From Alphaproteobacteria bacterium (GTDB lineage Bacteria > Pseudomonadota > Alphaproteobacteria > Sphingomonadales > Sphingomonadaceae): DNA of 64,000 nt. Within the stretch, counting starts at the first letter, position 1, and each line of letters opens with the position of its first letter. Below, piece after piece: positions 1-64,000 of this stretch. The stretch spans positions 62,001 to 126,000 of the forward strand of contig VBAC01000002.1 of NCBI GenBank assembly GCA_005883305.1, read 5' to 3'. The notes under the pieces are model-generated. The model was not told the origin of the DNA and made no database searches. It worked only from the letters and a program-made list of their open reading frames with translations. Both the position numbers and the translations under genes were made by a program.

Positions 1-2929
1 GCAGCAGGCCGCCGATCACCACCACCGCCATCGGCGCGCGCCAGCTGGCGTCGCCCTCCAGGCTCAGCGCGGTCGGCACCATGCCGGCGACCATCGCCAT
101 CGTCGTCATCACGATCGGCTGGGCGCGCTTGTGGCCGGCGTCGATGATCGCCTCCTCCTTCGGAACGCCCTTCTCCATCTCCTCGATGGTGAAATCGAGC
201 AGCAGGATCGAGTTCTTGGCGACGATCCCGAACAGCATCAGGATTCCGATGAACACCGGCATCGACACGGCATGGCCGGCGATCAGCAAGCCGATCAGCC
301 CGCCCAGCGGGGCGAGCAGAAGCGAGCCCATGTTCACGAACGGGGCCATCAGCTTCTTGTAGAGCAGCACCAGCACCGCGAAGACCAGGAAGATGCCGGA
401 GATCAGCGCGCCCATGAATTCGGTGAGCAACTGCGCCTCCTCGCGCTGCTGGCCCGAGCGCGCGCGCTCCACCCCTTCGGGCAGGTTCTGCATGATCGGA
501 AGCTGAGCGGTGATCGCATCCCTGTCGACGACGCCTTCGGCGAGGTCGGCGCCGACCATGATTCGGCGCTGCTGGTTGATGCGCTGGATCACCGATGGCC
601 CGGCCCCGAAGCTGATGTCGGCGACCACCTTCAGCGGGACGGAGCCGCCGGCCGTCGTCGGCACCGGCATGTTTTCGATCGTCGAGAGGTTGCGCCGGGC
701 GCTTTCGTTGAGCACGACCCGGATCGGTACCTGACGGTCGCTGAGCGAGAAGCGCGCGCTCGACTGGTCGATCTCGCCCTGGGTGGCGACGCGGATCGCT
801 TGGCTCATCGCCTGGGTGGTCACCCCCATGTCGGCCATCAACGCGAGGCGCGGGCGGATGGTGATTTCGGGCCGCCTCAGATCGCCGGCGATTCGCGGAG
901 CGCGAAGCTCTGGCCGGTGGCGCATCTGCTCGACGAGGGTCAAAGCGGCGCGCTGCAACTTCTCGGGGTCGGCGCTGGCGAGCAGGATCGAATAGTCGCG
1001 GCCGCCGGCCTGGTTCTGGTTGCGGAAATAGACTCGCGCGTCGGCGATGTGCTGGAGCTGCGGCCCGACCTGGCGCTGGAATTCGGTGCTGGTGCGGTCG
1101 CGTCCTTCGCCCCGGTCCTTCAGCGAGACGAAGAGAGTCGAGTTGCCCGCGCGCACCGATTCGAAGACCGAAGCGACGTCGGGTTGGCGGTGCATCACGG
1201 CGGCGGCCTGGTCGGCGATGGCGCGGGTCTGGTCGAGAGTGACCCCCGGCGGCATCTCGACGACGACCTGGACTCCGTCATCGTCCGTGTCGGGCTGGAA
1301 GGCCTTGGGCAATATCATGAAGCAGCCGATCTGAAGGGCGAAGCAGACGACGCCGACGAGCACCGTCTTCCAGCGGTTCCGGAGCGTCCAGCGCAGAAGG
1401 CCGATATAGCGGTCCATCAGCCAGCCCTCGCCATGCTTGGCGTGGCCCTTGGCCTTCAGGAAATAGGCGGCGATCATCGGTGTGATCATGCGGGCGACGG
1501 CGAGGCTGATCAGAACGGTGACGACGATGGTCAGCCCGAAGCTGATGAAGAACTGGCCGATGATCCCGCTCATCATCGAGACGGGCAGGAACACGGCGAC
1601 GATGGAAAAGGTGGTCGCAACCACCGGCAGGCCGATCTCGTCGGCCGCGTCGATCGACGCCTGATAGGCCGATTTCCCCATGCGCATGTGCCGGACGATA
1701 TTTTCGATCTCCACGATCGCATCGTCGACCAGCACGCCCGCCACCAGGCTCAGCGAGAGCAGGGTGACCATGTTGAGCGAGAAACCGAGCAGGCCCATGA
1801 ACCAGAAGGCCGGGATCGCCGAGAGCGGGATGGCGATCGCCGAGATCAGGGTGGCGCGCCAGTCGCGAAGGAAGAGAAAGACGACGACGACCGCCAGAAA
1901 CGCGCCTTCGACGAGCGCCCGCATCGAGCTGTGATACTGCATCTCGATATACTTCACCGGGGTGAAGAGCAGGCTGTAGCGGACTCGCGGATCCTCGCGC
2001 TGCATCTTGTCCATCTCGTCCCGGACGGCGTGATAGACGGTGACGTCCGAATAGCCCTTGGCCTTCTGGATCTGGAAGCTGACCACCTGGCGGCCGTTCT
2101 GGATTCCGTAGGAGGTCTGCTCGGCCCATTGATCGCGGACGTTGGCGATCGAGTTGAGGCGGATCGTCCGTCCCCCGCCGACGGAGATCTGGGTTTCGCC
2201 GAGCTGGTGGGCAGTGATCGCATTGCCCATCACTCGGACCGACTGCTCGGTGCCGGCGATCTCCGCGCGCCCGCCCGGCGCGTTCATGTTGATCGCGCGA
2301 AGCTGCTGGTTGATCTGCGAGGCGGTGACGCCCTGCGCCTGCATCCGCACCGGATCGAGCTCGACCCGGACCTCGCGGTTGACGCCGCCGTTGCGGCTGA
2401 CGATCGAGACGCCCTCGATGCTCATCAGGCGGCGGTTGAGCGTGTCGTCGATATACCAGGAGAGCTGCTCGACGGTCATCGCCGTGCTCTCGGCCGAGAA
2501 ATAGCCGATCGGCTCGGCGGTGAAATCCTCGCGCGCCACCTGGGGCTCGAGAATGCCGTCCGGCAGGTCGCTGCGGATTCGCGCGATAGCGTCGCGCACG
2601 TCGGAGACGGCGCGGTCGATCGGGGTTCCGATCTCGAACTGAATCCCGGTCGCGCTGTTTCCTTCGCGGATCGAGGATTGGATCTCGGTAACGCCATTGA
2701 TTCCGCGCACCGCCGCTTCGACCCGGCGGGTAATCTGGATTTCCAGCTCGGACGGCGCCGCGCCCGGCTGGCTGATGAACACGGACACCGCCGGGGATTC
2801 GATGTTCGGGTTGAGGTTCACCTCCATCCTGCTGAACGCCAGCAAGCCCATCGCCAGCAGGAAGCTGAACAGGACGAGCGGGATGACCGGGTTGCGGATC
2901 GCCCAGGCGGAGATGTTGCGAAAACCCAT
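1..2929 (-). CDS. RND efflux transporter permease subunit, C-terminus outside window
   Basis: Inner-membrane proton-driven multidrug exporter of the AcrB/MexB (HAE-1) superfamily, expected to work with the adaptor encoded just upstream. The reading frame is open from an ATG at 2929 to the left edge, about 976 codons of the roughly 1040 usual for the family, so the last transmembrane part is missing. Visible features: the first transmembrane helix at residues 13-31, periplasmic porter sequence after it, and near residue 400 the TM4 proton-relay segment [11 protein letters not shown] with its paired aspartates, followed by a second half repeating the topology. The gap to the adaptor gene is 37 bases, so the two are probably cotranscribed. 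Substrate cannot be told from sequence. Family call is firm; subfamily is not. Confidence 0.93.
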
Positions 2930-2966
2930 GACTTAACCTCTCAGAGCGGCGTTCCGCATCCCGATA

Positions 2967-4163
2967 TTATCGCGCCGCGACGCGCGCCCGCTCCGGGCGG
3001 ACTCGCTCGCCCGGATTGAGGAAAGCGCCCGCGGAAGCGACCACGCGCTCATTGCCGTTCAGCCCCTGGGCCACCGCCACTCCGCGATCGGTGACCGAGC
3101 CGATGCGGACCGCGCGGCGCTGCACTTTGTTGTCCGGACCGACGACCATCACGAAGGTGCCGGCATCGTCGGTCAGCACCGCGGATTCGGGAAGCAGCGG
3201 CGCGCTGACCGATCCGGCGCGGATCTCGGCCTGGGCGAAGCCGCCCGGACGGACGTCGCGGCTGTAGGGGACGAGGATTCGGACGATGCCCTGGCGGGTC
3301 TGCGGATCGATGATCGGCTCGATCAGGCGGACCTGCCCCTGATAGGAGGTGGGCGAGCCGACCGGGGTCACCGTCACCGGAACGCCGGGCGAAAGCAGAG
3401 CGAGATCGGTCTGCGGCAAGCGGGCGAACAACTCCATCTGGCCGCCCTCGGCGATCCGGAACAGGGCCGGCGAGCCGGCGCCGACGACCTGGCCGACCTC
3501 GACCGATCGGCTGAGCACCAGGCCGGAGGTCGGCGCTCGAACGTCGAGCTGGCCGATCTGGGCGCGGGTGGCGCCGAGCTGCGCCTGGGCGACGCGCACG
3601 CGCGCGGCTGCCGCGTCGCGCGTGGCGCGCTTCTGGTCGAGGTCCGCCTGGCTGACGAAGCCGCGGCCGACGAGCGACTGGGCGCGGGTGAGTTGGTTCT
3701 CGGCGAGCCTCAAATCGGCGCGGGCGACCTCGATCGAGGCGGCGAGCTGCGCCGCCTGCTGCGACTGGACGGAGCGGTCGATCACGGCGAGCGTCTGGCC
3801 GGCGCGGACCCACTGGCCCGGCTCGACCAGCACGCTGCGCACCTGGCCGCCCTGGCCGGGGACTCCGACGGGCATGTCGCGGCGCGCTGCGAGCGTGCCG
3901 GTGGCCGAGATGAGCGCGGGGATGTCCTGCCGGCCGGGGACGATCACCGTCACCGCCGGAAGCTGCTCGCCCTGCTTGCCCTTGGGCGCCTCGGCCTGCT
4001 CGCCGCCGCGGGCGAACATGAAGAGAGCGACAAGGAGCACCAAAGCGACTGCCACGATCGCAATGATGATCCGCTTGCGGCGGCGCCGGCGGGCCAGCGT
4101 CTCCTCGTCGACGACGACCTCGTCGATCGCGTCGCGGCTCCACTTCGTCGATTCGTAGTTCAT
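2967..4163 (-). CDS. RND efflux periplasmic adaptor (membrane fusion protein)
   Basis: Periplasmic adaptor linking the RND permease to an outer-membrane channel. The start at 4163 gives MNYESTKWSRD, about 398 residues. An in-frame ATG three codons upstream (4172) and a GTG at 4193 are alternatives; none has a strong ribosome site. A basic RRRRRKR run precedes one transmembrane helix at about residues 31-52. Then come a lipoyl-like half (VGVPGQGGQVRSVLVEPGQWVRAG), an alpha-helical hairpin rich in Ala, Gln and Arg (about 120-200), the second lipoyl half, a beta-barrel and a membrane-proximal domain. This order is typical of the HlyD/MexA family. First gene of a two-gene operon with the permease. 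Confidence 0.92.
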   Translation of the reverse strand: MNYESTKWSRDAIDEVVVDEETLARRRRRKRIIIAIVAVALVLLVALFMFARGGEQAEAPKGKQGEQLPAVTVIVPGRQDIPALISATGTLAARRDMPVGVPGQGGQVRSVLVEPGQWVRAGQTLAVIDRSVQSQQAAQLAASIEVARADLRLAENQLTRAQSLVGRGFVSQADLDQKRATRDAAAARVRVAQAQLGATRAQIGQLDVRAPTSGLVLSRSVEVGQVVGAGSPALFRIAEGGQMELFARLPQTDLALLSPGVPVTVTPVGSPTSYQGQVRLIEPIIDPQTRQGIVRILVPYSRDVRPGGFAQAEIRAGSVSAPLLPESAVLTDDAGTFVMVVGPDNKVQRRAVRIGSVTDRGVAVAQGLNGNERVVASAGAFLNPGERVRPERARVAAR

Positions 4164-4200
4164 CGCTTCCATCGTCCCCAACTCAGGCAGCACGGCCCGC

Positions 4201-4220
4201 AGCCGCTCATCGCAGCGGCT
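4201..4220. promoter_or_regulatory. 7-bp perfect inverted repeat upstream of the efflux operon
   Basis: AGCCGCT and AGCGGCT are separated by 6 bases, about 38 bases upstream of the adaptor ATG. About 30 bases further out a direct repeat GCCTTA occurs twice with 16-base spacing (4250-4255 and 4266-4271). This could be a leader hairpin or a regulator site for the efflux operon. Role is inferred only. Confidence 0.35.
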
Positions 4221-4327
4221 GTATTAGCCGAATAGATCACCTGGAACAAGCCTTAATAAGCAAGTGCCTTAGCGTCCCCCGCGCCCGGCCCCCGCAAGCG
4301 CGGGCCTTACTACGGTTTTTACGGCTT

Positions 4328-4351
4328 TACCAACGCAGATTGGTAGACCAA
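4328..4351. promoter_or_regulatory. Overlapping TACCAA/TTGGTA dyads, candidate operator
   Basis: TACCAA (4328-4333), six bases, TTGGTA (4340-4345) form a perfect dyad. The right half is reused in a second dyad, TTGGTAGACCAA (4340-4351). The site lies between the divergent efflux adaptor and GlsB-like genes, 55 bases before the GlsB-like start. Spaced dyads of this size suit a TetR- or MarR-type repressor, but no regulator gene is adjacent. Confidence 0.35.
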
Positions 4352-4405
4352 TGCAGGTTTCGGGCGCGATTTCCCCGCGTCCGGCGAAGTAAAAGGGAGA
4401 GCGCG

Positions 4406-4675
4406 ATGTCTCAATATCTTGCCGACCACGGGTGGCTGGGATGGATCCTGATCGGCCTCATTGCCGGGCTCATCGCCAAGGCGATCATGCCGGGGAGGGA
4501 TCCGGCCGGGTGTCTGGTGACGATCGCGCTCGGCATCGGCGGCGCGCTGCTCGCCGGTTTCCTCGGGCAGCAGCTCGGCTGGTATCGCCCGGGCGAGGGC
4601 GCCGGGTTCATCGCCGCCATCGTCGGCGCGCTGGTCCTTCTGTTCGTCTACCGGCTGTTCGCCGGGCGGCGCTGA
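4406..4675 (+). CDS. GlsB/YeaQ/YmgE family stress-response membrane protein
   Basis: Small inner-membrane protein of 89 residues belonging to the transglycosylase-associated (GlsB/YeaQ/YmgE) family, usually stress-induced and of unknown biochemical role. Three hydrophobic helices are visible: WLGWILIGLIAGLIAKAIM, the Gly-rich VTIALGIGGALLAGFLG, and FIAAIVGALVLLFVYRL. The family signature of a small helix followed by PGRDP and a GIxGAxxxGxL segment is present. I chose the ATG at 4406 because AAAAGGGAGA lies just upstream; an upstream in-frame ATG at 4340 would add a basic, non-homologous stretch. It converges with a paralogue at 4740-5003 across a shared hairpin. Confidence 0.85.
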   Translation: MSQYLADHGWLGWILIGLIAGLIAKAIMPGRDPAGCLVTIALGIGGALLAGFLGQQLGWYRPGEGAGFIAAIVGALVLLFVYRLFAGRR

Positions 4676-4685
4676 TCGCTGCACG

Positions 4686-4720
4686 AGGAAAGGGCCGCCC
4701 CGGCTGGGACGGCCCTTCCC
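4686..4720. terminator. Bidirectional hairpin terminator between two GlsB-like genes
   Basis: AAGGGCCG and CGGCCCTT pair perfectly and the stem continues inward as CCC/GGG around a GGCT loop; purine and pyrimidine flanks extend it outward. It sits exactly between two convergent genes ending at 4675 and 4740. Confidence 0.75.
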
Positions 4721-4739
4721 TCGCAACCGCCGATGCGGA

Positions 4740-5003
4740 TCAGCGCAGGCTGCCGCGGCGGAACAGGTTCACGATCGCCAGGAGAACCACGGCTCCGACC
4801 AGCGAGACCAGGAACGAGGTGACCGACGGCATCCCGCCGTCGGTGTTGATCGTGCCGCCGGAGAAGATCAGGCCGCCGATGAAGGCGCCGACGATTCCGA
4901 CCACGATGTTGAGCAGGAGCCCCTGCTGAGCGTCGGTGCGCATGATGAGGCTGGCGAGCCAGCCCACGATGCCGCCAATGACCAACCAGATAATGATACC
5001 CAT
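4740..5003 (-). CDS. GlsB/YeaQ/YmgE family stress-response membrane protein
   Basis: An 87-residue inner-membrane protein of the same family as the gene at 4406. Three helices are seen: IIIWLVIGGIVGWLASLIM at the very N-terminus, LLLNIVVGIVGAFIGGLIF in the middle, and VTSFLVSLVGAVVLLAIVNLF near the end, closing with a basic RRGSLR tail. The central GIVGAFIGGLIF is the family hallmark. The upstream GGAGGGAGACACTC before the ATG is a good ribosome site. The pair is not a recent duplication, since sequences differ clearly outside the glycine pattern. Function beyond stress association is unknown for the family. Confidence 0.87.
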   Translation of the reverse strand: MGIIIWLVIGGIVGWLASLIMRTDAQQGLLLNIVVGIVGAFIGGLIFSGGTINTDGGMPSVTSFLVSLVGAVVLLAIVNLFRRGSLR

Positions 5004-5138
5004 GAGTGTCTCCCTCCTGCTTCGAAACAGCCGCCGACGTTACAGCAGCGATCCGAACCTAAGACGCGCCACCGGCGCGCTTGTTCCTGCCGCGGTCATC
5101 GCGGCGGCAAAGCATAGACGATTTCGGAGGCAGAACGA

Positions 5139-5157
5139 AGCCGGGCGTGGCCCGGCT
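5139..5157 (-). terminator. Hairpin terminator after sciP
   Basis: AGCCGGGC, a three-base loop and GCCCGGCT form a perfect 8-bp stem just beyond the stop codon of the leftward sciP gene at 5162. On that strand the stem is followed by TTCGTTCT, a weak U-rich tail. Confidence 0.65.
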
Positions 5158-5161
5158 CCCC

Positions 5162-5461
5162 TCAATAGCTTTGCTGGCGCTCGTAGAGCGTCTTGTAGTG
5201 CTGGATTCGGGTGACCCTGAGGCCGGGCATTCCCGAGCGGTCGACCGCGCGCTGCCAGCCGGCGAACTCCTCGAGGCTGAGACCGTAGCGCTCGCACGCC
5301 TCGTCGACGCTGAGCAGGCCGCCGTTGACCGCGGACACGACCTCGGCCTTGCGGCGCACCACCCAGCGGGTGGTCGTCGGATCCGGCAGCGATTCGATGG
5401 TCAGCGGCTCGCCGAGCGGGCCGATCACCTGAGCGGGGCGGATTTTCTGGTTCTCGATCAT
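5162..5461 (-). CDS. sciP: SciP-like CtrA inhibitor (DUF1153)
   Basis: 99-residue DNA-binding regulator. In Caulobacter SciP binds CtrA-dependent promoters and blocks transcription by CtrA, tying gene expression to the cell cycle. The sequence reads MIENQKIRPAQVIGPLGEP, then RWVVRRKAEVVSAVNGGLLS and VDEACERYGLSLEEFAGWQR, which matches the helix-turn-helix core of this family closely. The ATG at 5461 is preceded by GAGGTAGG; a longer frame upstream is basic and low in family resemblance, so I rejected it. It stands alone with its own terminator. No exact CtrA box was found upstream. Confidence 0.88.
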   Translation of the reverse strand: MIENQKIRPAQVIGPLGEPLTIESLPDPTTTRWVVRRKAEVVSAVNGGLLSVDEACERYGLSLEEFAGWQRAVDRSGMPGLRVTRIQHYKTLYERQQSY

Positions 5462-5580
5462 TCCTACCTCAGGACTGCACGCGCTTCGGGCTGGGTCGGT
5501 GCCGTCCGCATAACTTGATCTACAGCAAGAGCGTTGAAGGAAGGCTAAAACGCCAAGGTAAATTTCCCCGTGACCTTTCT

Positions 5581-5853
5581 TTACGGGAGATTGAGACGCC
5601 GTCTCACCGCGGTACGGTTGAAACAGCCGCGCTGGGCGTCCGCCGCCTCGCGCCATTGCTCGCCTGCGAGAACGATTTCGCCGAGCGGCTCGGCCGGTCC
5701 TTCGGAATGCGCCGCCGCCCGCGCCTGCGCCTGCGCGGCAGCGGATGCGGCGGCCTCGGCGGCGAGGCTTGCGGTAAGCATCGAATAGTCCAGCCGCGCG
5801 GCCTGTTGCCGGCCGAGCAGGCGCCGTGCGCGCAGCTGAAAGGATTCGTCCAT
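5581..5853 (-). CDS. Uncharacterised small Ala-rich protein
   Basis: A 90-residue frame with no recognised domain, beginning MDESFQLRARRLLGRQQAARLDY and rich in Ala, Gln and Arg (AAEAAASAAAQAQARAAA), suggesting one long helix or coiled coil. Third codon positions are mostly G or C, as in real genes here, but the last ten codons (with AGA and CGT) look less typical, so the 3' end may be frayed. No good ribosome site precedes the ATG. It lies head-to-head with mnmA, with 90 bases between. An overlapping rightward frame (5515-5880) is an alternative but has poorer composition. Not confidently real. Confidence 0.42.
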   Translation of the reverse strand: MDESFQLRARRLLGRQQAARLDYSMLTASLAAEAAASAAAQAQARAAAHSEGPAEPLGEIVLAGEQWREAADAQRGCFNRTAVRRRLNLP

Positions 5854-5943
5854 GGCCGAGTCTCTAGGCGAAGAATCTGAATCCCCGGTAAAACGTGGCC
5901 CGGGCTGGGCGATCCGGCCCGAAACGCCTATCTAGCGCGCGTC

Positions 5944-7050
5944 ATGAATGCGGATTTCCAGCTGGCCCGGCCCGCGAAGGGCGCCCGGATCGTCGTCGCC
6001 ATGTCGGGCGGGGTCGACTCCTCGGTCGTGGCGGCGCTCGCGTCGCGTAGCGGGGCCGAGGTGATCGGGGTGACGCTCCAGCTCTACGATCATGGCCAGG
6101 CGGTGGGGCGATCGAGGACCTGCTGCGCCGGGCAGGACATCTACGACGCCAAGACGGTCGCCGACCGGCTCGGCATCGCCCATTACGTGTTCGACTATGA
6201 GAGCCGCTTCAGGGAGAGCGTGATCGAGCGCTTCGCCGACGAATATGCGCGCGGGCGAACGCCGATCCCGTGCATCGCCTGCAACCAGGGGGTGAAGTTC
6301 ACCGATCTGCTCGCCTTGGCCCGCGATCTCGACGCGGACTGCCTCGCCACCGGCCATTATGTCCGCCGCTGCGTTGGGCCGAACGGTGCCGAGCTTCACC
6401 GCGCCGCCGATCCAGCGCGCGACCAGAGCTATTTCCTGTTCGCCACCACCCGCGAGCAGCTCGAATTCCTTCGCTTCCCGCTCGGGGACATGCCGAAGAG
6501 CGCGGTGCGGGAAATCGCGCGCGAGCTTGCCCTCGTGGTGGCCGACAAGCCCGACAGCCAGGACATCTGCTTTGTGCCGGACGGCGATTATGCGCGGGTG
6601 GTGAAGAAGGTCCGTCCCGAGGCCGCGGTTCCCGGAGAGATCGTCGACCGCGACGGACGGACATTGGGACTCCACCAGGGCCTCATCCATTTCACCGTCG
6701 GCCAGCGCCGCGGCCTGGAGATCGGCGGGCAGGCCGAGCCGCTCTACGTCTTGCGGCTCGAGCCCGAGAGCGGCCGGGTGGTGGTCGGCCCCAAGCGCGC
6801 GCTGGCGGTCAGCGCGGCGCGGCTCGGCGCGGTCAACTGGCTGGGCGAGCGGCAAGGGGGCGGCCTCACCGCAAAGGTGCGCTCGCTGGCCCGGCCGGTC
6901 GCGGCGCGCTTCGACGGCGAATCGGTGCGCTTCGATCAACCCGAATATGGTGTCGCGCCGGGCCAGGCGGCGGTTCTCTATGAGGGAGACCGGCTGCTCG
7001 GCGGCGGCTGGATCGACGAGACGGTTCCGGCGCAGCTGGAGCTCGCCTAG
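5944..7050 (+). CDS. mnmA: tRNA-specific 2-thiouridylase MnmA
   Basis: Installs sulfur at C2 of uridine 34 in tRNA-Lys, -Glu and -Gln, using ATP and a persulfide relay. 368 residues. The PP-loop ATP-binding motif SGGVDSS begins at residue 21. The family's two catalytic cysteines are in [11 protein letters not shown] (nucleophile side) and [13 protein letters not shown] (persulfide-carrying side). LATGHYVRR and [10 protein letters not shown] follow as in other MnmA proteins, then the C-terminal beta-barrel with [11 protein letters not shown]. Length matches the family. A single gene, running into a repeat element at its 3' end that probably serves as terminator. Confidence 0.96.
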
Positions 7051-7090
7051 GTTCCGGATTCAATTGGCTTGCTGACTGAGCGAGCAAAGA

Positions 7091-7239
7091 TCATCCCGGC
7101 GAAGGGGCACCCCGCACAGTACTTCTTTGCGGGGACCCCGAAGGCCGGGACCCATGAACTCGGCGTTCGGTGGAAACACGCAAGTCTGCGCCTCTTCGGG
7201 ACCCAAAGTGTTCATAGGTCCCGGCCTTCGCCGGGATGA
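7091..7239. repeat. Inverted-repeat element, family A copy 1, with inner hairpin module
   Basis: Outer arms TCATCCCGGCGAAGG (7091-7105) and CCTTCGCCGGGATGA (7225-7239) are perfect complements. Homology with the copy at 56863 covers the arms and the interior (ACCCATGAAC, GCGTTCGGTG, AAGTGTTCAT) and continues into the flank past 7239. Unlike that copy, the left arm is split by about 37 extra bases containing CCCCGCA/TGCGGGG, bordered on both sides by CGAAGG. It occupies the convergent gap after mnmA. Confidence 0.85.
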
Positions 7240-7289
7240 TTCCTTTGAATTCCCCCCTCCAACGGTGGACTTGAGATTAAGTCCGGACC

Positions 7290-7811
7290 CTAATTGGGCG
7301 GCGGCGTCTGGCCGCGCTCGTCTTCTTCTTCTTCCTGGGTGGCGGCGCGCAGGCGGGCCTCGCGCTCGGCGCGGGCCTCCTCGACCATCCGGGTCCAGTT
7401 GACGTCGGTGCCGGTCGCCCTGCGCTCGGCCCGGGCGAGGTTGATCATCTGGCTGAGGCAGCCGGTGAAACCGCCCGCGCCGGCGGTGGAGCAGCTGTCC
7501 GTGCCGCTGCGGCCGACATATTGCAGCTCCATGGCGCGCCCGGCCCAGGACCGGCTCGCGGGCTCGTTGGGATTGTCGCGCAGGTTCGGCGGGATCCGGT
7601 AGCGATCCGAATCCGGCAGGCGCGCGCAGACGGTGATCTCTTCGTTGGTGCTCGCCGGGCAGGGATCGTCGCCATAGACGATCACCTGGTTCACGCGAGG
7701 ATCGGCTGACGGGGCGGCGGCTTCGGCGCCCGGCACGGCCACGCCGGGCTGCTGCGCCAGGGCGGAACCCGGAGCCGCGGCGAGGGCGAGAGCAAACAAG
7801 GTGACGCGCAT
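7290..7811 (-). CDS. Exported protein of unknown function
   Basis: 173-residue protein with a clear Sec signal peptide, MRVTLFALALAAAPGSALAQQ, cut after ALA. The mature part contains VNQVIVYGDDPCPASTNEEITVCARLPDSDRYRIPPNLRD-type sequence with two close cysteines, a second Cys pair in SCSTAGAGGFTGC, and an acidic Arg/Glu-rich C-terminal helix ending EEEEDERGQTPPPN. I recognise no domain of known function; sphingomonad genomes carry similar periplasmic proteins downstream of coq7. The start at 7811 is two bases after the coq7 stop and has AGAGGA upstream, so it is translationally linked and last in the ctpA-dsbB-coq7 operon. Confidence 0.8.
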   Translation of the reverse strand: MRVTLFALALAAAPGSALAQQPGVAVPGAEAAAPSADPRVNQVIVYGDDPCPASTNEEITVCARLPDSDRYRIPPNLRDNPNEPASRSWAGRAMELQYVGRSGTDSCSTAGAGGFTGCLSQMINLARAERRATGTDVNWTRMVEEARAEREARLRAATQEEEEDERGQTPPPN

Positions 7812-7813
7812 CT

Positions 7814-8383
7814 TCAAATCCTCTTCGAAAGTTCGATCGCCATACGACATCCCGCCCTGATCGCCGAATACAATAAGGGATAACCCAGGCTGGTTTCCGC
7901 GCCGGCGGCGATCGCGGTGTCGCGATGCTCGCGCTCGTCGGCACGGAAGCGCTCGATCGTCGCGGCGAGCGGCGGATCGTCCTCGCCGAGCGCGGCCAGC
8001 TGCTCGGTATAATGAGCGTCGATCTCGTCCTCGATCGCGGCGGTGCAGGCCATCGCCGCCGCCGGGCTGATCAAGGCGGTCGCCGCGCCCAGCGCGTGGC
8101 CGGTGGCGGACCATAAGGGCTGGAGCAGGGTCGGGCGCACACCGCGCGCCGCGAGGAGGTCGTCGAAATGGCTGAGGTGCTGCTGCTCCTGCGCCGCCAT
8201 GCCGGCGATGGCGGGCGAGCATTTGTGCCGCCCCCCGAGCACCGCGAGCTGGCCGGCATAGATGCGGGTCGCGCCATATTCGCCGGCCTGGTCGACGCGA
8301 AGCATCGACGGCACGTCGGCGCGCGCGTCGCCGGGGCGCCAGGCGGGCGCTAGGCTTTGCGGGGCCTGGCGAGTGTCAGCCAT
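7814..8383 (-). CDS. coq7: Demethoxyubiquinone hydroxylase, COQ7 family
   Basis: Di-iron monooxygenase that adds the C6 hydroxyl in ubiquinone synthesis. 189 residues starting MADTRQAPQSL; the start overlaps the end of dsbB by 34 bases. The four-helix ferritin-like ligands are visible: MLRVDQAGEYGATRIYAGQL (Glu), AAQEQQHLSHFDDLL (Glu, Glu, His), AIEDEIDAHYTEQL (Glu), and FRADEREHRDTAI (Glu, His). A hydrophobic hairpin, ALGAATALISPAAAMAC, lies in between, as in membrane-associated COQ7. Ubiquinone synthesis is also represented in the window by ubiG at 11757. Longer upstream starts in this frame lack family resemblance. Confidence 0.93.
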   Translation of the reverse strand: MADTRQAPQSLAPAWRPGDARADVPSMLRVDQAGEYGATRIYAGQLAVLGGRHKCSPAIAGMAAQEQQHLSHFDDLLAARGVRPTLLQPLWSATGHALGAATALISPAAAMACTAAIEDEIDAHYTEQLAALGEDDPPLAATIERFRADEREHRDTAIAAGAETSLGYPLLYSAIRAGCRMAIELSKRI

Positions 8384-8829
8384 AGGATCAACAACGCGGA
8401 AGACAGCGAAAGGATCGCATTCCATCCGGCCATCGAGATGCCGAGGAAGGACCATTGGATTTCGTCGCAGCGGATCATCGGCGCGGCGAACACCGCCTTC
8501 AGCAAATCCTCCGCCGAGCCGCCCGCGCCGGTCGACGTGCACTGGGTGAAGCCTTCGAAATACCCCAGCTCGACGCCGGCATGGTAGAAGGCGATCGCCC
8601 CGCTGGTTGCGATGGCCAAAGCCGCGAGCACCAGTGCCCGCTCGCGCTCAGGCCCCGCCATAAACGCCAAGGCGGCAAAGGGAAGCGCCGCGATATGCGC
8701 GTAGCGCTGCCACCAGCACATCTCGCAGGGATAAAGGCCGCCCCAATATTGCGAGCCGAACGCGCCGGCCAGCAGCCCCAGCGGGACCAGCAGCGCGACA
8801 AGCCTGGCTAGTCCAAGGCGACTGTTCAC
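8350..8829 (-). CDS. dsbB: Disulfide bond formation protein B
   Basis: Four-helix inner-membrane protein that reoxidises DsbA and passes electrons to quinone. 159 residues. Helix 1 (LARLVALLVPLGLLAGAFG) is followed by the periplasmic CxxC in PCEMCWWQRYAH, the canonical DsbB quinone-reactive loop, then helices 2 and 3, a second periplasmic loop with Cys in GFTQCTST and IRCDE, and helix 4 near the end. The start codon is GTG at 8829, three bases from the ctpA stop. A quinone-dependent enzyme next to coq7 fits the operon theme of envelope oxidation. Confidence 0.92.
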   Translation of the reverse strand: MNSRLGLARLVALLVPLGLLAGAFGSQYWGGLYPCEMCWWQRYAHIAALPFAALAFMAGPERERALVLAALAIATSGAIAFYHAGVELGYFEGFTQCTSTGAGGSAEDLLKAVFAAPMIRCDEIQWSFLGISMAGWNAILSLSSALLILWLTLARPRKA

Positions 8830-8831
8830 TC

Positions 8832-10187
8832 CTAGCGGCTGCCGCTGCGCCGCGCGCCGGACGCCGCGATCTGCGGGGCGGGCTGGACCCGCGCGAGCCG
8901 CGAGATCGTCTGCAGCGCATAATGGAGCTGGAAATCGGTGATCCCGCGCTGGGTGAGCTGCTCGGACGTCAGGGTAAAGCGCGGATCGGGCCGGCCGTCG
9001 TCCTGGATCAGGTCCTCCTGGACGCCGATCTCGTTGACGAGGTGGCGGCGCAGGTCCGATTCGCGGACCCTGCTGCGCGAGCGATAGTCGGGATCGGAAA
9101 TCTGCGGAACGATGATGTCGGGCGTGATTCCGCCCTCCTGCACCGAGCGGCCGGACGGCGTGTAGTAGCGCGCGGTGGTGAGGCGCAGAGCGGTGGTGCC
9201 GTTGCCGAGCGGGAGCAGGGTCTGGACCGAGCCCTTGCCGAAGCTGCGCTCGCCCATGACGATCGCGCGGCGATGGTCCTGCAGAGCGCCGGCGACGATT
9301 TCCGAGGCCGAGGCGGTGCCGGCATCGACCAGGACGACGATGGGCAGGCCGTGGGCGGCGTCGCCCGGGCGGGCATAATAGCGCTCGATGTCGGTGCGGC
9401 GGCGGCCGCGCTGCGACACCACCTCGCCGCGCTCGAGGAACAGATCGGAGAGCCCGACCGCCTGGTCGAGCAGGCCGCCCGGATTGGAGCGAAGGTCGAG
9501 CACGTAGCCGAGCGGCGGGTGGCCGAGCTGGCGCTCGATGTCGGCGATGGCGCGCTGGGTCGCCTCGGTCGTCACCCGGCTGAACGTGGTTACGGTGAGG
9601 ATTCCGACGCCGTCGCGGACTTCGGAGGTGACCGCCGGGATATCGATGATCGCCCGGGTGATGTTCACGTCGAAGGGCCGGTCGCGCCCGGGCCGCACGA
9701 TCGTCAGCCTCACGCTGGTTCCCGGATTGCCGCGCATCCGCTCGACCGCCTCGTCGAGCGTACCGCCGTAGAACAGCTGCCCATTGATGTGGGTGATGAA
9801 GTCGCCCGACTTGAGGCCCGCGCGGTCGGCCGGCGTGCCGCGGGTCGCGGCCATCACCTTCACCGCGCCGTCCTCCATCGTCACGGTCAGGCCGAGCCCG
9901 CCGTAATTGCCGTCGGTGGTGGTCATCAGCGCACGATAGCCGCGCTCGTCCATATAAGAGGAGTGCGGATCGAGGCTGTTGAGCATGCCGTCGATCGCGC
10001 CGCGGATCAGGGTCGCGTCGTCGACCTGATCCACATATTCGGCCTTCACCCGCTCGAGCACCGACATGAACTGGTCGAGCTCGCGGTAGGAATTGACGTC
10101 GGTCTGGGCGAGCGAGGCGGCGGTCGCGGGAATGAAGGCGACGGCGCCGACCAGAGCCAGCGAGCGGACGAAAGTGTTGGCCATCAT
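8832..10187 (-). CDS. ctpA: C-terminal processing peptidase, S41 family
   Basis: Periplasmic serine protease of the CtpA/Prc family, cleaving proteins from their C-termini and trimming envelope proteins. About 450 residues. A signal peptide (LVGAVAFIPATAASLAQ) is followed by a helical N-domain (FMSVLERVKAEYVDQVDD), a PDZ domain (GLGLTVTMEDGAVKVMAATRGTPADRAGLKSGDFI), and the protease core. The catalytic Ser lies in DAGTASASEIVAGALQDH and the Lys in GERSFGKGSVQTLLPL. Two adjacent ATGs (10187 and 10184) follow AGGA; either may be used. First gene of the leftward operon with dsbB, coq7 and a hypothetical exported protein. Confidence 0.94.
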   Translation of the reverse strand: MMANTFVRSLALVGAVAFIPATAASLAQTDVNSYRELDQFMSVLERVKAEYVDQVDDATLIRGAIDGMLNSLDPHSSYMDERGYRALMTTTDGNYGGLGLTVTMEDGAVKVMAATRGTPADRAGLKSGDFITHINGQLFYGGTLDEAVERMRGNPGTSVRLTIVRPGRDRPFDVNITRAIIDIPAVTSEVRDGVGILTVTTFSRVTTEATQRAIADIERQLGHPPLGYVLDLRSNPGGLLDQAVGLSDLFLERGEVVSQRGRRRTDIERYYARPGDAAHGLPIVVLVDAGTASASEIVAGALQDHRRAIVMGERSFGKGSVQTLLPLGNGTTALRLTTARYYTPSGRSVQEGGITPDIIVPQISDPDYRSRSRVRESDLRRHLVNEIGVQEDLIQDDGRPDPRFTLTSEQLTQRGITDFQLHYALQTISRLARVQPAPQIAASGARRSGSR

Positions 10188-10335
10188 ATGTCCTGACGTG
10201 AGGGTCTTTGCGCGGCTTCTACAGCGATTCTAGGCGCCCGCAAAGCAACGGCGCATGAACGGCGCTCCGATTTGAGGCGGAGCGAGGCGCCTGTTCGCAC
10301 TTGACCCGAGCAGGATCGGGCGGAAGGTGGAGGTC

Positions 10336-11622
10336 ATGCGCTCTCTCATTTTCATACTGCTCGCCTTCGCCGTCCCCGCCCAGGCCCGCCTCTCCCCCGA
10401 GGAGCAGGCGATGGCCGCCGCCGTCGACCGCGACGCGGACCGCACCATCGCGCTGCTCGAGCGGCTGGTGAACCGCAACAGCGGGAGTCTGAACCTGGAA
10501 GGTGTCGCCGCGGTCGGCGAGATGATGCGCGGAGAGCTGGAGCCGCTCGGCTTTACGGTCCGCTGGGTCGACATGCGCGAAACCGGCCGCGCCGGGCATA
10601 TCGTGGCGACCCATGCCGGGCGCGGGCGCAACGTGCTTCTGATCGGCCATCTCGACACCGTATTCGAACCGGAGAGCCCGTTCCAGCATTTCACCCGCGA
10701 GGGCAATCGCGCCACCGGCCCGGGAGTCGGCGACGACAAAGGCGGGCTCGCGGTGATCGTCGCCGCGCTTCGCGCGATGCACGCGGCGGGGACGCTGCGC
10801 GATGCCAACGTCACGATCGTTCTGACCGGCGACGAGGAGCGGCCGGGATCGCCTATCGCGGTCGCCCGGCGCGACCTGATCGCCGCCGGGCGGGTCGCGG
10901 ACTTCGCCCTGGAATATGAGAATCTGGCCACCGAGGAGGGCCGCGATTTCGGGACGGTGGCGCGCCGCAGCTCGACCAGCTGGACGCTCACCGCGCATGG
11001 ACGCACCGGCCACAGCTCCGGTGTCTGCAGCGCCGATCTCGGCTGCGGCGCGATCTACGAGATTGCGCGAATCCTCGATTCCTTCCGCCGCGAGCTGGCC
11101 GAGCCCAACCTCACCTACAATGTCGGGGTGATCGGCGGCGGCACGCCGGCCGCGATCGATACCGACGGCTTTCGAGTCACCGCCTCGGGCAAGACCAACA
11201 TCATCGCGGAGACGGCGATCGCGCGGGGAGACATACGCGCGCTGACGCCCGAGCAGGACGCGCGGGTGCGCGCGGCGATGCAGGCGATCGTCGCCCGCCA
11301 CCTGCCCGCCACCTCGGCCGAGCTGGTCTTCGCCGAGGACGGCTATCCGCCGATGGCGCCGACCGCAGGCAACCGCGCCATCCTGACCCGCCTCAACGCG
11401 GTCAACCGCGATCTCGGCCTCCCGGAGATGGCCGAATACGATCCGGCCCGCCGGGGAGCGGCCGATTCAAGCTTCGTCGCGGGAGACGCCGATACTCTGG
11501 CCGGGCTCGGCGCGGAGGGCGACAGGGCTCATGCGGAAGGAGAATCGATCGCGCTCGACGGCCTGATCCGCCAAGCCAAACGCTCGGCCCTGCTGATCAC
11601 CCGGCTGACCCGGGAACGCTGA
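10336..11622 (+). CDS. M20 family metallopeptidase (glutamate carboxypeptidase-like)
   Basis: Secreted or periplasmic zinc aminoacylase/carboxypeptidase of the M20 family; substrate not determinable. 428 residues with a signal peptide MRSLIFILLAFAVPAQA. Zinc ligands and catalytic residues appear in order: His-Asp in LLIGHLDTVFEP, Asp in GPGVGDDKGGLA, Glu-Glu in VLTGDEERPGS, Glu in FALEYEN, and a C-terminal His in GDRAHAEGESIALDGL. The dimerisation domain has the usual GRTGHSS. GGTGGAGG is four bases upstream of the ATG at 10336. Divergent from ctpA, convergent with ubiG. Confidence 0.9.
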   Translation: MRSLIFILLAFAVPAQARLSPEEQAMAAAVDRDADRTIALLERLVNRNSGSLNLEGVAAVGEMMRGELEPLGFTVRWVDMRETGRAGHIVATHAGRGRNVLLIGHLDTVFEPESPFQHFTREGNRATGPGVGDDKGGLAVIVAALRAMHAAGTLRDANVTIVLTGDEERPGSPIAVARRDLIAAGRVADFALEYENLATEEGRDFGTVARRSSTSWTLTAHGRTGHSSGVCSADLGCGAIYEIARILDSFRRELAEPNLTYNVGVIGGGTPAAIDTDGFRVTASGKTNIIAETAIARGDIRALTPEQDARVRAAMQAIVARHLPATSAELVFAEDGYPPMAPTAGNRAILTRLNAVNRDLGLPEMAEYDPARRGAADSSFVAGDADTLAGLGAEGDRAHAEGESIALDGLIRQAKRSALLITRLTRER

Positions 11623-11756
11623 AGAATAATCCTCCCCTGCATTTGCAGGGAAGGGGGACCGCACGAAGTGCGGTGGAGGGGCTTTCTTTCGTGACAAAGA
11701 ACCCCCTCCACCATGCTCCGCATGGTCCCCCTCCCCGCGAAATCGCGGGGAGGATT
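11623..11756. repeat. Composite inverted-repeat element, family C
   Basis: Fills the entire gap between the M20 stop and the ubiG stop. It contains four hairpins in a row: CCCTGC/GCAGGG, ACCGCAC/GTGCGGT, CCATGC/GCATGG and CCCCGCG/CGCGGGG, linked by CCTCC/GGAGG blocks so that the two halves are also roughly complementary to each other. The layout implies a bidirectional terminator role. No second copy in the window. Confidence 0.8.
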
Positions 11757-12482
11757 TCAGGGGCGCTTCGCCGTCAGCAGGTAGTTGAGCGAGCAATCCT
11801 CGCCGAGGGTGAAGCCGCGCGTGAGGCTGAAGCCGAGGCCGGTGACGTCGGCCACCTCCAGCCCGGCTCCGGCGACCATGGCCTTCAGCTCCTCGGGCGT
11901 GATGAACTTGTCCCAATCGTGCGTGCCCCGCGGGATCCGCCCGGTGGCCTCGGCGACGCCCACCAGCAGCAGGCGCGACCAGCGGGTGCGGTTCGGAGTC
12001 GAGAGGATCAGCAGGCCGCCCTCCGCCACCGCCGCCGCCAGCCGGCCGACGAACGCCGCCGGATCGGCGACATGCTCGATCACTTCGAGCGACGTGACGA
12101 GATCGAACCGCCCGTCCAGCGCCTCCACGCCCCCGGCGCGATAGTCGATCTCCAGCCCCTGCCCGAGCGCATGTTCCCGTGCGACCGCGATGTTCTCGGG
12201 CGCCGCGTCGATCCCGGTGACCTGCGCCCCCAGCCTTGCCAGCGGCTCGGCAAGAAGGCCGGCGCCGCAGCCGATGTCCGCCGCGCGCTTGCCGGCGAGC
12301 GGCTTGAGGTCGTGCTCGTCGGTCTGCCAGTGATGATCGATCTGCTCGCGGATATATTTGAGCCGCACCGGACCCAGCTTGTGCAGCATCGCCGAGCTTC
12401 CGCGCGGATCCCACCAATCGGCGGCGAGCGCGCCGAAATGGGCGGCCTCCCTGGGGTCGATGGAGCTGCTTGCATGGGCCAT
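11757..12482 (-). CDS. ubiG: Ubiquinone biosynthesis O-methyltransferase UbiG
   Basis: SAM-dependent enzyme that performs both O-methylations in ubiquinone synthesis. 241 residues. N-terminal signature EAAHFGALAADWWDPRGSSAMLHKLGPVRLKYI is typical of UbiG, as is LAGKRAADIGCGAGLLAEPLARLGAQVTGID, the SAM-binding motif I. Motifs LVTSLEVIEHV and GGLLILSTPNRT follow, then the UbiG-specific GTHDWDKFITPEEL. Divergent from lysC with 53 bases between. Its 3' end abuts a repeat element. Confidence 0.95.
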   Translation of the reverse strand: MAHASSSIDPREAAHFGALAADWWDPRGSSAMLHKLGPVRLKYIREQIDHHWQTDEHDLKPLAGKRAADIGCGAGLLAEPLARLGAQVTGIDAAPENIAVAREHALGQGLEIDYRAGGVEALDGRFDLVTSLEVIEHVADPAAFVGRLAAAVAEGGLLILSTPNRTRWSRLLLVGVAEATGRIPRGTHDWDKFITPEELKAMVAGAGLEVADVTGLGFSLTRGFTLGEDCSLNYLLTAKRP

Positions 12483-12535
12483 GGCCGCTCCCTAACAGTG
12501 CGCCCGATCTTTTCCCACCGCCTTTCGGGAGCCCC

Positions 12536-13774
12536 ATGCCTCGCATCGTGATGAAGTTCGGCGGCACCTCGATGGCGGGCATCGAGCGGATCCGCCACGT
12601 CGCGGGGCTGGTGAAGCGGGAGGTGGAGTCCGGCAACCAGGCCGCCGTCGTGGTCTCGGCGATGGCCGGCGAGACCGACCGGCTGGTCCAGCTGTGCCGC
12701 GAGGCGGCCTCGCTCTACGATCCGCGCGAATATGACGTCGTCGTCGCGTCGGGCGAGCAGGTGACGAGCGGCCTGCTCGCCATCACCCTACAGGGCATGG
12801 GGCTCAACGCGAAATCCTATATGGGCTGGCAGCTTCCGATCCGGGCCAGCGGCCACGCCGCCGCCTTGATCGACCATATCGACGCGGAGATCCTCGAAAG
12901 CGTGTTCGCGCAGGGCGGGATCGCAGTCATTCCCGGCTTTCAGGGAGTCACCGCCGAGGGCGACCTCGCCACGCTCGGTCGAGGCGGATCGGACACTTCG
13001 GCGGTCGCTCTGGCCGCGGCGATGAAGGCCGACCGCTGCGACATCTACACCGACGTCGACGGCGTCTATACCACCGATCCGCGGATCGTGCCGCGCGCCC
13101 GCAAGCTCGATATGGTCACCTACGAGGAGATGCTCGAGCTCGCCTCGGTCGGCGCCAAGGTGCTTCAGACGCGCTCGGTCGGGCTCGCCATGCGCTACAA
13201 CATGCCGCTCCAGGTCCTCTCCTCGTTCGAGGACCTGCCCGGCACCATGATCGTCGGCGACGACGAGATCGAGGACGGCCTTATGGAACGCAACGTCATC
13301 ACCGGCATCGCCCACGACAAGAACGAGGCGATGGTCACCCTGACCGGCCTGCCGGACAAGGCGGGGACGGTCGCCGCGATCTTCGCTCCGCTGGCGGACG
13401 CGAACATCAACGTCGACATGATCGTCCAGAGCGTGCCGCGCAAGGGCGAGCCGAGCACCTTGACCTTTACGGTCCCGAACGCGTCGCTGGCTCATGCGGT
13501 GGCCGCGCTCGACGAGGCGAAGGCGGGGATCGGCTTTTCCGAGCTCATCACCGATACCGACGTGGTGAAGGTCAGCGCGGTCGGCGTCGGCATGCGCTCC
13601 AACGCGGGGATCGCGGCGAAGATGTTCGAGACGCTGGGGAATCGCGGAATCAACATCCTCGCCATCACCACCTCGGAGATCAAGGTCTCGGTGCTGATCC
13701 CCGAGGATTATACCGAGCTCGCCGTGCGCGTGCTCCACACCGCCTTCGGGCTCGACGCGGAGGATGCGGCGTGA
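12536..13774 (+). CDS. lysC: Aspartate kinase
   Basis: Phosphorylates aspartate, the first step toward lysine, threonine and methionine. 412 residues. The ATG at 12536 gives MPRIVMKFGGTSMAGIERI, the nucleotide-binding start of the amino-acid kinase fold; GGGAG precedes it. GRGGSDTSAVALAAAMKADRCDIYTDVDGVYTTDPRIV is the conserved aspartate/ATP site. Two ACT domains follow (about 270-340 and 345-410), including VGVGMRSNAGIAAKMFETLGNRGINI, which normally bind feedback amino acids. It overlaps the next gene by GTGA and so is translationally coupled to it. Confidence 0.96.
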   Translation: MPRIVMKFGGTSMAGIERIRHVAGLVKREVESGNQAAVVVSAMAGETDRLVQLCREAASLYDPREYDVVVASGEQVTSGLLAITLQGMGLNAKSYMGWQLPIRASGHAAALIDHIDAEILESVFAQGGIAVIPGFQGVTAEGDLATLGRGGSDTSAVALAAAMKADRCDIYTDVDGVYTTDPRIVPRARKLDMVTYEEMLELASVGAKVLQTRSVGLAMRYNMPLQVLSSFEDLPGTMIVGDDEIEDGLMERNVITGIAHDKNEAMVTLTGLPDKAGTVAAIFAPLADANINVDMIVQSVPRKGEPSTLTFTVPNASLAHAVAALDEAKAGIGFSELITDTDVVKVSAVGVGMRSNAGIAAKMFETLGNRGINILAITTSEIKVSVLIPEDYTELAVRVLHTAFGLDAEDAA

Positions 13775-14805
13775 GCGACACGAATCCCGACATCGGCCAC
13801 GACCGGCTGAAGCGCCACATGAAGCGCGGCGCCGATTTCCTCGGCTGCGATTATGCGGTGCTCGGCGGGGCGATGAGCTGGATTTCGGAGCGCAACCTCG
13901 TCTCCGCGCTCAGCAACGCCGGCGCGTTCGGGGTGATCGCCTGCGGGGCGATGACGCCGGACCTGCTCGACACCGAGATCGCAGAGACGAAGAAGCGCAC
14001 CGACCGCCCGTTCGGCGTCAATCTCATTACCATGCACCCCATGATTTCCGAGCTGATCGACGTCTGCGCGAGGCACGAGGTTACTCACGTCGTCCTAGCC
14101 GGCGGCTTGCCGCCGCCAGGCGCGATCGACCGGATCAAGGGCAATGGCGCCAAGCTGATCTGCTTCGCGCCCGCGCTCGCGCTCGCGAAAAAGCTGATCC
14201 GCTCGGGCGTCGACGCGCTGGTGATCGAGGGGATGGAGGCGGGCGGCCATATCGGCCCGGTCTCGACCTCGGTGCTCGCCCAGGAGATCCTGCCGCCGCT
14301 CAGCGCGGAGGTGCCGATCTTCGTCGCCGGCGGGATCGGCCATGGCGGGCTGATCGCCGGCTATCTCGAGATGGGCGCGGCCGGCGTTCAGCTCGGCACG
14401 CGCTTCGTCTGCGCCACCGAGTGCATCGCCCATCCGAACTTCAAGAAGGCCTTCATCCGCGCCTCGGCGCGCGACGCGATCACCTCCGTCCAGATCGATC
14501 CGCGCCTGCCGGTGATTCCGGTCCGGGCGCTCAAGAACCGGGAGATGGAAAGCTTCGCCGCCAAGCAGCGCGAGGTCGCGCAATTGCTCGATGAGCAGAA
14601 GGTGGAGATGATGGAGGCCCAGCTCCAGATCGAGCATTATTGGGCCGGCGCCCTGCGCCGCGCGGTGATCGAGGGCGACGTGGAGACAGGATCGGTCATG
14701 GCCGGCCAGTCCGTCGGCATGGTGAAGGAGGAGGCGAGCGTCGCCGCCATCCTCGCCCAGCTGATGGACGAAGCCGCCCACGCGCTGGAGCGACGCTCGG
14801 CCTAA
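13771..14805 (+). CDS. NAD(P)H-dependent flavin oxidoreductase (nitronate monooxygenase family)
   Basis: FMN-binding TIM-barrel protein of 344 residues in the 2-nitropropane dioxygenase/FabK superfamily. Members oxidise alkyl nitronates or reduce enoyl thioesters, and exact substrate cannot be assigned. The conserved glycine-rich flavin site is EGMEAGGHIGPVST, followed by IFVAGGIGHGG and the GTRF motif AAGVQLGTRFVCATEC. The start is a GTG inside the lysC stop (GTGA overlap). A long C-terminal helix region includes GQSVGMVKEEAS, the usual family ending. Linked in one operon with lysC and the following methyltransferase. Confidence 0.88.
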   Translation: MSDTNPDIGHDRLKRHMKRGADFLGCDYAVLGGAMSWISERNLVSALSNAGAFGVIACGAMTPDLLDTEIAETKKRTDRPFGVNLITMHPMISELIDVCARHEVTHVVLAGGLPPPGAIDRIKGNGAKLICFAPALALAKKLIRSGVDALVIEGMEAGGHIGPVSTSVLAQEILPPLSAEVPIFVAGGIGHGGLIAGYLEMGAAGVQLGTRFVCATECIAHPNFKKAFIRASARDAITSVQIDPRLPVIPVRALKNREMESFAAKQREVAQLLDEQKVEMMEAQLQIEHYWAGALRRAVIEGDVETGSVMAGQSVGMVKEEASVAAILAQLMDEAAHALERRSA

Positions 14806-14815
14806 GGAGGATGCG

Positions 14816-15607
14816 ATGACCGCCGCCGACAGCGCCTTTTCCGGCTCGATTCCCGCTCTCTATCACGAGCGCCTCGGGCCGCTGCTGTTCGAGCCCTATG
14901 CCTGGGATATGGCCAGGCGCGTCGCCACTCTTGAACCGGCGCGGATCCTCGAAACCGCCGCCGGGACCGGCATCGTCACCGGGGCGCTGATGCGCGAGGC
15001 GGGCAAGGCCGAGATCGTCGCCACCGATCTCAACCAGGCGATGATCGACGTCGCCGCCGGGCGGCTGATGTCGTGGCGGGTCACCTTCCGGGCCGCCGAC
15101 GCCCAGGCCTTACCCTTCGAGGATGAGAGCTTCGACGCCGTGGTCTGCCAGTTCGGCGCGATGTTCTTCCCGGACCGGATCGCCGCCTATCGCGAGGCGA
15201 AAAGGGTGCTGAAGCCCGGCGGCCGCTTTCTGTTCAACGTCTGGGACCGGATCGACCGCAACCCGGTCAGCTCCGCCGTCTCCGCCGCCGTCGCCGCTCT
15301 GTTTCCAAGCGACCCGCCAAGCTTCCTCCGCCGCGTGCCTTTCGGCTATCACGACAAGGCGGCGATCGAGGCCGATCTGCGCAGCGCTGGCTACGACGAC
15401 GTTTCCGCAGAGACCGTCGAGAAGACGAGCGTGGTGAACGCCCGGGCCGCCGCCATCGGCCTGTGCGCGGGCTCCCCGCTCCGCGCCGAGATCGAGGAGC
15501 GCGACCCCGCCCGGCTCGAGGAGGCGATCGATGCCGCCGCCGCCAGCCTCGTCCACCTGGACGGCGGGGAAGCGCCGATGTCGGCGCACGTCTTCAGCGC
15601 CGGATAA
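14816..15607 (+). CDS. Class I SAM-dependent methyltransferase
   Basis: 263-residue Rossmann-fold methyltransferase of the UbiE/COQ5-like type. Motif I is ILETAAGTGIVTGAL, motif II IVATDLNQAMIDVA, then RAADAQALPFEDESFDAVVCQFGAMFF and the motif RVLKPGGRFLFNVWD. The substrate is unknown; small molecules are likelier than nucleic acids given the lack of extra domains. AAGGAGG stands six bases before the ATG, and the gap to the preceding gene is ten bases, so it belongs to the lysC operon. Confidence 0.87.
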   Translation: MTAADSAFSGSIPALYHERLGPLLFEPYAWDMARRVATLEPARILETAAGTGIVTGALMREAGKAEIVATDLNQAMIDVAAGRLMSWRVTFRAADAQALPFEDESFDAVVCQFGAMFFPDRIAAYREAKRVLKPGGRFLFNVWDRIDRNPVSSAVSAAVAALFPSDPPSFLRRVPFGYHDKAAIEADLRSAGYDDVSAETVEKTSVVNARAAAIGLCAGSPLRAEIEERDPARLEEAIDAAAASLVHLDGGEAPMSAHVFSAG

Positions 15608-15657
15608 TCGCGGCCTGGCCGTTGGACGGCGCGGCCATATCTGATAGCGGACGAGCT

Positions 15658-17934
15658 ATGGCCACCGCCACCTCCGCCGCCTCCGCCCGCGAGATTCTGA
15701 CCGGGCTGCACGACGTTATGGCGTCGAAGCTCGGCGCTCAGGGCAAGCTGAACAAGGTCGTCCGGATCATCGCCGAGGCCATGGCCAGCGAGGTCTGCTC
15801 GATCTACCTGCTGCGCGACGGGCTGCTCGAATTGTTCGCCACGGTCGGCCTCAACCAGGAGGCGGTCCACGTCACCCGGCTCGCGCCCGGCGAGGGGCTG
15901 GTCGGAACCATCGCCCGCGAGGTCGAGATCCTCAACCTCGACGAGGCCGCGAGCCACCCCGAATTCGCCTACCGGCCCGAGACCGGCGAGGAGCTGTTCC
16001 ACAGCTTCGCCGGCGTTCCGATCATCCGCAAGGAGCGGGCGATCGGGGTTCTCGCGGTCCAGCATGCCGAGCCGCGCGCTTATGACGAACTCGAGATCGA
16101 GGCGCTGCAGACGGTGGCGATGGTCCTTTCGGAGCTGATCTCCAACGCCGGCCTCGCCGACAAGGCCACGTCGGCCGCCGACCAGGCCCGCGACGACGGC
16201 ATGGCCCGCCTCGACGGGCTCAAGCTGGTGACCGGAATGGGCGAGGGGGTGGCCGTCTATCACCAGCCGCGAATCCTGATCGAGCATACGGTCGCCGAGG
16301 ATATCGAGGCCGAGCGGAGGCGGGTCTATTCGGCCTTCGCCAAGATGCGCGAGCAGATCGACGCGATGATGGGCCAGGCCGAGTTCGGCACCGTCGGCGA
16401 GCATCAGGAGGTGCTCGCGACCTACAAGATGTTCGCCTATGACGAGGGCTGGTCGCGGCGGATCAACGAGGCGATCGATTCCGGGCTTACGGCCGAGGCG
16501 GCGATCGAGCGCGTACGCCAGCGCACGGCCCAGCGCATGCGCCAGATCGACGATCCCCTGCTCCAGGACCGGATGCACGACCTCGACGATCTCGCCAACC
16601 GGCTCCTGCGCATCGTCTCCGGCCAGCTCGGCACCGCCGCCAAGGCCGGAATGCCGCAGGACGCGATCCTGATCGCCCGCAATCTGGGGCCCGCGGAGTT
16701 GCTCGAATATGACCGGCGCAAGCTGAAGGGCGTGATCCTCGAGGAAGGATCGCTGACGGCGCATGTGACGATCGTCGCCCGTGCGATGGGCGTGCCGATG
16801 ATCGGGCGCGTGCGCGGCGTTCGCCAGCAGATCGCGGAAGGCGATTTCGTCCTGCTCGACGGCGGCGAGGCGATCGCCTTCGCCCGGCCTACGCCGGCGA
16901 TCCAGGAGGCGTTCGACACCAAGCTCGCCGCCTCGAAGAAGCGAAGCGCCGAATTCTTCGCGGTCAAGGACAAGCCGCCGGTGACCCGCGACGGCGAGCG
17001 AATCCAGGTGATGGTCAATGCCGGCCTTCGCGACGACGTCGCCCATCTCGGCGCGACCGGCGCCGATGGGATCGGCCTGTTCCGCACCGAATTCCAGTTC
17101 CTCGTTTCCGCCACCTTGCCCAAGCGCGAAGCGCAGCAGCGGCTTTACAAGGCCGTGCTCGACGCCGCGGGGGGCAAGCCGGTCGTCTTCAGGACGGTCG
17201 ACGTCGGCGGCGACAAGAGCCTGCCCTATCTCGACACCAATCCCGAAAATGAGGAAAATCCGGCGATGGGCTGGCGGGCGCTGCGCCTGGCGCTCGACCG
17301 CGACACTTTGATGAAGGCCCAGGCCCGCGCCCTTCTGGAGGCGGCCGCCGGGCGTGAGCTCCGGGTCATGTTCCCGATGGTCTCCGAGCCCTGGGAGTTC
17401 GACGCGGCCAAGGCGATCGTCGAGGAGCAGAAGGCCTGGCTCGCGGCGCGCAGGAAGGCGCTGCCGAAGAAGATCCTCTACGGCGCGATGCTCGAAGTGC
17501 CCTCGCTCGCCGAGGTGCTCGACCTGCTGCTGCCGAGGCTCGATTTCCTCTCGGTCGGCACCAACGACCTCACCCAGTTCCTGTTCGCCGCCGACCGCTC
17601 CAACCCGCGCCTCGCCGAGCGCTACGATTGGCTTTCGCCGGCGATCCTGCGCTTCCTCAAGCGCGTGGTGAAGATCGCGGACAAGGCCGGCGTGCCGCTC
17701 GGCGTCTGCGGCGAGATGGGCGGGCGCCCGCTCGAAGCGCTGGCGTTGATCGGAATCGGAGTGTCGCGCCTGTCGATCACCCCCGTCGCGGTCGGTCCGA
17801 TCAAGGCGATGATCCGCTCGCTCGACGCCAGGGCTGCCCGCGCCCAGCTCGATCGCCTGCTGAAGACTCCGCCTCCCAACATGCGCGCGGCGCTCGGCGA
17901 ATGGGCGGAAAAGCACGGCGTGTCGATTGGCTAG
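15658..17934 (+). CDS. ptsP: Phosphoenolpyruvate-protein phosphotransferase PtsP (enzyme I Ntr)
   Basis: First enzyme of the nitrogen phosphotransferase relay: takes phosphate from PEP and passes it to NPr. 758 residues. Residues about 15-165 are a GAF domain (LNKVVRIIAEAMASEVCSIYLLRDG). The HPr-binding and phosphohistidine region includes EEGSLTAHVTIVARAMGVPMI with the active His. The PEP-binding barrel has LFRTEFQFL, the Arg-containing FRTVDVGGDK, SVGTNDLTQF and the catalytic-Cys segment GVPLGVCGEMGGRP. Start ATG at 15658 is chosen because the GAF domain begins immediately after; upstream frame is basic and non-homologous. Confidence 0.95.
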   Translation: MATATSAASAREILTGLHDVMASKLGAQGKLNKVVRIIAEAMASEVCSIYLLRDGLLELFATVGLNQEAVHVTRLAPGEGLVGTIAREVEILNLDEAASHPEFAYRPETGEELFHSFAGVPIIRKERAIGVLAVQHAEPRAYDELEIEALQTVAMVLSELISNAGLADKATSAADQARDDGMARLDGLKLVTGMGEGVAVYHQPRILIEHTVAEDIEAERRRVYSAFAKMREQIDAMMGQAEFGTVGEHQEVLATYKMFAYDEGWSRRINEAIDSGLTAEAAIERVRQRTAQRMRQIDDPLLQDRMHDLDDLANRLLRIVSGQLGTAAKAGMPQDAILIARNLGPAELLEYDRRKLKGVILEEGSLTAHVTIVARAMGVPMIGRVRGVRQQIAEGDFVLLDGGEAIAFARPTPAIQEAFDTKLAASKKRSAEFFAVKDKPPVTRDGERIQVMVNAGLRDDVAHLGATGADGIGLFRTEFQFLVSATLPKREAQQRLYKAVLDAAGGKPVVFRTVDVGGDKSLPYLDTNPENEENPAMGWRALRLALDRDTLMKAQARALLEAAAGRELRVMFPMVSEPWEFDAAKAIVEEQKAWLAARRKALPKKILYGAMLEVPSLAEVLDLLLPRLDFLSVGTNDLTQFLFAADRSNPRLAERYDWLSPAILRFLKRVVKIADKAGVPLGVCGEMGGRPLEALALIGIGVSRLSITPVAVGPIKAMIRSLDARAARAQLDRLLKTPPPNMRAALGEWAEKHGVSIG

Positions 17935-17997
17935 AACGATGCCGTAGGTCTACGGGGCCGGTTGACAGTGCGGGCGGCTGCGATGAGACAGGGCGGG

Positions 17998-18810
17998 ATG
18001 AGCGACCAGGACGACAATCAGGCGAACGAGTTCGTCACCCTCGGCGAGCGGTTGAGGCTCGCGCGCGAAGCGAAAGGGATGAGCCTCGACGACGTCGCCA
18101 GCCGCACGCGGATCCCGATCCGTCACCTGCAGAATATCGAGCGCGAGGATTGGGACGCGCTGCCCGCGGCCACCTATGCGGTCGGCTTCACCCGCAATTA
18201 CGCCAATGCGATCGGTCTCGACGGCGCGGCGCTGGCGCGCGAGCTTCGCGACCGGATCGGAACGCCGACCCACCGCGCCGCGGCGCCGGTCTATTACGAA
18301 GCGGCCGATCCGGCCCGGGTGCCGCCGCGCTGGCTCGCGCTGATCGCTGTAGTCCTCGCCGTCGTCCTGATCGGCGGCTACCTGATGTGGCGCAGCAGCC
18401 TCGACAGCGGGCCGGAGGCCATAACCGTGGCGGAAGCGCCGCCAGAGGCCCCGGCGCCCGCCGCCCCGGCCGCGCCGGCGCCAGCCTCGCCCCAAGCGCT
18501 CGCGGGCCAGCCCGTGAGCCTCGTCGCGACCGGCGAGGTCTGGCTTCGGATCACCGAAGGCCCCGGAGGCGCGGTGATCTATTCCGGATCGCTCGCCGCC
18601 GGCAATCGCTACCAGATCCCGCCGACGGCGCAGCGGCCGACGCTGCGCACCGGCCGGCCGCAGAACCTCCACGCCAATGTCGGCGCGCAGGACCTGGGTC
18701 CGCTCGAGGCGAGTGAGCATACGGTCGACAATGTCAGCCTGCGCGCCGAGGACCTCGCCGCCCGGCCGCGCGTCGGAGGCCCGGCCCCCGCGACGCCTCC
18801 GGCTCAGTAA
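17998..18810 (+). CDS. RodZ-like membrane protein: Xre-type HTH, one TM, C-terminal DUF4115
   Basis: 270-residue bitopic inner-membrane protein. The cytoplasmic N-terminal HTH (VTLGERLRLAREAKGMSLDDVASRTRIPIRHLQNIE) is the type that in RodZ binds MreB rather than DNA. One transmembrane helix (WLALIAVVLAVVLIGGYLMW) is followed by an Ala/Pro linker and a beta-rich periplasmic DUF4115 domain (VSLVATGEVWLRITEGPGGAVIYSGSL). A role in cell shape is inferred from architecture. Starts at 17962 (TTG) or 17983 (ATG) are possible; 17998 gives MSDQDDNQANEF, which fits the family best. Follows ptsP by 63 bases. Confidence 0.85.
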   Translation: MSDQDDNQANEFVTLGERLRLAREAKGMSLDDVASRTRIPIRHLQNIEREDWDALPAATYAVGFTRNYANAIGLDGAALARELRDRIGTPTHRAAAPVYYEAADPARVPPRWLALIAVVLAVVLIGGYLMWRSSLDSGPEAITVAEAPPEAPAPAAPAAPAPASPQALAGQPVSLVATGEVWLRITEGPGGAVIYSGSLAAGNRYQIPPTAQRPTLRTGRPQNLHANVGAQDLGPLEASEHTVDNVSLRAEDLAARPRVGGPAPATPPAQ

Positions 18811-18886
18811 TTTCGTCGCTTAAAGGCTGGCGGCGGCCGCGACGCTCCCATATCATGCCCGGCGTTGGCAGGATGCGGGGGTTTCA

Positions 18887-19762
18887 ATGCGTTTCCATCT
18901 TCTCGGGCTGGCCCTGATGGCCTCGGTCGCAATGCCCGCCATCGCCCAGCGGGCGGAGCCGATCGATCGCCGCGTCGAGCGGCTGGAACAGCAATTGCGG
19001 GCAGTTCAGCGGCGAGTCTTCCCAAGCGGGAACGTCGAGCCGGAAATCGCCCCGGGCTCGGTGCAGGGCTCCGGCTTCGGCGCCTCGGGCGACGCGCTTT
19101 CGAGCCTTAGCGCCCGGGTCGACGCGCTCGAGGCGCAGCTTCGCTCGCTGACCAGCCAAGTGGAGGAGTCCAATTATCGCACGCGCCAGTTCGAGGACCA
19201 GATCGCGCGGCTGAGGACCGACCTGAACGGGCGGATCGAGCGGCTCGAAAGCGCACCGCGCGCCGCCGCCGAGCCGGCGCCGCCGCCGCGGGTGCGAGAG
19301 CAGCCGGCCGCCCCGGCCGAGGCGGAAGCGCCTCCCGCTCCGGCGCCGGCAAGGACCGCCGACGACGCCGAGGAAGCCTATAATGTCGGCTACCGGCTGT
19401 GGAGCGCACATCGCTACGCCGAAGCGGCCGGAGCGCTCGGCGACGCCGCCACCCGCTTCCCCAACAGCCGCTGGGCGAGCTGGGCGCGCAACCTTCAGGG
19501 CCGCTCCTATCTCGACGACAACAAGCCGGCCACGGCGGCGCGAATCCTGCTCGCCAATTACCAGGACAATCCGCGCGGCGAGCGGGCGCCCGACAGCCTC
19601 TATTATCTCGGCCAGGCGCTGACACGGCTCGACCGGCGCGCCGAGGCCTGCCGGGTCTATGACGAGCTGGCCTCGGTCTATCCCGACATGCGCGACACGA
19701 TCCGATCGCGCCTGCCCGAAGCGCGCACCGCCGCGCGCTGCGCTGCGCCGACCAGGAACTGA
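18887..19762 (+). CDS. CpoB/YbgF-like periplasmic TPR protein
   Basis: 291 residues. Signal peptide MRFHLLGLALMASVAMPAIAQ, then a coiled-coil region (VERLEQQLRAVQRRVF and ALEAQLRSLTSQVEESNYRTRQFEDQIARLRTDL) matching the YbgF trimerisation domain, an Ala/Pro-rich linker, and C-terminal tetratricopeptide repeats (EEAYNVGYRLWSAHRYAEAAGALGDAATRFPNSRWASWA, and two more). In E. coli CpoB coordinates Tol-Pal with peptidoglycan synthesis. Unlike the tol-pal locus arrangement, no tol or pal gene is near. In many alphaproteobacteria this gene is directly followed by tilS; here two repeat-protein genes on the other strand lie in between. Confidence 0.85.
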   Translation: MRFHLLGLALMASVAMPAIAQRAEPIDRRVERLEQQLRAVQRRVFPSGNVEPEIAPGSVQGSGFGASGDALSSLSARVDALEAQLRSLTSQVEESNYRTRQFEDQIARLRTDLNGRIERLESAPRAAAEPAPPPRVREQPAAPAEAEAPPAPAPARTADDAEEAYNVGYRLWSAHRYAEAAGALGDAATRFPNSRWASWARNLQGRSYLDDNKPATAARILLANYQDNPRGERAPDSLYYLGQALTRLDRRAEACRVYDELASVYPDMRDTIRSRLPEARTAARCAAPTRN

Positions 19763-19780
19763 TCGCGCGCCTCCAATAAG

Positions 19781-19810
19781 CGGCCGGCGGCCCCGAGGGA
19801 CCGCCGGCCG
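19781..19810. terminator. Strong hairpin terminator
   Basis: CGGCCGGCGG and CCGCCGGCCG form a perfect 10-bp stem with a 10-base loop, followed by GTATTTTCT. It lies between the convergent CpoB-like gene and the leftward Tat-repeat gene and can serve the CpoB-like transcript; on the other strand the tail is less U-rich. Confidence 0.75.
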
Positions 19811-19834
19811 GTATTTTCTATCGATTCAGGCTGC

Positions 19835-20311
19835 TTAGCAGTGGCGGCCGCGGCTCGCCGGATCGGCGTAGCGCCCGCTGTCCGAATCGGAACAGGACCG
19901 GCGGCGCACGCAGCGTCCGTTGCCGGCAGGATCCGAATTGCGCCCGGTGTCCGAATCGGTGCAGCCGGTACGGCGGCGGCGGCAGCGGCCGTTGCCCGCC
20001 GGATCCGAGTTGCGGCCGGTATCGGAATCGGTGCAGCCGGTGGTCCGGCGGCCGCCGCCGCAGCTGCGGCCGGCGCCGGCCCGATCGGAATTGGGGCCGC
20101 TGTCGGAATCGCTGCAGCTACCGCGACGCCCGCCGCAGCTGCGGCCGTTGCCGCCGGGATCGGAATTGGGGCCGCTGTCGGAATCGCTGCAGCCCGATTG
20201 GGCCGCCTGCGCCTCGTCGGTGGCGATGACGCCGATCGCCCCCGCGGCGGCGACGCCCCCGGCGACGGTGGCAAGGAAGGAACGGCGGTTCAGTTTGCGT
20301 GTCGGTTTCAT
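19835..20311 (-). CDS. Tat-exported Cys-bracketed Asp/Ser/Gly repeat protein, paralogue 1
   Basis: 158 residues, function unknown. Residues 1-38 are a twin-arginine signal: RKLNRRSFLATVAGGVAAA, then EAQAAQ. The rest is five repeats starting at residues 41, 66, 93, 117 and 140, each about CSDSDSGPNSDPGGNGRSC with basic Arg/Gly spacers. All ten cysteines of the protein sit at the two ends of repeats. The D-x-D-x-G-x-x-x-D pattern recalls calcium-binding loops, but this is inference. The ATG at 20311 begins the Tat signal; an AAGGGG lies 14 bases upstream, and two further in-frame starts exist (20323, 20371). It shares a 45-base identical stretch (20150-20194) with the neighbour at 20626. I know no described function for this family. 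Confidence 0.85.
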   Translation of the reverse strand: MKPTRKLNRRSFLATVAGGVAAAGAIGVIATDEAQAAQSGCSDSDSGPNSDPGGNGRSCGGRRGSCSDSDSGPNSDRAGAGRSCGGGRRTTGCTDSDTGRNSDPAGNGRCRRRRTGCTDSDTGRNSDPAGNGRCVRRRSCSDSDSGRYADPASRGRHC

Positions 20312-20468
20312 CGTGCGATGCATCCCCTTCGCCCAATGTGGAGGCCGCTCGCGCGACCCGAAGACCCCCAAGGGTTACCAGATTTCCCGGGCATGCAAAG
20401 CGAAAATGGTTGCGGGCGCGAAACCGCGCCCGCAATTCGCTCTAACCCAGGTGAGATCGGCGCAATGA

Positions 20469-20480
20469 GATAAGCTTATC
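20469..20480. promoter_or_regulatory. Perfect 12-bp palindrome GATAAGCTTATC
   Basis: A self-complementary, AT-rich site in very GC-rich surroundings, 158 bases upstream of the start of Tat-repeat paralogue 1. It could be a regulator site. Function is not demonstrated. Confidence 0.35.
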
Positions 20481-20499
20481 GACCTTCAGCACGATATTG

Positions 20500-20603
20500 C
20501 TCCCTCTCCCATGGGGAGAGGGCTGGGGTGAGGGGTTCGGACGTCGGCGAACAAACACGAACTCCGTAAACCGAACCTACCCTCCCCCTCAGGGGGAAGG
20601 ATA
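20500..20603. repeat. Inverted-repeat element, family D
   Basis: Left half has CTCTCCC/GGGGAGAG around AT, with GGGCTGGGGTGAGGG after it. The right half is CCCTCCCCCTCAGGGGGAAGG. GTTCGG and CCGAAC pair inside. This type of TCCCTCTCCC element is common between genes in proteobacteria. It lies downstream of Tat-repeat paralogue 2 and is the only element here found between tandem genes. Confidence 0.75.
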
Positions 20604-20625
20604 AAAGGCTGAATGCGGATGCAGT

Positions 20626-21213
20626 TTAACGGCAGCGATGGCCGCGTCCGGCCGGATCGCCATAGGTGCCGCTGTCCGAATCGCTGCAGCGCGGGTTGCC
20701 CCGGCCGTAGCCGGACGCATCGGCGAAGCGGCCGGAATCGCTGTCCGTGACTCCGGTCCGAACGCGGCCGGAGCAGCTGCGGCCTTGCCCGCCCGGATCG
20801 GCATTGGGGCCGCTGTCGGAATCGCTGCAGCGGCGCGTGCCGCGCCCGTTGCCCGGAGGATCGGCATATGGCGCGCGATCGCTGTCGGTGAGGCCGCTGC
20901 GTCCACCGCGGCAGCTGCGGCCGTGGCCGACGCCGTCCGAATTCGGGCCGGTGTCAGAATCGGTGCAGCCGCCGCAGCTGCGGCCGCGGCCGCCGGGATC
21001 GGAATTGGGGCCGCTGTCGGAATCGCTGCAGCCGGCGGTGCTGCCGCAACTGCGCCCGCGCCCGCTGGGATCGGAATTGGGACCGCTGTCGGAGTCGCTG
21101 CACTGGAAGGCCTGCGCCTCTCCGCTGACGGTCAGCAGAGCGCCGCCGATGACGGCTCCGCCGGCGACCTGGGTCAGAAACGAGCGGCGGTTGAGCTTGC
21201 GCGACGCCTTCAT
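20626..21213 (-). CDS. Tat-exported Cys-bracketed Asp/Ser/Gly repeat protein, paralogue 2
   Basis: 195 residues, function unknown. Tat signal at residues 5-37: RKLNRRSFLTQVAGGAVIGGALL, ending GEAQAFQ. Seven repeats start at residues 38, 62, 83, 108, 129, 155 and 176. Repeats 1, 2, 3, 5 and 7 begin and end with Cys; repeats 4 (LTDSDRAPYADPPGNGRG) and 6 (VTDSDSGRFADASGYGRG) lack both. This paired loss argues for one disulfide inside each repeat. GGGGAG is eight bases before the ATG at 21213, which decides the start over 21342. Tandem paralogue of 19835-20311. What it binds is unknown. Confidence 0.87.
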   Translation of the reverse strand: MKASRKLNRRSFLTQVAGGAVIGGALLTVSGEAQAFQCSDSDSGPNSDPSGRGRSCGSTAGCSDSDSGPNSDPGGRGRSCGGCTDSDTGPNSDGVGHGRSCRGGRSGLTDSDRAPYADPPGNGRGTRRCSDSDSGPNADPGGQGRSCSGRVRTGVTDSDSGRFADASGYGRGNPRCSDSDSGTYGDPAGRGHRCR

Positions 21214-21348
21214 CGAGAAATCTCCCCTTATTCGGTGCGCGGCCTTTTTAGCCTGCGCCCGAATCGGCATAACATGAACTTTTGCGGCGACAAAGCGCGG
21301 ATGTCTTGCGCGAATGACGGCGCCCGCGGCATCCTCTATCAAGCGGGC

Positions 21349-22293
21349 ATGGCCGATCCCGACGCCGCCGCGACTGCCCGCTTCCGCGCCGATCTCGATC
21401 GCCTCGGCCTCGGCGCGGCGCGGCCTTTCGGCGTGGCGGTATCAGGCGGGCCGGACAGCCTCGCCCTGCTTCTGCTCGCCAACGCCGCCTTTCCCGGGCT
21501 GATCCATGCCGCCACGGTCGATCACGGGCTAAGGGCCGAGAGCGCGGACGAGGCGGAGACCGTCGCCGCCATCTGCGCGCGCATGGGCGTCCCGCACGCG
21601 ATCCTGTCGGCGGGGATGGTCGCGACGTCCAACGTCCAGGCCGCGGCGCGCGCGAGGCGCTACGACCTGCTGGCCTGGTGGGCCGAAGAGAACGGTCTCG
21701 CCTGCATCCTCACCGCCCATCATCTCGACGACCAGGCCGAGACCCTGCTGATGCGGCTGCTTCGCGGCTCCGGCCTCGCCGGGCTGGCCGGCATCCGCGC
21801 CAGGCAAGACCGGCCCGTCCCCGTGCTTCGCCCGTTGCTCGGCTGGCGGCGCGCCGAGCTTGAAGTGATCGTCCTGGCGGCCGGCATCGAGCCGGTCCGC
21901 GATCCGAGCAACGCGGACGACAGGTACGACCGCGCCCGCCTTCGCAAGCGCCTTGCCGAGACCGGCTGGATCGATCCGGCCCCGCTCGCGCGAAGCGCCG
22001 CCGTTCTGGCCGAGGCCGAGGAAGCGCTCGGCTGGGTCGAGCACATGCTTTGGCAGGAGCGCGTCGCCGCCGCCGGCGACGGCTTCAGCCTCGACCCGAT
22101 CGGCCTCCCTGCCGAGCTCAGGCGGCGGCTGGTGCTTGGCGTGCTTGCGGCGATCGGCGGCCCGGCGCCGCGCGGCGACGAGGTCGCGCGGCTGATCGCC
22201 ACGCTCGAGGCCGGCGGCACGGCGACGCTTTCCGGGACGAAATGCGTCGGCGGGGCGCGCTGGCGGTTCGCGCCCGCCCCGCCGCGCCGCTGA
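21349..22293 (+). CDS. tilS: tRNA(Ile)-lysidine synthase TilS
   Basis: Converts cytidine 34 of the minor tRNA-Ile to lysidine using ATP and lysine, which is needed to read AUA. 314 residues. The PP-loop is AVSGGPDSLALLLL near residue 30; ATVDHGLRAESADEAETVAAICARMGVPH and ILTAHHLDDQAETLLMRLLRGSGLAGLAG are the family signatures. The short length, with only a reduced C-terminal domain, is usual in alphaproteobacteria. The start at 21349 lies 135 bases from the divergent Tat-repeat gene; a much longer upstream frame is the shadow of that gene. Confidence 0.95.
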   Translation: MADPDAAATARFRADLDRLGLGAARPFGVAVSGGPDSLALLLLANAAFPGLIHAATVDHGLRAESADEAETVAAICARMGVPHAILSAGMVATSNVQAAARARRYDLLAWWAEENGLACILTAHHLDDQAETLLMRLLRGSGLAGLAGIRARQDRPVPVLRPLLGWRRAELEVIVLAAGIEPVRDPSNADDRYDRARLRKRLAETGWIDPAPLARSAAVLAEAEEALGWVEHMLWQERVAAAGDGFSLDPIGLPAELRRRLVLGVLAAIGGPAPRGDEVARLIATLEAGGTATLSGTKCVGGARWRFAPAPPRR

Positions 22294-22386
22294 ACCGCTC
22301 CAATCCGGCGACCGCTTCCGGAACGGCGGCACCGGGCCCTTCGTTTTGCCGATGCGTTTCCATCCCCTCGAGCGAAGGAGCAGATC

Positions 22387-23277
22387 ATGGCACAGGACAA
22401 TGGCAGGCGCGGCGGCCGCGGGCGGCAGGACGAGCGCGGCCCCGAATGGCGCGGCGACGAGGGCTTCGGCGGCGGCTGGGGCAATCAGGTGCCGCGCCCG
22501 CACCGGCTCGGCGACCGCAACTGGCGCGGGCAGTCCGACGATCCCTATGGCGATTCCCAACGCTACGGCCCCGGCGAGGGACACGGCTATGGCGGCGGCG
22601 GGGGCTGGTACGGCCCGGCGACGACCTCCACCGACTATCGCTATGGCGGGCCTGGCCTCGACACCGAGTTCAGCAACGGTCCGCGCTTCGACCAGGTCGA
22701 CGTCGGCCGCGCCGGGGGCCACGGCGCCTATCCGGTCGCCTCGTCCTCCAACCTCGGTTACGGGCCGGGCGCGGGCGGCGGGTTCGGAAGCTCCGCGCGC
22801 GAATATATGCTGGCCCACGATCCGCATTATACCGAGTGGCGCCACCGCCAGATGGCCGAGTTCGACCGCGACTATGAAGATTATCGCCGCGAGCACCAGT
22901 CGCGCTTCGACCGGGAGTTCGGCGAGTGGCGGGGCCGCCGCCAGGAGCAGCGCGCCGCCGTCGGCCGGGTCACCGGGCATATGGAGGTGGTCGGCGCCGA
23001 CGGCGAGCATGTCGGAACCGTCGACTGCACCCGCGGGGACCGCCTGGTGCTGACCCGGAACGACGACAGCGCCGGCGGAATCCACCACATGATACCCTGC
23101 GGCTGGATCGACCGGGTCGAGGACAAGGTGATCCTCAACCTCGACGCCAAGGAAGCGCGGCGGCGCTGGGAAGAAGATCATCGCAGCCGCGCCCTATTCG
23201 AGCGCGAGCGCGGCGGCGAGCGCGGCCCGCACGTGCTCAACCGAAGCTTCGCGGGCACCTATCGCGGCGAGCGCTGA
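22387..23277 (+). CDS. DUF2171 protein with Gly/Tyr-rich N-terminus
   Basis: 296 residues. The first half is low-complexity, polar and rich in Gly, Arg, Tyr and Asp (GYGGGGGWYGP, DYRYGGPG), probably disordered. Residues about 135-180 are charged and helical (HRQMAEFDRDYEDYRREHQSRFDREFGEWRGRRQEQ). Then comes a PRC-barrel-like DUF2171 domain: VTGHMEVVGADGEHVGTVD, LVLTRNDDSAGGIHHMIPCGWID, KVILNLDAKEARRRWEE. DUF2171 proteins are often stress-related, but biochemical function is unknown. ftsH, which often follows tilS, is not here. GAGCGAAGGAG is a good ribosome site. Confidence 0.82.
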   Translation: MAQDNGRRGGRGRQDERGPEWRGDEGFGGGWGNQVPRPHRLGDRNWRGQSDDPYGDSQRYGPGEGHGYGGGGGWYGPATTSTDYRYGGPGLDTEFSNGPRFDQVDVGRAGGHGAYPVASSSNLGYGPGAGGGFGSSAREYMLAHDPHYTEWRHRQMAEFDRDYEDYRREHQSRFDREFGEWRGRRQEQRAAVGRVTGHMEVVGADGEHVGTVDCTRGDRLVLTRNDDSAGGIHHMIPCGWIDRVEDKVILNLDAKEARRRWEEDHRSRALFERERGGERGPHVLNRSFAGTYRGER

Positions 23278-23288
23278 AATAAATCCTG

Positions 23289-23315
23289 CTCCCCGCCGTC
23301 AACGGCGGCGGGGAG
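23289..23315. terminator. Bidirectional hairpin terminator
   Basis: CTCCCCGCCG and CGGCGGGGAG form a perfect 10-bp stem with a 7-base loop. It lies in the 59-base gap between the convergent DUF2171 and DUF2585 genes. Confidence 0.75.
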
Positions 23316-23336
23316 GCATTGCTTGCGATGCGCCGC

Positions 23337-23909
23337 CTACAGCGCCCCTTGCCAGGCGCGAATCGAGTCGTTTGGCGCCACCAGCATCAACACGTTCAGA
23401 AACAGGTTGTCGCGGATGACGAGCAAAGTCAGCAGCTCGAAGGCGAGCGCCAGCGCGATCGTCGTCCAGACCGGCAGCCGCCGCGCGATGCCGAAGCCGA
23501 GCATCATCCACACGACGTCGAACACCGAGTTGATCACGCTGTCGCCGCTATAGCCGAGAGCGATCGTCGCCTCGCGGTAGCGGTCGATGATCATCGGGCT
23601 GTTCTCGAGAATCTCCCAACCGGCCTCGATCACGACCGCGGCGATCAGCCGGTCCCCCGGCGGGTTGCGCCTGAGGCACAGCCAGCCGAGCAGGTAGAAA
23701 AGGAAACCGTGGATGACGTGGCTGGGCGTGTACCAGTCGGCGATGTGCTGGCTGTTGTCCGGGCCCTGGACCGTCGAGACCCACAGCTTGACCGTGCCGC
23801 AGGTGCAGATCGGAGTCCGCCCCATCCACAGCAGGATCGCGGCCATGACGGCGACGAGCGCGAAGGCGATCGCCCAGTAGCGGCGGGGGATCAGGGGCGC
23901 CGCGGTCAT
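23337..23909 (-). CDS. DUF2585 membrane protein (UPF0314)
   Basis: 190-residue multi-helix inner-membrane protein found mainly in alphaproteobacteria; function unknown. Segments typical of the family are WMGRTPICTCGTVKLWVSTVQGPDNSQHIADWYTPSHVIHGFLFY, with the CTCG motif and a His-rich stretch, and ENSPMIIDRYREATIALGYSGDSVINSVFDVVWM. At least four hydrophobic helices are visible. The His, Asp and Cys residues near the membrane suggest a metal or active site, but this is speculation. The start overlaps the DUF1697 stop by four bases, so the two are translationally coupled. Confidence 0.87.
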   Translation of the reverse strand: MTAAPLIPRRYWAIAFALVAVMAAILLWMGRTPICTCGTVKLWVSTVQGPDNSQHIADWYTPSHVIHGFLFYLLGWLCLRRNPPGDRLIAAVVIEAGWEILENSPMIIDRYREATIALGYSGDSVINSVFDVVWMMLGFGIARRLPVWTTIALALAFELLTLLVIRDNLFLNVLMLVAPNDSIRAWQGAL

Positions 23910-24433
23910 GCCTCGATCATCTCCTTGAGCTTCAGCACGGTATTGAAATTGCGCGCAGTGGCCGGAGAGCCGACGGCGCGGTCGATCAGCGACGGGGTCA
24001 GCTTCGAAGCCCCGGCGCCGTTCGGATAGTGGAACCAGAGCGCATCGCCGGCGCGGCGGACCCGCTCGCCGTCGCGGCCGCGCGCCTCGATCGCCGCTTC
24101 CGCCCCGGCCGCGGGCGGCGCTTTCGAAAGGAGCAGCATGACGCGGTTCGGCGGTTCGCCCGGGAAAGGATTGCCGGCCGCCAGCTTGCGCCATTCGGCG
24201 GCGGTCCGGACGATTACCGGAACTTGGAGGCCGAAGCGGTCCTCGATCGCCCGCTCGAGCGTCTCTTCGATCGCTTCGGGCTTGCCGGGGGCGGAGAAGA
24301 TCAGGTTGCCGCTTTGGATATAGGTGGCAACGTCACTCCAGCCGAGCTCGGCGCACAGCACGCGCAACTCGGCCATGGGCAGTTTGCGTCCTCCCACATT
24401 CACAGCCCGCAGCAACGCGACCATCCGCCCCAT
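23906..24433 (-). CDS. DUF1697 family protein
   Basis: 175-residue soluble protein of a widespread uncharacterised family. The N-terminal signature is clear: MVALLRAVNVGGRKLPMAELRVLCAELGWSDVATYIQSGNLIF. The C-terminal signature is LTPSLIDRAVGSPATARNFNTVLKLKEM. Catalytic residues are not known for the family. It reads leftward, head-to-head with gmk (72 bases between), and overlaps the DUF2585 gene by ATGA. Confidence 0.87.
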   Translation of the reverse strand: MGRMVALLRAVNVGGRKLPMAELRVLCAELGWSDVATYIQSGNLIFSAPGKPEAIEETLERAIEDRFGLQVPVIVRTAAEWRKLAAGNPFPGEPPNRVMLLLSKAPPAAGAEAAIEARGRDGERVRRAGDALWFHYPNGAGASKLTPSLIDRAVGSPATARNFNTVLKLKEMIEA

Positions 24434-24505
24434 TTCCGATCCTTAACATAGAATTTGCCTTCGTCTGCCCTTGACGCGCGCGCTTCCGCCAAGGCAGGTG
24501 CGCCC

Positions 24506-25138
24506 ATGGAAATCGCAGCCGCATTTCAGCGCCGGGGCCTCCTCTACGTCCTGTCCAGCCCCTCGGGGGCGGGCAAATCGACCATCGCGCGGATGCTGAT
24601 GGAGGCGGACGAGGGCGTCGCCATGTCGGTTTCCGCCACCACGCGCCCGATCCGCCCGGGCGAGACGGACGGCAAGGACTATCATTTCGTCAGCGACGAC
24701 AGGTTCGACGAACTGGTGTCGAGCGGCGCCTTCCTCGAATGGGCGCACGTCTTCGGCCACCGCTACGGGACCCTGAAGAGCGAGGTGATGAAGGTGATCG
24801 AGGGCGGCCGCGACGTGCTGCTCGACATCGACTGGCAAGGCACCCAGCAGCTCAAGCAGGTCGATCCCGACATCGTCCGGGTGTTCATCCTGCCCCCGTC
24901 GATGGAGGAGCTCGAGCGAAGGCTGCGCAACCGCAAGACGGACAGCGACGAGGTGGTCCGCCGCCGGATGGACCGGGCGGCGGCGGAGATCAGCCACTGG
25001 GCCGAATATGATTATGTGCTGATCAACAACAATGCCGAGAAATGCCGCGAGCTGGTCCACAATATCCTGAAGGCCGAGCGGCTGAAGGCGACCAGGCGGG
25101 TCTTCCTCCACGATTTCGTTCGCGAACTGATCGGATAG
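24506..25138 (+). CDS. gmk: Guanylate kinase
   Basis: Phosphorylates GMP to GDP with ATP. 210 residues starting MEIAAAFQRRGLLYVLSSPSGAGKSTIARMLM, with the P-loop SSPSGAGKST near residue 17. The GMP-binding segments ATTRPIRPGETDGKDYHFVSDDRFDELV and FLEWAHVFGHRYGT are conserved, as is DVLLDIDWQGTQQLK. The lid has ERRLRNRKTDSDEVVRRRM. I take the ATG at 24506; an earlier in-frame start at 24455 adds 17 residues without family resemblance. Confidence 0.96.
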   Translation: MEIAAAFQRRGLLYVLSSPSGAGKSTIARMLMEADEGVAMSVSATTRPIRPGETDGKDYHFVSDDRFDELVSSGAFLEWAHVFGHRYGTLKSEVMKVIEGGRDVLLDIDWQGTQQLKQVDPDIVRVFILPPSMEELERRLRNRKTDSDEVVRRRMDRAAAEISHWAEYDYVLINNNAEKCRELVHNILKAERLKATRRVFLHDFVRELIG

Positions 25139-25171
25139 GGTTTATTCTCCGTCAAAACGACGGAGGGGATC

Positions 25172-25762
25172 ATGGTCCGGACCTTTATCGGCGGCCTCAT
25201 TGGCGGGCTCATATTGTTCGTCGCCGGCTTCATCTTCTGGGCGACTCCGCTCGGCGAGCTTCCGTTCCACCGCGCCGACGACGCGCAGAGCGCCGCGATC
25301 CAGCTCGCGCTGAACCAGAACCTCACAGCCACCGGCACCGGCGCCTACATCATCCCCAGCCACAGGACCGCCGAGGGCTCGATCGCCTATGCGCGGGGGC
25401 CGATCGCCACCGTCTATTTCAACACGACCGGCTATCCGCCCGAGGATATGTCGATGCTCGCGCCCGGCCTGGTCATGGCCCTGATCTCGGGGCTGCTGAT
25501 GGCGTTCGGCCTGGCCGCGGTGGGCGGCGGCGGACGAAGCTTCTCGGCGACGGCGCGGCTGGTCGTTCTCTTCTCGCTGGGCTTTTGCGTCTGGGAATAT
25601 CTCGCGACGCCCGTCTTCAACCATTTCGGCTGGCGCTACTGGATCTACGCCTTCGTCGCCGAATCCACATCGATGATCCTCGCCGGGCTGGTGATCGCCA
25701 AATGGTTCCTGCCCAGGGGCCCGGCCGAAGCCCACGTCGCCGAGGCGGCGGCGGCCGACTAG
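25172..25762 (+). CDS. Uncharacterised membrane protein
   Basis: 196 residues, no recognised domain. An N-terminal helix (VRTFIGGLIGGLILFVAGFIFWATP) precedes a periplasmic stretch (LPFHRADDAQSAAIQLALNQNLTATGTGAYIIPS), followed by helices MLAPGLVMALISGLLMAFGLA, LVVLFSLGFCVWEYLATPVF and YAFVAESTSMILAGLVIAKWF. Similar four-helix proteins of unknown role occur in sphingomonads. GGAGGGGATC lies before the ATG. It follows gmk by 33 bases and is probably cotranscribed. The stop codon touches one arm of a 15-bp inverted repeat. Confidence 0.8.
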   Translation: MVRTFIGGLIGGLILFVAGFIFWATPLGELPFHRADDAQSAAIQLALNQNLTATGTGAYIIPSHRTAEGSIAYARGPIATVYFNTTGYPPEDMSMLAPGLVMALISGLLMAFGLAAVGGGGRSFSATARLVVLFSLGFCVWEYLATPVFNHFGWRYWIYAFVAESTSMILAGLVIAKWFLPRGPAEAHVAEAAAAD

Positions 25763-25952
25763 AGCCTCATCGTCTTTGGCTGCCTCTCCCCGCTCATCCT
25801 GAGGAGCCGTTGAGCCTGTCGAAACGGCGTCTCGAAGGACGGTCCTTCGATACGGGCCTTCGCGGGCCCCATGAAAGTAATACTTTCATGGGAACCCTCC
25901 CAGGCTCAGTCCCTCCTCAGGATGAGCGGTTCAGCATAAGACGATGAGGCTC
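25762..25952. repeat. Inverted-repeat element, family B copy 1, with outer arms and inserted palindrome
   Basis: Core element 25791-25928 has ends CGCTCATCCTGAGGA and TCCTCAGGATGAGCG and interior GTCGAAACGGCGTCTCGAAGGA. It carries extra sequence near 25870-25900 with 12-base arms CCCATGAAAGTA and TACTTTCATGGG around a single base, absent in the other copies. Perfect 15-base arms (25762-25776, GAGCCTCATCGTCTT, and 25938-25952, AAGACGATGAGGCTC) enclose the whole. It fills the convergent gap before the ATP12 gene. Confidence 0.87.
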
Positions 25953-25961
25953 CAGATACGC

Positions 25962-26642
25962 CTAAAGCAACGCCAGGAACCGCGCCGCGGCGGCGAAATC
26001 GCGGCGGCGGTTGGCGAGCGCGGCGGCGGCTTCCGCGTCCTCCCCCCATTGCTCGGCCTGCCATTGCTCGTCGAGCGAAGCCGCCGCCCAGGCGATATCG
26101 AGCGAGATCGCCCCTTCCGCCAGCGCCAGCGCGACGATCAGCGAGCCGGAGATGGTGACCAGCGGTGACAATCCGGCAAGCTGGAACGGATCGCGCGCGG
26201 CCACCGCCGCGCGCAGGCGCGCGATCGTCTCCGGCGGCTGCGGCATGTGGATCACGCCCATCGCCAGCTCGAACACCAGATCGTAGCGCTGCTGCGCCCA
26301 GGCGAGGATCGGGTCCCAGCTTTCCGATTGGCGCGCGGCCAGCTTATCCGGTCCCTCGGCGCGGTAGCAGAGCAGGTCGCTCTCGCCATAAGCGGAGAGG
26401 CCGTCGGCGAAGGCTTGCGGATCGGGCGCGACCCGGTCGATCGCCGCGTTTGCGAGGCCGGTCAGCGGCATCGCGCGCGGGTCGATCCTGTCCCCTTGCG
26501 CATTCCATTCGTCGGCGATCGCCTCGGCCAGAGCCTGGGTCGGCACCGCGAGCGGCGCCCGTCCCGGCGTGCGCACCGGCCGCCCGTCGAGCAGGATATC
26601 GCGGCCCGCGCCGGCCTCGGCCAGCCTGTAGAAGCGCCTCAT
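25962..26642 (-). CDS. ATP12 family chaperone for F1-ATPase assembly
   Basis: 226-residue homologue of mitochondrial Atp12, which binds free F1 alpha subunits during ATP synthase assembly. In alphaproteobacteria the family is widespread. Signature segments are MRRFYRLAEAG, LLDGRPVRTPGRAPLAVPTQALAEAIADEWNAQGDRIDPRAMPLTGLANAAIDRV, ESDLLCYRAEGP and GVIHMPQPPETIARLRAAV. The start overlaps the preceding small gene by ATGA, so translation is coupled. Last gene of the crcB-rluC-HAD-type leftward group, which is interrupted here by the gene at 26928. Confidence 0.92.
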   Translation of the reverse strand: MRRFYRLAEAGAGRDILLDGRPVRTPGRAPLAVPTQALAEAIADEWNAQGDRIDPRAMPLTGLANAAIDRVAPDPQAFADGLSAYGESDLLCYRAEGPDKLAARQSESWDPILAWAQQRYDLVFELAMGVIHMPQPPETIARLRAAVAARDPFQLAGLSPLVTISGSLIVALALAEGAISLDIAWAAASLDEQWQAEQWGEDAEAAAALANRRRDFAAAARFLALL

Positions 26643-26869
26643 GCGTCCGGCGGAGTGCGCCAGCGGCCGGCGAGATATTTGGGCCCGAAGAAGCTGACGA
26701 TCAGGCCGGCAAAGGCGATGGGAAAGCCGACGATCGATCCGCCCTCGACGAAGATGTCGCTCTGCCACAGCAGGATGGCGGCCAGTGTGATCACCGTGCC
26801 GCCGATCCGCACCAAGTTGATGAGGATGAACCGGTTGCGCCACAGCGCTTCTTGATCGGGGTCGGTCAT
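26639..26869 (-). CDS. Small uncharacterised membrane protein
   Basis: 76 residues with two helices: NRFILINLVRIGGTVITLAAILLWQ and IVGFPIAFAGLIVSFFGPKYLAGRW, and a short hydrophilic N-terminus MTDPDQEALWR. It overlaps the ATP12 start by four bases, so it is translated together with it. Similar two-helix proteins commonly sit just before ATP12 in sphingomonads. No function known. Confidence 0.82.
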   Translation of the reverse strand: MTDPDQEALWRNRFILINLVRIGGTVITLAAILLWQSDIFVEGGSIVGFPIAFAGLIVSFFGPKYLAGRWRTPPDA

Positions 26870-26927
26870 GGCGCTGCCTTGGCACGGCAGGCGGCCTTAA
26901 GCAAAACGTCCGGCTCGTCCCGGCCGT

Positions 26928-27959
26928 TCAGGCGGCGCGCATATAGGCGACACTTGTCCGCGCATAGTCCGTGAGGTCGCCGAGCTTGTCCCAATGGAAC
27001 TGGATCTGGGAGCCAAGAGGGTCGTCGGCGAAGAAGGCCCCGACGGGAAGGTTGTTGCCGAGGGCATCCTTGTCCTTCCTGAAGACATCTTCGATGAATT
27101 GCGCCTGCGCCTCTTTGTTGAAATCCCGCCAGGCCCTGTCCGGCTGCTCGATCCACCAACTATAGGCATCGTAGCTCAGCGTCGGTACGAGCAGAGCGGC
27201 GCCGATATAGGCCGTGCCTTCGTGCTGGTTCTGCCAGACGTGGCAGCATTCGTGCACCAGCACGCCCCATTGCGGCGCCAGATCGCTGTCCTTTGTATAT
27301 ATTCGGTTGCCCAGGGTGAATGGCCGGTCGCTGAGGCTGAACAACCCTGCTTTTCCTTCGATGATCCGCACCAGGGCGAACGATATCGACCCGCGATAGA
27401 CACGCCATAGATAGTCCCGCTCGTCTCCGGTAAGCGCCCGGTCGCGCCGTTGCAGGCGGAAGCCGGTCTGGACGACGGCGACGAACGTGCCGAGGACGGC
27501 CACGACGCCGCCCAGAATTCCATTGACGATGTTGCCGATCCCTTCGCGGATCATTCCCCAACGCCCGGTGAGGAGGCCGCCCACGATCCGGATCGCCCCG
27601 GCGACAATGCCACCGACGATATTGATCGTCGACTTCACTACGGTCGCCACGAACGTGAATACCGCGGAAACGGCGCCGGCGAACGCGCCGAAAGCGGGCC
27701 CGATGAAAGGTATGTTCGCTATCGCATCAGCCGCGTCGCCGATTGCATTTCCTGCCGATTCGATGGCGTCACCCACGGCGTTCGCGGCGGCGTTCGCGGC
27801 ATCCGCAACGGCCTGCGCCGCCGCCTCTGCTGCAGCGGCCGCGGCTTCAGCCGCCTTCGCGGCCGCGTCGGCAATGGCTTGAGCGGCCTTTGCGGCAGCG
27901 TCCGCAACGGCTTGGGCCGCCTTCTTGGCCGCGTCGGCCACGTCCTTCCACCAAGGCAT
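26928..27959 (-). CDS. Ala-rich, glycine-zipper protein with HExxH metallopeptidase-like domain (DUF4157-like)
   Basis: 343 residues, not recognised as a whole. Residues 6-80 are an Ala-rich amphipathic helix of near-regular repeats (AAAKAAQAIADAAAKAAEAA). Residues 82-165 are hydrophobic and Gly-rich (NIPFIGPAFGAFAGAVSAVF, NIVGGIVAGAIRIVGGLL), suggestive of membrane insertion. The C-terminal part has RPFTLGNRIYTKDSD then VLVHECCHVWQNQHEG, an HExxH at residues 236-240, with Glu283 and Glu290 as possible third zinc ligands. The F-T-x-G-N-x-I then HExxH order resembles DUF4157, seen in contractile-injection and toxin-associated precursors. GGGGGG stands before the ATG. No signal peptide. It separates the HAD and ATP12 genes. 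Peptidase activity is inferred. Confidence 0.8.
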   Translation of the reverse strand: MPWWKDVADAAKKAAQAVADAAAKAAQAIADAAAKAAEAAAAAAEAAAQAVADAANAAANAVGDAIESAGNAIGDAADAIANIPFIGPAFGAFAGAVSAVFTFVATVVKSTINIVGGIVAGAIRIVGGLLTGRWGMIREGIGNIVNGILGGVVAVLGTFVAVVQTGFRLQRRDRALTGDERDYLWRVYRGSISFALVRIIEGKAGLFSLSDRPFTLGNRIYTKDSDLAPQWGVLVHECCHVWQNQHEGTAYIGAALLVPTLSYDAYSWWIEQPDRAWRDFNKEAQAQFIEDVFRKDKDALGNNLPVGAFFADDPLGSQIQFHWDKLGDLTDYARTSVAYMRAA

Positions 27960-28042
27960 CGAATCCCCCCGGGGCTTCGCGTCTTCTCGACAGGCTTATC
28001 ATGGTGACGGCTGCACCGTGAGCGGAGACGCGTCCGATCCGG

Positions 28043-28702
28043 TCAGGCCGCGGCGCGGGCGAATTCGAGGACGCTGGCGGGGGTCTCGGCGACTCGGTGC
28101 GCGCCGGCGCGGAGCAACTCGTCCGCATCGTGATAGCCCCAGGCGACGCCAATCGCGAGCGTGCCGGCCGCCCGCGCCATCGCTATGTCCCAGATCGTGT
28201 CGCCGATCATCATCGTCGTCTCCGGCGCCGCGCCCGCCTCGGCCATCGCCTGCTCGATCATCGACGGGTGGGGCTTGGACGGGTGCCGGTCCGCGGTCTG
28301 CAAGGTGACGAACCGGTCGGCGAGGCCGTGCGCTTCGAGACAGAGCTTCAGCCCGCGGTCCGATTTGCCGGTCGCCACGCCGAGCAGCCAGCCTTCGGCT
28401 TCGAGCCGGTCGATCAGGGCGGCGATGCCGTCGTAAAGCGGTTCGTTCGCCAGCCCTTCGGCACGCAGGCGATGGAAGGCGCTCTTATATTCCTCGGCCA
28501 GCGCCTCATGAAGCGCGCCGCCCGCGTCCGGCGCGATCTCGCGCATCGCCTCGACCAGGCTGAGGCCGACCACCCGCCGGGTCCGCGCCGGCCCGGGCGC
28601 CGGCAGGTCGAGCGCGGCGAAGCAGGCGTCCATCGCCGCGCAGATATTGTGCTGGCTGTCGACCAGGGTCCCGTCGCAATCGAACAGAGCGAGCCGGTTC
28701 AC
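28043..28702 (-). CDS. HAD-IA family hydrolase (phosphoglycolate phosphatase-like)
   Basis: 219-residue phosphatase. Motif I is LALFDCDGTLVDSQ with the nucleophilic Asp; the alpha-helical cap follows; motif II is LLGVATGKSDRG; the Lys of motif III lies in RHPSKPHPSM; motif IV is TMMIGDTIWDIAMARAAG. Substrate is unknown; phosphoglycolate or another small phosphate ester is likely. Its ATG overlaps the rluC stop (ATGA), so it is coupled to rluC. Confidence 0.9.
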   Translation of the reverse strand: MNRLALFDCDGTLVDSQHNICAAMDACFAALDLPAPGPARTRRVVGLSLVEAMREIAPDAGGALHEALAEEYKSAFHRLRAEGLANEPLYDGIAALIDRLEAEGWLLGVATGKSDRGLKLCLEAHGLADRFVTLQTADRHPSKPHPSMIEQAMAEAGAAPETTMMIGDTIWDIAMARAAGTLAIGVAWGYHDADELLRAGAHRVAETPASVLEFARAAA

Positions 28703-29793
28703 TCCCGCCTGCCCCGCCCGCGCCGTTCACCCCGCCGCTCCTTGCGCCGCGACTTGGCCGCGGCCGAGACCGCCTTGCGCTTGCCCTCGGCGGTCTCGGA
28801 AAATTTGACCTCGTCGAGCTCGATGTCGCCGGCTTGCGCCTCGAAGCCGAGCGCTGCGAGCGTCGCGGCGAGATGCTCCGGCGCTTCGGCGGTCGCGTCG
28901 ATCCGCCCGCCGTCCGGGTGATCGATCCTGAGCCGCCGGGCGTGAAGATGGAGCTTGCGGCTGATGGCGCCGGTCAGAAACGCGTCCTGCCCGCCATATT
29001 TGCCGTCGCCGACGATCGGGTGGCCGATCGCCGCCATGTGGACCCGAAGCTGGTGGGTGCGGCCGGTATGGGGCTCGAGCGCGACGAAGGCGGCGCGGTT
29101 GCCGGCCCGCTCGATCACCCGATAGCGGGTCTTCGCTTTCATCCCCTCCTCTTCGTCCAGGTGCATCTTCTCGCCGCCGGTGCCCGGCTGCTTGGCGATC
29201 GGCAGGTCGATCATTCCATCGTCGATCTTCGGCACGCCGACGACGACCGCCCAATAGACCTTGCGCGCCGTCCGCCCGGAAAAGGCCTTGGAGAAAAAGG
29301 CCGCGGCGCGCGGGGTTCGGGCGACGAGCAGGACTCCCGACGTGTCCTTGTCGAGCCGATGGACGAGCTTCGGCCGCGCCGCGCCCTCGGCGACAAGGCC
29401 CCCCAGCAAGCGGTCGAGATGGTCCTTTGTCTTGGTCCCGCCCTGGGTGGCGAGCCCGGGCGGCTTGTTGAGAACGATCGCCGCCGGATCCTCCTCGATC
29501 ACCATCGAGCGGACATAGTCGACCTCGTCGTCGCTCAGAATTTCGCCGGCGCGCTCCTTCTTCGCCGCCGGAGCCTCCTCGCCGCGTGGCGGGATTCGAA
29601 CGGTCTGGCCGGCCTCGATCCGGTCGCCCGGCGCGGCGCGCTTGCCGTCGACGCGCAGCTGCCCGGTGCGCGCCCAGCGCGAGATCTGGCCGAACGTGAC
29701 GTCGGGCAGGTTGCGCTTGAACCAGCGGTCGAGGCGAATGCCGTCGTCCTCGCTCGAAACGCGAAGCTGGCGGACCTGGTCGGCGGCGTTCAT
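28699..29793 (-). CDS. rluC: RluA family pseudouridine synthase (RluC type)
   Basis: Isomerises specific uridines in 23S rRNA. 364 residues. An N-terminal S4 RNA-binding domain (RLDRWFKRNLPDVTFGQISRWARTGQLRVDGKRAAPGDRI) precedes the catalytic domain with VHRLDKDTSGVLLVART, which contains the catalytic Asp, and LEPHTGRTHQLRVHMAAIGHPIVGD. An Arg/Lys-rich tail (SRRKERRGERRGRGRRE) extends beyond the usual C-terminus and may add RNA affinity. RluC rather than RluD is inferred from the insert after the S4 domain. Coupled by 4-base overlaps to crcB upstream and the HAD gene downstream. Confidence 0.92.
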   Translation of the reverse strand: MNAADQVRQLRVSSEDDGIRLDRWFKRNLPDVTFGQISRWARTGQLRVDGKRAAPGDRIEAGQTVRIPPRGEEAPAAKKERAGEILSDDEVDYVRSMVIEEDPAAIVLNKPPGLATQGGTKTKDHLDRLLGGLVAEGAARPKLVHRLDKDTSGVLLVARTPRAAAFFSKAFSGRTARKVYWAVVVGVPKIDDGMIDLPIAKQPGTGGEKMHLDEEEGMKAKTRYRVIERAGNRAAFVALEPHTGRTHQLRVHMAAIGHPIVGDGKYGGQDAFLTGAISRKLHLHARRLRIDHPDGGRIDATAEAPEHLAATLAALGFEAQAGDIELDEVKFSETAEGKRKAVSAAAKSRRKERRGERRGRGRRE

Positions 29794-30164
29794 GCCGCGG
29801 CCCGCATGGCGAGCAGGCCGGCGAAGAGCAAGGCGACCGAGCCGAGGACCGAGGCGAGCACGTAGCCCGCAGCGGGCCAGACCTGGCCGCGCTCGATCAG
29901 CAGCCAGGTTTCGAGGCTGAAGGCGGAGAAGGTGGTGAAGCCGCCGAGGATGCCGACGCCGAGGAACAGCCGCGCCTGCTCGGCGCCACCCGCCCGGCCG
30001 AGCCAGCCGGCGAGCAGCCCCATGGCGAGGCCGCCGGCGAGGTTGACGGTCAGCGTGCTCCAGGGAAAGCCGGGCCCCAGGCGCGCGAGGAAGGCCGCGC
30101 CGACCAGGTGGCGCGCCCCGGCGCCGATCGCGCCGCCGAGCATGACGAGGATGAGGCCTGGCAT
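29790..30164 (-). CDS. crcB: Fluoride efflux channel CrcB/Fluc
   Basis: 124-residue four-helix fluoride channel of the inner membrane, active as a dual-topology dimer. Family motifs are GGAIGAGARHLVG at the N-terminus, TLTVNLAGGLAMGLL with the pore Asn, and GILGGFTTFSAFSLETWLL, which carries the Phe-box and Thr-Ser residues lining the fluoride path. No fluoride riboswitch was recognised in the 46 bases upstream. First gene of the crcB-rluC-HAD group. Confidence 0.94.
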   Translation of the reverse strand: MPGLILVMLGGAIGAGARHLVGAAFLARLGPGFPWSTLTVNLAGGLAMGLLAGWLGRAGGAEQARLFLGVGILGGFTTFSAFSLETWLLIERGQVWPAAGYVLASVLGSVALLFAGLLAMRAAA

Positions 30165-30210
30165 GGGCGCGGCTGTAGACGCCCCGCCCCCGCTCCGCCA
30201 GTGCGCGCGC

Positions 30211-30843
30211 TCAGCGGCCGTTGTTGACGATCAGCGAGACGTCCGAGCCGGTGCCCTGCGGGCTGACGATCAGGTAGTAAGCTGCGTCGCCATTGACTCC
30301 GCCGAGGACTTGGTCGGCGCCGCGGGTTTGCTGCTCGACCGAGAAGCCGCCGCGCGTCGCGAGGCCCCGATAATGGCCGAGCACGCGCTCGGCGGGGTCC
30401 GGCGTGGTGAAGGTGACGACCCGGATGTGGCAATCGCCGCGGTCCGCGCCGGCCGCCTCGGTCAGCCGGCCGCCGGGATAGATCGGGAATTGGGCCGGAA
30501 GCCGCTGGGCGTAGGAATTGCCGGTGGTGAATGGAATTCCGCAGGCGCTCTGCATGTCCGAATTGGCCTGGCCGCCGCTCGGGCCGGCGGAGCCCGCCGG
30601 ATATTGCGCCTGGACCGGAGTCTCGGGCGGCCGCGCCGTGTTCGGCCGCGCCTGCTGGACGAGGTTGGGATCGACCAGGATCTGGTCTTCGAGAGCGCTG
30701 GTCAGCGCGGGATCGGCGCCGTTGCCGATCAGGCTGTTGTCCACTTCGGCAAGATTGTTGTCGCCGCCCCGATTGCAGGCGGCCAGCGCGAGCAGGGCGG
30801 CGATGGCGGCGCTTCGCGCGACGATATGAGCGGCTTTGGTCAT
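30211..30843 (-). CDS. Putative lipoprotein
   Basis: 210 residues, no known function. The signal ends in a lipobox, AAIAALLALAACNRGG, so it should be lipidated at Cys23 and anchored in the envelope. After a disordered Pro/Gln/Asn-rich stretch (about 60-100), the C-terminal half (CGIPFTTGNSYAQRLPAQFPIYPGGRLTEAAG, then RVVTFTTPDPAERVLGHYRGLATRGGFSVEQ) reads as a compact domain of a type that occurs in sphingomonads. It is separate from crcB by 46 bases with no clear terminator seen. Confidence 0.8.
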   Translation of the reverse strand: MTKAAHIVARSAAIAALLALAACNRGGDNNLAEVDNSLIGNGADPALTSALEDQILVDPNLVQQARPNTARPPETPVQAQYPAGSAGPSGGQANSDMQSACGIPFTTGNSYAQRLPAQFPIYPGGRLTEAAGADRGDCHIRVVTFTTPDPAERVLGHYRGLATRGGFSVEQQTRGADQVLGGVNGDAAYYLIVSPQGTGSDVSLIVNNGR

Positions 30844-30904
30844 GCAGCGTCTCTCCCGCGGCGCTTATGACGCAAAAGAGCGGGAAAGGGGTGATCGGAG
30901 ATGG

Positions 30905-31294
30905 TTAACGAGGAGCCTTTTGGGCCACTGTCCCATATTCGGACTGCCAGAAGGCGAAGGTTTCCCGCTGGATGGCGGCGATGAAACGCGCCGCGTCCGG
31001 TCCCTCCCATGGGCCCTGGTAGCCGCGCTCCCCCAGGTCGGCGCCGACCCACCAGCCTTGTCCCGGCAGGCCGTCGCTCTGGCGGACGACCAGCACGGCG
31101 AGCTCGGGCTCGCCGCGCGCCGCCGACTCCCGGTCGATTTCTCCAAGCATCGCGCACAGAGCGCGCATCTTCGGCCGGGTGAATCGGTAGCCGAGATGCT
31201 CGAGCAGCTCGCCGTAGGAAAGCGCGACGCCGGCCCGTGCGGCGGCGATCAGGTGCGCGCGGACTTCTTCGCGGTCGGCCAGCGGCTCGGCCAT
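30905..31294 (-). CDS. Conserved hypothetical protein, possible winged-helix fold
   Basis: 129 residues beginning MAEPLADREEVRAHLIAAARAGVALSYGELLEHLGYRFTRPKMRALCAMLGEIDRESAARGEPEL, in which two helices and a turn resemble a winged helix. It continues LAVLVVRQSDGLPGQGWWVGADLGERGY and FIAAIQRETFAFWQSEY. I have seen this motif order in uncharacterised proteobacterial proteins but know no function. Start overlaps the preceding lipoprotein stop by one base (TGATG), so the two are coupled. Confidence 0.78.
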   Translation of the reverse strand: MAEPLADREEVRAHLIAAARAGVALSYGELLEHLGYRFTRPKMRALCAMLGEIDRESAARGEPELAVLVVRQSDGLPGQGWWVGADLGERGYQGPWEGPDAARFIAAIQRETFAFWQSEYGTVAQKAPR

Positions 31295-31809
31295 CACTCC
31301 GAGTCGGTGAGCAGCAGGCGCCCGTCGGTGCCTCCCCCGGCGCCCGCCGCGAGGCGCAGGCGGAAGCGGCCGTTTCCTTCCTTCTTCGTACCGGCGAAAA
31401 CGTAAGCCTCGCCTTCGCGAGTCGCCGAATCGAGCGTGAAGGTGCTGATTCGCGCCGGATCCTGGTACCAGCGGGCCACGGTGGCGGGCGGATCGGCGCT
31501 GACGAAGCGCATCTCGACCTCGCCGTCGGACCGCTGGTCGTCGCGGCCGCCTTCGATATGGACTCCGCTCATCCGGCTGCCCGGATAGACGAGGCCGCTG
31601 TCGTCGCGGATGTTCGTCTCGCGGCGGATTCCTTCGGGGATGTTGATCTTCATCTCCACGCCCGGAGCGGAGATCGAAAGCTGGCCTTCCTCGGCCTTGT
31701 TCTCGGCCGAGCCGTTGCCGCTTGGGGCGACGTCGTTGCCGAACCGCGCGTCGCACCCGGCGAGCGCGATGGAGGCAAAGGCAACGAATCTCAGCGGCGT
31801 CATCATCAT
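31294..31809 (-). CDS. Putative lipoprotein
   Basis: 171 residues. MMMTPLRFVAFASIALAGCDARFG gives a lipobox with Cys19; GAGG is six bases before the first of three consecutive ATGs. The mature protein contains IPEGIRRETNIRDDSGLVYPGSRMSGVHIEG, a predicted beta-rich region, and VEMRFVSADPPATVARWYQDPAR, resembling small periplasmic domains that bind other envelope proteins. No catalytic motif is seen and no function is known. Divergent from rarD with 66 bases between. Confidence 0.78.
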   Translation of the reverse strand: MMMTPLRFVAFASIALAGCDARFGNDVAPSGNGSAENKAEEGQLSISAPGVEMKINIPEGIRRETNIRDDSGLVYPGSRMSGVHIEGGRDDQRSDGEVEMRFVSADPPATVARWYQDPARISTFTLDSATREGEAYVFAGTKKEGNGRFRLRLAAGAGGGTDGRLLLTDSE

Positions 31810-31875
31810 ATTGTCCCTCGGCAAGTCGTTCTTTCTAGATGGCTTGTTCCGCTTAGCCAACCTAAGGCCGCGCCG

Positions 31876-32808
31876 ATGATCGAGAACCGGGACAATGTTC
31901 GGGCAGGCCTGCTCTACGGCCTCGGCGCCTATGCGATCTGGGGGGTCCTGCCGCTCTATTTCAAGCTGATGGCAGGCGTTTCGGCGACCGAGATCGTCGC
32001 CCACCGGATCGTCTGGTCGCTCCTCTTCCTAGCCGCCCTCGCCACGTTCTGGCGACGCTGGAACGGAATTCGCGCCGCCTTGCGGACCCGCCGGGTCATG
32101 GCCGCTCTGGCGCTGACCGCGACGCTGATCGCGATGAACTGGTTGATCTACATCTTTGCAGTGATCAACGGCCACGTCCTCGCCGGCAGCCTCGGTTATT
32201 ATCTGAACCCGCTGGTCAACGTCCTGCTCGGAGTCGCCATTCTCAAGGAGCGGCTGAGCCGCGCCCAGCTCGGCGCGGTGCTGCTGGCGGCGGCGGGGGT
32301 CGCGGTGCTCGCCTGGCGCGCCGGCGACGGGCTGTGGATCAGCCTTTCGCTGGCCTTGAGCTTCGGCCTCTACGGCTTCGTGCGCAAGGTCGCCCCGGTC
32401 GACGCCCTCGAGGGGCTGGCGATCGAGACCGCGATCCTCGCACCCGTCTCGCTCGCCTGGATCCTGTGGCTGGAAGGCCAGGGCGGCGGCGGCTTCGGCG
32501 CCTATTCCGCCGGCCTCAAGGCGCTGTTGGTGATCGGCGGCGCAGTGACCGCCGCTCCCCTGCTGATGTTCAACGCCGCGGCCAAGCGGCTGCCTTATTC
32601 GACGCTCGGCTTCCTCCAATATCTCGCCCCGTCGCTTCAGCTGCTGCTGGCGGTCGCGGTGTTCGGCGAAGCCTTCACCAGCGCGCACGCGCTCTGCTTC
32701 GGCGCGATCTGGACTGCGCTTGCCGTTTTCGCCTGGGAAGGCGTGAGGCTCGGCCGCGCGCGGGCGCGCAAGATCGCTCCCGAGGAATGTCTCGAGCCCT
32801 GCCCCTAG
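31876..32808 (+). CDS. rarD: EamA-family transporter, RarD type
   Basis: 310-residue drug/metabolite transporter with about ten helices in two EamA repeats. RarD signature segments are GLGAYAIWGVLPLYFKLMAGVSATEIVAHRIVWSLLFL, MNWLIYIFAVINGHVLAGSLGYYLNPLVNVLLG, LSFGLYGFVRKVAPVDALEGL and LPYSTLGFLQYLAPSLQLLLAV. In E. coli RarD is a predicted chloramphenicol-sensitive protein of unclear substrate. The start at 31876 gives a short cytoplasmic N-terminus; longer frames upstream overlap the divergent lipoprotein. Confidence 0.92.
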   Translation: MIENRDNVRAGLLYGLGAYAIWGVLPLYFKLMAGVSATEIVAHRIVWSLLFLAALATFWRRWNGIRAALRTRRVMAALALTATLIAMNWLIYIFAVINGHVLAGSLGYYLNPLVNVLLGVAILKERLSRAQLGAVLLAAAGVAVLAWRAGDGLWISLSLALSFGLYGFVRKVAPVDALEGLAIETAILAPVSLAWILWLEGQGGGGFGAYSAGLKALLVIGGAVTAAPLLMFNAAAKRLPYSTLGFLQYLAPSLQLLLAVAVFGEAFTSAHALCFGAIWTALAVFAWEGVRLGRARARKIAPEECLEPCP

Positions 32809-32857
32809 TTGCGCCTGAGGCGCTTCGGCGCGATGATCGGAAGCGAGGAGCAGCGAG

Positions 32858-33454
32858 ATGAAGACCGATCCGCGCATCGACGCCTATATCGCAAGCCGGG
32901 CCGAGTTCGCCCGGCCGATCCTCGAGCATCTCCGTGCCGTCGTTCACGAGGCCTGCCCGGAGTGCGAGGAGACGCTCAAATGGAGCTCGCCCTCGTTCAT
33001 CTACAAGGGCAAGATCCTCGCCGGCTTCGCCGCGTTCAAGGCGCATGCGACGTTCGGTTATTGGTCTGGCACGCAAGTCGTCGAGATGAGCGGCAAGGAG
33101 CCGACCGCCATGGGTCAGTTCGGACGGCTGACCTCGCTGGACGATTTGCCGCCGCGCGCGACGCTGATCGAGCTCACCCGCAAGGCGATGAGGCTGATCG
33201 ACGAGGGCGTGAAGCCGGCGCGAAGCAAGAGCGTGAAGGCGCCTTTCACGGTGCCCCAGGACCTGCGCGCGGCGATCGACGCCGTGCCAGCGGCGAAAGC
33301 GACATTCGATGGCTTTCCGCCGAGCTGCCAGCGCGAATATGTCGAATGGGTGACCGAGGCCAAGCGCGACGAAACCAGGGCGAAGCGCCTCGCCCAGACC
33401 GTCGAGTGGCTCGCCGAGGGCAAGCGCCGCAACTGGAAATACGAGAATTGCTAG
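32858..33454 (+). CDS. YdeI/OmpD-associated family protein with DUF1801 domain
   Basis: 198-residue soluble protein. The N-terminal DUF1801 fold (PILEHLRAVVHEACPECEETLKWSSPSFIYKGKILAGFAAFKAHATFGYW) is followed by the OmdA/YdeI C-terminal motif (PFTVPQDLRAAIDAVPAAKATFDGFPPSCQREYVEWVTEAKRDETRAKRL). YdeI-like proteins are linked to stress tolerance, with unknown mechanism. GCGAGGAGCAGCGAG precedes the ATG. A stand-alone gene ending beside a family B element. Confidence 0.9.
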   Translation: MKTDPRIDAYIASRAEFARPILEHLRAVVHEACPECEETLKWSSPSFIYKGKILAGFAAFKAHATFGYWSGTQVVEMSGKEPTAMGQFGRLTSLDDLPPRATLIELTRKAMRLIDEGVKPARSKSVKAPFTVPQDLRAAIDAVPAAKATFDGFPPSCQREYVEWVTEAKRDETRAKRLAQTVEWLAEGKRRNWKYENC

Positions 33455-33473
33455 CCCGATCGGCTTAGACTAA

Positions 33474-33588
33474 CCGCTCATCCTGAGGAGCCGTTGGGTT
33501 TGTCGAAACGGCGTCTCGAAGGACCGACCAACGAGCTGTCCTTCGAGACAGGCCTTCGCCAGGCTCAGTCCCTCCTCAGGATGAGCGG
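33474..33588. repeat. Inverted-repeat element, family B copy 2
   Basis: Ends CCGCTCATCCTGAGGA and TCCTCAGGATGAGCGG pair perfectly; the interior includes GTCGAAACGGCGTCTCGAAGGA and GGCCTTCGCCAGGCTCAG. It fills the convergent gap between the YdeI-like gene and a leftward lipoprotein gene. Compared with copy 1 it lacks the extra palindrome. Confidence 0.85.
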
Positions 33589-33614
33589 GGTGAGTGACTC
33601 GAGGCGCCCGTACT

Positions 33615-34043
33615 CTAGAATGCGTTTGCCGAAGCGTTGGCCTGCGGATTGTCGACCGGGTCCAGCGGATCGGGCGGTAGCGGGGCGACGGGGCGGCAGG
33701 CCGGTAGCCCGAGCTGGGTGTGCTGCGCGCAGTCGCGAACCTGCACGTCGCTGTTGCCGGCGATGAAGATCGACCAGTGCTTGCCGTCGTCGCACAGAGC
33801 GACCCACATCTCCATGTCGCGATAATATTGCTGATAGGCGCCCGCCTGGACTCGGCGGCAGCGGTGGCGAGTCTGGCGGATCGCGCGCATCAGGGCCAGC
33901 CGCTGCATCAGGGGCGACAAAGCCTTCAGCCGCTCGCTATCCGGATTGGCGACCCGGATCTTGGTCACGTTCTGCGGAGCGTCGCTGCCGCTGCCGCAGG
34001 CGGCGAGGGCGAGCGCCAACAGGGACGCGGCGATGCGCTTCAT
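33615..34043 (-). CDS. Putative small lipoprotein
   Basis: 142 residues: [21 protein letters not shown] gives a lipobox with Cys16. The mature chain includes LSPLMQRLALMRAIRQTRHRCRRVQAGAYQQYYRDMEMWVALCDDGKHWSIFIAGNSDVQVRDCAQH, with four cysteines that could form two disulfides, and a Pro-rich tail. This Cys pattern is shared by uncharacterised sphingomonad proteins. Its ATG overlaps the acyl-CoA synthetase stop by four bases, so both are translated from one mRNA. Confidence 0.8.
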   Translation of the reverse strand: MKRIAASLLALALAACGSGSDAPQNVTKIRVANPDSERLKALSPLMQRLALMRAIRQTRHRCRRVQAGAYQQYYRDMEMWVALCDDGKHWSIFIAGNSDVQVRDCAQHTQLGLPACRPVAPLPPDPLDPVDNPQANASANAF

Positions 34044-35725
34044 CGGGCTTCTCCTTCAAGCGCTGCGGCGAATCGCCGGCGCAGCGAAACCTTGTCGATC
34101 TTGCCGGTGCCGAGCTTGGGCAGGGGCTCGCGCGAAACGTGGATCGCGGCCGGCAGTTTGAACTGGGCGAGATGGGCGCTCAAGTGACCGAGCAGCGCAT
34201 CGGCGTCGATATCGTGCTTCTCGCCGTAGACGATCGCAACGGGCACTTCCCCCAGCCGATCGTCGGCGACTCCGAACACCGCCGCCTCGCCGACCTCGGG
34301 ACTCGCGTAAATGGCCGCTTCGACCTCCGCCGCGCTGATATTCTCGCCGCCGCGGATGATGATGTCCTTCTTGCGGTCGACGATGAACAGGTAATTGTCC
34401 TCGTCGAGATAGCCGATATCGCCGGTCCTCAGATAGCCGTCCGCGGTGAAGGCGGCGCGGGTCGCCGCCTCGTCGCGCCAATAGCCGCGGATGTTCGCCG
34501 CCGATCGGATCGCGATCTCGCCGCGCTCGCCGGGCGGCAGATGGCGATCCCCGTCGCCCAATATCGCCATCTCGATGGTCGGCTGATGCGGCCGCCCGGT
34601 CGAGGCCGGCTTTTCGTGATAGTTGGACCAGAAGTTGCTGCAGCCGATCGCGTTGGTCTCGGTGAGGCCGTAGCCGAGCGCCGGCTGGGCCGTGGCGAAG
34701 CTTTCCTCGAGCCGCTTGACGTGCGCCACCGGTCGCGGCGCCCCGCCGGCGGCGATGTCGGTCAGCGACGACAGATCGTATCTGCCCCGGTCCGGATGCT
34801 GCATCAGCTCCAGGCTCATCGTCGGCACGCCGACGAAATAGGTGACCTTCTCCTTCTCGATCAGCCGCAGCGCCTCGCCCGCATCCCACTTGGGCATCAG
34901 CACCATCGTCCGGCCGATGACGAAGCTGTTGAGCAGCACCGGCACCTCGCCGGTGACGTGGAACAGCGGCACGTTGACCAGGGTCTTGGGCGGATATGCG
35001 GGCGTCTCTCCTTCGCGTTCCTTGATCCCCAGCAGGGTCGCGAGGCCGATCGCATAGGTATAGACAGCGGTTGTCACGGCGCGGTGAGTCGAGACGGCGC
35101 CCTTGGCGAGGCCGGTCGAGCCCGAGGTGAACAGGATCGTCGCGTCGTCGCCCTCCGAAACCTCGGGCAGATCCGCTTCCATGGCCCGAACGAGGAGCGG
35201 CGCGAGCGCGTCGCCGAGCGGCCGTTCGACGGGAAGGGCGATCGTCGGGATCGTGCACCCTCCGGCCGCGAGCCGCTTGGCCCGCGGCTCGTCGGCGATG
35301 ATCAGCTCCGGCTCTGAAAGCTCCAGGGCATGGCGCATCTCGTCGCCCTGCCACCAGCCGTTGATCAGGGTCGCGATTCCGCCCGCCTTGAGCACCGCCA
35401 TATAGGCCGCGATCCATGCCGGGCAGTTGCGCATGGCGATGGCCACGCGGTCCCCCTTGGCGACGTTCCAGCTCCCGGCCAGCACCCTGGCAAGCGCGGT
35501 CGCCTGCGCATTCAGCTCCGCGAAGGTGATCCGCTCCTCGCCCGCGACGACCGCCTCGACCGCGCCGTTGAGCATCGAAAAGGCGTCGAACAGCATCGGC
35601 AGGGTCGGCGGCAGGTTGGTGATGATCGCGCGGCCGGCCTCGTCCCTGCCGATCTGGATTCGCCCGTCCGGCGCGGTGACCTCGGCCAGGACCTCGTCAT
35701 ATTTGCGGTCGAGATCGCTACGCAT
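34040..35725 (-). CDS. AMP-forming acyl-CoA synthetase/ligase
   Basis: 561-residue member of the ANL adenylating superfamily, activating a carboxylic acid with ATP and joining it to CoA. The P-loop is [32 protein letters not shown] is motif A5; [40 protein letters not shown] spans the hinge and C-terminal domain; the catalytic Lys is in [15 protein letters not shown]. Substrate cannot be told; medium/long fatty or aromatic acids are all possible. Head-to-head with lgt, 61 bases apart. Confidence 0.9.
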
Positions 35726-35786
35726 GCCGGGCCGTCTCTCCTCGCTTTGCCTTTTTTTCTCCCCCCACTATGAAGACGCGAGCGCA

Positions 35787-36680
35787 ATGGGGGAAGCCTT
35801 GATCGACGCCTTTACCAGCCTGCTGGCCACGACGACCAACGCGATCAGCTACAGCGATCTCGGCCTTCACCCGATCGCCTTCAACATCGGCCCGTTGCCG
35901 ATCCGCTGGTACAGCCTCGCATATCTGACGGGCATCGTCGTCGGCTGGTGGTATCTGCTTCGGATGCTGCGCGCGCCCGGCGCCCCGATGGCCCGTCGCC
36001 ACGCCGACGATCTGGTGTTCTATGCCACCTTGGGAGTGATCCTGGGGGGCCGGCTCGGCTACGTCCTGTTCTACAAGCCGTACGACTATTTCCAGAACCC
36101 GATGGAGATCGTCCGCCTGTGGGATGGCGGCATGTCGTTCCACGGCGGAGTGATCGGAGTCAGCCTCGGCATCTTCTATCTGGCGTGGCGCAACAAGCTC
36201 GATTGGCTGCGTCTCCACGATTACGTCGCCTGCGCCGTCCCTCCCGGCCTGTTCTTCGGTCGCCTCGCCAATTTCGTGAACGGCGAGCTTTGGGGCGCGC
36301 CGACCAGCCTGCCCTGGGGAATCATCTTCCCTTATGCCGGCCCGATGCCGCGCCATCCGAGCCAGCTCTACGAGGCTGCGCTCGAGGGGCTGCTCCTGTT
36401 CCTGATCCTCTGCTTCATGTTCTGGAAGACTAGGGCGCGCTACCAGCCGGGCAAGCTCGTCGGCGCCTTCATCCTCGTCTACGGAGTCAGCCGCTTCCTG
36501 ATCGAGTTCGTTCGCGAGCCCGATCAGCATTTGGTCGCCTTCGCCCAGCAGACCCACCTCCACATGGGCCAGTGGCTCTCGTTGCCGATGATCCTCGGCG
36601 GAGTCTATCTCGTCCTCACCGCGAACCGCCGCGCCGATCGCGTGAGCCCCGTCCCCGCCGATGAACCCGCTCCCGCCTGA
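35787..36680 (+). CDS. lgt: Prolipoprotein diacylglyceryl transferase
   Basis: Seven-helix inner-membrane enzyme that transfers diacylglycerol from phosphatidylglycerol to the lipobox Cys of prolipoproteins; at least five putative lipoproteins occur in this window. 297 residues. Family motifs: [71 protein letters not shown] and [12 protein letters not shown]. Start ATG at 35787 was chosen since the family motif [18 protein letters not shown] begins 28 residues later; the frame extends far upstream without homology. It overlaps the next gene by 20 bases. Confidence 0.96.
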
Positions 36681-37638
36681 GGAGCGGCTTCGCGCCAGGA
36701 TCGCGGCCGAGGGACCGGTCAGCGTCGCCGACTATATGGCCGAGGCGAACGCCCATTATTACGCCACCCGCGACCCTCTCGGCGCGGAGGGCGACTTCGT
36801 CACCGCGCCGGAGATCAGCCAGATGTTCGGCGAGCTGATCGGCGTCTGGCTCGGCGACTTGTGGCAGCGCGCCGGGCGCCCCGCAGCCGCGCGTTACGTC
36901 GAGCTCGGTCCCGGCCGCGGCACCTTGGCGACTGATGCGCTGCGGGCGATGCGCGGCGCGGGGCTCGCCCCACCCGTCGAGTTGGTCGAGACCAGCCCCG
37001 TGCTTCGCGCGCTCCAGGCCGAGCAGCTTCCGGCGCGGTGGCACGACGATCTATCAACTTTGCCGCTCGGCGGCCCGCTGCTGATCGTCGCCAACGAATT
37101 TTTCGACGCCCTTCCGGTCAGCCAGTTCGAGGGCGCGCGCGAGCTTCGCGTCGGAGTCGAAGCGGGCCGCTTCGTCCGCGACGGAGCGGTCGAGACCGAA
37201 ACGTCGCCGCCGTCGCTGGCGATGGTGGCGGAGCTCGCCCGGCGGCTTGCCACGCAAGGAGGCGCGATGCTGATCCTCGATTACGGCCACGATCGGCCGG
37301 GCACCGGCGACACGCTTCAGGCGGTGTCCGGCCATGCCTTCGCCGATCCGTTCGAGGCCCCGGGCAGCCGCGACCTCACCGCCCATGTCGATTTCCACGC
37401 GCTCGCCGCCGCAGCGCGGGCGGAGGGCGTACGCATATTCGGGCCGGCCCCGCAGGGCGTCTGGCTCAACGCGATGGGAATCAAGATGCGCGCCGCCGCG
37501 CTCGCCAAGGCGGCGCCGGAGCGCTCGGCCGAGATTGCCGCCGCCCGCGAGCGGCTGACCGCGCCCGACCAGATGGGCCGCCTGTTCAAGGCGATGGCGC
37601 TGGTCGCCCCGGGCTGGCCGCAGCCGGCGGGCTTCTGA
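36661..37638 (+). CDS. NDUFAF7-type class I methyltransferase
   Basis: 325 residues of the MidA/NDUFAF7 family (COG1565). In mitochondria NDUFAF7 dimethylates an arginine in a complex I subunit; in alphaproteobacteria the target is likely the same but unproven. Motifs: [49 protein letters not shown] (SAM site), [35 protein letters not shown] and [11 protein letters not shown]. The start lies inside the lgt end, overlapping by 20 bases. lgt-NDUFAF7-pgeF order is common in alphaproteobacteria. Confidence 0.9.
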
Positions 37639-37640
37639 CG

Positions 37641-38147
37641 ATGATCGCCTATCGCTCCGCTTCGCCCGGCGACGCCGCCGCAATCGATGCGGTGTTCCGC
37701 GACACCTTCACCGGGACCTTCGGCCATCTCTACGATCCCGAAGACCTCGCCGCCTTCCTCGCCGGCTTCACCGAGGAAGGCTGGCGCCGCGAGATCGCCG
37801 ATCCCGGCTTCGCGTTCCGCCTGGCCGAGGACGATGGGGCGCTCGCCGGCTATGCCAAGGTGGCTCCGCTGGCGCTGCCGGCGGAGACCGGCCGCCCGGC
37901 GGCGGAGCTTCGCCAGCTCTACGTGTTGCCGCCGTGGCACGGCGGGGGGATCGCCCGCGAGCTCATGGATTGGGTGCTCGCCGAGGCGCGCGGGCGCGGC
38001 GCCGAGGAGCTCTACCTCTCGGTGTTCATCGACAACCACCGCGCGCGGAGCTTCTATGCCCGCTACGGCTTCGAGGAGATCGGCCGCTATGACTTCATGG
38101 TCGGGCGCCAGGCCGACCATGACATCCTGATGCGCGCACGCCTGTGA
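37641..38147 (+). CDS. GNAT family N-acetyltransferase
   Basis: 168-residue acetyltransferase. Acetyl-CoA-binding region QLYVLPPWHGGGIARELMDWVLAEARGRG matches motif A (Q/R-x-x-G-x-G/A; here Gly-Gly-Gly-Ile-Ala). The C-terminal LYLSVFIDNHRARSFYARYGFEEIGRYDFMVG is motif B. The acceptor is unknown. It is two bases after the preceding stop and overlaps pgeF by GTGA, so all four lgt-to-pgeF genes are coupled. Confidence 0.9.
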   Translation: MIAYRSASPGDAAAIDAVFRDTFTGTFGHLYDPEDLAAFLAGFTEEGWRREIADPGFAFRLAEDDGALAGYAKVAPLALPAETGRPAAELRQLYVLPPWHGGGIARELMDWVLAEARGRGAEELYLSVFIDNHRARSFYARYGFEEIGRYDFMVGRQADHDILMRARL

Positions 38148-38908
38148 AGGTCGAGGTCAGCCGCGCCGCTTCGCTCGGCGATATCCCGCACGGCTTCCTC
38201 GGCCGCCGCGGGGGAGTCTCGACGGGGGTCTGCGAAGGGCTCAACGTCGGCCTCGGCTCGGACGATAGCCGTGAGGCAATCAACGAGAATCGGCGCCTTG
38301 CCGTCGAGGCCGCAGCGCCGGGCGCGCGGCTGGTAACCCTTCACCAGGTCCATTCGGCCGAAGCCGTCTACGCCGAAGCGCCTTGGCCCGACGACGCGCG
38401 GCCGCAAGCGGACGCGATCGTCACCGACCGGCCGGGCCTCGCGCTCGGAATCCTCACCGCCGACTGCGCGCCGGTGCTTCTGGCCGACCGCGAGGCCGGC
38501 GTGATCGGCGCGGCCCATTCGGGCTGGAAGGGGGCTTTCGCCGGCGTGATCGAAGCCACCGTCGCGCTGATGGAAGCGCGCGGCGCCCGGCGCGAGCGCA
38601 TCGCCGCGGCGGTCGGCCCGGCCATCGCCCGCAAGTCCTACGAGGTCGACGAAGCCTTCCTCCGCCGCTTCGCCGAGGCCGACCCGGAGACCGAGCGCTT
38701 CTTCTCGCCGGGCCGCGACGGCCATCACCAGTTCGACCTCGAAGCCTATGTGCTGTCGCGCCTGGCGCAGGCCCGCGTGACCCGCGCCGAGGCGCTTGGG
38801 CTCGATACCTATGCCGATGCCGACCGCTTCTTCAGCTTCCGCCGCGCCACCCACCGCGGTGAAGCGGACTATGGCCGTCAGCTTTCCTTGATCGCCTTGC
38901 CACGCTAA
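38144..38908 (+). CDS. pgeF: Peptidoglycan editing factor PgeF (laccase-domain protein)
   Basis: Amidase that removes L-Ser misincorporated into cytosolic peptidoglycan precursors; older names YfiH or polyphenol oxidase. 254 residues. Metal-binding residues: His in VTLHQVHSAEAVY, Cys in LGILTADCAPVLLAD, His in GVIGAAHSGWKGAFAGV. Conserved end FFSFRRATHRGEADYGRQLSLIAL. Start codon is GTG at 38144, within the GNAT stop. Last in the operon. Confidence 0.93.
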   Translation: MKVEVSRAASLGDIPHGFLGRRGGVSTGVCEGLNVGLGSDDSREAINENRRLAVEAAAPGARLVTLHQVHSAEAVYAEAPWPDDARPQADAIVTDRPGLALGILTADCAPVLLADREAGVIGAAHSGWKGAFAGVIEATVALMEARGARRERIAAAVGPAIARKSYEVDEAFLRRFAEADPETERFFSPGRDGHHQFDLEAYVLSRLAQARVTRAEALGLDTYADADRFFSFRRATHRGEADYGRQLSLIALPR

Positions 38909-38940
38909 AGCCCCCGCGGGCGACGGACCTCACCCCTGGG

Positions 38941-39023
38941 CCGCTCCACGCGAGCGGCCTTGAGCCCGCCGAACGGCGCGGGCTCGGTCTCCACGCAGCG
39001 ATTGCGACAGGCTGAAAGGAGAC
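38941..39023 (+). promoter_or_regulatory. Structured mRNA leader with Shine-Dalgarno-pairing segment
   Basis: Two strong hairpins: CCGCT/AGCGG (38941-38957) and GAGCCCG/CGGGCTC (38962-38985), the latter nesting CCG-AA-CGG. Then GTCTCC (38987-38992) is complementary to GGAGAC (39018-39023), the ribosome site of the next gene, with a small CGCA/TGCG hairpin between. This would let the leader mask translation. The gene downstream makes or breaks sulfur amino acids, so a SAM-type signal is attractive, but I could not match a known SAM-II or SAH riboswitch consensus. Confidence 0.4.
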
Positions 39024-39028
39024 AATCC

Positions 39029-40342
39029 ATGGAAGACGAATCCGATCTCACCGGCGCGACCCCGCGCCGCAGGCCCAAGTCGGCCGTGCTCGAAATCGGC
39101 GGGCGCAAGCTCAGGCCGTCGACGCTGATGATGGGTCACGGCTTCGATCCGGCCCTTTCGGAAGGCTCGCTCAAGCCGCCGATCTTCCTCACCTCGACCT
39201 TCGTCTTCGACAGCGCGGCGGCCGGCAAGCGCTTCTTCGAAGGAGTCACCGGCAAGCGGCCGGGCGGCGCCGAGGGGCTGATCTATTCGCGTTTCAACGG
39301 CCCAAACCAGGAGATCCTCGAGGACCGGCTGGGCCTGTGGGAGGACGCCGAGGACGCGCTCAGCTTCTCCTCCGGCATGTCGGCGATCGCCACCTTGCTG
39401 CTCGCTTTCGTTCAGCCGGGCGACGTGGTCGTCCATTCGGGACCGCTCTACGCCGCGACCGAGACCCTGATCGGCCGAATCCTGGGCCGCTTCGGCATCA
39501 CCTGGCTCGATTTTCCGGCGGGCGCGACCGAGGACGAGATCGCTGCGGTGATCGACCAGGCCAAGGCCAAGGGCCGCGTGCCGCTCATCTATCTCGAAAG
39601 CCCCGCCAACCCGACCAATGCGCTGGTCGACGTCGAGGCGGTGGCGCGAGTCCGCGATTCGCTGTTCGCGCAAGGGGAACGCCCGCCGATCGCGATCGAC
39701 AACACCTTCCTCGGCCCGCTCTGGGCGCAGCCGCTCCGCCATGGCGCGGATCTCTCGGTCTACAGCCTGACCAAATATGCCGGCGGCCATTCGGATCTCG
39801 TCGCGGGCGGGATCACCGGCTCCAGGGAGCTGATCAACACGATCCGGATGCTGCGCAACACGATCGGCACGATCACCGATCCCAACACCGCCTGGATGCT
39901 TCTTCGAAGCCTCGAAACGCTGGAGCTGCGCATGACCCGCGCAGGAGAGAACGCGGCGAAGGTCTGCGCCTTCCTTCGCGATCACCCAAAGGTCGAGAGC
40001 GTCGGCTATCTCGGCTTCCTCGAAGATGGCGGCGACGCGCGGCAGGCGGATATCTACCGCCGGCACTGCACCGGCGCGGGCTCGACCTTCTCGCTCTATC
40101 TGAAAGGCGGCGAGCGGGAGAGCTTCGCCTTTCTCGACGCGCTCAAGATCGCCCATCTCGCGGTCAGCCTCGGCGGCACCGAGACGCTGGCGAGCTGCCC
40201 GGCGGCGATGACCCACCTCTCGGTCCCGCCCGAGCGCAAGCAGGCGCTGGGAATCACCGACAATCTGGTGCGGGTGTCGATCGGGGTGGAGGATCCTGAC
40301 GACCTGATCGCCGATTTCGATCAGGCGCTGGGGGCGGTTTAG
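39029..40342 (+). CDS. PLP-dependent cystathionine gamma-synthase / methionine gamma-lyase family enzyme
   Basis: 437-residue Cys/Met-metabolism PLP enzyme (fold type I). Pyridoxal Lys is in VYSLTKYAGGHSDLVAGGI; phosphate-binding FSSGMSAIATLLLAF and YSRFNGPNQEILEDRLGLWE; IYLESPANPTNALVD; C-terminal LAVSLGGTETLASCPAAMTHLSVPPERKQALGITDNLVRVSIGVED. An unusual N-terminal extension (EDESDLTGATPRRRPKSAVLEIGGRKLRPSTLMMGHGF) marks the group often annotated cystathionine gamma-synthase family. Exact reaction (synthase, lyase or sulfhydrylase) is not set by these motifs. AAAGGAG is seven bases before the ATG and is engaged by the upstream leader pairing. Confidence 0.88.
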   Translation: MEDESDLTGATPRRRPKSAVLEIGGRKLRPSTLMMGHGFDPALSEGSLKPPIFLTSTFVFDSAAAGKRFFEGVTGKRPGGAEGLIYSRFNGPNQEILEDRLGLWEDAEDALSFSSGMSAIATLLLAFVQPGDVVVHSGPLYAATETLIGRILGRFGITWLDFPAGATEDEIAAVIDQAKAKGRVPLIYLESPANPTNALVDVEAVARVRDSLFAQGERPPIAIDNTFLGPLWAQPLRHGADLSVYSLTKYAGGHSDLVAGGITGSRELINTIRMLRNTIGTITDPNTAWMLLRSLETLELRMTRAGENAAKVCAFLRDHPKVESVGYLGFLEDGGDARQADIYRRHCTGAGSTFSLYLKGGERESFAFLDALKIAHLAVSLGGTETLASCPAAMTHLSVPPERKQALGITDNLVRVSIGVEDPDDLIADFDQALGAV

Positions 40343-40354
40343 GAAGCCCGGGTC

Positions 40355-40424
40355 GTCATTGCGAGCGAAACGAAGCAATCCAGGCCACACTGGATTGCCG
40401 CGTCGCTACGCTCCTCGCAATGAC
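40355..40424. repeat. Inverted-repeat element, family E
   Basis: GTCATTGCGAG (40355-40365) and CTCGCAATGAC (40414-40424) are perfect arms, with CAATCCAG/CTGGATTG inside. Elements with GTCATTGCGAGCGAA ends are widespread in alphaproteobacteria. It fills the convergent gap between the PLP enzyme gene and a HAD gene. Single copy here. Confidence 0.82.
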
Positions 40425-40436
40425 AGCTGACCGGCT

Positions 40437-41123
40437 TCACGCCCGTCGGCGGTCCCGCCAGTCGAGCACTTCCCACCCTTCGTCCTTCGCGAGCTTGATG
40501 AGCCGCGCGTGGGCGTTGGTGGCGAAGGCCTCGTCCGACCAGTGGTGGACCGGCGCGTCCGACACGTGATCGGAATAGAAGCGGATGTGGAGCGCCTCGC
40601 GCTCCAGCCCCTGCTGCTGGAGCCAGGCCTCGATCATGTCGAGCTTGCCGAGCCCGTAGCAATTTACGCCGTCGATCCGCGCCACGGTGCGGCCGTGGAC
40701 GTCATATTCCACATCGGTGGCGATGACGTCGTCGAAACCGAGCCGCCGGGCGATCGCCGCAGCATAGAGACGGTATGAAGCCGTCGCCAGCACCAGCCGG
40801 CGCCCCGCCGCCTTATCCTCGGCGATACGCGCCCGAGCGCCGGGCATGATGTTGGTCTCGAGCTGCCGGTCGGCGAAGGCCTCGACGACCCGCTCGAGCC
40901 GCTCCGGAGCGACGCGGCCGATCAGCAGCCGGAAGTTGAGCTCCTTGAGCCGGCCGCGGTCGATCAGCCGCGCGAGATAGGCGAGGCTCGTCCCCGCCAC
41001 GGCCGGCGCGAGCAGCGCGCGCCAGGGCGCGAGGCGGGAAACGGCGAAGGCCATGAACGCGCCGTAGGTCGGCCGGCGGGTGACCGTCTTGTCCATGTCG
41101 TAAATGGCGAGCGCGGTGGTCAT
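40437..41123 (-). CDS. HAD-IB family hydrolase (SerB-like)
   Basis: 228 residues. Motif I LAIYDMDKTVTRRPTYGAFM carries the nucleophile Asp and the acid/base Asp two residues later; ARIAEDKAAGRRLVLATASYRLYAAAIARRLGFDDVIATDVEY includes motif II (Thr-Ala-Ser); IRFYSDHVSDAPVHHWSDEAFATNAHARL is motif IV. The HAD-IB subclass includes phosphoserine phosphatase and lipid phosphate phosphatases; substrate is uncertain. The ATG at 41123 is preferred to a TTG at 41138. Divergent from the Mla-like operon. Confidence 0.9.
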   Translation of the reverse strand: MTTALAIYDMDKTVTRRPTYGAFMAFAVSRLAPWRALLAPAVAGTSLAYLARLIDRGRLKELNFRLLIGRVAPERLERVVEAFADRQLETNIMPGARARIAEDKAAGRRLVLATASYRLYAAAIARRLGFDDVIATDVEYDVHGRTVARIDGVNCYGLGKLDMIEAWLQQQGLEREALHIRFYSDHVSDAPVHHWSDEAFATNAHARLIKLAKDEGWEVLDWRDRRRA

Positions 41124-41200
41124 GGCTGGCGTTGCCAAGCATGGAAACGCGGCCTGTGTCCATCCGCTCCTTGCCGCGCGCAGGATTTTGAAGCATTGCC

Positions 41201-42316
41201 ATGGGCATGAGCGTAACGACCGACCTCAGCTCCAATCTCGAGGACGGCCGCTGCGTGCTTCGCCTGAGCGGCTCGCTCACCTTGCTCCGCGTGCGCAAGC
41301 TCTCCGAACAGCTCGACGAGATAGAGGCCGAGCAGCTGACGGTCGACCTCAGCGACGTCGAGCGGATGGATACGGTCGGCGCCTGGCTGGTGCACAAGCT
41401 CGAGCGGGACCGCGGCGCGACAATCGTCGGCGCGACCGAGGACCAGCAGCTGCTGATCGACCATGTCGCCCGCGCGGACATGCCGGTGAAGGTCAAGCGC
41501 GACTACGAATCGACGCCGAGCCGGATGCTCGCCGAAGTGGGCGAGTCGACGCAGATGGCGGGACGGACCCTGTTCGGCCTGCTCGGCTTCTTCGGATCGC
41601 TCGTGCTCACCATCGGCAACATCATCCGCCACCCGCGCCGCTTCCGCTTCAACGCCGTCACGCAACAATTCGAGCAGGTCGGGGTGCGCGCGCTGGCGAT
41701 CATCGGCCTGATGAGCTTCCTCGTCGGCATCGTCATCGCCCAGCAAGGCGCGGTCCAGCTTCGCCAGTTCGGCGCCGAAATCTACACGATCAACCTGATC
41801 GGCCGATCGGCCCTGAAGGAGCTTGGCGTGTTGATGACCGCGATCATGGTCGCGGGCCGGTCCGGATCGGCCTTCGCCGCGCAGATCGGATCGATGAAGC
41901 TCAGCGAAGAGATCGATGCGATGCGCACGATCGGAGTCTCGCCGATGGAGGCGTTGATCTTCCCCCGCGTGCTGGCGACCGTTCTGCTGATGCCGCTGCT
42001 GGGCTTCTATGCCGCGATCCTGGCGATTATCGGCGGCGGCATCTTCTGCTGGATCAGCCTGGGAATCCCGCCGATCACCTTCGTCCAGAGAATCCAGGAG
42101 GTCGTGCCGATGACCGACCTGTGGCAGACGATGGTCAAGGCGCCGGTGTTCGGAATGATCATCGCCATGGCCGGCTGCTATCAGGGTCTGCAGGTCGAGG
42201 GAAATGCCGAGGAAGTCGGCAAGCGCACGACCAGCGCCGTCGTCCAGGGCATCTTCCTCGTGATCGTCCTCGACGCCTTCTTCGCCGTCTTTTTCACCGA
42301 GATCGGGTGGCTCTAG
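41201..42316 (+). CDS. MlaE-type lipid ABC permease with N-terminal STAS domain
   Basis: 371 residues. The first ~100 form a STAS domain (CVLRLSGSLTLLRVRKLSEQLDEIEAEQLTVDLSDVERMDTVGAWLVHKLE), normally a separate protein (MlaB) in E. coli but fused here. The rest is the MlaE permease with its hydrophobic helices: VGVRALAIIGLMSFLVGIVIAQQGAVQLRQFGAE, ALKELGVLMTAIMVAGRSGSAFAAQIGSMKLSEEIDAMRTIGVSPMEAL and VIVLDAFFAVFFTEIGW. Role: transport of phospholipid between inner and outer membranes. First of four genes; stop is immediately followed by the next ATG. Confidence 0.92.
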   Translation: MGMSVTTDLSSNLEDGRCVLRLSGSLTLLRVRKLSEQLDEIEAEQLTVDLSDVERMDTVGAWLVHKLERDRGATIVGATEDQQLLIDHVARADMPVKVKRDYESTPSRMLAEVGESTQMAGRTLFGLLGFFGSLVLTIGNIIRHPRRFRFNAVTQQFEQVGVRALAIIGLMSFLVGIVIAQQGAVQLRQFGAEIYTINLIGRSALKELGVLMTAIMVAGRSGSAFAAQIGSMKLSEEIDAMRTIGVSPMEALIFPRVLATVLLMPLLGFYAAILAIIGGGIFCWISLGIPPITFVQRIQEVVPMTDLWQTMVKAPVFGMIIAMAGCYQGLQVEGNAEEVGKRTTSAVVQGIFLVIVLDAFFAVFFTEIGWL

Positions 42317-43114
42317 ATGGCGCGAAGCGACGAACCGGTGATCGAGGTCAAGGGCCTCAGCAACAGCTTCGGCGAGCAGGTCATCCACGAAGACCTCTGC
42401 CTCAACGTGCGCCGCGGCGAGATCATGGGCGTGGTCGGAGGCTCGGGCACCGGCAAGTCGGTGCTGATGCGCTCGATCATCGGGCTGCAGACGCCACAGG
42501 CGGGCGAGGTCGAGGTGTTCGGCGAGCCGATGGTCGGCCGCGACGAGGAGGAGGCCAAGCACGTCCGCCGCCGCTGGGGCGTGCTGTTCCAGGGCGGAGC
42601 GCTCTTCTCGACGCTGACCGTCGCCGAGAACATCCAGGTGCCGATCAAGGAATTCTATCCCGGCCTCGACCAGGATCTGCTCGACGAAATCTCCGCCTAC
42701 AAGACGGCGATGAGCGGGCTGCCCGGCGAAGCGGGAGCCAAATATCCCTCGGAGCTTTCGGGCGGCATGAAGAAGCGCGCCGGCATCGCCCGCGCGCTCG
42801 CGCTCGACCCGGAGCTGTTGTTTCTCGACGAGCCGACCGCCGGCCTCGATCCGATCGGCGCGGCTGCGTTCGATCAGCTGATCCTCGAGCTTCGCGACGC
42901 GCTCGGCCTCACCGTCTTTCTGATCACCCACGATCTGGACACCCTCTACGCGATCTGCGACCGCATCGCGGTGCTCGCGGACCGGAAGGTCGTCGCGGTG
43001 GGAACGATACCGGAGCTGCTGGCCTTGGATCACGAATGGATTCAGGATTATTTCAGGGGACCGCGCGGACGTGCCGCCGCGCTGCACAATGACGTCGAAG
43101 GGGCGAAAGGCTGA
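42317..43114 (+). CDS. MlaF-type ABC transporter ATP-binding protein
   Basis: 265-residue ATPase of the Mla-like system. Walker A VVGGSGTGKSVLMRSIIGL; Q-loop FQGGALFSTLTV; ABC signature ELSGGMKKRAGIARAL; Walker B ELLFLDEPTAGLDP; H-loop LITHDLDTL. A C-terminal LHNDVEGAKG tail closes the chain. It abuts the permease with no gap and overlaps the MlaD-like gene by one base (TGATG), so stoichiometric expression is expected. Confidence 0.93.
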   Translation: MARSDEPVIEVKGLSNSFGEQVIHEDLCLNVRRGEIMGVVGGSGTGKSVLMRSIIGLQTPQAGEVEVFGEPMVGRDEEEAKHVRRRWGVLFQGGALFSTLTVAENIQVPIKEFYPGLDQDLLDEISAYKTAMSGLPGEAGAKYPSELSGGMKKRAGIARALALDPELLFLDEPTAGLDPIGAAAFDQLILELRDALGLTVFLITHDLDTLYAICDRIAVLADRKVVAVGTIPELLALDHEWIQDYFRGPRGRAAALHNDVEGAKG

Positions 43115-44112
43115 TGGAGACTCGATCGAACCAGATCCTGGTCGGCAGCATCACTTTGGGCCTGCTCGCCGCCCTGGTCATCTTCATCGTCTGGCTCAGC
43201 CAGCTCTCGAACGGCGGAGAGAAGGTCTACGACGTCTTCTTCCAGCAGTCGGTGGAGGGCCTCGCCGAGGGCTCCCAGGTCACCTTCTCGGGCGTCCCCG
43301 TCGGCCAGATCCAGTCGATCAACCTGGAGCCGCAAAGCCCGAACTTCATCCGCGTCAGGATCAAGGTCAAGGACCGGACTCCGGTGCTCGAAGGCTCGAC
43401 CGCGACCATCCGCGGCGTGGGCTTCACTGGCGTTTCGCAGATCCAGATCGATCCGCCGGAAAATCCCGCGCCGGGCCAGCCGCGCCGCCGGCACCGCGAG
43501 ATCCAGTGCCCCGAGGCCAATCCGCAGGCCGAATGTCCCTATGGCGTGCCGGTGATTCCGACCAAGCCGGGCGCTCTCGGCCAGCTGCTCAACACCGCGC
43601 CGGAGCTGCTCGAGCGCGTCTCGACCCTGACCGAGCGGCTGACCGAGCTTCTCTCCGACCGCAACCAGGAATCGATCGCCGGAATCCTCGACAATCTCGA
43701 GCAGGTGAGCCACTCGCTCGCCGAGCGCAGCCCGGAGATCGCCGCGACCATCGCCGAGGCGCGGATCGCCATCCGCCAGGCGGGCAACGCCGCCGACCGG
43801 ATCGGCGAGCTCGCTGCCTCGACCAACACGCTCGTCGATCGCGACGGCCGCCCGCTGATCGCGGACCTCAGGCGAACACTGCGCGCCGCGGACGAGAGCA
43901 TCGGGGAGCTGCAGGGCGCGGTTCACGACGCGAGGCCCGGGATCCAGGCCTTCTCCAACCAGACACTGCCCGAGGTCGGGCAGCTCATCCGCGATCTTCG
44001 AGCGACGTCCGAATCGCTGCGCGAGATCACCGACCGGATGAATCAGCGCGGAGTCGGTGGAATCATCGGCGGGCAGCAGCTGCCCGATTATCACGGCGGA
44101 AGAAGGAACTGA
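43114..44112 (+). CDS. MlaD-family (MCE domain) periplasmic lipid-binding protein
   Basis: 332 residues. One N-terminal helix (ILVGSITLGLLAALVIFIVWLSQL) anchors it; the MCE domain occupies roughly residues 38-115 (VYDVFFQQSVEGLAEGSQVTFSGVPVGQIQSINLEPQSPNFIRVRIKVKDRTPV). A long helical C-terminus (ERVSTLTERLTELLSDRNQESIAGILDNLEQVSHSLAERSPEI and further) is much longer than E. coli MlaD and may form an alpha-helical tube or coiled coil bridging the periplasm. Two cysteines (CPEANPQAECP) sit in a loop after the MCE domain. Two bases before the next gene. Confidence 0.92.
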   Translation: METRSNQILVGSITLGLLAALVIFIVWLSQLSNGGEKVYDVFFQQSVEGLAEGSQVTFSGVPVGQIQSINLEPQSPNFIRVRIKVKDRTPVLEGSTATIRGVGFTGVSQIQIDPPENPAPGQPRRRHREIQCPEANPQAECPYGVPVIPTKPGALGQLLNTAPELLERVSTLTERLTELLSDRNQESIAGILDNLEQVSHSLAERSPEIAATIAEARIAIRQAGNAADRIGELAASTNTLVDRDGRPLIADLRRTLRAADESIGELQGAVHDARPGIQAFSNQTLPEVGQLIRDLRATSESLREITDRMNQRGVGGIIGGQQLPDYHGGRRN

Positions 44113-44114
44113 CC

Positions 44115-44693
44115 ATGCGCGCAAGGCTCATCGCCGCCGCTTTTGCGACCCTCGCTTTGTCCGCCTGCTTCGGCGGCGGGGCTCCCGAGGCGCTGCTGAC
44201 CCTGACGCCGTCGGAGACCCGCCCGGTCGCCCAACCGCGAAGCGCCGCTCCCGGAGAGGCGGTGACCGTCGTGGTGCCGACCGTGCCCCAGGCGCTGCGC
44301 ACGACCCGGGTGCCAGTCTATGTCAGCGAGACCCGGGTCCAGTATCTCAAGGACGCGGTGTGGGTGGAGAACCCCGGGCCGTTGTTCGGCCGCCTGCTCG
44401 GGGAAACGATTTCCGCCAGGACCGGACGAGTCGTGCTCGATCCCAGCCAGTACAGCCACGATCCGGGTACCCGGATCACCGGCCAGCTTCAGCGCTTCGG
44501 GCTCGATCCGAATGCGATGGAGGTGGTCGTCGTCTACGACGCCGCGATGCAGCGCGCGGCCGGCGGCGTGACGACCAACAGGTTCGAGGCCCGTGTCGCC
44601 GTGGCCGCGGACACGCCGGCGGCGGTGGCCCCGGCGCTCAACCAGGCGGCAAACCAGGTCGCCGACCAAGTGGCCGCGTGGATCGGCGGCTGA
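44115..44693 (+). CDS. ABC-type transport auxiliary lipoprotein (PqiC/DUF330-like)
   Basis: 192-residue lipoprotein with lipobox LALSACFGGG (Cys20). The mature part, ALLTLTPSETRPV, VPVYVSETRVQYLKDAVWVENPGPLFGRLLGETISARTGRVVLDPSQY, reads as the MlaC-distinct outer-membrane partner found beside MCE systems (PqiC-like). It likely links the MCE complex to the outer membrane. Last gene of the four-gene lipid-transport operon; a family B element follows. Confidence 0.85.
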   Translation: MRARLIAAAFATLALSACFGGGAPEALLTLTPSETRPVAQPRSAAPGEAVTVVVPTVPQALRTTRVPVYVSETRVQYLKDAVWVENPGPLFGRLLGETISARTGRVVLDPSQYSHDPGTRITGQLQRFGLDPNAMEVVVVYDAAMQRAAGGVTTNRFEARVAVAADTPAAVAPALNQAANQVADQVAAWIGG

Positions 44694-44716
44694 TGAAAGA
44701 GAATACCCTCCATTTT

Positions 44717-44829
44717 CGCTCGTCCTGAGTAGCCGTTGAGCGAAGTCGAAACGGCGTATCGAAGGACGCTATGGATCGGCCCTTCGATACGGGCCTTCGC
44801 CGAGCTCAGTCCCTACTCAGGATGAGCGG
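44717..44829. repeat. Inverted-repeat element, family B copy 3
   Basis: Ends CGCTCGTCCTGAGTAG and CTACTCAGGATGAGCG pair with one mismatch; interior GTCGAAACGGCGTATCGAAGGA and TCCCTACTCAG. It uses the GAGTAG version of the family, like copy 4, rather than GAGGAG. It fills the convergent gap between the lipid-transport operon and pepN. Confidence 0.85.
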
Positions 44830-44842
44830 GAATGAAGCAGCT

Positions 44843-47425
44843 CTAGGCCAGGCTCTTGCTCACCTGCTCGAACACGTCCTTCGACAGGGCGGGCTCGGCC
44901 AGCAACCGCTCGAGCTCGGCGCGCATCCTCGCCGCGCGGTCCTCGCCGAACCTGCGCCAGCGGCCGAGCGGCGGCACCAGCTTGGCCGCGTTCTGCGGGT
45001 TGAGCTTGTCGACGGCGAGGATCGAATTGGCGAGGAAGCGATAGCCTTCGCCGGAGCCGTGGTGGAGCGCGCGCTGGTTGGCCCCGAACGCGCCGATCAG
45101 GGACCGCAGCCGGTTCGGGTTGACCAGGCTGAAATCCGGGTGGGCGAGCAACCGCTGGACCGCTCGGAGCGTGTCGTCGCGGCTGGATAGCGCCTGCGCG
45201 GTGAACCATTTGTCGATCACCAGCGCGTCGCCGCGGTAGCGATCGTAGAAATCGCGAAGCGCCGTCTCGCGCTGGGACGCCTCGCTGTTGGCGAGCACGG
45301 TCAGCGCGCCCTGGCGGTCGGTCATGTTGTCGGCGCTCTCGAACTGGCGAAGCGCCAGCGCGGGAGCGTCGGAGGCTCCGGAGGCCATCAGGAACCCGAG
45401 CGCGACGGTCTTGAGGCGCCGAGCGCCTTTGGCGGCCGGGGACAGCTCGAAGCGGTTGGCGGCGGTCGCGGCATAAGCGGAGCGCCATTGCGGCTCCAGC
45501 TCGCGGCTGAGCCGCTCGCGCAAGCGTTCGCGAACTTCGTGGATCGCGTCCGGCTCGACGACCTTCATCTGGTCGCCGATGAAGCTTTCGGTCGGCGCGA
45601 GCACGGCCTCGGCGACGAACGCCTGGTCGAGGCCCGGATCGGCGAGCGTATCGCGCACCGCCTCGACGACCGGATCGAAATCCTCGGCCTCGCCGCCGAT
45701 CGAGGCGAGCATCGTGCACAGCATCAGCTGCTGCATCGCCTCGTAGCGCGCGAACGGATCGTCGTCGTGGGCGGAGAGGAAGGCGAGGTCTGCCGGCCCG
45801 CGGTCGCTTTCGACGACGATCGGGGCGGAAAAGCCGCGGTTGATCGACAGGACCGGCCGTTCGCCGCCATCCTCGACGACGATCTCCTGCGCCGGCTGGT
45901 CGAGCAGGACGAGCCGGTCGGCATGCTTGGTCCCGCTTTCCGCCCCGAACAAGGCGAGCCGCAGGGGGATCGGCAGCGGCTGCTTGACCGGCTGGCCCGG
46001 CGTCGGCGGCGTGCTCTGCTCGAGGCGGATTCGCGCTTTCCCGCCCTCGTGCGCGATGCTCGCCTTCACCCGCGGCGTTCCCGCCTGGCTGTACCAGGCG
46101 CGGAAGTGGGAAAGGTCGACCCCGCTCGAATCCTCCATCGCCCGGACGAAATCCTCGCAGGTCGCCGCCTCGCCGTCGTGGCGCTCGAAATAGAGGTCGC
46201 TTCCGGCGCGGAACTTCTCCGGGCCGAGCAGGGTGTGCATCATTCGGATCAGCTCGGCGCCCTTGGTGTAGATCGTCGCCGTGTAGAAATTAGAAATCTC
46301 GATATAGGATTCCGGCCGCACCGGGTGGGCGAGCGGCCCGGCGTCCTCGGGGAATTGCGCGGCCCTCAGCGCGCGCACGTCCTCGATCCTCTTGACCGCC
46401 GGCGAGCCCATGGCCGCCGAAAAGCTCTGGTCGCGAAAGACGGTGAAGCCTTCCTTCAGCGAGAGCTGGAACCAGTCGCGGCAGGTCACCCGGTCGCCGG
46501 ACCAATTGTGGAAATATTCATGCGCGACGACGGCCGCGACCGCGTCGTAATCCATGTCGGTCGCGGTCTCCGGATCGACCAGGATGTAGCGCGAGTTGAA
46601 GATGTTGAGGCCCTTGTTCTCCATCGCGCCGAAGTTGAAATCGGCGACGGCGACGATGTTGAACGTGTCGAGGTCATATTCGCGGCCGTAGACCTCCTCG
46701 TCCCACTTCATCGCCGCCTTGAGCGATTCCATGGCGTGGCCGGTGCGCGCAACGTCGCCCTCGCGCACCCAGATGCCGAGCTGGACCGTCCGGCCGGAGC
46801 GGGTGACGAAGCTGTCGCGGTTGCAGGCGAGATCGCCGGCGACGAGCGCGAACAGGTAGGAGGGCTTGGGGAACGGGTCGTGCCATTCGGCGAAGTGCCG
46901 CTCATCGGGAAGATCGCCGCCGCCCTCGTGATTGCCGTTCGAAAGCAGGATCGGAAAGCGTGCCTTGTCGGCGGTCATCCGCACCCGGTAGCGGGTCAGC
47001 ACGTCGGGCCGGTCGGGGAAGGGCGTGATCCGCCGGAAACCCTCGGCCTCGCACTGCGTGCAGAGGATTCCCCCCGATTCGTAGAGGCCCATCAACTTGG
47101 TGTTGGCCCTGGGGTTGATTTCGCTGACCGTCTCGACGGTGTGACGATCGCCGTCCAGATCGACGAGCAGCGCGCCATCCTCGCTGCGCCAGCTTCGCTC
47201 ATTGCCGTCGACCGTGAGGCTGCTCAAAGTTCCGTCCCCGGTTTCCAGGCGAAGCGGCGCGGCGTGATTTCCATTGCGCTCGACCTCGAGAATCGCGTGC
47301 ACGATCGTCCGCTCCGCCCCAAGCTCGAAATCCAGGCTGATCTCGGGCACCAGCCACTCGGGCGGGCGGTAATCTTCGCGGCGGATCGCGGCCGGCGCGG
47401 CGACCGCATTCTGGGCGTCAAGCAT
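44843..47425 (-). CDS. pepN: Aminopeptidase N (M1 family)
   Basis: 860-residue zinc aminopeptidase, acting on cytosolic peptides. The exopeptidase motif is FNFGAMENKGLNIFN; the zinc site is VAHEYFHNWSGDRVTCRDWFQLSLKEG, with HExxH and a Glu 19 residues after. The N-terminal beta domain (LYESGGILCTQCEAEGFRRITPFPDRPDVL) and the C-terminal DUF3458-type helical domain (REKFRAGSDLYFERHDGEAATCEDFVRAMED and following) are complete. Length is normal for gamma/alphaproteobacterial PepN (~860-870). It precedes a transglutaminase gene on the same strand by 14 bases upstream. Confidence 0.96.
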   Translation of the reverse strand: MLDAQNAVAAPAAIRREDYRPPEWLVPEISLDFELGAERTIVHAILEVERNGNHAAPLRLETGDGTLSSLTVDGNERSWRSEDGALLVDLDGDRHTVETVSEINPRANTKLMGLYESGGILCTQCEAEGFRRITPFPDRPDVLTRYRVRMTADKARFPILLSNGNHEGGGDLPDERHFAEWHDPFPKPSYLFALVAGDLACNRDSFVTRSGRTVQLGIWVREGDVARTGHAMESLKAAMKWDEEVYGREYDLDTFNIVAVADFNFGAMENKGLNIFNSRYILVDPETATDMDYDAVAAVVAHEYFHNWSGDRVTCRDWFQLSLKEGFTVFRDQSFSAAMGSPAVKRIEDVRALRAAQFPEDAGPLAHPVRPESYIEISNFYTATIYTKGAELIRMMHTLLGPEKFRAGSDLYFERHDGEAATCEDFVRAMEDSSGVDLSHFRAWYSQAGTPRVKASIAHEGGKARIRLEQSTPPTPGQPVKQPLPIPLRLALFGAESGTKHADRLVLLDQPAQEIVVEDGGERPVLSINRGFSAPIVVESDRGPADLAFLSAHDDDPFARYEAMQQLMLCTMLASIGGEAEDFDPVVEAVRDTLADPGLDQAFVAEAVLAPTESFIGDQMKVVEPDAIHEVRERLRERLSRELEPQWRSAYAATAANRFELSPAAKGARRLKTVALGFLMASGASDAPALALRQFESADNMTDRQGALTVLANSEASQRETALRDFYDRYRGDALVIDKWFTAQALSSRDDTLRAVQRLLAHPDFSLVNPNRLRSLIGAFGANQRALHHGSGEGYRFLANSILAVDKLNPQNAAKLVPPLGRWRRFGEDRAARMRAELERLLAEPALSKDVFEQVSKSLA

Positions 47426-47439
47426 GGCGGGCCTCTATC

Positions 47440-48222
47440 TCATTCGCCGGCGCGCGTCACCGTGACGCGCTGGCTCCGCATCTCGGCGCTGCCGAAGATC
47501 GTCATGAAGGCGATGTCGGTGGCGTCGCGGCCGACTCCGATGCGGACCATCCCCTCGACCGGGGCGAGGCAGGTCGCGTCGACCAGCCGCCAGCCGCCGT
47601 CGAGCCAGGCCTCGACCACGGCGTGGAAATCGGCCGGCTCGAGGTCCAGGGCGTAAGCGGAGACCAGCCGCGCCGGAATGCCTGCCGCGCGCGCGAAGCT
47701 GGCCGTCAGATGGGCGAAATCCCGGCAGACGCCGCGGCGGGAAACGAAGGCATCCACGGCTGTGGTCGTGGAGTCGCTCGACCCGGCGGCATAATCCATC
47801 TTGCCCTTGATCCAGTCGGCCATGGCGGCGAGCTTGGCTCCTCCTTCGAGGCTGCCGAAGGTCTTTTGGACGAAGGCCTCGAACCGATCGGATTCGCAGT
47901 AGCGGCTGGGCCAGATGTAGGGCACGACCTCGGGGGGAAGGCTGGGCAGCGGTGCCGCCGGCAGGCTCTCCAGTGCCATCGAAGGCCGCTCGACGTCGAC
48001 CGTCGCTCGATAGCGGACCCGGGTCGTTCCCTCGCCGCGCATCCAAGTGCGCCGGCCGATCCCGTCCTCGCCGGCGACCGGGCGCAAGGGCTCGGCCCCG
48101 TCGACGGTCAGCAGGTCCTCGATCAGGCGCTGGTCGGGCAGCTGGGCGACCTCGATCGCCAGCAGCACGTCGGCGGCTTCCGGAAAATAATAGTCGAGCT
48201 CTACGTTGACATTGAGCCGCAC
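47440..48222 (-). CDS. Transglutaminase-like cysteine peptidase-fold protein
   Basis: 260 residues. The catalytic triad of the transglutaminase fold is visible: Cys in SRRGVCRDFAHLTASFARAAGIPARLVSAY, His in PADFHAVVEAWLDGGWRLVDAT, Asp in DATCLAP. An N-terminal beta domain (LNVNVELDYYFPEAADVLLAIEVAQ) precedes it, as in the bacterial transglutaminase N family. The actual substrate is unknown. I set the start at GTG 48222 because AAGGGAGG lies seven bases before it; longer frames overlap unrelated sequence. pepN follows 14 bases downstream, so the pair is probably one operon. Confidence 0.9.
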   Translation of the reverse strand: MRLNVNVELDYYFPEAADVLLAIEVAQLPDQRLIEDLLTVDGAEPLRPVAGEDGIGRRTWMRGEGTTRVRYRATVDVERPSMALESLPAAPLPSLPPEVVPYIWPSRYCESDRFEAFVQKTFGSLEGGAKLAAMADWIKGKMDYAAGSSDSTTTAVDAFVSRRGVCRDFAHLTASFARAAGIPARLVSAYALDLEPADFHAVVEAWLDGGWRLVDATCLAPVEGMVRIGVGRDATDIAFMTIFGSAEMRSQRVTVTRAGE

Positions 48223-48299
48223 CCGCAAACCTCCCTTGTGCGCGCCAAACGCGCGAGCGAGCCTTAGGAGCCGCGCCGCCGGAGCGCCAGCGCGCCCGG

Positions 48300-49226
48300 C
48301 TATTCCGCCAGCGCCGGCCCCGCCGGGCGGCCCTGGCGCAGCGCGAGCAGCAGGCCGGCGATGGTCAGCAGCCCGCCGGCGGTAGCCAGCGGCGACCAGC
48401 GATAGTTTTCGAACGCCGTCGAGAGCGCCATCGCCACGACCGGGATCAGCACGCTCGAATAGGCCGCGCGCGCCGGGCCGATGGCGCGGATAATCCGATA
48501 ATAGAGCCAGAAGGCGAGCGCCGAGGCGACGATGCTGAGATAGACGAGCCCCAGCCAGTAAGACGGGCGTGCGTCGAAGACCGGCGGGCCGATGAACAGC
48601 AGGGCATAGAGCGCGTCGGCCGAGGCGCCGTAGAGCATCGCCCAGCCGAGCATGATCGTCACCGGCCGTGCGCGCATGGCCGGCATCAGCTGCATGACGT
48701 TGGCGAAGGAGGCAGCGAGCACCGCGCACAGCACGAAGGCGAGGCCGCGCAATATGTCGGCGCTTGGCGTGCCGGCTGCGCGGATCTCCTGGAGGAACAG
48801 AAGCCCGACTCCGGCCATCGCCACCGCCGAGCCGAGCACGAACCGGCCGCTCACGCGCTGGCCGAAGAACGCCCAGGCGAGCGCCGCATTGGGCGCAACC
48901 AGCAATGCGAAGACGACAGCGGCAAGGCCCGAGGTGATGTAGATTTCCGAAGCGTAAACGAAGCTGTAATTGACCACGAACTGGAAGGTGCCGAGAAGCA
49001 CCGCAAGCACATAGCCGCCGCGCCCGAGCCGAAGGCTCGCGCCGGCCAGCCTTCCGAGCAGCAGCATCACCGCCCCGGCGATGAAGAAGCGGTAGCTGAC
49101 CGACCAGACCGGCGGGACGATCCCAAGCTGGCCCTTGATGACGATCCAGGTCGAGCTCCAGATCAGGGTGATGAGGAGGAAAGGCAGGAGGATCTTCGGA
49201 TCGCGAAAGCCGCCCGCTTCGCTCAC
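48300..49226 (-). CDS. EamA/DMT-family transporter
   Basis: 308-residue transporter with ten helices in two EamA repeats. Helices seen include ILLPFLLITLIWSSTWIVIKGQ, YVLAVLLGTFQFVVNYSFVYASEIYITSGLAAVVFALLV, IMLGWAMLYGASADALYALL and YLSIVASALAFWLYYRIIRAIGPARAAYSSVLIPVVAMALS. Substrate unknown. The start is GTG at 49226, overlapping the threonine-aldolase stop (GTGA), so it is coupled to it; amino-acid export is therefore a guess from context. Confidence 0.88.
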   Translation of the reverse strand: MSEAGGFRDPKILLPFLLITLIWSSTWIVIKGQLGIVPPVWSVSYRFFIAGAVMLLLGRLAGASLRLGRGGYVLAVLLGTFQFVVNYSFVYASEIYITSGLAAVVFALLVAPNAALAWAFFGQRVSGRFVLGSAVAMAGVGLLFLQEIRAAGTPSADILRGLAFVLCAVLAASFANVMQLMPAMRARPVTIMLGWAMLYGASADALYALLFIGPPVFDARPSYWLGLVYLSIVASALAFWLYYRIIRAIGPARAAYSSVLIPVVAMALSTAFENYRWSPLATAGGLLTIAGLLLALRQGRPAGPALAE

Positions 49227-50242
49227 AGGGCGCGGATCGCGGCGGCGAGCGCGTCGACATGGGCGGGATCGCTATCCCAACTCGTCACCAGCCGCGCCTC
49301 GCCCGGCCCCCATTGATAGAAGTCGAAGCCTTGGGACCGCAGCGCTTCATCCTCCTCGGCCGACAGGCGGATGAACACCTCGTTGGCTTCCGCCGGATGG
49401 ATCACCCGGTCGGGTCCGGCCGCCGCGGCAAGGCGGTCCGCCGCTTCATTGGCGGCGCGGGCATTGCGCAACCAGACGTCGCCTTCGATCATCGCCAGCA
49501 TCTGGGCGGCGAGATAGCGGCCCTTGGACAGCAGGTGGCCGGCCCGCTTGCGCCGGTAGCTGGTGGCCTCGGCGAGCGCGGGATCGAACAGGATCAATGC
49601 ATCGGCGCAGAGCCCGCCATTCTTGGTGAAGCCGAACGACAGCGCGTCCACCCCCGCCCGCCAGGTGAGATCGGCCGGGACGCAGCCGAGCCGGGCGACG
49701 GCATTCGCGAAGCGCGCGCCGTCGACATGGAAGTTGAGGCCCCGCGCGGTGCACAATTCGCCTAGGGCCGCGGTCTCTTCGGGGGTGTAGACCAGGCCAT
49801 ATTCGGTGGCGTTGGTGATCGAGAGCGCCGCCGGCTGAGAGCGGTGGACGTCGCCGGCGGCGATCCCTTCGGCGAGCGCCGCGACGGTATCGGGCGCGAG
49901 CTTGGCTCCCTCCCCTTCCCCCAGAAGGAGCTTAGCCCCGGCCGTGTAGAATTCCGGCGCGCCGCACTCGTCGACCTCGATATGGGCGTGACGGTGGCAG
50001 ATGATCCGGCCGTAAGGCGGGCACAGGGCGGCCAGCGCGAGGGCGTTGGCAGCGGTGCCGGTCGCTACCCACAAGGCCTCCACCTCGCGCTCGAACAGCT
50101 CTGAAAATGCTTCGTTCAGACGGCGGCTCCAGGAGTCGCCGTCATAGGCCGTGTCCAGCCAATTGGCCTCGCCGATCGCGGCCAGCGCCTCGGGACAGGC
50201 GGCGGCGGCATTGTCCGAGAAGAAGCGCATGCCAAAAGCCAT
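49223..50242 (-). CDS. Threonine aldolase family PLP enzyme
   Basis: 339-residue beta-eliminating lyase/threonine aldolase, splitting L-threonine or related beta-hydroxy amino acids to glycine and an aldehyde. PLP Lys in VDALSFGFTKNGGLCADAL; HVDGARFANAVARLG binds the cofactor ring; ATGTAANALALAAL; HAHIEVDECGAPEFYTAGAKLL. The start at 50242 (MAFGMRFFSDNAAAACPE) has a weak GGCGGG upstream; 50230 (MRFFSDN) is an alternative. Overlaps the EamA start. Divergent from the first PilZ gene. Confidence 0.9.
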   Translation of the reverse strand: MAFGMRFFSDNAAAACPEALAAIGEANWLDTAYDGDSWSRRLNEAFSELFEREVEALWVATGTAANALALAALCPPYGRIICHRHAHIEVDECGAPEFYTAGAKLLLGEGEGAKLAPDTVAALAEGIAAGDVHRSQPAALSITNATEYGLVYTPEETAALGELCTARGLNFHVDGARFANAVARLGCVPADLTWRAGVDALSFGFTKNGGLCADALILFDPALAEATSYRRKRAGHLLSKGRYLAAQMLAMIEGDVWLRNARAANEAADRLAAAAGPDRVIHPAEANEVFIRLSAEEDEALRSQGFDFYQWGPGEARLVTSWDSDPAHVDALAAAIRAL

Positions 50243-50365
50243 GAAAGGCCCGCCTGGCGGCGTCAACGCCCCTTTTCCCCAAGCCCGCAGATTCCGCCGC
50301 CCTCGTTTACTACAATTTAGCCCCCTGCCCGCTATGCGCGACAGCAAGGTTCACGGGACACAGAA

Positions 50366-50806
50366 ATGGGCGCAGAGAATTTCCAGAAGACGGCCGCCGG
50401 CAATCGCGGCGCGAAGCGTGCGAGGGTTTTGCTCGCGGCGAAGCTGCAGACCTCGTTCGGCGATGTCGAGGCGCGGCTTCGCGATCTGTCGCGCAAGGGC
50501 GCCCTGCTCGAATGCCCGCAGGTCCCCAATGTCGGCAGCGCCGTTGTCTTCATCCGGGGCGAGACCGTCGTCAATGCCCGCGTCGCCTGGGCCGCCGGCA
50601 ACCGCGTGGGCATCGAGTTCGACCGGATGATCGACGAGCACGAGCTTCTGATCCACATCGGCAAGCCGCCCAAGACGAGCGTCCAGACGCCCTATCCGCA
50701 AAGCTTTCGCCGCCCCGGAATCGGCAGGATGTCGGTCGAGGACCGCAAGGTCGCCCAAGCCTGGAGCATCGCCGTCGGCCTCACCCTCCCCGAGGACAAG
50801 AGCTAG
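50366..50806 (+). CDS. PilZ domain protein (c-di-GMP binding)
   Basis: 146 residues. A PilZ domain with both c-di-GMP motifs: RxxxR as RGAKR near residue 14, and DxSxxG as LRDLSRKGALLECP around residue 40, followed by the usual beta-barrel (VGSAVVFIRGETVVNARVAWAAGNRVGIEFDRMID). The C-terminal extension (PPKTSVQTPYPQSFRRPGIGRMSVEDRKVAQAWSIAVGL) has no known domain. Likely reports the second messenger to an unknown partner. Eleven bases precede a second PilZ gene. Confidence 0.88.
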   Translation: MGAENFQKTAAGNRGAKRARVLLAAKLQTSFGDVEARLRDLSRKGALLECPQVPNVGSAVVFIRGETVVNARVAWAAGNRVGIEFDRMIDEHELLIHIGKPPKTSVQTPYPQSFRRPGIGRMSVEDRKVAQAWSIAVGLTLPEDKS

Positions 50807-50817
50807 AGGCGGCGGCG

Positions 50818-51213
50818 ATGGACGCGTGGCGCAGCAGCAGCCAGTCAGCTTCCCCCGGCTCGTTCGGCGGGGCCTTCCTTTCGGGGGAGATTTCGCTCGG
50901 CCGGGACAGGTCCGAAGAGGCGGTCAACAGCCGCGTTTCGAAGCGCATCCAGACCGAGATCGGCGCGGGCCTGCGGCAACGCGGCGCTTCCGGCGTCTCG
51001 GTCGAGGTCACCGATCTTTCAACCCACGGCTTTCGCGCCAGCACCCATCTCGAGCTTGAGAAGGGCGCCGACGTGTGGCTCCGGCTTCCGGGGCTCGAAG
51101 CCTGCCACGCGAAGGTCGCCTGGGCGAAGGGAAACCTCATCGGCTGCGCCTTCGAACGGCCGCTTCACCCGGCGGTGCTCGACATGATCCTGCGCCGGTC
51201 GGGCAGGCGCTGA
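50818..51213 (+). CDS. PilZ domain protein (c-di-GMP binding)
   Basis: 131 residues. An N-terminal Ser/Gly-rich segment is followed by a PilZ domain with RVSKR (RxxxR, near residue 43) and EVTDLSTHGFRAST (DxSxxG), then WLRLPGLEACHAKVAWAKGNLIGCAFERPLHPAVLDMIL. It belongs to a different PilZ branch from its neighbour (C-terminal end differs, and only the barrel matches), so they are not a recent duplicate. Both have intact motifs. GGCGGCG precedes the ATG but is a weak ribosome site. Confidence 0.87.
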   Translation: MDAWRSSSQSASPGSFGGAFLSGEISLGRDRSEEAVNSRVSKRIQTEIGAGLRQRGASGVSVEVTDLSTHGFRASTHLELEKGADVWLRLPGLEACHAKVAWAKGNLIGCAFERPLHPAVLDMILRRSGRR

Positions 51214-51322
51214 CCCCCGGTCCGTACCCTAGGAGAATACCCCGGTTTCCCTCCTCGGGCGGGTGATTCGGAATCTGGAAATTCTTGTGTTAAGCCACCC
51301 GAGTCGAGGGGGAGGCGGCGGC

Positions 51323-51496
51323 ATGGAATCGGATTACCGATATTATTCGCGACGTGCGGCCGAGGAGCGGCGAAGGGCGAGCTATGCGGTCACGCAGGAA
51401 GCCCGCGAACGCCACAGCGAGCTCGCTTCCCTGTTCGCCGGCAAGGCCGCCGAGCACATTCGCCACGAAGCGGTCGCCCGGCTCAGGGCCGAGTGA
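51323..51496 (+). CDS. Small conserved sphingomonad-type protein
   Basis: 57 residues: MESDYRYYSRRAAEERRRASYAVTQEARERHSELASLFAGKAAEHIRHEAVARLRAE. Charged and helical with Tyr-rich start; the pattern YYxRRAxEErxrA...A...R..H.eLA..y is one I recognise from small proteins common in sphingomonads, function unknown. GAGGGGGAGG lies 9-17 bases upstream and sets the start at 51323. The tRNA-Thr gene begins 20 bases beyond on the other strand. Confidence 0.78.
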   Translation: MESDYRYYSRRAAEERRRASYAVTQEARERHSELASLFAGKAAEHIRHEAVARLRAE

Positions 51497-51515
51497 TCTT
51501 CCTGCGCCGGGGCGA

Positions 51516-51590
<75 letters not shown>

Positions 51591-51651
51591 CTATCGCTTT
51601 CCGGGGAAGCGGGCCTATGGCCGGTCCCTTCGGATGATGTCAAGGCGCGCC

Positions 51652-51789
51652 ATGCCCACCAGGGACGAAGAACGGGAGAAGCGCCTCGCCGCCGCGCTTC
51701 GCGAGAACCTCAAGCGGCGCAAGGCCCAGGCGCGGGGGACTGAGGACCAAGCGGAGAGGGATCCTCCACCCCCCGCTCATCCTGAGTAG
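51652..51789 (+). CDS. Very small basic protein whose stop codon lies in a repeat element
   Basis: 45 residues, starting MPTRDEEREKRLAAALRENL then KRRKAQARG; the last residues, PPPPAHPE, and the TAG are encoded by the first bases of the family B element beginning at 51773. The KRLAAALRENLKRRKAQAR helix matches small proteins of unknown role that I recognise in sphingomonads. The repeat seems to have replaced the native C-terminus. The ATG at 51652 lacks a clear ribosome site, so expression is uncertain. Confidence 0.6.
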   Translation: MPTRDEEREKRLAAALRENLKRRKAQARGTEDQAERDPPPPAHPE

Positions 51790-51875
51790 GGACTGAGCTT
51801 GGCGAAGGCCCGTATCGAAGGACGGTCCTTCGATACGCCGTTTCGACAAGCTCAACGGCTACTCAGGATGAGCGG
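51773..51875. repeat. Inverted-repeat element, family B copy 4, opposite orientation
   Basis: Ends CCGCTCATCCTGAGTAG and CTACTCAGGATGAGCGG pair perfectly. The interior reads in reverse compared with copies 1-3: GGCGAAGGCCCGTATCGAAGGA comes first and GTTTCGACAAGCTCAACGG last. It lies in the convergent gap before the M24 peptidase gene. Confidence 0.87.
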
Positions 51876-51891
51876 GGAGGGATGTCGTCTC

Positions 51892-53697
51892 CTATTGCAG
51901 AGGCGCGCATTGCGCGTCGAGCCAGGCCCTCGCTTCCCCCTCCAGCTGCGGGCCGACCACGCGCAGCACCTCGGCGTGATAATCGTCCACCCAGCGCCGT
52001 TCGTCGCCGCTGAGCATCGCCGGCTCGATCAAATTGCGGTCGATCGGGGCGAAGGTCAGCGTTTCGAAGCCGAGCAGCTTCTTCTCGCCCTCGAAGCCGC
52101 CTTCCGGCTCTTTGGCCACGACCAGAACGAGGTTCTCGATGCGGATTCCGTATGCGCCGGTCTTGTAATAGCCGGGCTCGTTGGAAAGGATCATTCCCGC
52201 CCGGATCGGCTCGTCGCCGCCGGCCTGGGCGCTGCCCGCGGGCGAGATTCGCTGCGGGCCTTCGTGGACCGACAGGAAGCTGCCGACGCCGTGGCCGGTG
52301 CCGTGGGCGTAATCGACTCCCGCGCGCCAGAGATACTGGCGGGCGAAGCTGTCGAGCTGGCTGCCGCGCGTTCCGTCGGGGAAGAGCGCTCGCGCGACCG
52401 CGATATGGCCCTGGAGAACCCGGGTGAAGCGGTCCTTCATCTCGGCCGTCGGCGTGCCGATCACGACGGTTCGGGTCACGTCGGTCGTGCCGTCCGGATA
52501 TTGGCCGCCCGAATCGACCAGATAGATCGAATCCATCTCCAGCGGCCGGTTGGTCGCCTCGGTGACCCGGTAATGGACGATGGCCCCGTTCGGCCCCGCG
52601 CCGGAGATGGTATCGAAGCTCAAGTCCCTGAGGTCGCCGCCCTGCTGGCGGAAGTCGTGGAGCTTCGCGGCCGCCGAAAGCTCGTCGACGACGCCCTTCG
52701 GCGCTTCGATCGAAAGCCAGTGCAAGAAACGCGACAGCGCCGCGCCGTCGCGCGTCTGGGCCGCGTGGTGGCCGGCGATCTCGGTCTCGTTCTTGATCGC
52801 CTTGGGCAGGATCGAGGGATCGCGCTTCGAGACGATCTTCGCCCCGGCCTCCTCCAGCGCCTCGAAGATCGCGGCGACCGAGCGCTCGGGATCGACGGCC
52901 ACGGTCTTGCCGGCGAGCCTCTTCAGCATCGGCTCGAAATCGCTCCGCTCGTGCACCCGGACGCCGTTGCCGAGATGCTGGCGAACGTCGTCGCCGAGCT
53001 TTTCCGAGGCGACGAACAGGTCGGCCGTGCCGTCGTCGTTGACCAGGGCGAAGGACAAGGCGACCGGGGTATGATCGACGTCCTTGCCGCGCACGTTGAA
53101 CGTCCAGGCGATCGAATCCAGAGCGGCGAGGACGGCGGCGTCCGCCTTCTGCTCCTTCAGCCAATCGGCCATTTCCTGCCGCTTCGCCGCCGAATTCTTG
53201 CCGGCATGGGAATCCGGATGGACGATGAGGCGCGCCGGCGAGGGCTCGGGCTGGTCGTTCCAGACCGCGTCGATCGGGTTCTTGCGCACCGCGACCAGCT
53301 CAGCGCCGGTATCGGCAAGCGCCTCGCGCGCCTTCTTCACCCAATCCTTGGTGTGAAGCCAGGGATCGTAGCCGATCCGCCCGCCCTGCGGCGCGTGCGC
53401 CTTCAGCCAATCGGCGATGCTGGTTTCGGGCACGGACTGGTAGGACCAGTGAGCGCCGTCGACCTGGTCGCGGACCTGAAGCGTGTAGCGCCCGTCGGTG
53501 AAGATCGCCGCCTCCTCCGGCAGGACCACGGCCGAGCCGGCCGAGCCCTGGAAGCCTGTCAGCCAGGCGAGGCGCTGGGCGTAGCTGCCGACATATTCGC
53601 TCATATGCTCGTCGGTCAGCGGGACGACGAAGCCGTCGAGCCGGTCGGCCTTCAATTGCTCGCGCAAGGCGGCGAGGCGGGATTCATAGCTGGACAT
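51892..53697 (-). CDS. Aminopeptidase P family protein (M24B)
   Basis: 601-residue metallopeptidase that removes N-terminal residues preceding proline. Two N-terminal creatinase-like domains (FVVPLTDEHMSEYVGSYAQRLAWLTGFQGSAGSAVVLPE and the following) precede the pita-bread catalytic domain with metal ligands: Asp-Asp in YLVDSGGQYPDGTTDVTRTV, His in YAHGTGHGVGSFLSVHEGPQRIS, Glu in GMILSNEPGYYKTGAYGIRIENLVLV, and a last Glu in FETLTFAPIDRNLIEP. The C-terminal DUF-type tail is complete. The three-domain form is the usual length. No signal peptide, so cytosolic. Confidence 0.94.
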   Translation of the reverse strand: MSSYESRLAALREQLKADRLDGFVVPLTDEHMSEYVGSYAQRLAWLTGFQGSAGSAVVLPEEAAIFTDGRYTLQVRDQVDGAHWSYQSVPETSIADWLKAHAPQGGRIGYDPWLHTKDWVKKAREALADTGAELVAVRKNPIDAVWNDQPEPSPARLIVHPDSHAGKNSAAKRQEMADWLKEQKADAAVLAALDSIAWTFNVRGKDVDHTPVALSFALVNDDGTADLFVASEKLGDDVRQHLGNGVRVHERSDFEPMLKRLAGKTVAVDPERSVAAIFEALEEAGAKIVSKRDPSILPKAIKNETEIAGHHAAQTRDGAALSRFLHWLSIEAPKGVVDELSAAAKLHDFRQQGGDLRDLSFDTISGAGPNGAIVHYRVTEATNRPLEMDSIYLVDSGGQYPDGTTDVTRTVVIGTPTAEMKDRFTRVLQGHIAVARALFPDGTRGSQLDSFARQYLWRAGVDYAHGTGHGVGSFLSVHEGPQRISPAGSAQAGGDEPIRAGMILSNEPGYYKTGAYGIRIENLVLVVAKEPEGGFEGEKKLLGFETLTFAPIDRNLIEPAMLSGDERRWVDDYHAEVLRVVGPQLEGEARAWLDAQCAPLQ

Positions 53698-53758
53698 GGG
53701 GCGCCTCTAAGCTTGGCTGCGGACGCCAGCAAGATGGCGGGCCCGCGGCGAACATGAA

Positions 53759-53791
53759 CGGAAGTTTCCGAAGTTTCCGCTTCCATGGAAG
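53759..53791. promoter_or_regulatory. Cluster of short dyads upstream of the M24 peptidase
   Basis: CGGAAGTTTCCG (53759-53770) is a 5-bp dyad around GT, GAAGTTTCCG is repeated right after it, and CTTCCATGGAAG (53780-53791) is a perfect 12-base palindrome. The tight grouping suggests a protein site. No regulator is identified. Confidence 0.35.
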
Positions 53792-53935
53792 AGAAAAAGC
53801 GGAGCCTTCCGAGGCCGATTTCGCCCGCGGAAGGCGGAAACAAGAGGCGGCGGCGAATCGGGCATCGGACATGCGCCGATTATGGCATGAATGCGGGGGT
53901 GTAGGAAAATGCAGAGGGGGGTCTGCACGATGCCG

Positions 53936-54180
53936 TTCCCCGGCGAAGGCCGGGGCCCAGGAGCCGAAGGCTTTGGGTCCACGTCCCTTGAACCCGGCTC
54001 GCGCCGGCCTGGACCCCGGCCTTCGCCGGGGAACGAGGCAGCCCGACCGTTCCGCTCTCCCCCAGGTGAATGCGCGCCGAGTTCGGGCGCGGCCGGTCCC
54101 CGGCCCAGGAGCCGAAGGCTTTCGGCCCGCGCCGTATCGAGCCCGGCTGGCGCCGGCCTGGGCCCCGGCCTTCGCCGGGG
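53936..54180. repeat. Family A-like element and a second, left-truncated copy
   Basis: Copy one spans 53936-54034 between GTTCCCCGGCGAAGG and CCTTCGCCGGGGAAC. Copy two (about 54095-54180) repeats the interior (CCCAGGAGCCGAAGGCTTT, then CCGGCTGGCGCCGGCCTGG) 148 bases on, with the left arm lost. The arms are the CCCGGCGAAGG type of family A with one more C/G. It is the only element in a divergent gap. Confidence 0.82.
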
Positions 54181-54265
54181 AGCGCAACACGATCGCTGTC
54201 CGGCGCATTTGCCTCTGGACGCCCCGCCGCGTTCCTGCTTTCCCGCGGCGGGAGGGGGATCACCG

Positions 54266-56410
54266 ATGCGCCTTATCGCCGTCTGCCTGATGTTGATCGC
54301 CGCGCCGCTCGCCGCGCAAAGCCACGCGCCAAGGGATGATATGACCAGGACGAACACGCTTCCGCCGCCGCCGATCGCCGAGCAGCGCCCCTATAGCTAC
54401 GAGCGGCACGGAATCCGCGTCGAGGATCCGTATCACTGGCTCAAGGACGAATCCTATCCGGTCGTCGACGATCCGGACGTCCTCGCTTACCTGCGCGCCG
54501 AGAATTCCTATTTCGAGGCGGCGATGGCGCCGCACCGGCCGCTGATCGACACGCTCGTTCGCGAGATGCGCGGACGGATTCCCGAGGACGACAGCTCGGT
54601 GCCGCAGCGCGACGGCGACTGGCTCTACTGGTGGGCCTTCCGGCCCAGCGCGCAATACCGCACCTGGCATCGCCGGCCTGTCGCCGGCGGCGCCGAGCAG
54701 GTGGTGTTCGACGAGGTCGCGGAAGCCGCGGGCAAGCAATATTTCCGCCTCGGCGCCCTCTCGGTCAGCCCCGACGGGCGCTACGCCGCGACTTTGGTCG
54801 ACGACAACGGCTCCGAGCGCTTCCGCTTGAGCATCCGCGAGATCGCCACCGGCCGCGACGTCGAGACGGTCAGCGAGGTCGGCATCGGCCAGCCGGTCTG
54901 GACCGCCGACAGCCGCGCCCTCGTCTTCACCGAGGTCAACGACCAGTGGCGATCCTACCGCGCGCGCCTCCACCGGCTCGGCACTCCCGCGTCGCAAGAC
55001 CGGACGCTCTATGAGGAGACGCAGAACGTCGCCTTCACCGTGGACGTCGGCCGGACGCAGGACCGGCGCTACATCCTCATTTCCACCGGGGAGAACAGCT
55101 CGAACGAGGTGCGCTTCGTCCCCGCCGACAATCCCGAGGCGCCGCCGGTGCTGATCGCGGCGCGCCGGCCGCTGATCCAATATTCGGTCGATTCCAGCCA
55201 CGACAAGCTGTGGATCCTGACCAACGACGACCATGTGAACTTCCGAATCGCCGAGGCCGATCCGGGGAATCCGGGCGAATGGCGGACGGTGATCGCGGGC
55301 TCCGACCGAGTCTATCTGCGTGGCCTCACAGCGTTCCGCGACCATCTCGTGGTCAGCGAGCGGGTCGACGGCCTCGATCAGGTTCGCCTGCGCGGCTATG
55401 ACGGGAGCGAGCGGCGCATTCCCTTCACGGAGGCCGCCTACAGCGCCGGCCTCTCCGGCAATCCGGAATATGCGCCGAGCGCCTATCGCCTGTCCTACAG
55501 CTCGATGGTCACGCCGCCGACCGTCTACGACTATCATCCGGCCCAGAACCGGCTGGAGACGCTGAAGGTCCAGGCGATCCCTTCGGGCTACGATCCCAGC
55601 CAGTACGTCACCGAGCGTATCATGGTCCCGTCGCGCGACGGCCGGCGCATCCCGGTCTCGATCGTCTATCGCCGCGGCTTCGAGCGGAACGGCGAGGGCC
55701 GTCTCTTCCTCTATTCCTACGGCTCCTACGGCTATGCCACTCCGCCCTCCTTCAGCGCCAACCGGATCAGCCTGCTCGACCGCGGCTACGCCTATGCCAT
55801 CGCCCATATCCGCGGCGGCGACGAGCTCGGCTACGACTGGTATTTGCAGGGCAAGCTCGACCGGCGGACCAACACGTTCAACGATTTCGTCGACGCCGCC
55901 CGGGGCCTGATCGCGGAGCGCTACACGCGGGCCGGGCGGATCGCCATCGCGGGGCGTTCGGCCGGGGGCGAGCTGATGGGCGCGGTGGTCAATTCCAATC
56001 CCGGATTGTGGGGGGCTGTGATCGCCGACGTGCCCTTCGTCGACGTTCTCAACACGATGCAGGACGAAAGCCTTCCGCTGACCCCGGGCGAGTGGAACGA
56101 ATGGGGCAATCCGATCGCCGACGCGGGCGTGTTCCGCTACATGCAGAGCTACAGCCCCTACGACAACGTGCGGCCCCAGGCCTATCCGCCGATGCTCATC
56201 TCGGGCGGGCTCAACGATCCGCGCGTGACCTATTGGGAGCCGGCCAAATGGGCGGCGCGCCTGAGGGCCATGCGCACCGACGACAATCTCCAGCTGCTCA
56301 AGATCAACATGGGCGCGGGCCATGGCGGGCGCACCGGGCGCTGGACCGCGCTCGAGGAGACGGCAGAGGAATATGCCTTTATGCTGACTCAGATGGGCTC
56401 GGGGGAGTGA
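54266..56410 (+). CDS. S9 family peptidase (oligopeptidase B-like)
   Basis: 714-residue prolyl-oligopeptidase-family serine peptidase. A signal peptide (MRLIAVCLMLIAAPLAAQS) suggests periplasmic location, unusual for cytosolic oligopeptidase B. The beta-propeller comprises residues about 80-450 (FRLGALSVSPDGRYAATLVDDNGSERF). The alpha/beta-hydrolase domain follows: YSYGSYGYATPPSFSANRISLLDRGYAYAIAHIRGGDELGYDWYLQGKL, catalytic Ser in RIAIAGRSAGGELMGAVVN, Asp in MLISGGLNDPRVTYWEPAKW, His in MGAGHGGRTGR. GGGAGGGGG is close upstream of the ATG at 54266. Overlaps nothing; one base from the thioesterase start. Confidence 0.93.
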   Translation: MRLIAVCLMLIAAPLAAQSHAPRDDMTRTNTLPPPPIAEQRPYSYERHGIRVEDPYHWLKDESYPVVDDPDVLAYLRAENSYFEAAMAPHRPLIDTLVREMRGRIPEDDSSVPQRDGDWLYWWAFRPSAQYRTWHRRPVAGGAEQVVFDEVAEAAGKQYFRLGALSVSPDGRYAATLVDDNGSERFRLSIREIATGRDVETVSEVGIGQPVWTADSRALVFTEVNDQWRSYRARLHRLGTPASQDRTLYEETQNVAFTVDVGRTQDRRYILISTGENSSNEVRFVPADNPEAPPVLIAARRPLIQYSVDSSHDKLWILTNDDHVNFRIAEADPGNPGEWRTVIAGSDRVYLRGLTAFRDHLVVSERVDGLDQVRLRGYDGSERRIPFTEAAYSAGLSGNPEYAPSAYRLSYSSMVTPPTVYDYHPAQNRLETLKVQAIPSGYDPSQYVTERIMVPSRDGRRIPVSIVYRRGFERNGEGRLFLYSYGSYGYATPPSFSANRISLLDRGYAYAIAHIRGGDELGYDWYLQGKLDRRTNTFNDFVDAARGLIAERYTRAGRIAIAGRSAGGELMGAVVNSNPGLWGAVIADVPFVDVLNTMQDESLPLTPGEWNEWGNPIADAGVFRYMQSYSPYDNVRPQAYPPMLISGGLNDPRVTYWEPAKWAARLRAMRTDDNLQLLKINMGAGHGGRTGRWTALEETAEEYAFMLTQMGSGE

Positions 56411-56411
56411 G

Positions 56412-56807
56412 GTGACTCCGTTCGAGCTTCGGATCACCGCGGGGCAAGCGGACATCGACGAGCTCGGCCACGTCAACAATGCCGCCTGGGTGCGCTGGAT
56501 CCAGGACGTGGCGACCGCCCATTGGCGGGCGGTGTCGGACCCGGCCCATGTCGAGGCCTATGTCTGGGTCGTGATCCGGCACGAGATCGATTATCTCCGC
56601 GCCGTGCTTCCCGGCGAGACGGTGACGGCGCGCACCTGGGTGGGCGAAGCGCCGAAGGGCGCGCGCTTCGACCGGCACGTCGAATTCGTCGGGGAGGACG
56701 GCAAGCCGCGGGTGCGCGCGCGGACGACCTGGGCGATGCTCGACAGGGCGACCGGGCGTCCGTTGAGGGTGCCGGGCGAGGTGGCGGCGCCGTTCCTGGG
56801 AGCATGA
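56412..56807 (+). CDS. Acyl-CoA thioesterase, hotdog fold
   Basis: 131 residues of the 4-hydroxybenzoyl-CoA thioesterase type. DELGHVNNAAWVRWIQDVATAHW has the catalytic-Asp motif (H-V-N-N preceded by D/E), followed by WVVIRHEIDYLRAVLPGETVTARTWVGEA and RARTTWAMLDRATGRPLRVP. Substrate unknown. Starts with GTG one base after the peptidase stop; AGTGAGG is within the coupling region, so it is translated with it. Confidence 0.88.
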   Translation: MTPFELRITAGQADIDELGHVNNAAWVRWIQDVATAHWRAVSDPAHVEAYVWVVIRHEIDYLRAVLPGETVTARTWVGEAPKGARFDRHVEFVGEDGKPRVRARTTWAMLDRATGRPLRVPGEVAAPFLGA

Positions 56808-56862
56808 TCGGCCATGCTGCGGAGCCGGGCAGTCAAAGGCGATCATGCGAGAAATTTCAGAG

Positions 56863-56972
56863 TCATCCCGGCGAAGGCCGGGACCCATGAACGCGGTGTT
56901 CGGTGAAAAGACCTAGGTTTGCGCTTCTCCTGGATCCAAGGTGTTCATGGGTCCCGGCCTTCGCCGGGATGA
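56863..56972. repeat. Inverted-repeat element, family A copy 2
   Basis: TCATCCCGGCGAAGGCCGGG (left) and CCCGGCCTTCGCCGGGATGA (right) are perfect arms with ACCCATGAAC and GTTCATGGGT next inside. Similarity to copy 1 (7091) continues past the right end into ATTCCCACTCCAAAGGGGAAC. It fills the convergent gap before the hydrolase gene and has an uninterrupted left arm. Confidence 0.88.
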
Positions 56973-57021
56973 CTCATTGGGATTCCCACTCCAAAGGGGA
57001 ACTTCCAATCGAGGCCGTTCC

Positions 57022-57672
57022 TCAGCTGAAATCGCGGACCGCGGCGACGATCCCGGGATAGGCCTTTGCGCTGACGGCGAAGCCCATGTGGCTGCAGTCC
57101 AGCTCGAGCTCGGCGTCCCGCTGTTCGGGCGTGCCGCGCGCTCCCGCCGGGGCGACGATTCCGTCGCGGCGGGACCAGATGGCGAGAGTCGGCACCGGCG
57201 GCTTCGTCTCCGGGTCCTTGTCGATCGGCGGGCGGTTGACCGGATGGCCGGCCACCCATTCGTAGAGCCGCCAGACATTGTTGTTCCTGCGCCGGTCGCC
57301 GGAGAAAGGCGAGCCGAGCGTGATCACCTTCTCGACCAGCTCCGGCCGCTCCTGGGCGACGACCCGGGCGTAGATTCCTCCGAGGCTCCAGCCGACCAGG
57401 ATCACCTTTCGGCCTTCGCCGAACCGCTCGACCCCCTCCGCGATGCGATCGACGATGGTCTCGGTCACCCCGCGGTTGAGCCCCATTCCCCATCCCGTGA
57501 CCCTGAAGCCCGCCTGCCCAAGCGCGCGCTGGAGCCCGAGCGTCGTCCGGTCGGCGGCGAGGAAGCCGGGGATCACCATCACCCTCGGCCCATCGGCGGG
57601 GCCGCGCTCGCCCAGCGCCCCGAAGGCGCGGTACATCCGCGCGGCGAGCGCCGCCGCCTCGCGCATACGCAT
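57022..57672 (-). CDS. Alpha/beta hydrolase
   Basis: 216 residues. The nucleophile elbow is ILVGWSLGGIYARVV (Ser), the Asp likely in LAIWSRRDGIVAP, and the His in LDCSHMGFAVSAKAYP. VMVIPGFLAADRTTLGLQRALGQAGFRVTGWGMGLN precedes it, a pattern like lipase/PGAP1-type hydrolases. Substrate unknown. It lies 31 bases downstream of serS on the same strand, so it is probably cotranscribed with it. Confidence 0.88.
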   Translation of the reverse strand: MRMREAAALAARMYRAFGALGERGPADGPRVMVIPGFLAADRTTLGLQRALGQAGFRVTGWGMGLNRGVTETIVDRIAEGVERFGEGRKVILVGWSLGGIYARVVAQERPELVEKVITLGSPFSGDRRRNNNVWRLYEWVAGHPVNRPPIDKDPETKPPVPTLAIWSRRDGIVAPAGARGTPEQRDAELELDCSHMGFAVSAKAYPGIVAAVRDFS

Positions 57673-57703
57673 CCAGCCGGGAGGCGCCTTGTCGTCGCGG
57701 CGC

Positions 57704-58963
57704 CTAGAGATAATCGCCGCCCATCAGCGCCCTCAGCGGCTCGGGCAGCTTGACCCGGCCGTCGGCTTTCTGGTGGTTCTCGAGCAGGGGGACGAGGATC
57801 CGCGGGGAGGCGAGCGCGGTGTTGTTGAGCGTGTGGCAGAAGCGGACCTTGCGCTCCTCGTCGCGCCAGCGAAGGTTGGCGCGGCGCGCCTGCCAGTCGT
57901 GAAGCGTCGAGCAGCTGTGGGTCTCGCGATACTTGCCCAAAGAGGGCACCCAGCTCTCGATGTCGTTCATCCGGAACTTGCCGTTGCCCATGTCCCCGGT
58001 CGAGGCCTCGATCACCTGGTAGGGGATTTCGAGCGCCTTCAGCATGCCCTCGGCATTGGCGAGCAGGCGCTGGTGCCAGCGCGCGCTCTCCTCCGCGTCG
58101 TCGCGGCAGATGATATATTGCTCCAGCTTGTAGAATTGGTGGACCCGAAGCAGGCCGCGAACGTCGCGGCCGGCGCTCCCCGCCTCGCGGCGGAAGCAGG
58201 GGGAATAGCCGGCGTAGAGGATCGGAAGCTTGTCCGCCTCGATCACCTCGCCGCTGTGCAGGGAGGTGAGCGCGATCTCCCCCGTTCCGGCGAGATAGAG
58301 ATCGTCGGCGGGCATGTGATAGGCTTCTTCCTCGTGCCCCGGGAAATGGCCGGTGGCGACGAAGGCCTGCGGCCGGGCCAGCGCGGGGACGGTCATCAGG
58401 GTGAAGCCGTCCGCGGCGAGGCGCTGCTGGGCCCAGAGCATCAGCGCCTGCTCGAGCATCGCGAGGCGCCCCTTGAGGCAATAGGTGCGCGATCCCGCCA
58501 CCTGGGTGATCCGCGCGAGATCGGCCCAGTCGTTCTTTTCGATCAGGGCGACATGGTCGAGCGGCTCGAAATCGAAGGCGGGGATCGTCCCCTCCTGGCG
58601 GACGACGATGTTGAAGCTCTCGTCGGGCCCGACCGGGGCGCCCTCCCAGGGGATGTTGGGCACGCGCAGCAGCAAGGCGTCGAGCGCGGCCTGCTTCTCG
58701 CCGAGCGCGCCTTCGATTTCCGCTATTTCCGCGCCGATCGCCTTGGCCTTGGCGCCGAGCGCGGGGCGCTCCTCGGGCGCGGCGCTCTTGAAGCCGTCGC
58801 TGATCGCGTTGCGCTCGGCCCTGAGGGTGTCGGCCCGGGTCTTCAGCGTGCGCACCTCGCCGTCGAGCGCGAGCAGCGTATCGAGGTCGAGCGCAACGTT
58901 CTTGTCGGCGATCGCCCTGGCGACCACGGCCGGATTCTCGCGAATGTAATGAAGGCTGAGCAT
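57704..58963 (-). CDS. serS: Serine-tRNA ligase
   Basis: Charges tRNA-Ser with serine. 419 residues. The N-terminal helical arm (LDLDTLLALDGEVRTLKTRADTLRAERNAISDGFKSA) contacts tRNA. Class II motifs: motif 1 around LTSLHSGEVIEADKLPILYAGYSPCFRREAGSAGRDVRGLLRVHQFYKLEQ (motif 2), and NTALASPRILVPLLENHQ (motif 3). TGTGEIALTSLH is the serine pocket. All expected parts are present. Confidence 0.96.
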   Translation of the reverse strand: MLSLHYIRENPAVVARAIADKNVALDLDTLLALDGEVRTLKTRADTLRAERNAISDGFKSAAPEERPALGAKAKAIGAEIAEIEGALGEKQAALDALLLRVPNIPWEGAPVGPDESFNIVVRQEGTIPAFDFEPLDHVALIEKNDWADLARITQVAGSRTYCLKGRLAMLEQALMLWAQQRLAADGFTLMTVPALARPQAFVATGHFPGHEEEAYHMPADDLYLAGTGEIALTSLHSGEVIEADKLPILYAGYSPCFRREAGSAGRDVRGLLRVHQFYKLEQYIICRDDAEESARWHQRLLANAEGMLKALEIPYQVIEASTGDMGNGKFRMNDIESWVPSLGKYRETHSCSTLHDWQARRANLRWRDEERKVRFCHTLNNTALASPRILVPLLENHQKADGRVKLPEPLRALMGGDYL

Positions 58964-59129
58964 GGTGGCCTAATGCCGGGGCGACGCTCCCTCTGTCAAA
59001 GGCGGATTCCGCAGTGCATGGGGAACCGATCCCGGGGCGAATTCGCTTTAACGACCTAATTTATGCTAAGATCGCCGCGCACCGACCGAAATGGGGGGAA
59101 CGCGAGACTATCGTTAGCGAGGGTGGGGC

Positions 59130-60647
59130 ATGAACGATCTGTCGAACGGGGCGGGAAAGAGGCAAGCCGAGACGGCGCTGAGCCTCGACGCCTTCTACAG
59201 GGCGCTGTTCGGCCATCCCAATTTCCTGGTCTACGTCATCCGGGTGCTGCCCGACGGCTCGTTCCTGTTCGAGGACGCCAATCAGCCCGTCGCCGAGCTC
59301 GCCAACCGGCCGCTCGACGAGGTGATCGGAGCGCGCCCGGGCGATTGCCTGGTGCCGGAGATCGCCGAATGCCTCGAGGCGAACCTCGCCCTTTGCGTCG
59401 AGACCGGCGAGCCGCGGGTGTACGAGCGGAGCATCGACATGCCGGACGGCCGGCTGTCGTGGAAGACCAACCTTCTCCCGGCGAGCGAGGGCGGCGGCCC
59501 CCTGCGCCATGTCGTCGGGGTGACCCGAGACGTCACGTTCGAGCGCACTCTCGCGGGAATCGCGGACAACAGCCAGGCGCTGATCCGGAGCCTCGGCGAC
59601 GCCACCTCCAACGTCATCTACTTGTTCGACCTCAAGAGCCGGGGAATCCGCTTCTCGACCGGCCAACACAACATGCCGCTCGGCTACGATCCGGCGGAAA
59701 TCGCCGAAATGGGCGACCAGATGATCCCGCGGCTGATTCATCCCGACGACGTGGCGACGGTCCAGGAGCATGTCGCCGGCCTGGCCAACCTGCCTGACGG
59801 CGAGATCGCGACGGTCGGCTACCGCGTGCTCCACCGCAACGGGCGCTACCGCCATCATTTGAGCCGAAACATCGTCTTCAGCCGCGACTCCGCCGGCGAC
59901 GCCGAGCTGGTGCTCGGAGTGGCCGAGGACAGCACCGACCAGGACCGGATGGAGGAGGAGGTCCGCGCGCTTTCCGAGCGGCTGCTCACCCTGCAGATCG
60001 AGGAGCGGCGGCGGATCGCCCAGGAATTGCACGATAGCACCGCCCAGCATTTGACGGCCGCCGGCCTGGCGCTTGCACGCCTGGTGGTCAACCTGCCCGA
60101 AATGGACCCGGGTAGCGAGCAAGCCGCGCAGCTCGGCCAGGCGCGCGCGGACATCGAGGCTTCGCTGCATGAGGCCAAGCAGGAGATCCGGGTCCTTTCC
60201 TACCTCCTCCACCCGCCGGTGATCGAAAGCCACGGGCTGAGGGAGGCCGTTCGGAATTTCGCTTTGGGCTTCGGCGACCGGGCCGGCCTCGAGGTCGAGG
60301 TCCGCATCGGCGAGGGGACGGAGCTGATCGACGACGACGTCTCGATCGCCCTGTTCCGGGTCTGTCAGGAGGCGCTCGCCAACGTTCACCGTCACGCGCG
60401 CGCGACCCAGGTAACCGTCGCGCTGGAGATCGAACAATCGACCATCAGCCTCTGCGTGCGCGACAATGGCATCGGCTTCGACCAGTCGACGCTGAGCGCC
60501 GCCGCCCAGTCCGGAATCGGCCTGGCAGGCATGCGCGAGCGAATGACCCGCCTGGGCGGCTCGGTCCAGATAGGCGGGAGCGGCCGAGGCACCAGCCTTA
60601 CCGCCACGGTTCCCCGTCCCGCCCAGATACGGCCCTCCGCGAGCTAG
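59130..60647 (+). CDS. Two-PAS sensor histidine kinase, HisKA_3 (NarX/LuxR type)
   Basis: 505 residues, no transmembrane helix seen, so a cytosolic sensor. Two PAS domains: about 20-145 (FLVYVIRVLPDGSFLFEDANQPVAELANRPLDEVIGARPGD) and 160-270 (IPRLIHPDDVATVQEHVAG, RVLHRNGRYRHHLSRNIVFSRD, a PAS-PAC pattern). The HisKA_3 dimerisation domain has the phospho-acceptor His in EERRRIAQELHDSTAQHLTAAGL. The ATPase domain has N box FRVCQEALANVHRHA, CVRDNGIGFD and GIGLAGMRERM. It should act with a LuxR-type response regulator, none present here. Its place before PQQ genes suggests it may control them. Confidence 0.93.
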   Translation: MNDLSNGAGKRQAETALSLDAFYRALFGHPNFLVYVIRVLPDGSFLFEDANQPVAELANRPLDEVIGARPGDCLVPEIAECLEANLALCVETGEPRVYERSIDMPDGRLSWKTNLLPASEGGGPLRHVVGVTRDVTFERTLAGIADNSQALIRSLGDATSNVIYLFDLKSRGIRFSTGQHNMPLGYDPAEIAEMGDQMIPRLIHPDDVATVQEHVAGLANLPDGEIATVGYRVLHRNGRYRHHLSRNIVFSRDSAGDAELVLGVAEDSTDQDRMEEEVRALSERLLTLQIEERRRIAQELHDSTAQHLTAAGLALARLVVNLPEMDPGSEQAAQLGQARADIEASLHEAKQEIRVLSYLLHPPVIESHGLREAVRNFALGFGDRAGLEVEVRIGEGTELIDDDVSIALFRVCQEALANVHRHARATQVTVALEIEQSTISLCVRDNGIGFDQSTLSAAAQSGIGLAGMRERMTRLGGSVQIGGSGRGTSLTATVPRPAQIRPSAS

Positions 60648-60797
60648 CTGAAGGGGACGCGAAGCGAATGGCGCTGAATCCGCCGTGGTCGCTCGATCTC
60701 GATCCGGGGTTCGTTTCCTCATTCCCGCCTCATATCGACCCTCCGTGCCGAGCCGCTTGACCCGGAACCGGCCCTTTCGGGTATCGTTCGGTTCGTG

Positions 60798-61817
60798 ATG
60801 CGCAGCGGGATCGTCCTTTGCCTTTTGCTGATGTTCGGCTGCGCTCAGCCACCCTCCCCGCTTGGTGCGCGGCTTTACGTCACCAACGAGATGTCCGGCG
60901 ATCTGACGATCGTCGATCCCGAGGCGCGAAGGGTGATCGGCCGGGTGGCGCTCGGCAAAAGGCCGCGCGGAATCGTCGCCAGCCCGGACGGCCGGCTGCT
61001 CTACATCGCGCTCAGCGGATCGCCGGTCGGCGGGCCGGGAGTCGACGAATCGACGCTGCCGCCGGCCGACCGAGCCGCCGACGGAATCGCCGTGTTCGAC
61101 GTCGCGGAAGGGCGAGTCTTGCGGATCATCCGCGGAGTCTCCGATCCGGAGACGGTCGCGGTCAGCCCGGACGGCCGAACGCTCTACGTCGCCAGCGAGG
61201 ACAGCGGCCAGCTGATCGTCTTCGACGCGGCGAGCGGCGGACGGCGCGGCGCCATCCCGGTCGGCGGCGAGCCCGAAGGAGTAGCTGTCTCTCCCGACGG
61301 GCGCCTGATCTACGCCACCTCGGAGGAGGATAATCAGGTCGCGGTCGTCGATGCCGGGACGCTGCGCGTCCGGGCGCATATTCCAGTGGGCGAGCGGCCG
61401 CGCAACGCGGTCTTTACCCCCGACGGCCGCCGCGCCTTCGTCCCCGGCGAGAGCGATGGGACGATCGCCGCGATCGACGTGGCGTCGGACCGCCGCATCG
61501 GTCTCGCCCGGCTCGAGGGCGGAAACGTCCGTCCGATGGGCGTTGCGTTGAGCCGCGACGGAAGAGCGCTGTTCGTCACGACCGGCCGCGGACGACGGCT
61601 GCTCCGGATCGACCCGGCGAGTCTGCGCCTGACGGGGAGCGTCGAGGTCGGCGATCGGCCCTGGGGCCTCGCGCTGAGCGGCGACGGCCGCTTCGTCTTC
61701 ACCGCCAACGGACCCTCCAACGACGTCGCCATGGTCGACGCCGCGAGCCTGCGCGTCTTGGCCCGTTTCCGGGCCGGCGACCGACCCTGGGGCCTCGCCG
61801 TCGTGCCAATGCACTAA
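60798..61817 (+). CDS. YncE-type beta-propeller lipoprotein (PQQ-associated)
   Basis: 339 residues. Lipobox LLLMFGCAQP (Cys15) predicts a lipoprotein. The rest is a seven-bladed YVTN-type propeller with a repeated SPDGRLLYIA/SRDGRALFVT pattern (ASPDGRLLYIALSG, VSPDGRTLYVASEDSGQL, VSPDGRLIYATSEEDNQVAVVD, LSGDGRFVFTANGPSNDVAMVD). Such proteins occur with PQQ-dependent alcohol dehydrogenases (PQQ-dependent catabolism-associated beta-propeller family); the exact function is not known. A GTG precedes the ATG directly; I use the ATG at 60798. Confidence 0.88.
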   Translation: MRSGIVLCLLLMFGCAQPPSPLGARLYVTNEMSGDLTIVDPEARRVIGRVALGKRPRGIVASPDGRLLYIALSGSPVGGPGVDESTLPPADRAADGIAVFDVAEGRVLRIIRGVSDPETVAVSPDGRTLYVASEDSGQLIVFDAASGGRRGAIPVGGEPEGVAVSPDGRLIYATSEEDNQVAVVDAGTLRVRAHIPVGERPRNAVFTPDGRRAFVPGESDGTIAAIDVASDRRIGLARLEGGNVRPMGVALSRDGRALFVTTGRGRRLLRIDPASLRLTGSVEVGDRPWGLALSGDGRFVFTANGPSNDVAMVDAASLRVLARFRAGDRPWGLAVVPMH

Positions 61818-61880
61818 TTCAGATTAAAACACCGGCGAAACGACGGAACTTCGTTTCGGACGCCCGGTTTTGCGGCTCGA

Positions 61881-63779
61881 ATGAGCGACCCGACAGGAGC
61901 CAGTGGAAGGCGAATCGGCGCGTGGGGGATCGTCGCGATCCTGCTCGCGGCCCTCGTCGTTGCACTGGTCGTCTGGTGGGTGCTCCAGCCCCGCGCGGCC
62001 GAGCCGCGCCCGGCCGTCCTGGAGACGCTCGCGCCGCTTCCCGCACCCCAGGCCCGGGCGCTCGTCGCGCCGGCTTCCGGCCGCGCCGAGGACGGCCAGT
62101 GGACGATGCCGCCGGGCGACTATGCCGCCACCCGCTTCAGCGCCCTCGATCAGATCAACGTCGCCAATGTCGGGCGGCTTCGGCCGGTCTTCACCTTCGA
62201 CACGGGAGTCAATCGCGGCCAGGAGGCGGCGCCGATCGTCGTCGGCACCACGATGTACGTCGTCACGCCCTTCCCCAACATCGTCTACGCGCTCGATCTC
62301 ACCCGCCCCGATCATCCGGTGAAATGGGCCTTCCGCCCGCGGCCGCTCCAGCGCGCCCAGGGCGTCGCCTGCTGCGACGTCGTCAATCGCGGCGCCGTCT
62401 TCTCCGGCGGCCGGCTGTTCTTCAACACGCTCGACGGGCAGACCATCGCGCTCGACGCCGAAACCGGGCGCGAAATCTGGCGCACGCGGCTCGCGAACAT
62501 CAATATCGGCGAGACGATCACCATGGCCCCGCTGGTCGCGGACGGCCGGGTCCTGGTCGGAAGCTCGGGCGGCGAATTCGGCGTACGCGGCTGGCTGGCC
62601 GCGCTCGACGCGGGAAGCGGCGCCCTGGTGTGGAAGGCGTGGAGCACCGGTCCCGACACGGACGTTCTGATCGGCCCCAATTTCCATCCTTTCTACGCCT
62701 CCGCGCGGGGGCGGAACCTCGGAGTCACCTCCTGGCAGCCGGAAGGCTGGCGGATCGGCGGCGGCAATCCGTGGGGCTGGATCAGCTACGATCCGCAGAC
62801 CCATTTGGTCTTCTACGGCACCGGCAATCCGGGACCCTGGAATCCCGACCAGCGGCCCGGCGACAATCTGTGGACCGCCGGAGTCTTCGCCCGCGACATC
62901 CGCACCGGCGAGGCGCGCTGGTTCTACCAATCGAGTCCGCACGATCTGTTCGACCATGACGACGTCAACGAGAGCGTGCTGCTCGACATGCCGGTCCGCG
63001 GCCGGATTCGGCACGTGCTGGTCCGGGCGGGGCGCACCGGATTCATGTACGTGATGGACCGCGAGAGCGGCGAACTGCTGTCGGCCGACCCCTACGCCTT
63101 CGTCAATTCGATCAGCGGCATCGACCTCGCCACGGGAAGGCCCAGCTTCGCCGCCGACAAGATGCCGCAGCAGGGCCGGGTCACCCGCAACATCTGTCCC
63201 GCCGCGCCCGGCGGCAAGGACTGGAACCCTTCCACCTTCTCGCCGCGAACCGGCCTGCTCTACGTGCCCCATCTCAACCTGTGCATGGACGAGGGCCACA
63301 GCGAGGCCAATTACATCGCCGGAACGCCCTATCTCGGCGCCGACGCGCGCATGTATGCGGGGCCGGGCGGCAATCGCGGCATGCTGACGGCCTGGGATCC
63401 TGTCGCCCGCCGACCGGTTTGGCGAATTCGCGAGGATCTGCCGGTGTGGAGCGGTGCTCTGGCGACCGGCGGGGACCTCGTCTTCTACGGGACGATGGAC
63501 GGATTGTTCAAAGCCGTCGACGCGCGGAGCGGCCGGCTGCTCTGGCAATTCCGGATGAATTCGGGGACGATCGGCCAGCCGGTCAGCTTTCGCGGTCCCG
63601 ACGGCCGCCAATATATCGCGATTCTCGCCGGAGTCGGCGGCTGGTCCGGAGCGATCGTCTCGGGCGCGCTCGACAAGGGCGATCCGACCTCGGCGCTCGG
63701 CTTCGTCAACGCGGTGCGCGACCTTCCCGCGCGCACCGATGCGGGAGGGAGGCTCTATGTCTTCGCGCTTCCGCGTTGA
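61881..63779 (+). CDS. PQQ-dependent alcohol dehydrogenase with lanthanide-type metal site
   Basis: 632 residues. One N-terminal helix (GAWGIVAILLAALVVALVVWWVL) anchors it to the inner membrane, facing the periplasm, rather than a cleaved signal. The eight-bladed PQQ propeller shows: vicinal Cys164-Cys165 (GVACCDVVNRG); metal ligands Glu232 (SSGGEFGVRG), Asn316 (YGTGNPGPWNPD) and Asp358 (SPHDLFDHDDVN); plus Asp360 two residues later, the position that is Asp in XoxF-type (lanthanide) and Ala in MxaF-type (calcium) enzymes. C-terminal end FVNAVRDLPARTDAGGRLYVFAL is conserved. Substrate is an alcohol, unknown which. Its stop lies inside the following cytochrome gene. Confidence 0.93.
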   Translation: MSDPTGASGRRIGAWGIVAILLAALVVALVVWWVLQPRAAEPRPAVLETLAPLPAPQARALVAPASGRAEDGQWTMPPGDYAATRFSALDQINVANVGRLRPVFTFDTGVNRGQEAAPIVVGTTMYVVTPFPNIVYALDLTRPDHPVKWAFRPRPLQRAQGVACCDVVNRGAVFSGGRLFFNTLDGQTIALDAETGREIWRTRLANINIGETITMAPLVADGRVLVGSSGGEFGVRGWLAALDAGSGALVWKAWSTGPDTDVLIGPNFHPFYASARGRNLGVTSWQPEGWRIGGGNPWGWISYDPQTHLVFYGTGNPGPWNPDQRPGDNLWTAGVFARDIRTGEARWFYQSSPHDLFDHDDVNESVLLDMPVRGRIRHVLVRAGRTGFMYVMDRESGELLSADPYAFVNSISGIDLATGRPSFAADKMPQQGRVTRNICPAAPGGKDWNPSTFSPRTGLLYVPHLNLCMDEGHSEANYIAGTPYLGADARMYAGPGGNRGMLTAWDPVARRPVWRIREDLPVWSGALATGGDLVFYGTMDGLFKAVDARSGRLLWQFRMNSGTIGQPVSFRGPDGRQYIAILAGVGGWSGAIVSGALDKGDPTSALGFVNAVRDLPARTDAGGRLYVFALPR

Positions 63780-64000
63780 GGCGGCCCTGATGGCCCTGCT
63801 CGCGCTCGCGGGCTGCTCGCGCGAGACTCGCGACAATCGCGGCAACGCGATGGCGGAAAACCCGCGCGGCGCCGCCTTCGAAGGCAACGCTTACCACATT
63901 GCGCAGGGGCAAAGGCTCTACGCCTGGATGAACTGCGCCGGCTGCCACGCCCATGGCGGGGGCGGCATGGGCCCGCCGCTGATGGACGACGAGTGGCGCT
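63757..64000 (+). CDS. c-type cytochrome, C-terminus outside window
   Basis: 81 codons visible. MSSRFRVEAALMALLALAGCSRET has a lipobox with Cys20; the heme-binding motif is NCAGCHAHGGGGMG (CxxCH), followed by PPLMDDEW. GGGAGGGAGG is four bases before the ATG at 63757, and the start lies 23 bases inside the PQQ-ADH gene, so translation is coupled. It is the expected electron acceptor of the dehydrogenase. Cut by the right edge. Confidence 0.88.
   Translation, partial: MSSRFRVEAALMALLALAGCSRETRDNRGNAMAENPRGAAFEGNAYHIAQGQRLYAWMNCAGCHAHGGGGMGPPLMDDEWR

Follow-up and report, generated by a model that had tools for sequence, protein, structure and literature searches.

Two tandem genes in the window, the whole 64,000 nt stretch of a Sphingomonadaceae genome that we analyzed, encode Tat-exported repeat proteins of an undescribed family, which are probably the dedicated substrates of a JmjC_2 oxygenase and would be exported after modification. 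The link between the repeat proteins and the oxygenase, observed in both gene neighborhood and genome content, is strong. We infer the repeats' role as substrate, the modified residue, the disulfides, the cellular location and the function.

Two tandem Tat-signal genes lie between cpoB and tilS

The initial annotation had described two tandem genes encoding Tat signals followed by five and seven repeats, and we confirmed both on the minus strand, where all features of the pair are located. The upstream gene (20626..21213) encodes repeat protein 2, which is 195 aa long with a Tat signal and seven repeats, and the downstream gene (19835..20311) encodes repeat protein 1, which is 158 aa long with a Tat signal and five Cys-bracketed repeats. 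The Tat assignment is borne out by TIGR01409, which scores the signal of protein 1 (residues 1-37, KLNRRSFLATV, 20201..20311) at 18.5 bits, above the cut-off of 16.7, and the signal of protein 2 (residues 1-36, KLNRRSFLTQV, 21106..21213) at 16.4 bits, just under the cut-off by 0.3 bits. The signal of protein 1 would be cleaved after AQA, and a TatC gene is present in the window's genome.

The protein 1 array (19838..20191) contains five repeats, each with both cysteines (pairs 41/59, 66/84, 93/110, 117/134 and 140/158), and the protein 2 array (20632..21102) contains seven, five of them with both cysteines (pairs 38/56, 62/80, 83/101, 129/147 and 176/194). As had been claimed, the other two repeats of protein 2, at residues 108-125 (LTDSDRAPYADPPGNGRG, 20839..20892) and residues 155-172 (VTDSDSGRFADASGYGRG, 20698..20751), lack both. 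All 10 cysteines in each protein form pairs that bracket repeats, with a spacing of 17 or 18 residues, and the consensus across both proteins is C-[ST]-D-S-D-[ST]-G-x-x-[SA]-D-P-x-G-x-G-R-x-C. The repeats exceed chance: the tandem array is detected at the DNA level too, and 146 distinct proteins share the same architecture.

On the plus strand, the pair is flanked by genes that we take to be cpoB (ybgF-like, at the end of the tol-pal cluster; 18887..19762) and tilS (21349..22293), names that follow the earlier note and general knowledge and serve as context only. The pair does interrupt a cpoB-tilS neighborhood, as had been proposed: cpoB adjoins tilS with no repeat genes between them in three genomes of the window's genus (G186, G053 and G129), and a Sphingomonadaceae bin (L098) has the window's arrangement, with three repeat genes between cpoB and tilS. 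The window's genome contains two further repeat loci with one gene each, so that four repeat genes were found in it. No promoter was found in a promoter scan of the locus, and a terminator scan produced a single terminator-like site, no more than in shuffles. This sole match falls within a G- and C-rich inverted stretch between both genes (20499-20610), which resembles a dispersed intergenic element.

The repeat proteins form a widespread family

The repeat proteins are a real, widespread and undescribed family, mainly found in Alphaproteobacteria and in metagenome bins labeled as myxobacteria. To collect them, we used an alignment of three repeats to scan the genomes of the GTDB set, where the best 80 of 122 matches yielded 78 loci that were picked by their repeats alone, without regard to neighbors, and that hold one to five repeat genes each. 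According to their record titles, most loci come from Maricaulales, Sphingomonadales, Rhodobacterales and other alphaproteobacterial genomes or bins; the remaining loci include some from bins with myxobacterial or deltaproteobacterial titles, and a single Anaerolineae bin contributes two. Together with loci from related genomes, the collection includes 146 distinct proteins, the window's two among them.

The initial annotation knew of no described family that matched, suspected an undescribed system and proposed a repeat search across Sphingomonadales. Our wider scan and the clustering of neighboring frames identified the 146 proteins and a JmjC_2 oxygenase as their recurrent neighbor, and both family and partner support the suspicion. 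The window proteins received no repeat family assignment in Pfam, NCBIfam or PDB sequences; their Pfam and NCBIfam matches are to Tat-type models and, weakly, to low-complexity models, mainly of staphylococcal SD-repeats. PADLOC found no defense family when given protein 2 and the window genome's own oxygenase, and a known repeat or defense family was rejected on the Pfam, NCBIfam and PADLOC searches. Protein 2 had no match among 72,556 plasmid records, and neither repeat strings nor titles retrieved literature on the family from the open PMC set.

Across 819 long repeats, the profile reads G-[IVLC]-T-D-S-D-[ST]-G-x-[YN]-A-D-P-[AV]-G-x-G-R-G, in which the near-100% conservation of D, D, G and D is circular because these positions belonged to the search pattern. 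With [ST]DxD as the sole anchor, a long repeat follows 802 of 920 starts and a short one a further 90, and Arg is present in 851 of these 892. The motif RRx[FLMIV] occurs in 146 of 146 proteins, a count that is partly circular because frame trimming used RR, and 59 of the 146 have a lipobox pattern after the Tat signal. One protein (L126, 3431-4114) combines a Tat signal and five repeats with a PG_binding_1 domain (E 1.1e-18). Before the twin arginines, a TL..DI motif is found in 18 proteins, mostly from rhodobacterial and myxobacterial records with some others (examples are L139 8758-9303 and L113 8881-9222), and might be recognized by the oxygenase.

Frames that we take to be RuvC-, RuvA-, RuvB-, YbgC-, TolQ- and TolR-like, from the look of their sequences and general knowledge, are neighbors of the repeat genes at 24 to 30 loci, on the upstream side and mainly in Maricaulales loci within L064-L136. 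The window genes are positioned at the opposite end of the tol-pal cluster, adjoining cpoB. This neighborhood possibly reflects synteny only, or possibly an envelope link.

Flanking cysteines occur in pairs

A disulfide within each repeat had been proposed, with independently varying cysteines named as the observation that would speak against it, and we counted both ends of the 819 long repeats. Both flanking cysteines are present in 87, only one in 3 and neither in 729 (Fisher 3e-114, a value inflated by shared descent); the ends thus co-occur, and the three single-cysteine repeats each have a cysteine in a neighboring repeat. Mature proteins contain 0 cysteines in 46 cases, 2 in 85, 4 in 9, 8 in 4 and 10 in 2, so that after hand curation none of the 146 has an odd count, where the rejections were chosen after the odd rows were known. 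Because 87 repeats are paired, 3 are single and no count is odd, the data support a disulfide bracketing each cysteine-bearing repeat.

Before curation, a first parity count had 8 odd rows and a second had 7, which were judged on inspection to be counting artifacts. Their causes were upstream junk (L078 and L097), repeat cysteines called as lipobox (L096, P0001 and L098), a pre-repeat cysteine called as lipobox (L088) and a wrong RR (L127); in the first count only, lipobox cysteines were counted (L082, L111 and L112) or a cysteine was cut off (L129 and L135). Upstream junk was trimmed from several frames prior to counting, and the cysteine windows were narrowed after an earlier count (23 proteins with 20 paired, 99 none and 4 single). 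The counts leave out the L120 fragment, the second L090 fragment and, because of an apparent frameshift in the bin, a 503-aa frame in L122 that runs from the repeat protein into the oxygenase.

The two cysteine-free repeats of protein 2 had been interpreted as a loss of cysteine pairs, and this part of the annotation does not hold. Cysteine-free repeats are the family norm (729 of 819), the usual residues at the two places are I/V/L (first) and G (last), and a direction of change is therefore unsupported. A repeat that starts with Cys is present in 68 proteins, and in 40 of these the last repeat is the only one of this kind. With both cysteines in 5/5 and 5/7 repeats, the window proteins belong to the cysteine-rich extreme of the collection.

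The same observations bear on a different explanation, which follows the cation-binding loop suggested in the initial annotation and in which the repeats are unmodified, disulfide-stapled calcium-binding loops and the oxygenase is linked to them in some other way, for example through oxygen or iron regulation. The D-x-D-x-G-x-x-x-D spacing is conserved across the family, in the long and short repeats that follow nearly all [ST]DxD starts, and the cysteines are paired, as such loops would have it. However, neither window protein has a Pfam match to EF-hand, TSP3 or RTX at E<=10 (HMMER filters drop most matches above ~0.1), AlphaFold gives the repeat protein no confident fold (pLDDT 46), and the near-complete co-occurrence with an intact oxygenase (see below) is left unexplained. 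We hold the calcium-loop account to be unlikely.

A JmjC_2 oxygenase gene accompanies the repeat genes

Clustering the open frames around the repeats identified one gene family in 54 of the 78 loci (from the best 80 of 122 matches), and tblastn added three more, downstream of the repeats in L122 and L123 and divergent in L084, so that an oxygenase gene is located beside the repeats in 57 of the 78. Among the 54, 49 have it immediately downstream in the same orientation, with a median gap of 85 nt, and 5, all rhodobacterial, have it divergent. Across the 78 loci, no gene cluster other than the oxygenase and its antisense shadow occurs in more than three of six taxonomic groups, which were assigned from record titles. 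Two loci were wrongly placed in the myxobacterial group, as the title of L111 reads Anaerolineae and that of L112 Alphaproteobacteria; neither has the enzyme in its locus, and the four myxobacterial enzyme loci therefore stand.

The window's genome has one oxygenase copy, located outside the window (G000 contig C1, about 868269-869489, minus strand; match at 868287-869438, E 6e-97) and unlinked to any of its four repeat genes. Next to this copy is a frame that we would call HPPD-like on general knowledge. The genome also has a second JmjC_2 match elsewhere, a weak one.

A precursor-type gene linked to a modifying enzyme in 57 of 78 loci, if not in the window's genome, is also what multi-core RiPP precursors would present, where every repeat is modified by the oxygenase before a protease frees many small peptides. 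JmjC enzymes do modify RiPP precursors elsewhere (BipG and PbsQ, according to excerpts of the papers cited below), and the Arg- and Gly-rich linkers could be cleaved. Against this, no further gene family recurs across groups beside the pair; there is no classical leader, and the Tat and lipobox signals and the peptidoglycan-binding fusion suggest that the whole protein is retained. Release of small peptides is, in our judgment, decidedly improbable.

Two loci contain side features. In L144 (7491-7661), the frame upstream of the likely start of the window genome's own oxygenase extends across a short element, probably a dispersed intergenic repeat, that has further matches in G420 and G142. In L229 (5265-8069, G399), a remote JmjC relative has a radical SAM-like frame and a small YNQ-type repeat protein as neighbors, which resembles another repeat or RiPP-type cluster.

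The partner is an NO66/MINA53-type enzyme that follows the repeats across genomes

The partner is a JmjC_2 protein (PF08007, E 6.6e-28) whose solved relatives among PDB sequences are NO66 (E 3.5e-31) and MINA53 and, more weakly, YxbC and YcfD. The AlphaFold model of the oxygenase is confident (pLDDT 92.5), and Foldseek places NO66 first (E 1.7e-30, TM 0.75). The metal ligands H153, D155 and H216, as well as K168, the 2-oxoglutarate (2OG) ligand by comparison with an excerpt of PMC6006756, are identical in 54 of 54 neighbors. By domain and metal ligands, the partner is an Fe(II)/2-oxoglutarate oxygenase of the NO66/MINA53 type with intact catalytic residues. In NO66 and MINA53, a Ser hydrogen-bonds near, or positions, the substrate His, according to an excerpt of PMC9994133. 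The column of this Ser, matched by pairwise alignment, holds Gly in 53 of 53 neighbors reaching it, with a gap in 1 of 54; these alignment counts (54/54 and 53/53) leave out L084, L122 and L123. E. coli RoxA also has Gly in this column, and His is consequently not the expected target, as far as the excerpt describes the role of Ser. In an enzyme tree, the window genome's copy is nearest to the copy in L098's genome, but the clade is not firm because only 7 weak rows passed the filters and long branches meet.

We quantified the co-occurrence of repeats and enzyme in samples of genomes, where searches scored the top candidates per genome only and absence means absence at that sensitivity. The order sample (296 genomes) includes 11 genomes with repeats, and all 11 have the enzyme at E <1e-60. 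Its 285 repeat-free genomes include none with the enzyme below 1e-60 and three with only weaker relatives (1e-28 to 1e-40). At a threshold of E<=1e-20, the Fisher value is 1e-17; such values are overstated because the sampled genomes are related by descent. The class sample (385 genomes) shares three repeat genomes with the order sample (G000, G014 and G103) and also has 11 genomes with repeats, 11 of 11 with the enzyme below 1e-60. Among its 374 repeat-free genomes, 19 have the enzyme at 1e-20, of which 18 contain remote relatives (2.7e-24 to 8.8e-21) and one (G632) is below 1e-60. G632, with a strong enzyme match and no repeats detected, is 92% complete in 320 contigs.

The enzyme is also found where it is not adjacent. 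Out of the 24 loci without the enzyme by clustering, 23 were searched genome-wide (L107 shares its genome with L098). They lie in 21 genomes, 20 of which have the enzyme below 1e-60; the exception is a bin, G423, with repeats and no enzyme detected. Three of the 21 (L084, L122 and L123) have the enzyme in the locus, which leaves 17 of 18 with the enzyme elsewhere only. Within the window's genus, G186 has both repeats and enzyme, and G053 and G129 have neither. In the family sample, G186, G142 and G195 have the enzyme. The repeat match in G017 (E 7.5e-4), whose locus has no Tat repeat protein and which has no enzyme, was treated as spurious.

Its closest solved relatives, NO66 and MINA53 and more distantly YcfD, raise the question of whether the enzyme is a ribosomal oxygenase (of the uL16, uL2 or uL15 type) whose linkage to the repeats is a hitch-hiking accident. 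Ribosomes are universal, yet none of the 285 repeat-free genomes in the order sample has the enzyme below 1e-60; the repeat-oxygenase gene order is shared by Parasphingopyxis, Maricaulales, Erythrobacteraceae and myxobacterial bins; and the His-positioning Ser, as the excerpt above describes it, aligns with the Gly that all 53 neighbors share. We give a ribosomal role very little credence.

Proposed mechanism and implications

We propose that the oxygenase modifies the repeats before export, in five steps. The repeat protein would be made with its Tat signal and stay in the cytosol. The oxygenase would hydroxylate the repeats, with the Asp beta-carbon as a first guess and Arg as a second. Tat would then export the whole protein to the periplasm, or to the membrane as a lipoprotein. 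Where present, the paired cysteines at the repeat ends would form disulfides, and the repeats would finally bind cations or play a structural part in the cell envelope.

Asp is our tentative choice of modified residue, at slightly less than even chances, and is favored because a Tat protein beside an oxygenase copy (L230 4840-5232, G755:C15) keeps the Asp-Pro-Gly core in DxDPxDPIGxG repeats that have no Arg. Arg, by analogy to YcfD, would be a doubtful second choice. As the sole universal target, Arg is doubtful given these Arg-free repeats, but G755 has two enzyme copies; its Arg-free protein is a natural variant of use in locating the modified residue. As for the role, a cation-binding or structural envelope polymer is weakly favored by the acidic core, by the existence of lipoprotein forms and by the single fusion to a peptidoglycan-binding domain. 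The linkage could also mean that repeat protein and enzyme act on a third partner. The unlinked enzyme in the window's genome, G632 (no repeats detected) and the bin G423 (no enzyme detected) likewise count against the proposal.

Tat prefers folded cargo. The model of the repeat protein, in which no fold is confident, fits Tat badly, unless modification, ions or disulfides would fold it. An oxygenase partner offers a possible reason for post-translational export by Tat, as the cargo awaits modification in the cytosol.

Taken to its full extent, the proposal is of an NO66/MINA53-like oxygenase that works off the ribosome, hydroxylates its substrate once per repeat, possibly to beta-hydroxyaspartate, and hands it to Tat for assembly into a disulfide-stapled, metal-binding envelope coat in Alphaproteobacteria and apparently myxobacteria; we regard this complete version as possible but somewhat improbable. 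If the proposal is true, bacterial JmjC oxygenases gain an exported, non-ribosomal protein substrate outside antibiotic clusters, the envelope becomes tied to oxygen and 2-oxoglutarate status, and what were hypothetical proteins become a two-gene system open to testing. The repeat peptides are short and ready as assay substrates, and the even cysteine counts illustrate disulfide co-evolution in a clean natural case.

Comparison with known systems

Thrombospondin type 3 (TSP3), EF-hand and dockerin calcium loops have an Asp-rich DxDx spacing, and TSP3 has cysteines. The window repeats differ in their Asp-Pro and GxGR elements, no hydrophobic core and no model match. In HxsABCD and GrrA/GrrM, an exported repeat protein is paired with a dedicated modifying radical SAM enzyme; here, the enzyme is an oxygenase, the repeat is different and the signal is of the Tat type. 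HxsA and L126 both end in a peptidoglycan-binding domain, and L126 matches TIGR03979 (HxsA) below its cut-off over residues 96-222, peptidoglycan-binding end included; the window proteins have no NCBIfam match to HxsA.

NO66 (RIOX1), MINA53 (RIOX2) and YcfD/RoxA resemble the partner in JmjC_2 domain, metal and 2OG ligands, and fold. Their substrates are ribosomal, whereas the partner accompanies exported repeat proteins and has Gly in place of the Ser that, in the excerpt cited above, positions His in NO66 and MINA53. In the RiPP systems, according to excerpts of PMC12707348 and PMC12257519, ornithine in biphenomycin is hydroxylated by BipG, and PbsQ also introduces a hydroxyl. BipG, BpmG and PbsQ are likewise JmjC-type enzymes acting on a ribosomally made peptide, a role that the repeats would share as putative substrates. 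As far as these excerpts describe them, their clusters encode a short precursor and many tailoring enzymes, whereas the system here has long exported repeats and no other recurrent enzyme. No literature joining JmjC and twin-arginine terms was found in the open PMC set. The combination of an exported repeat protein with a JmjC maturase appears to be new, and each half of it has precedents.
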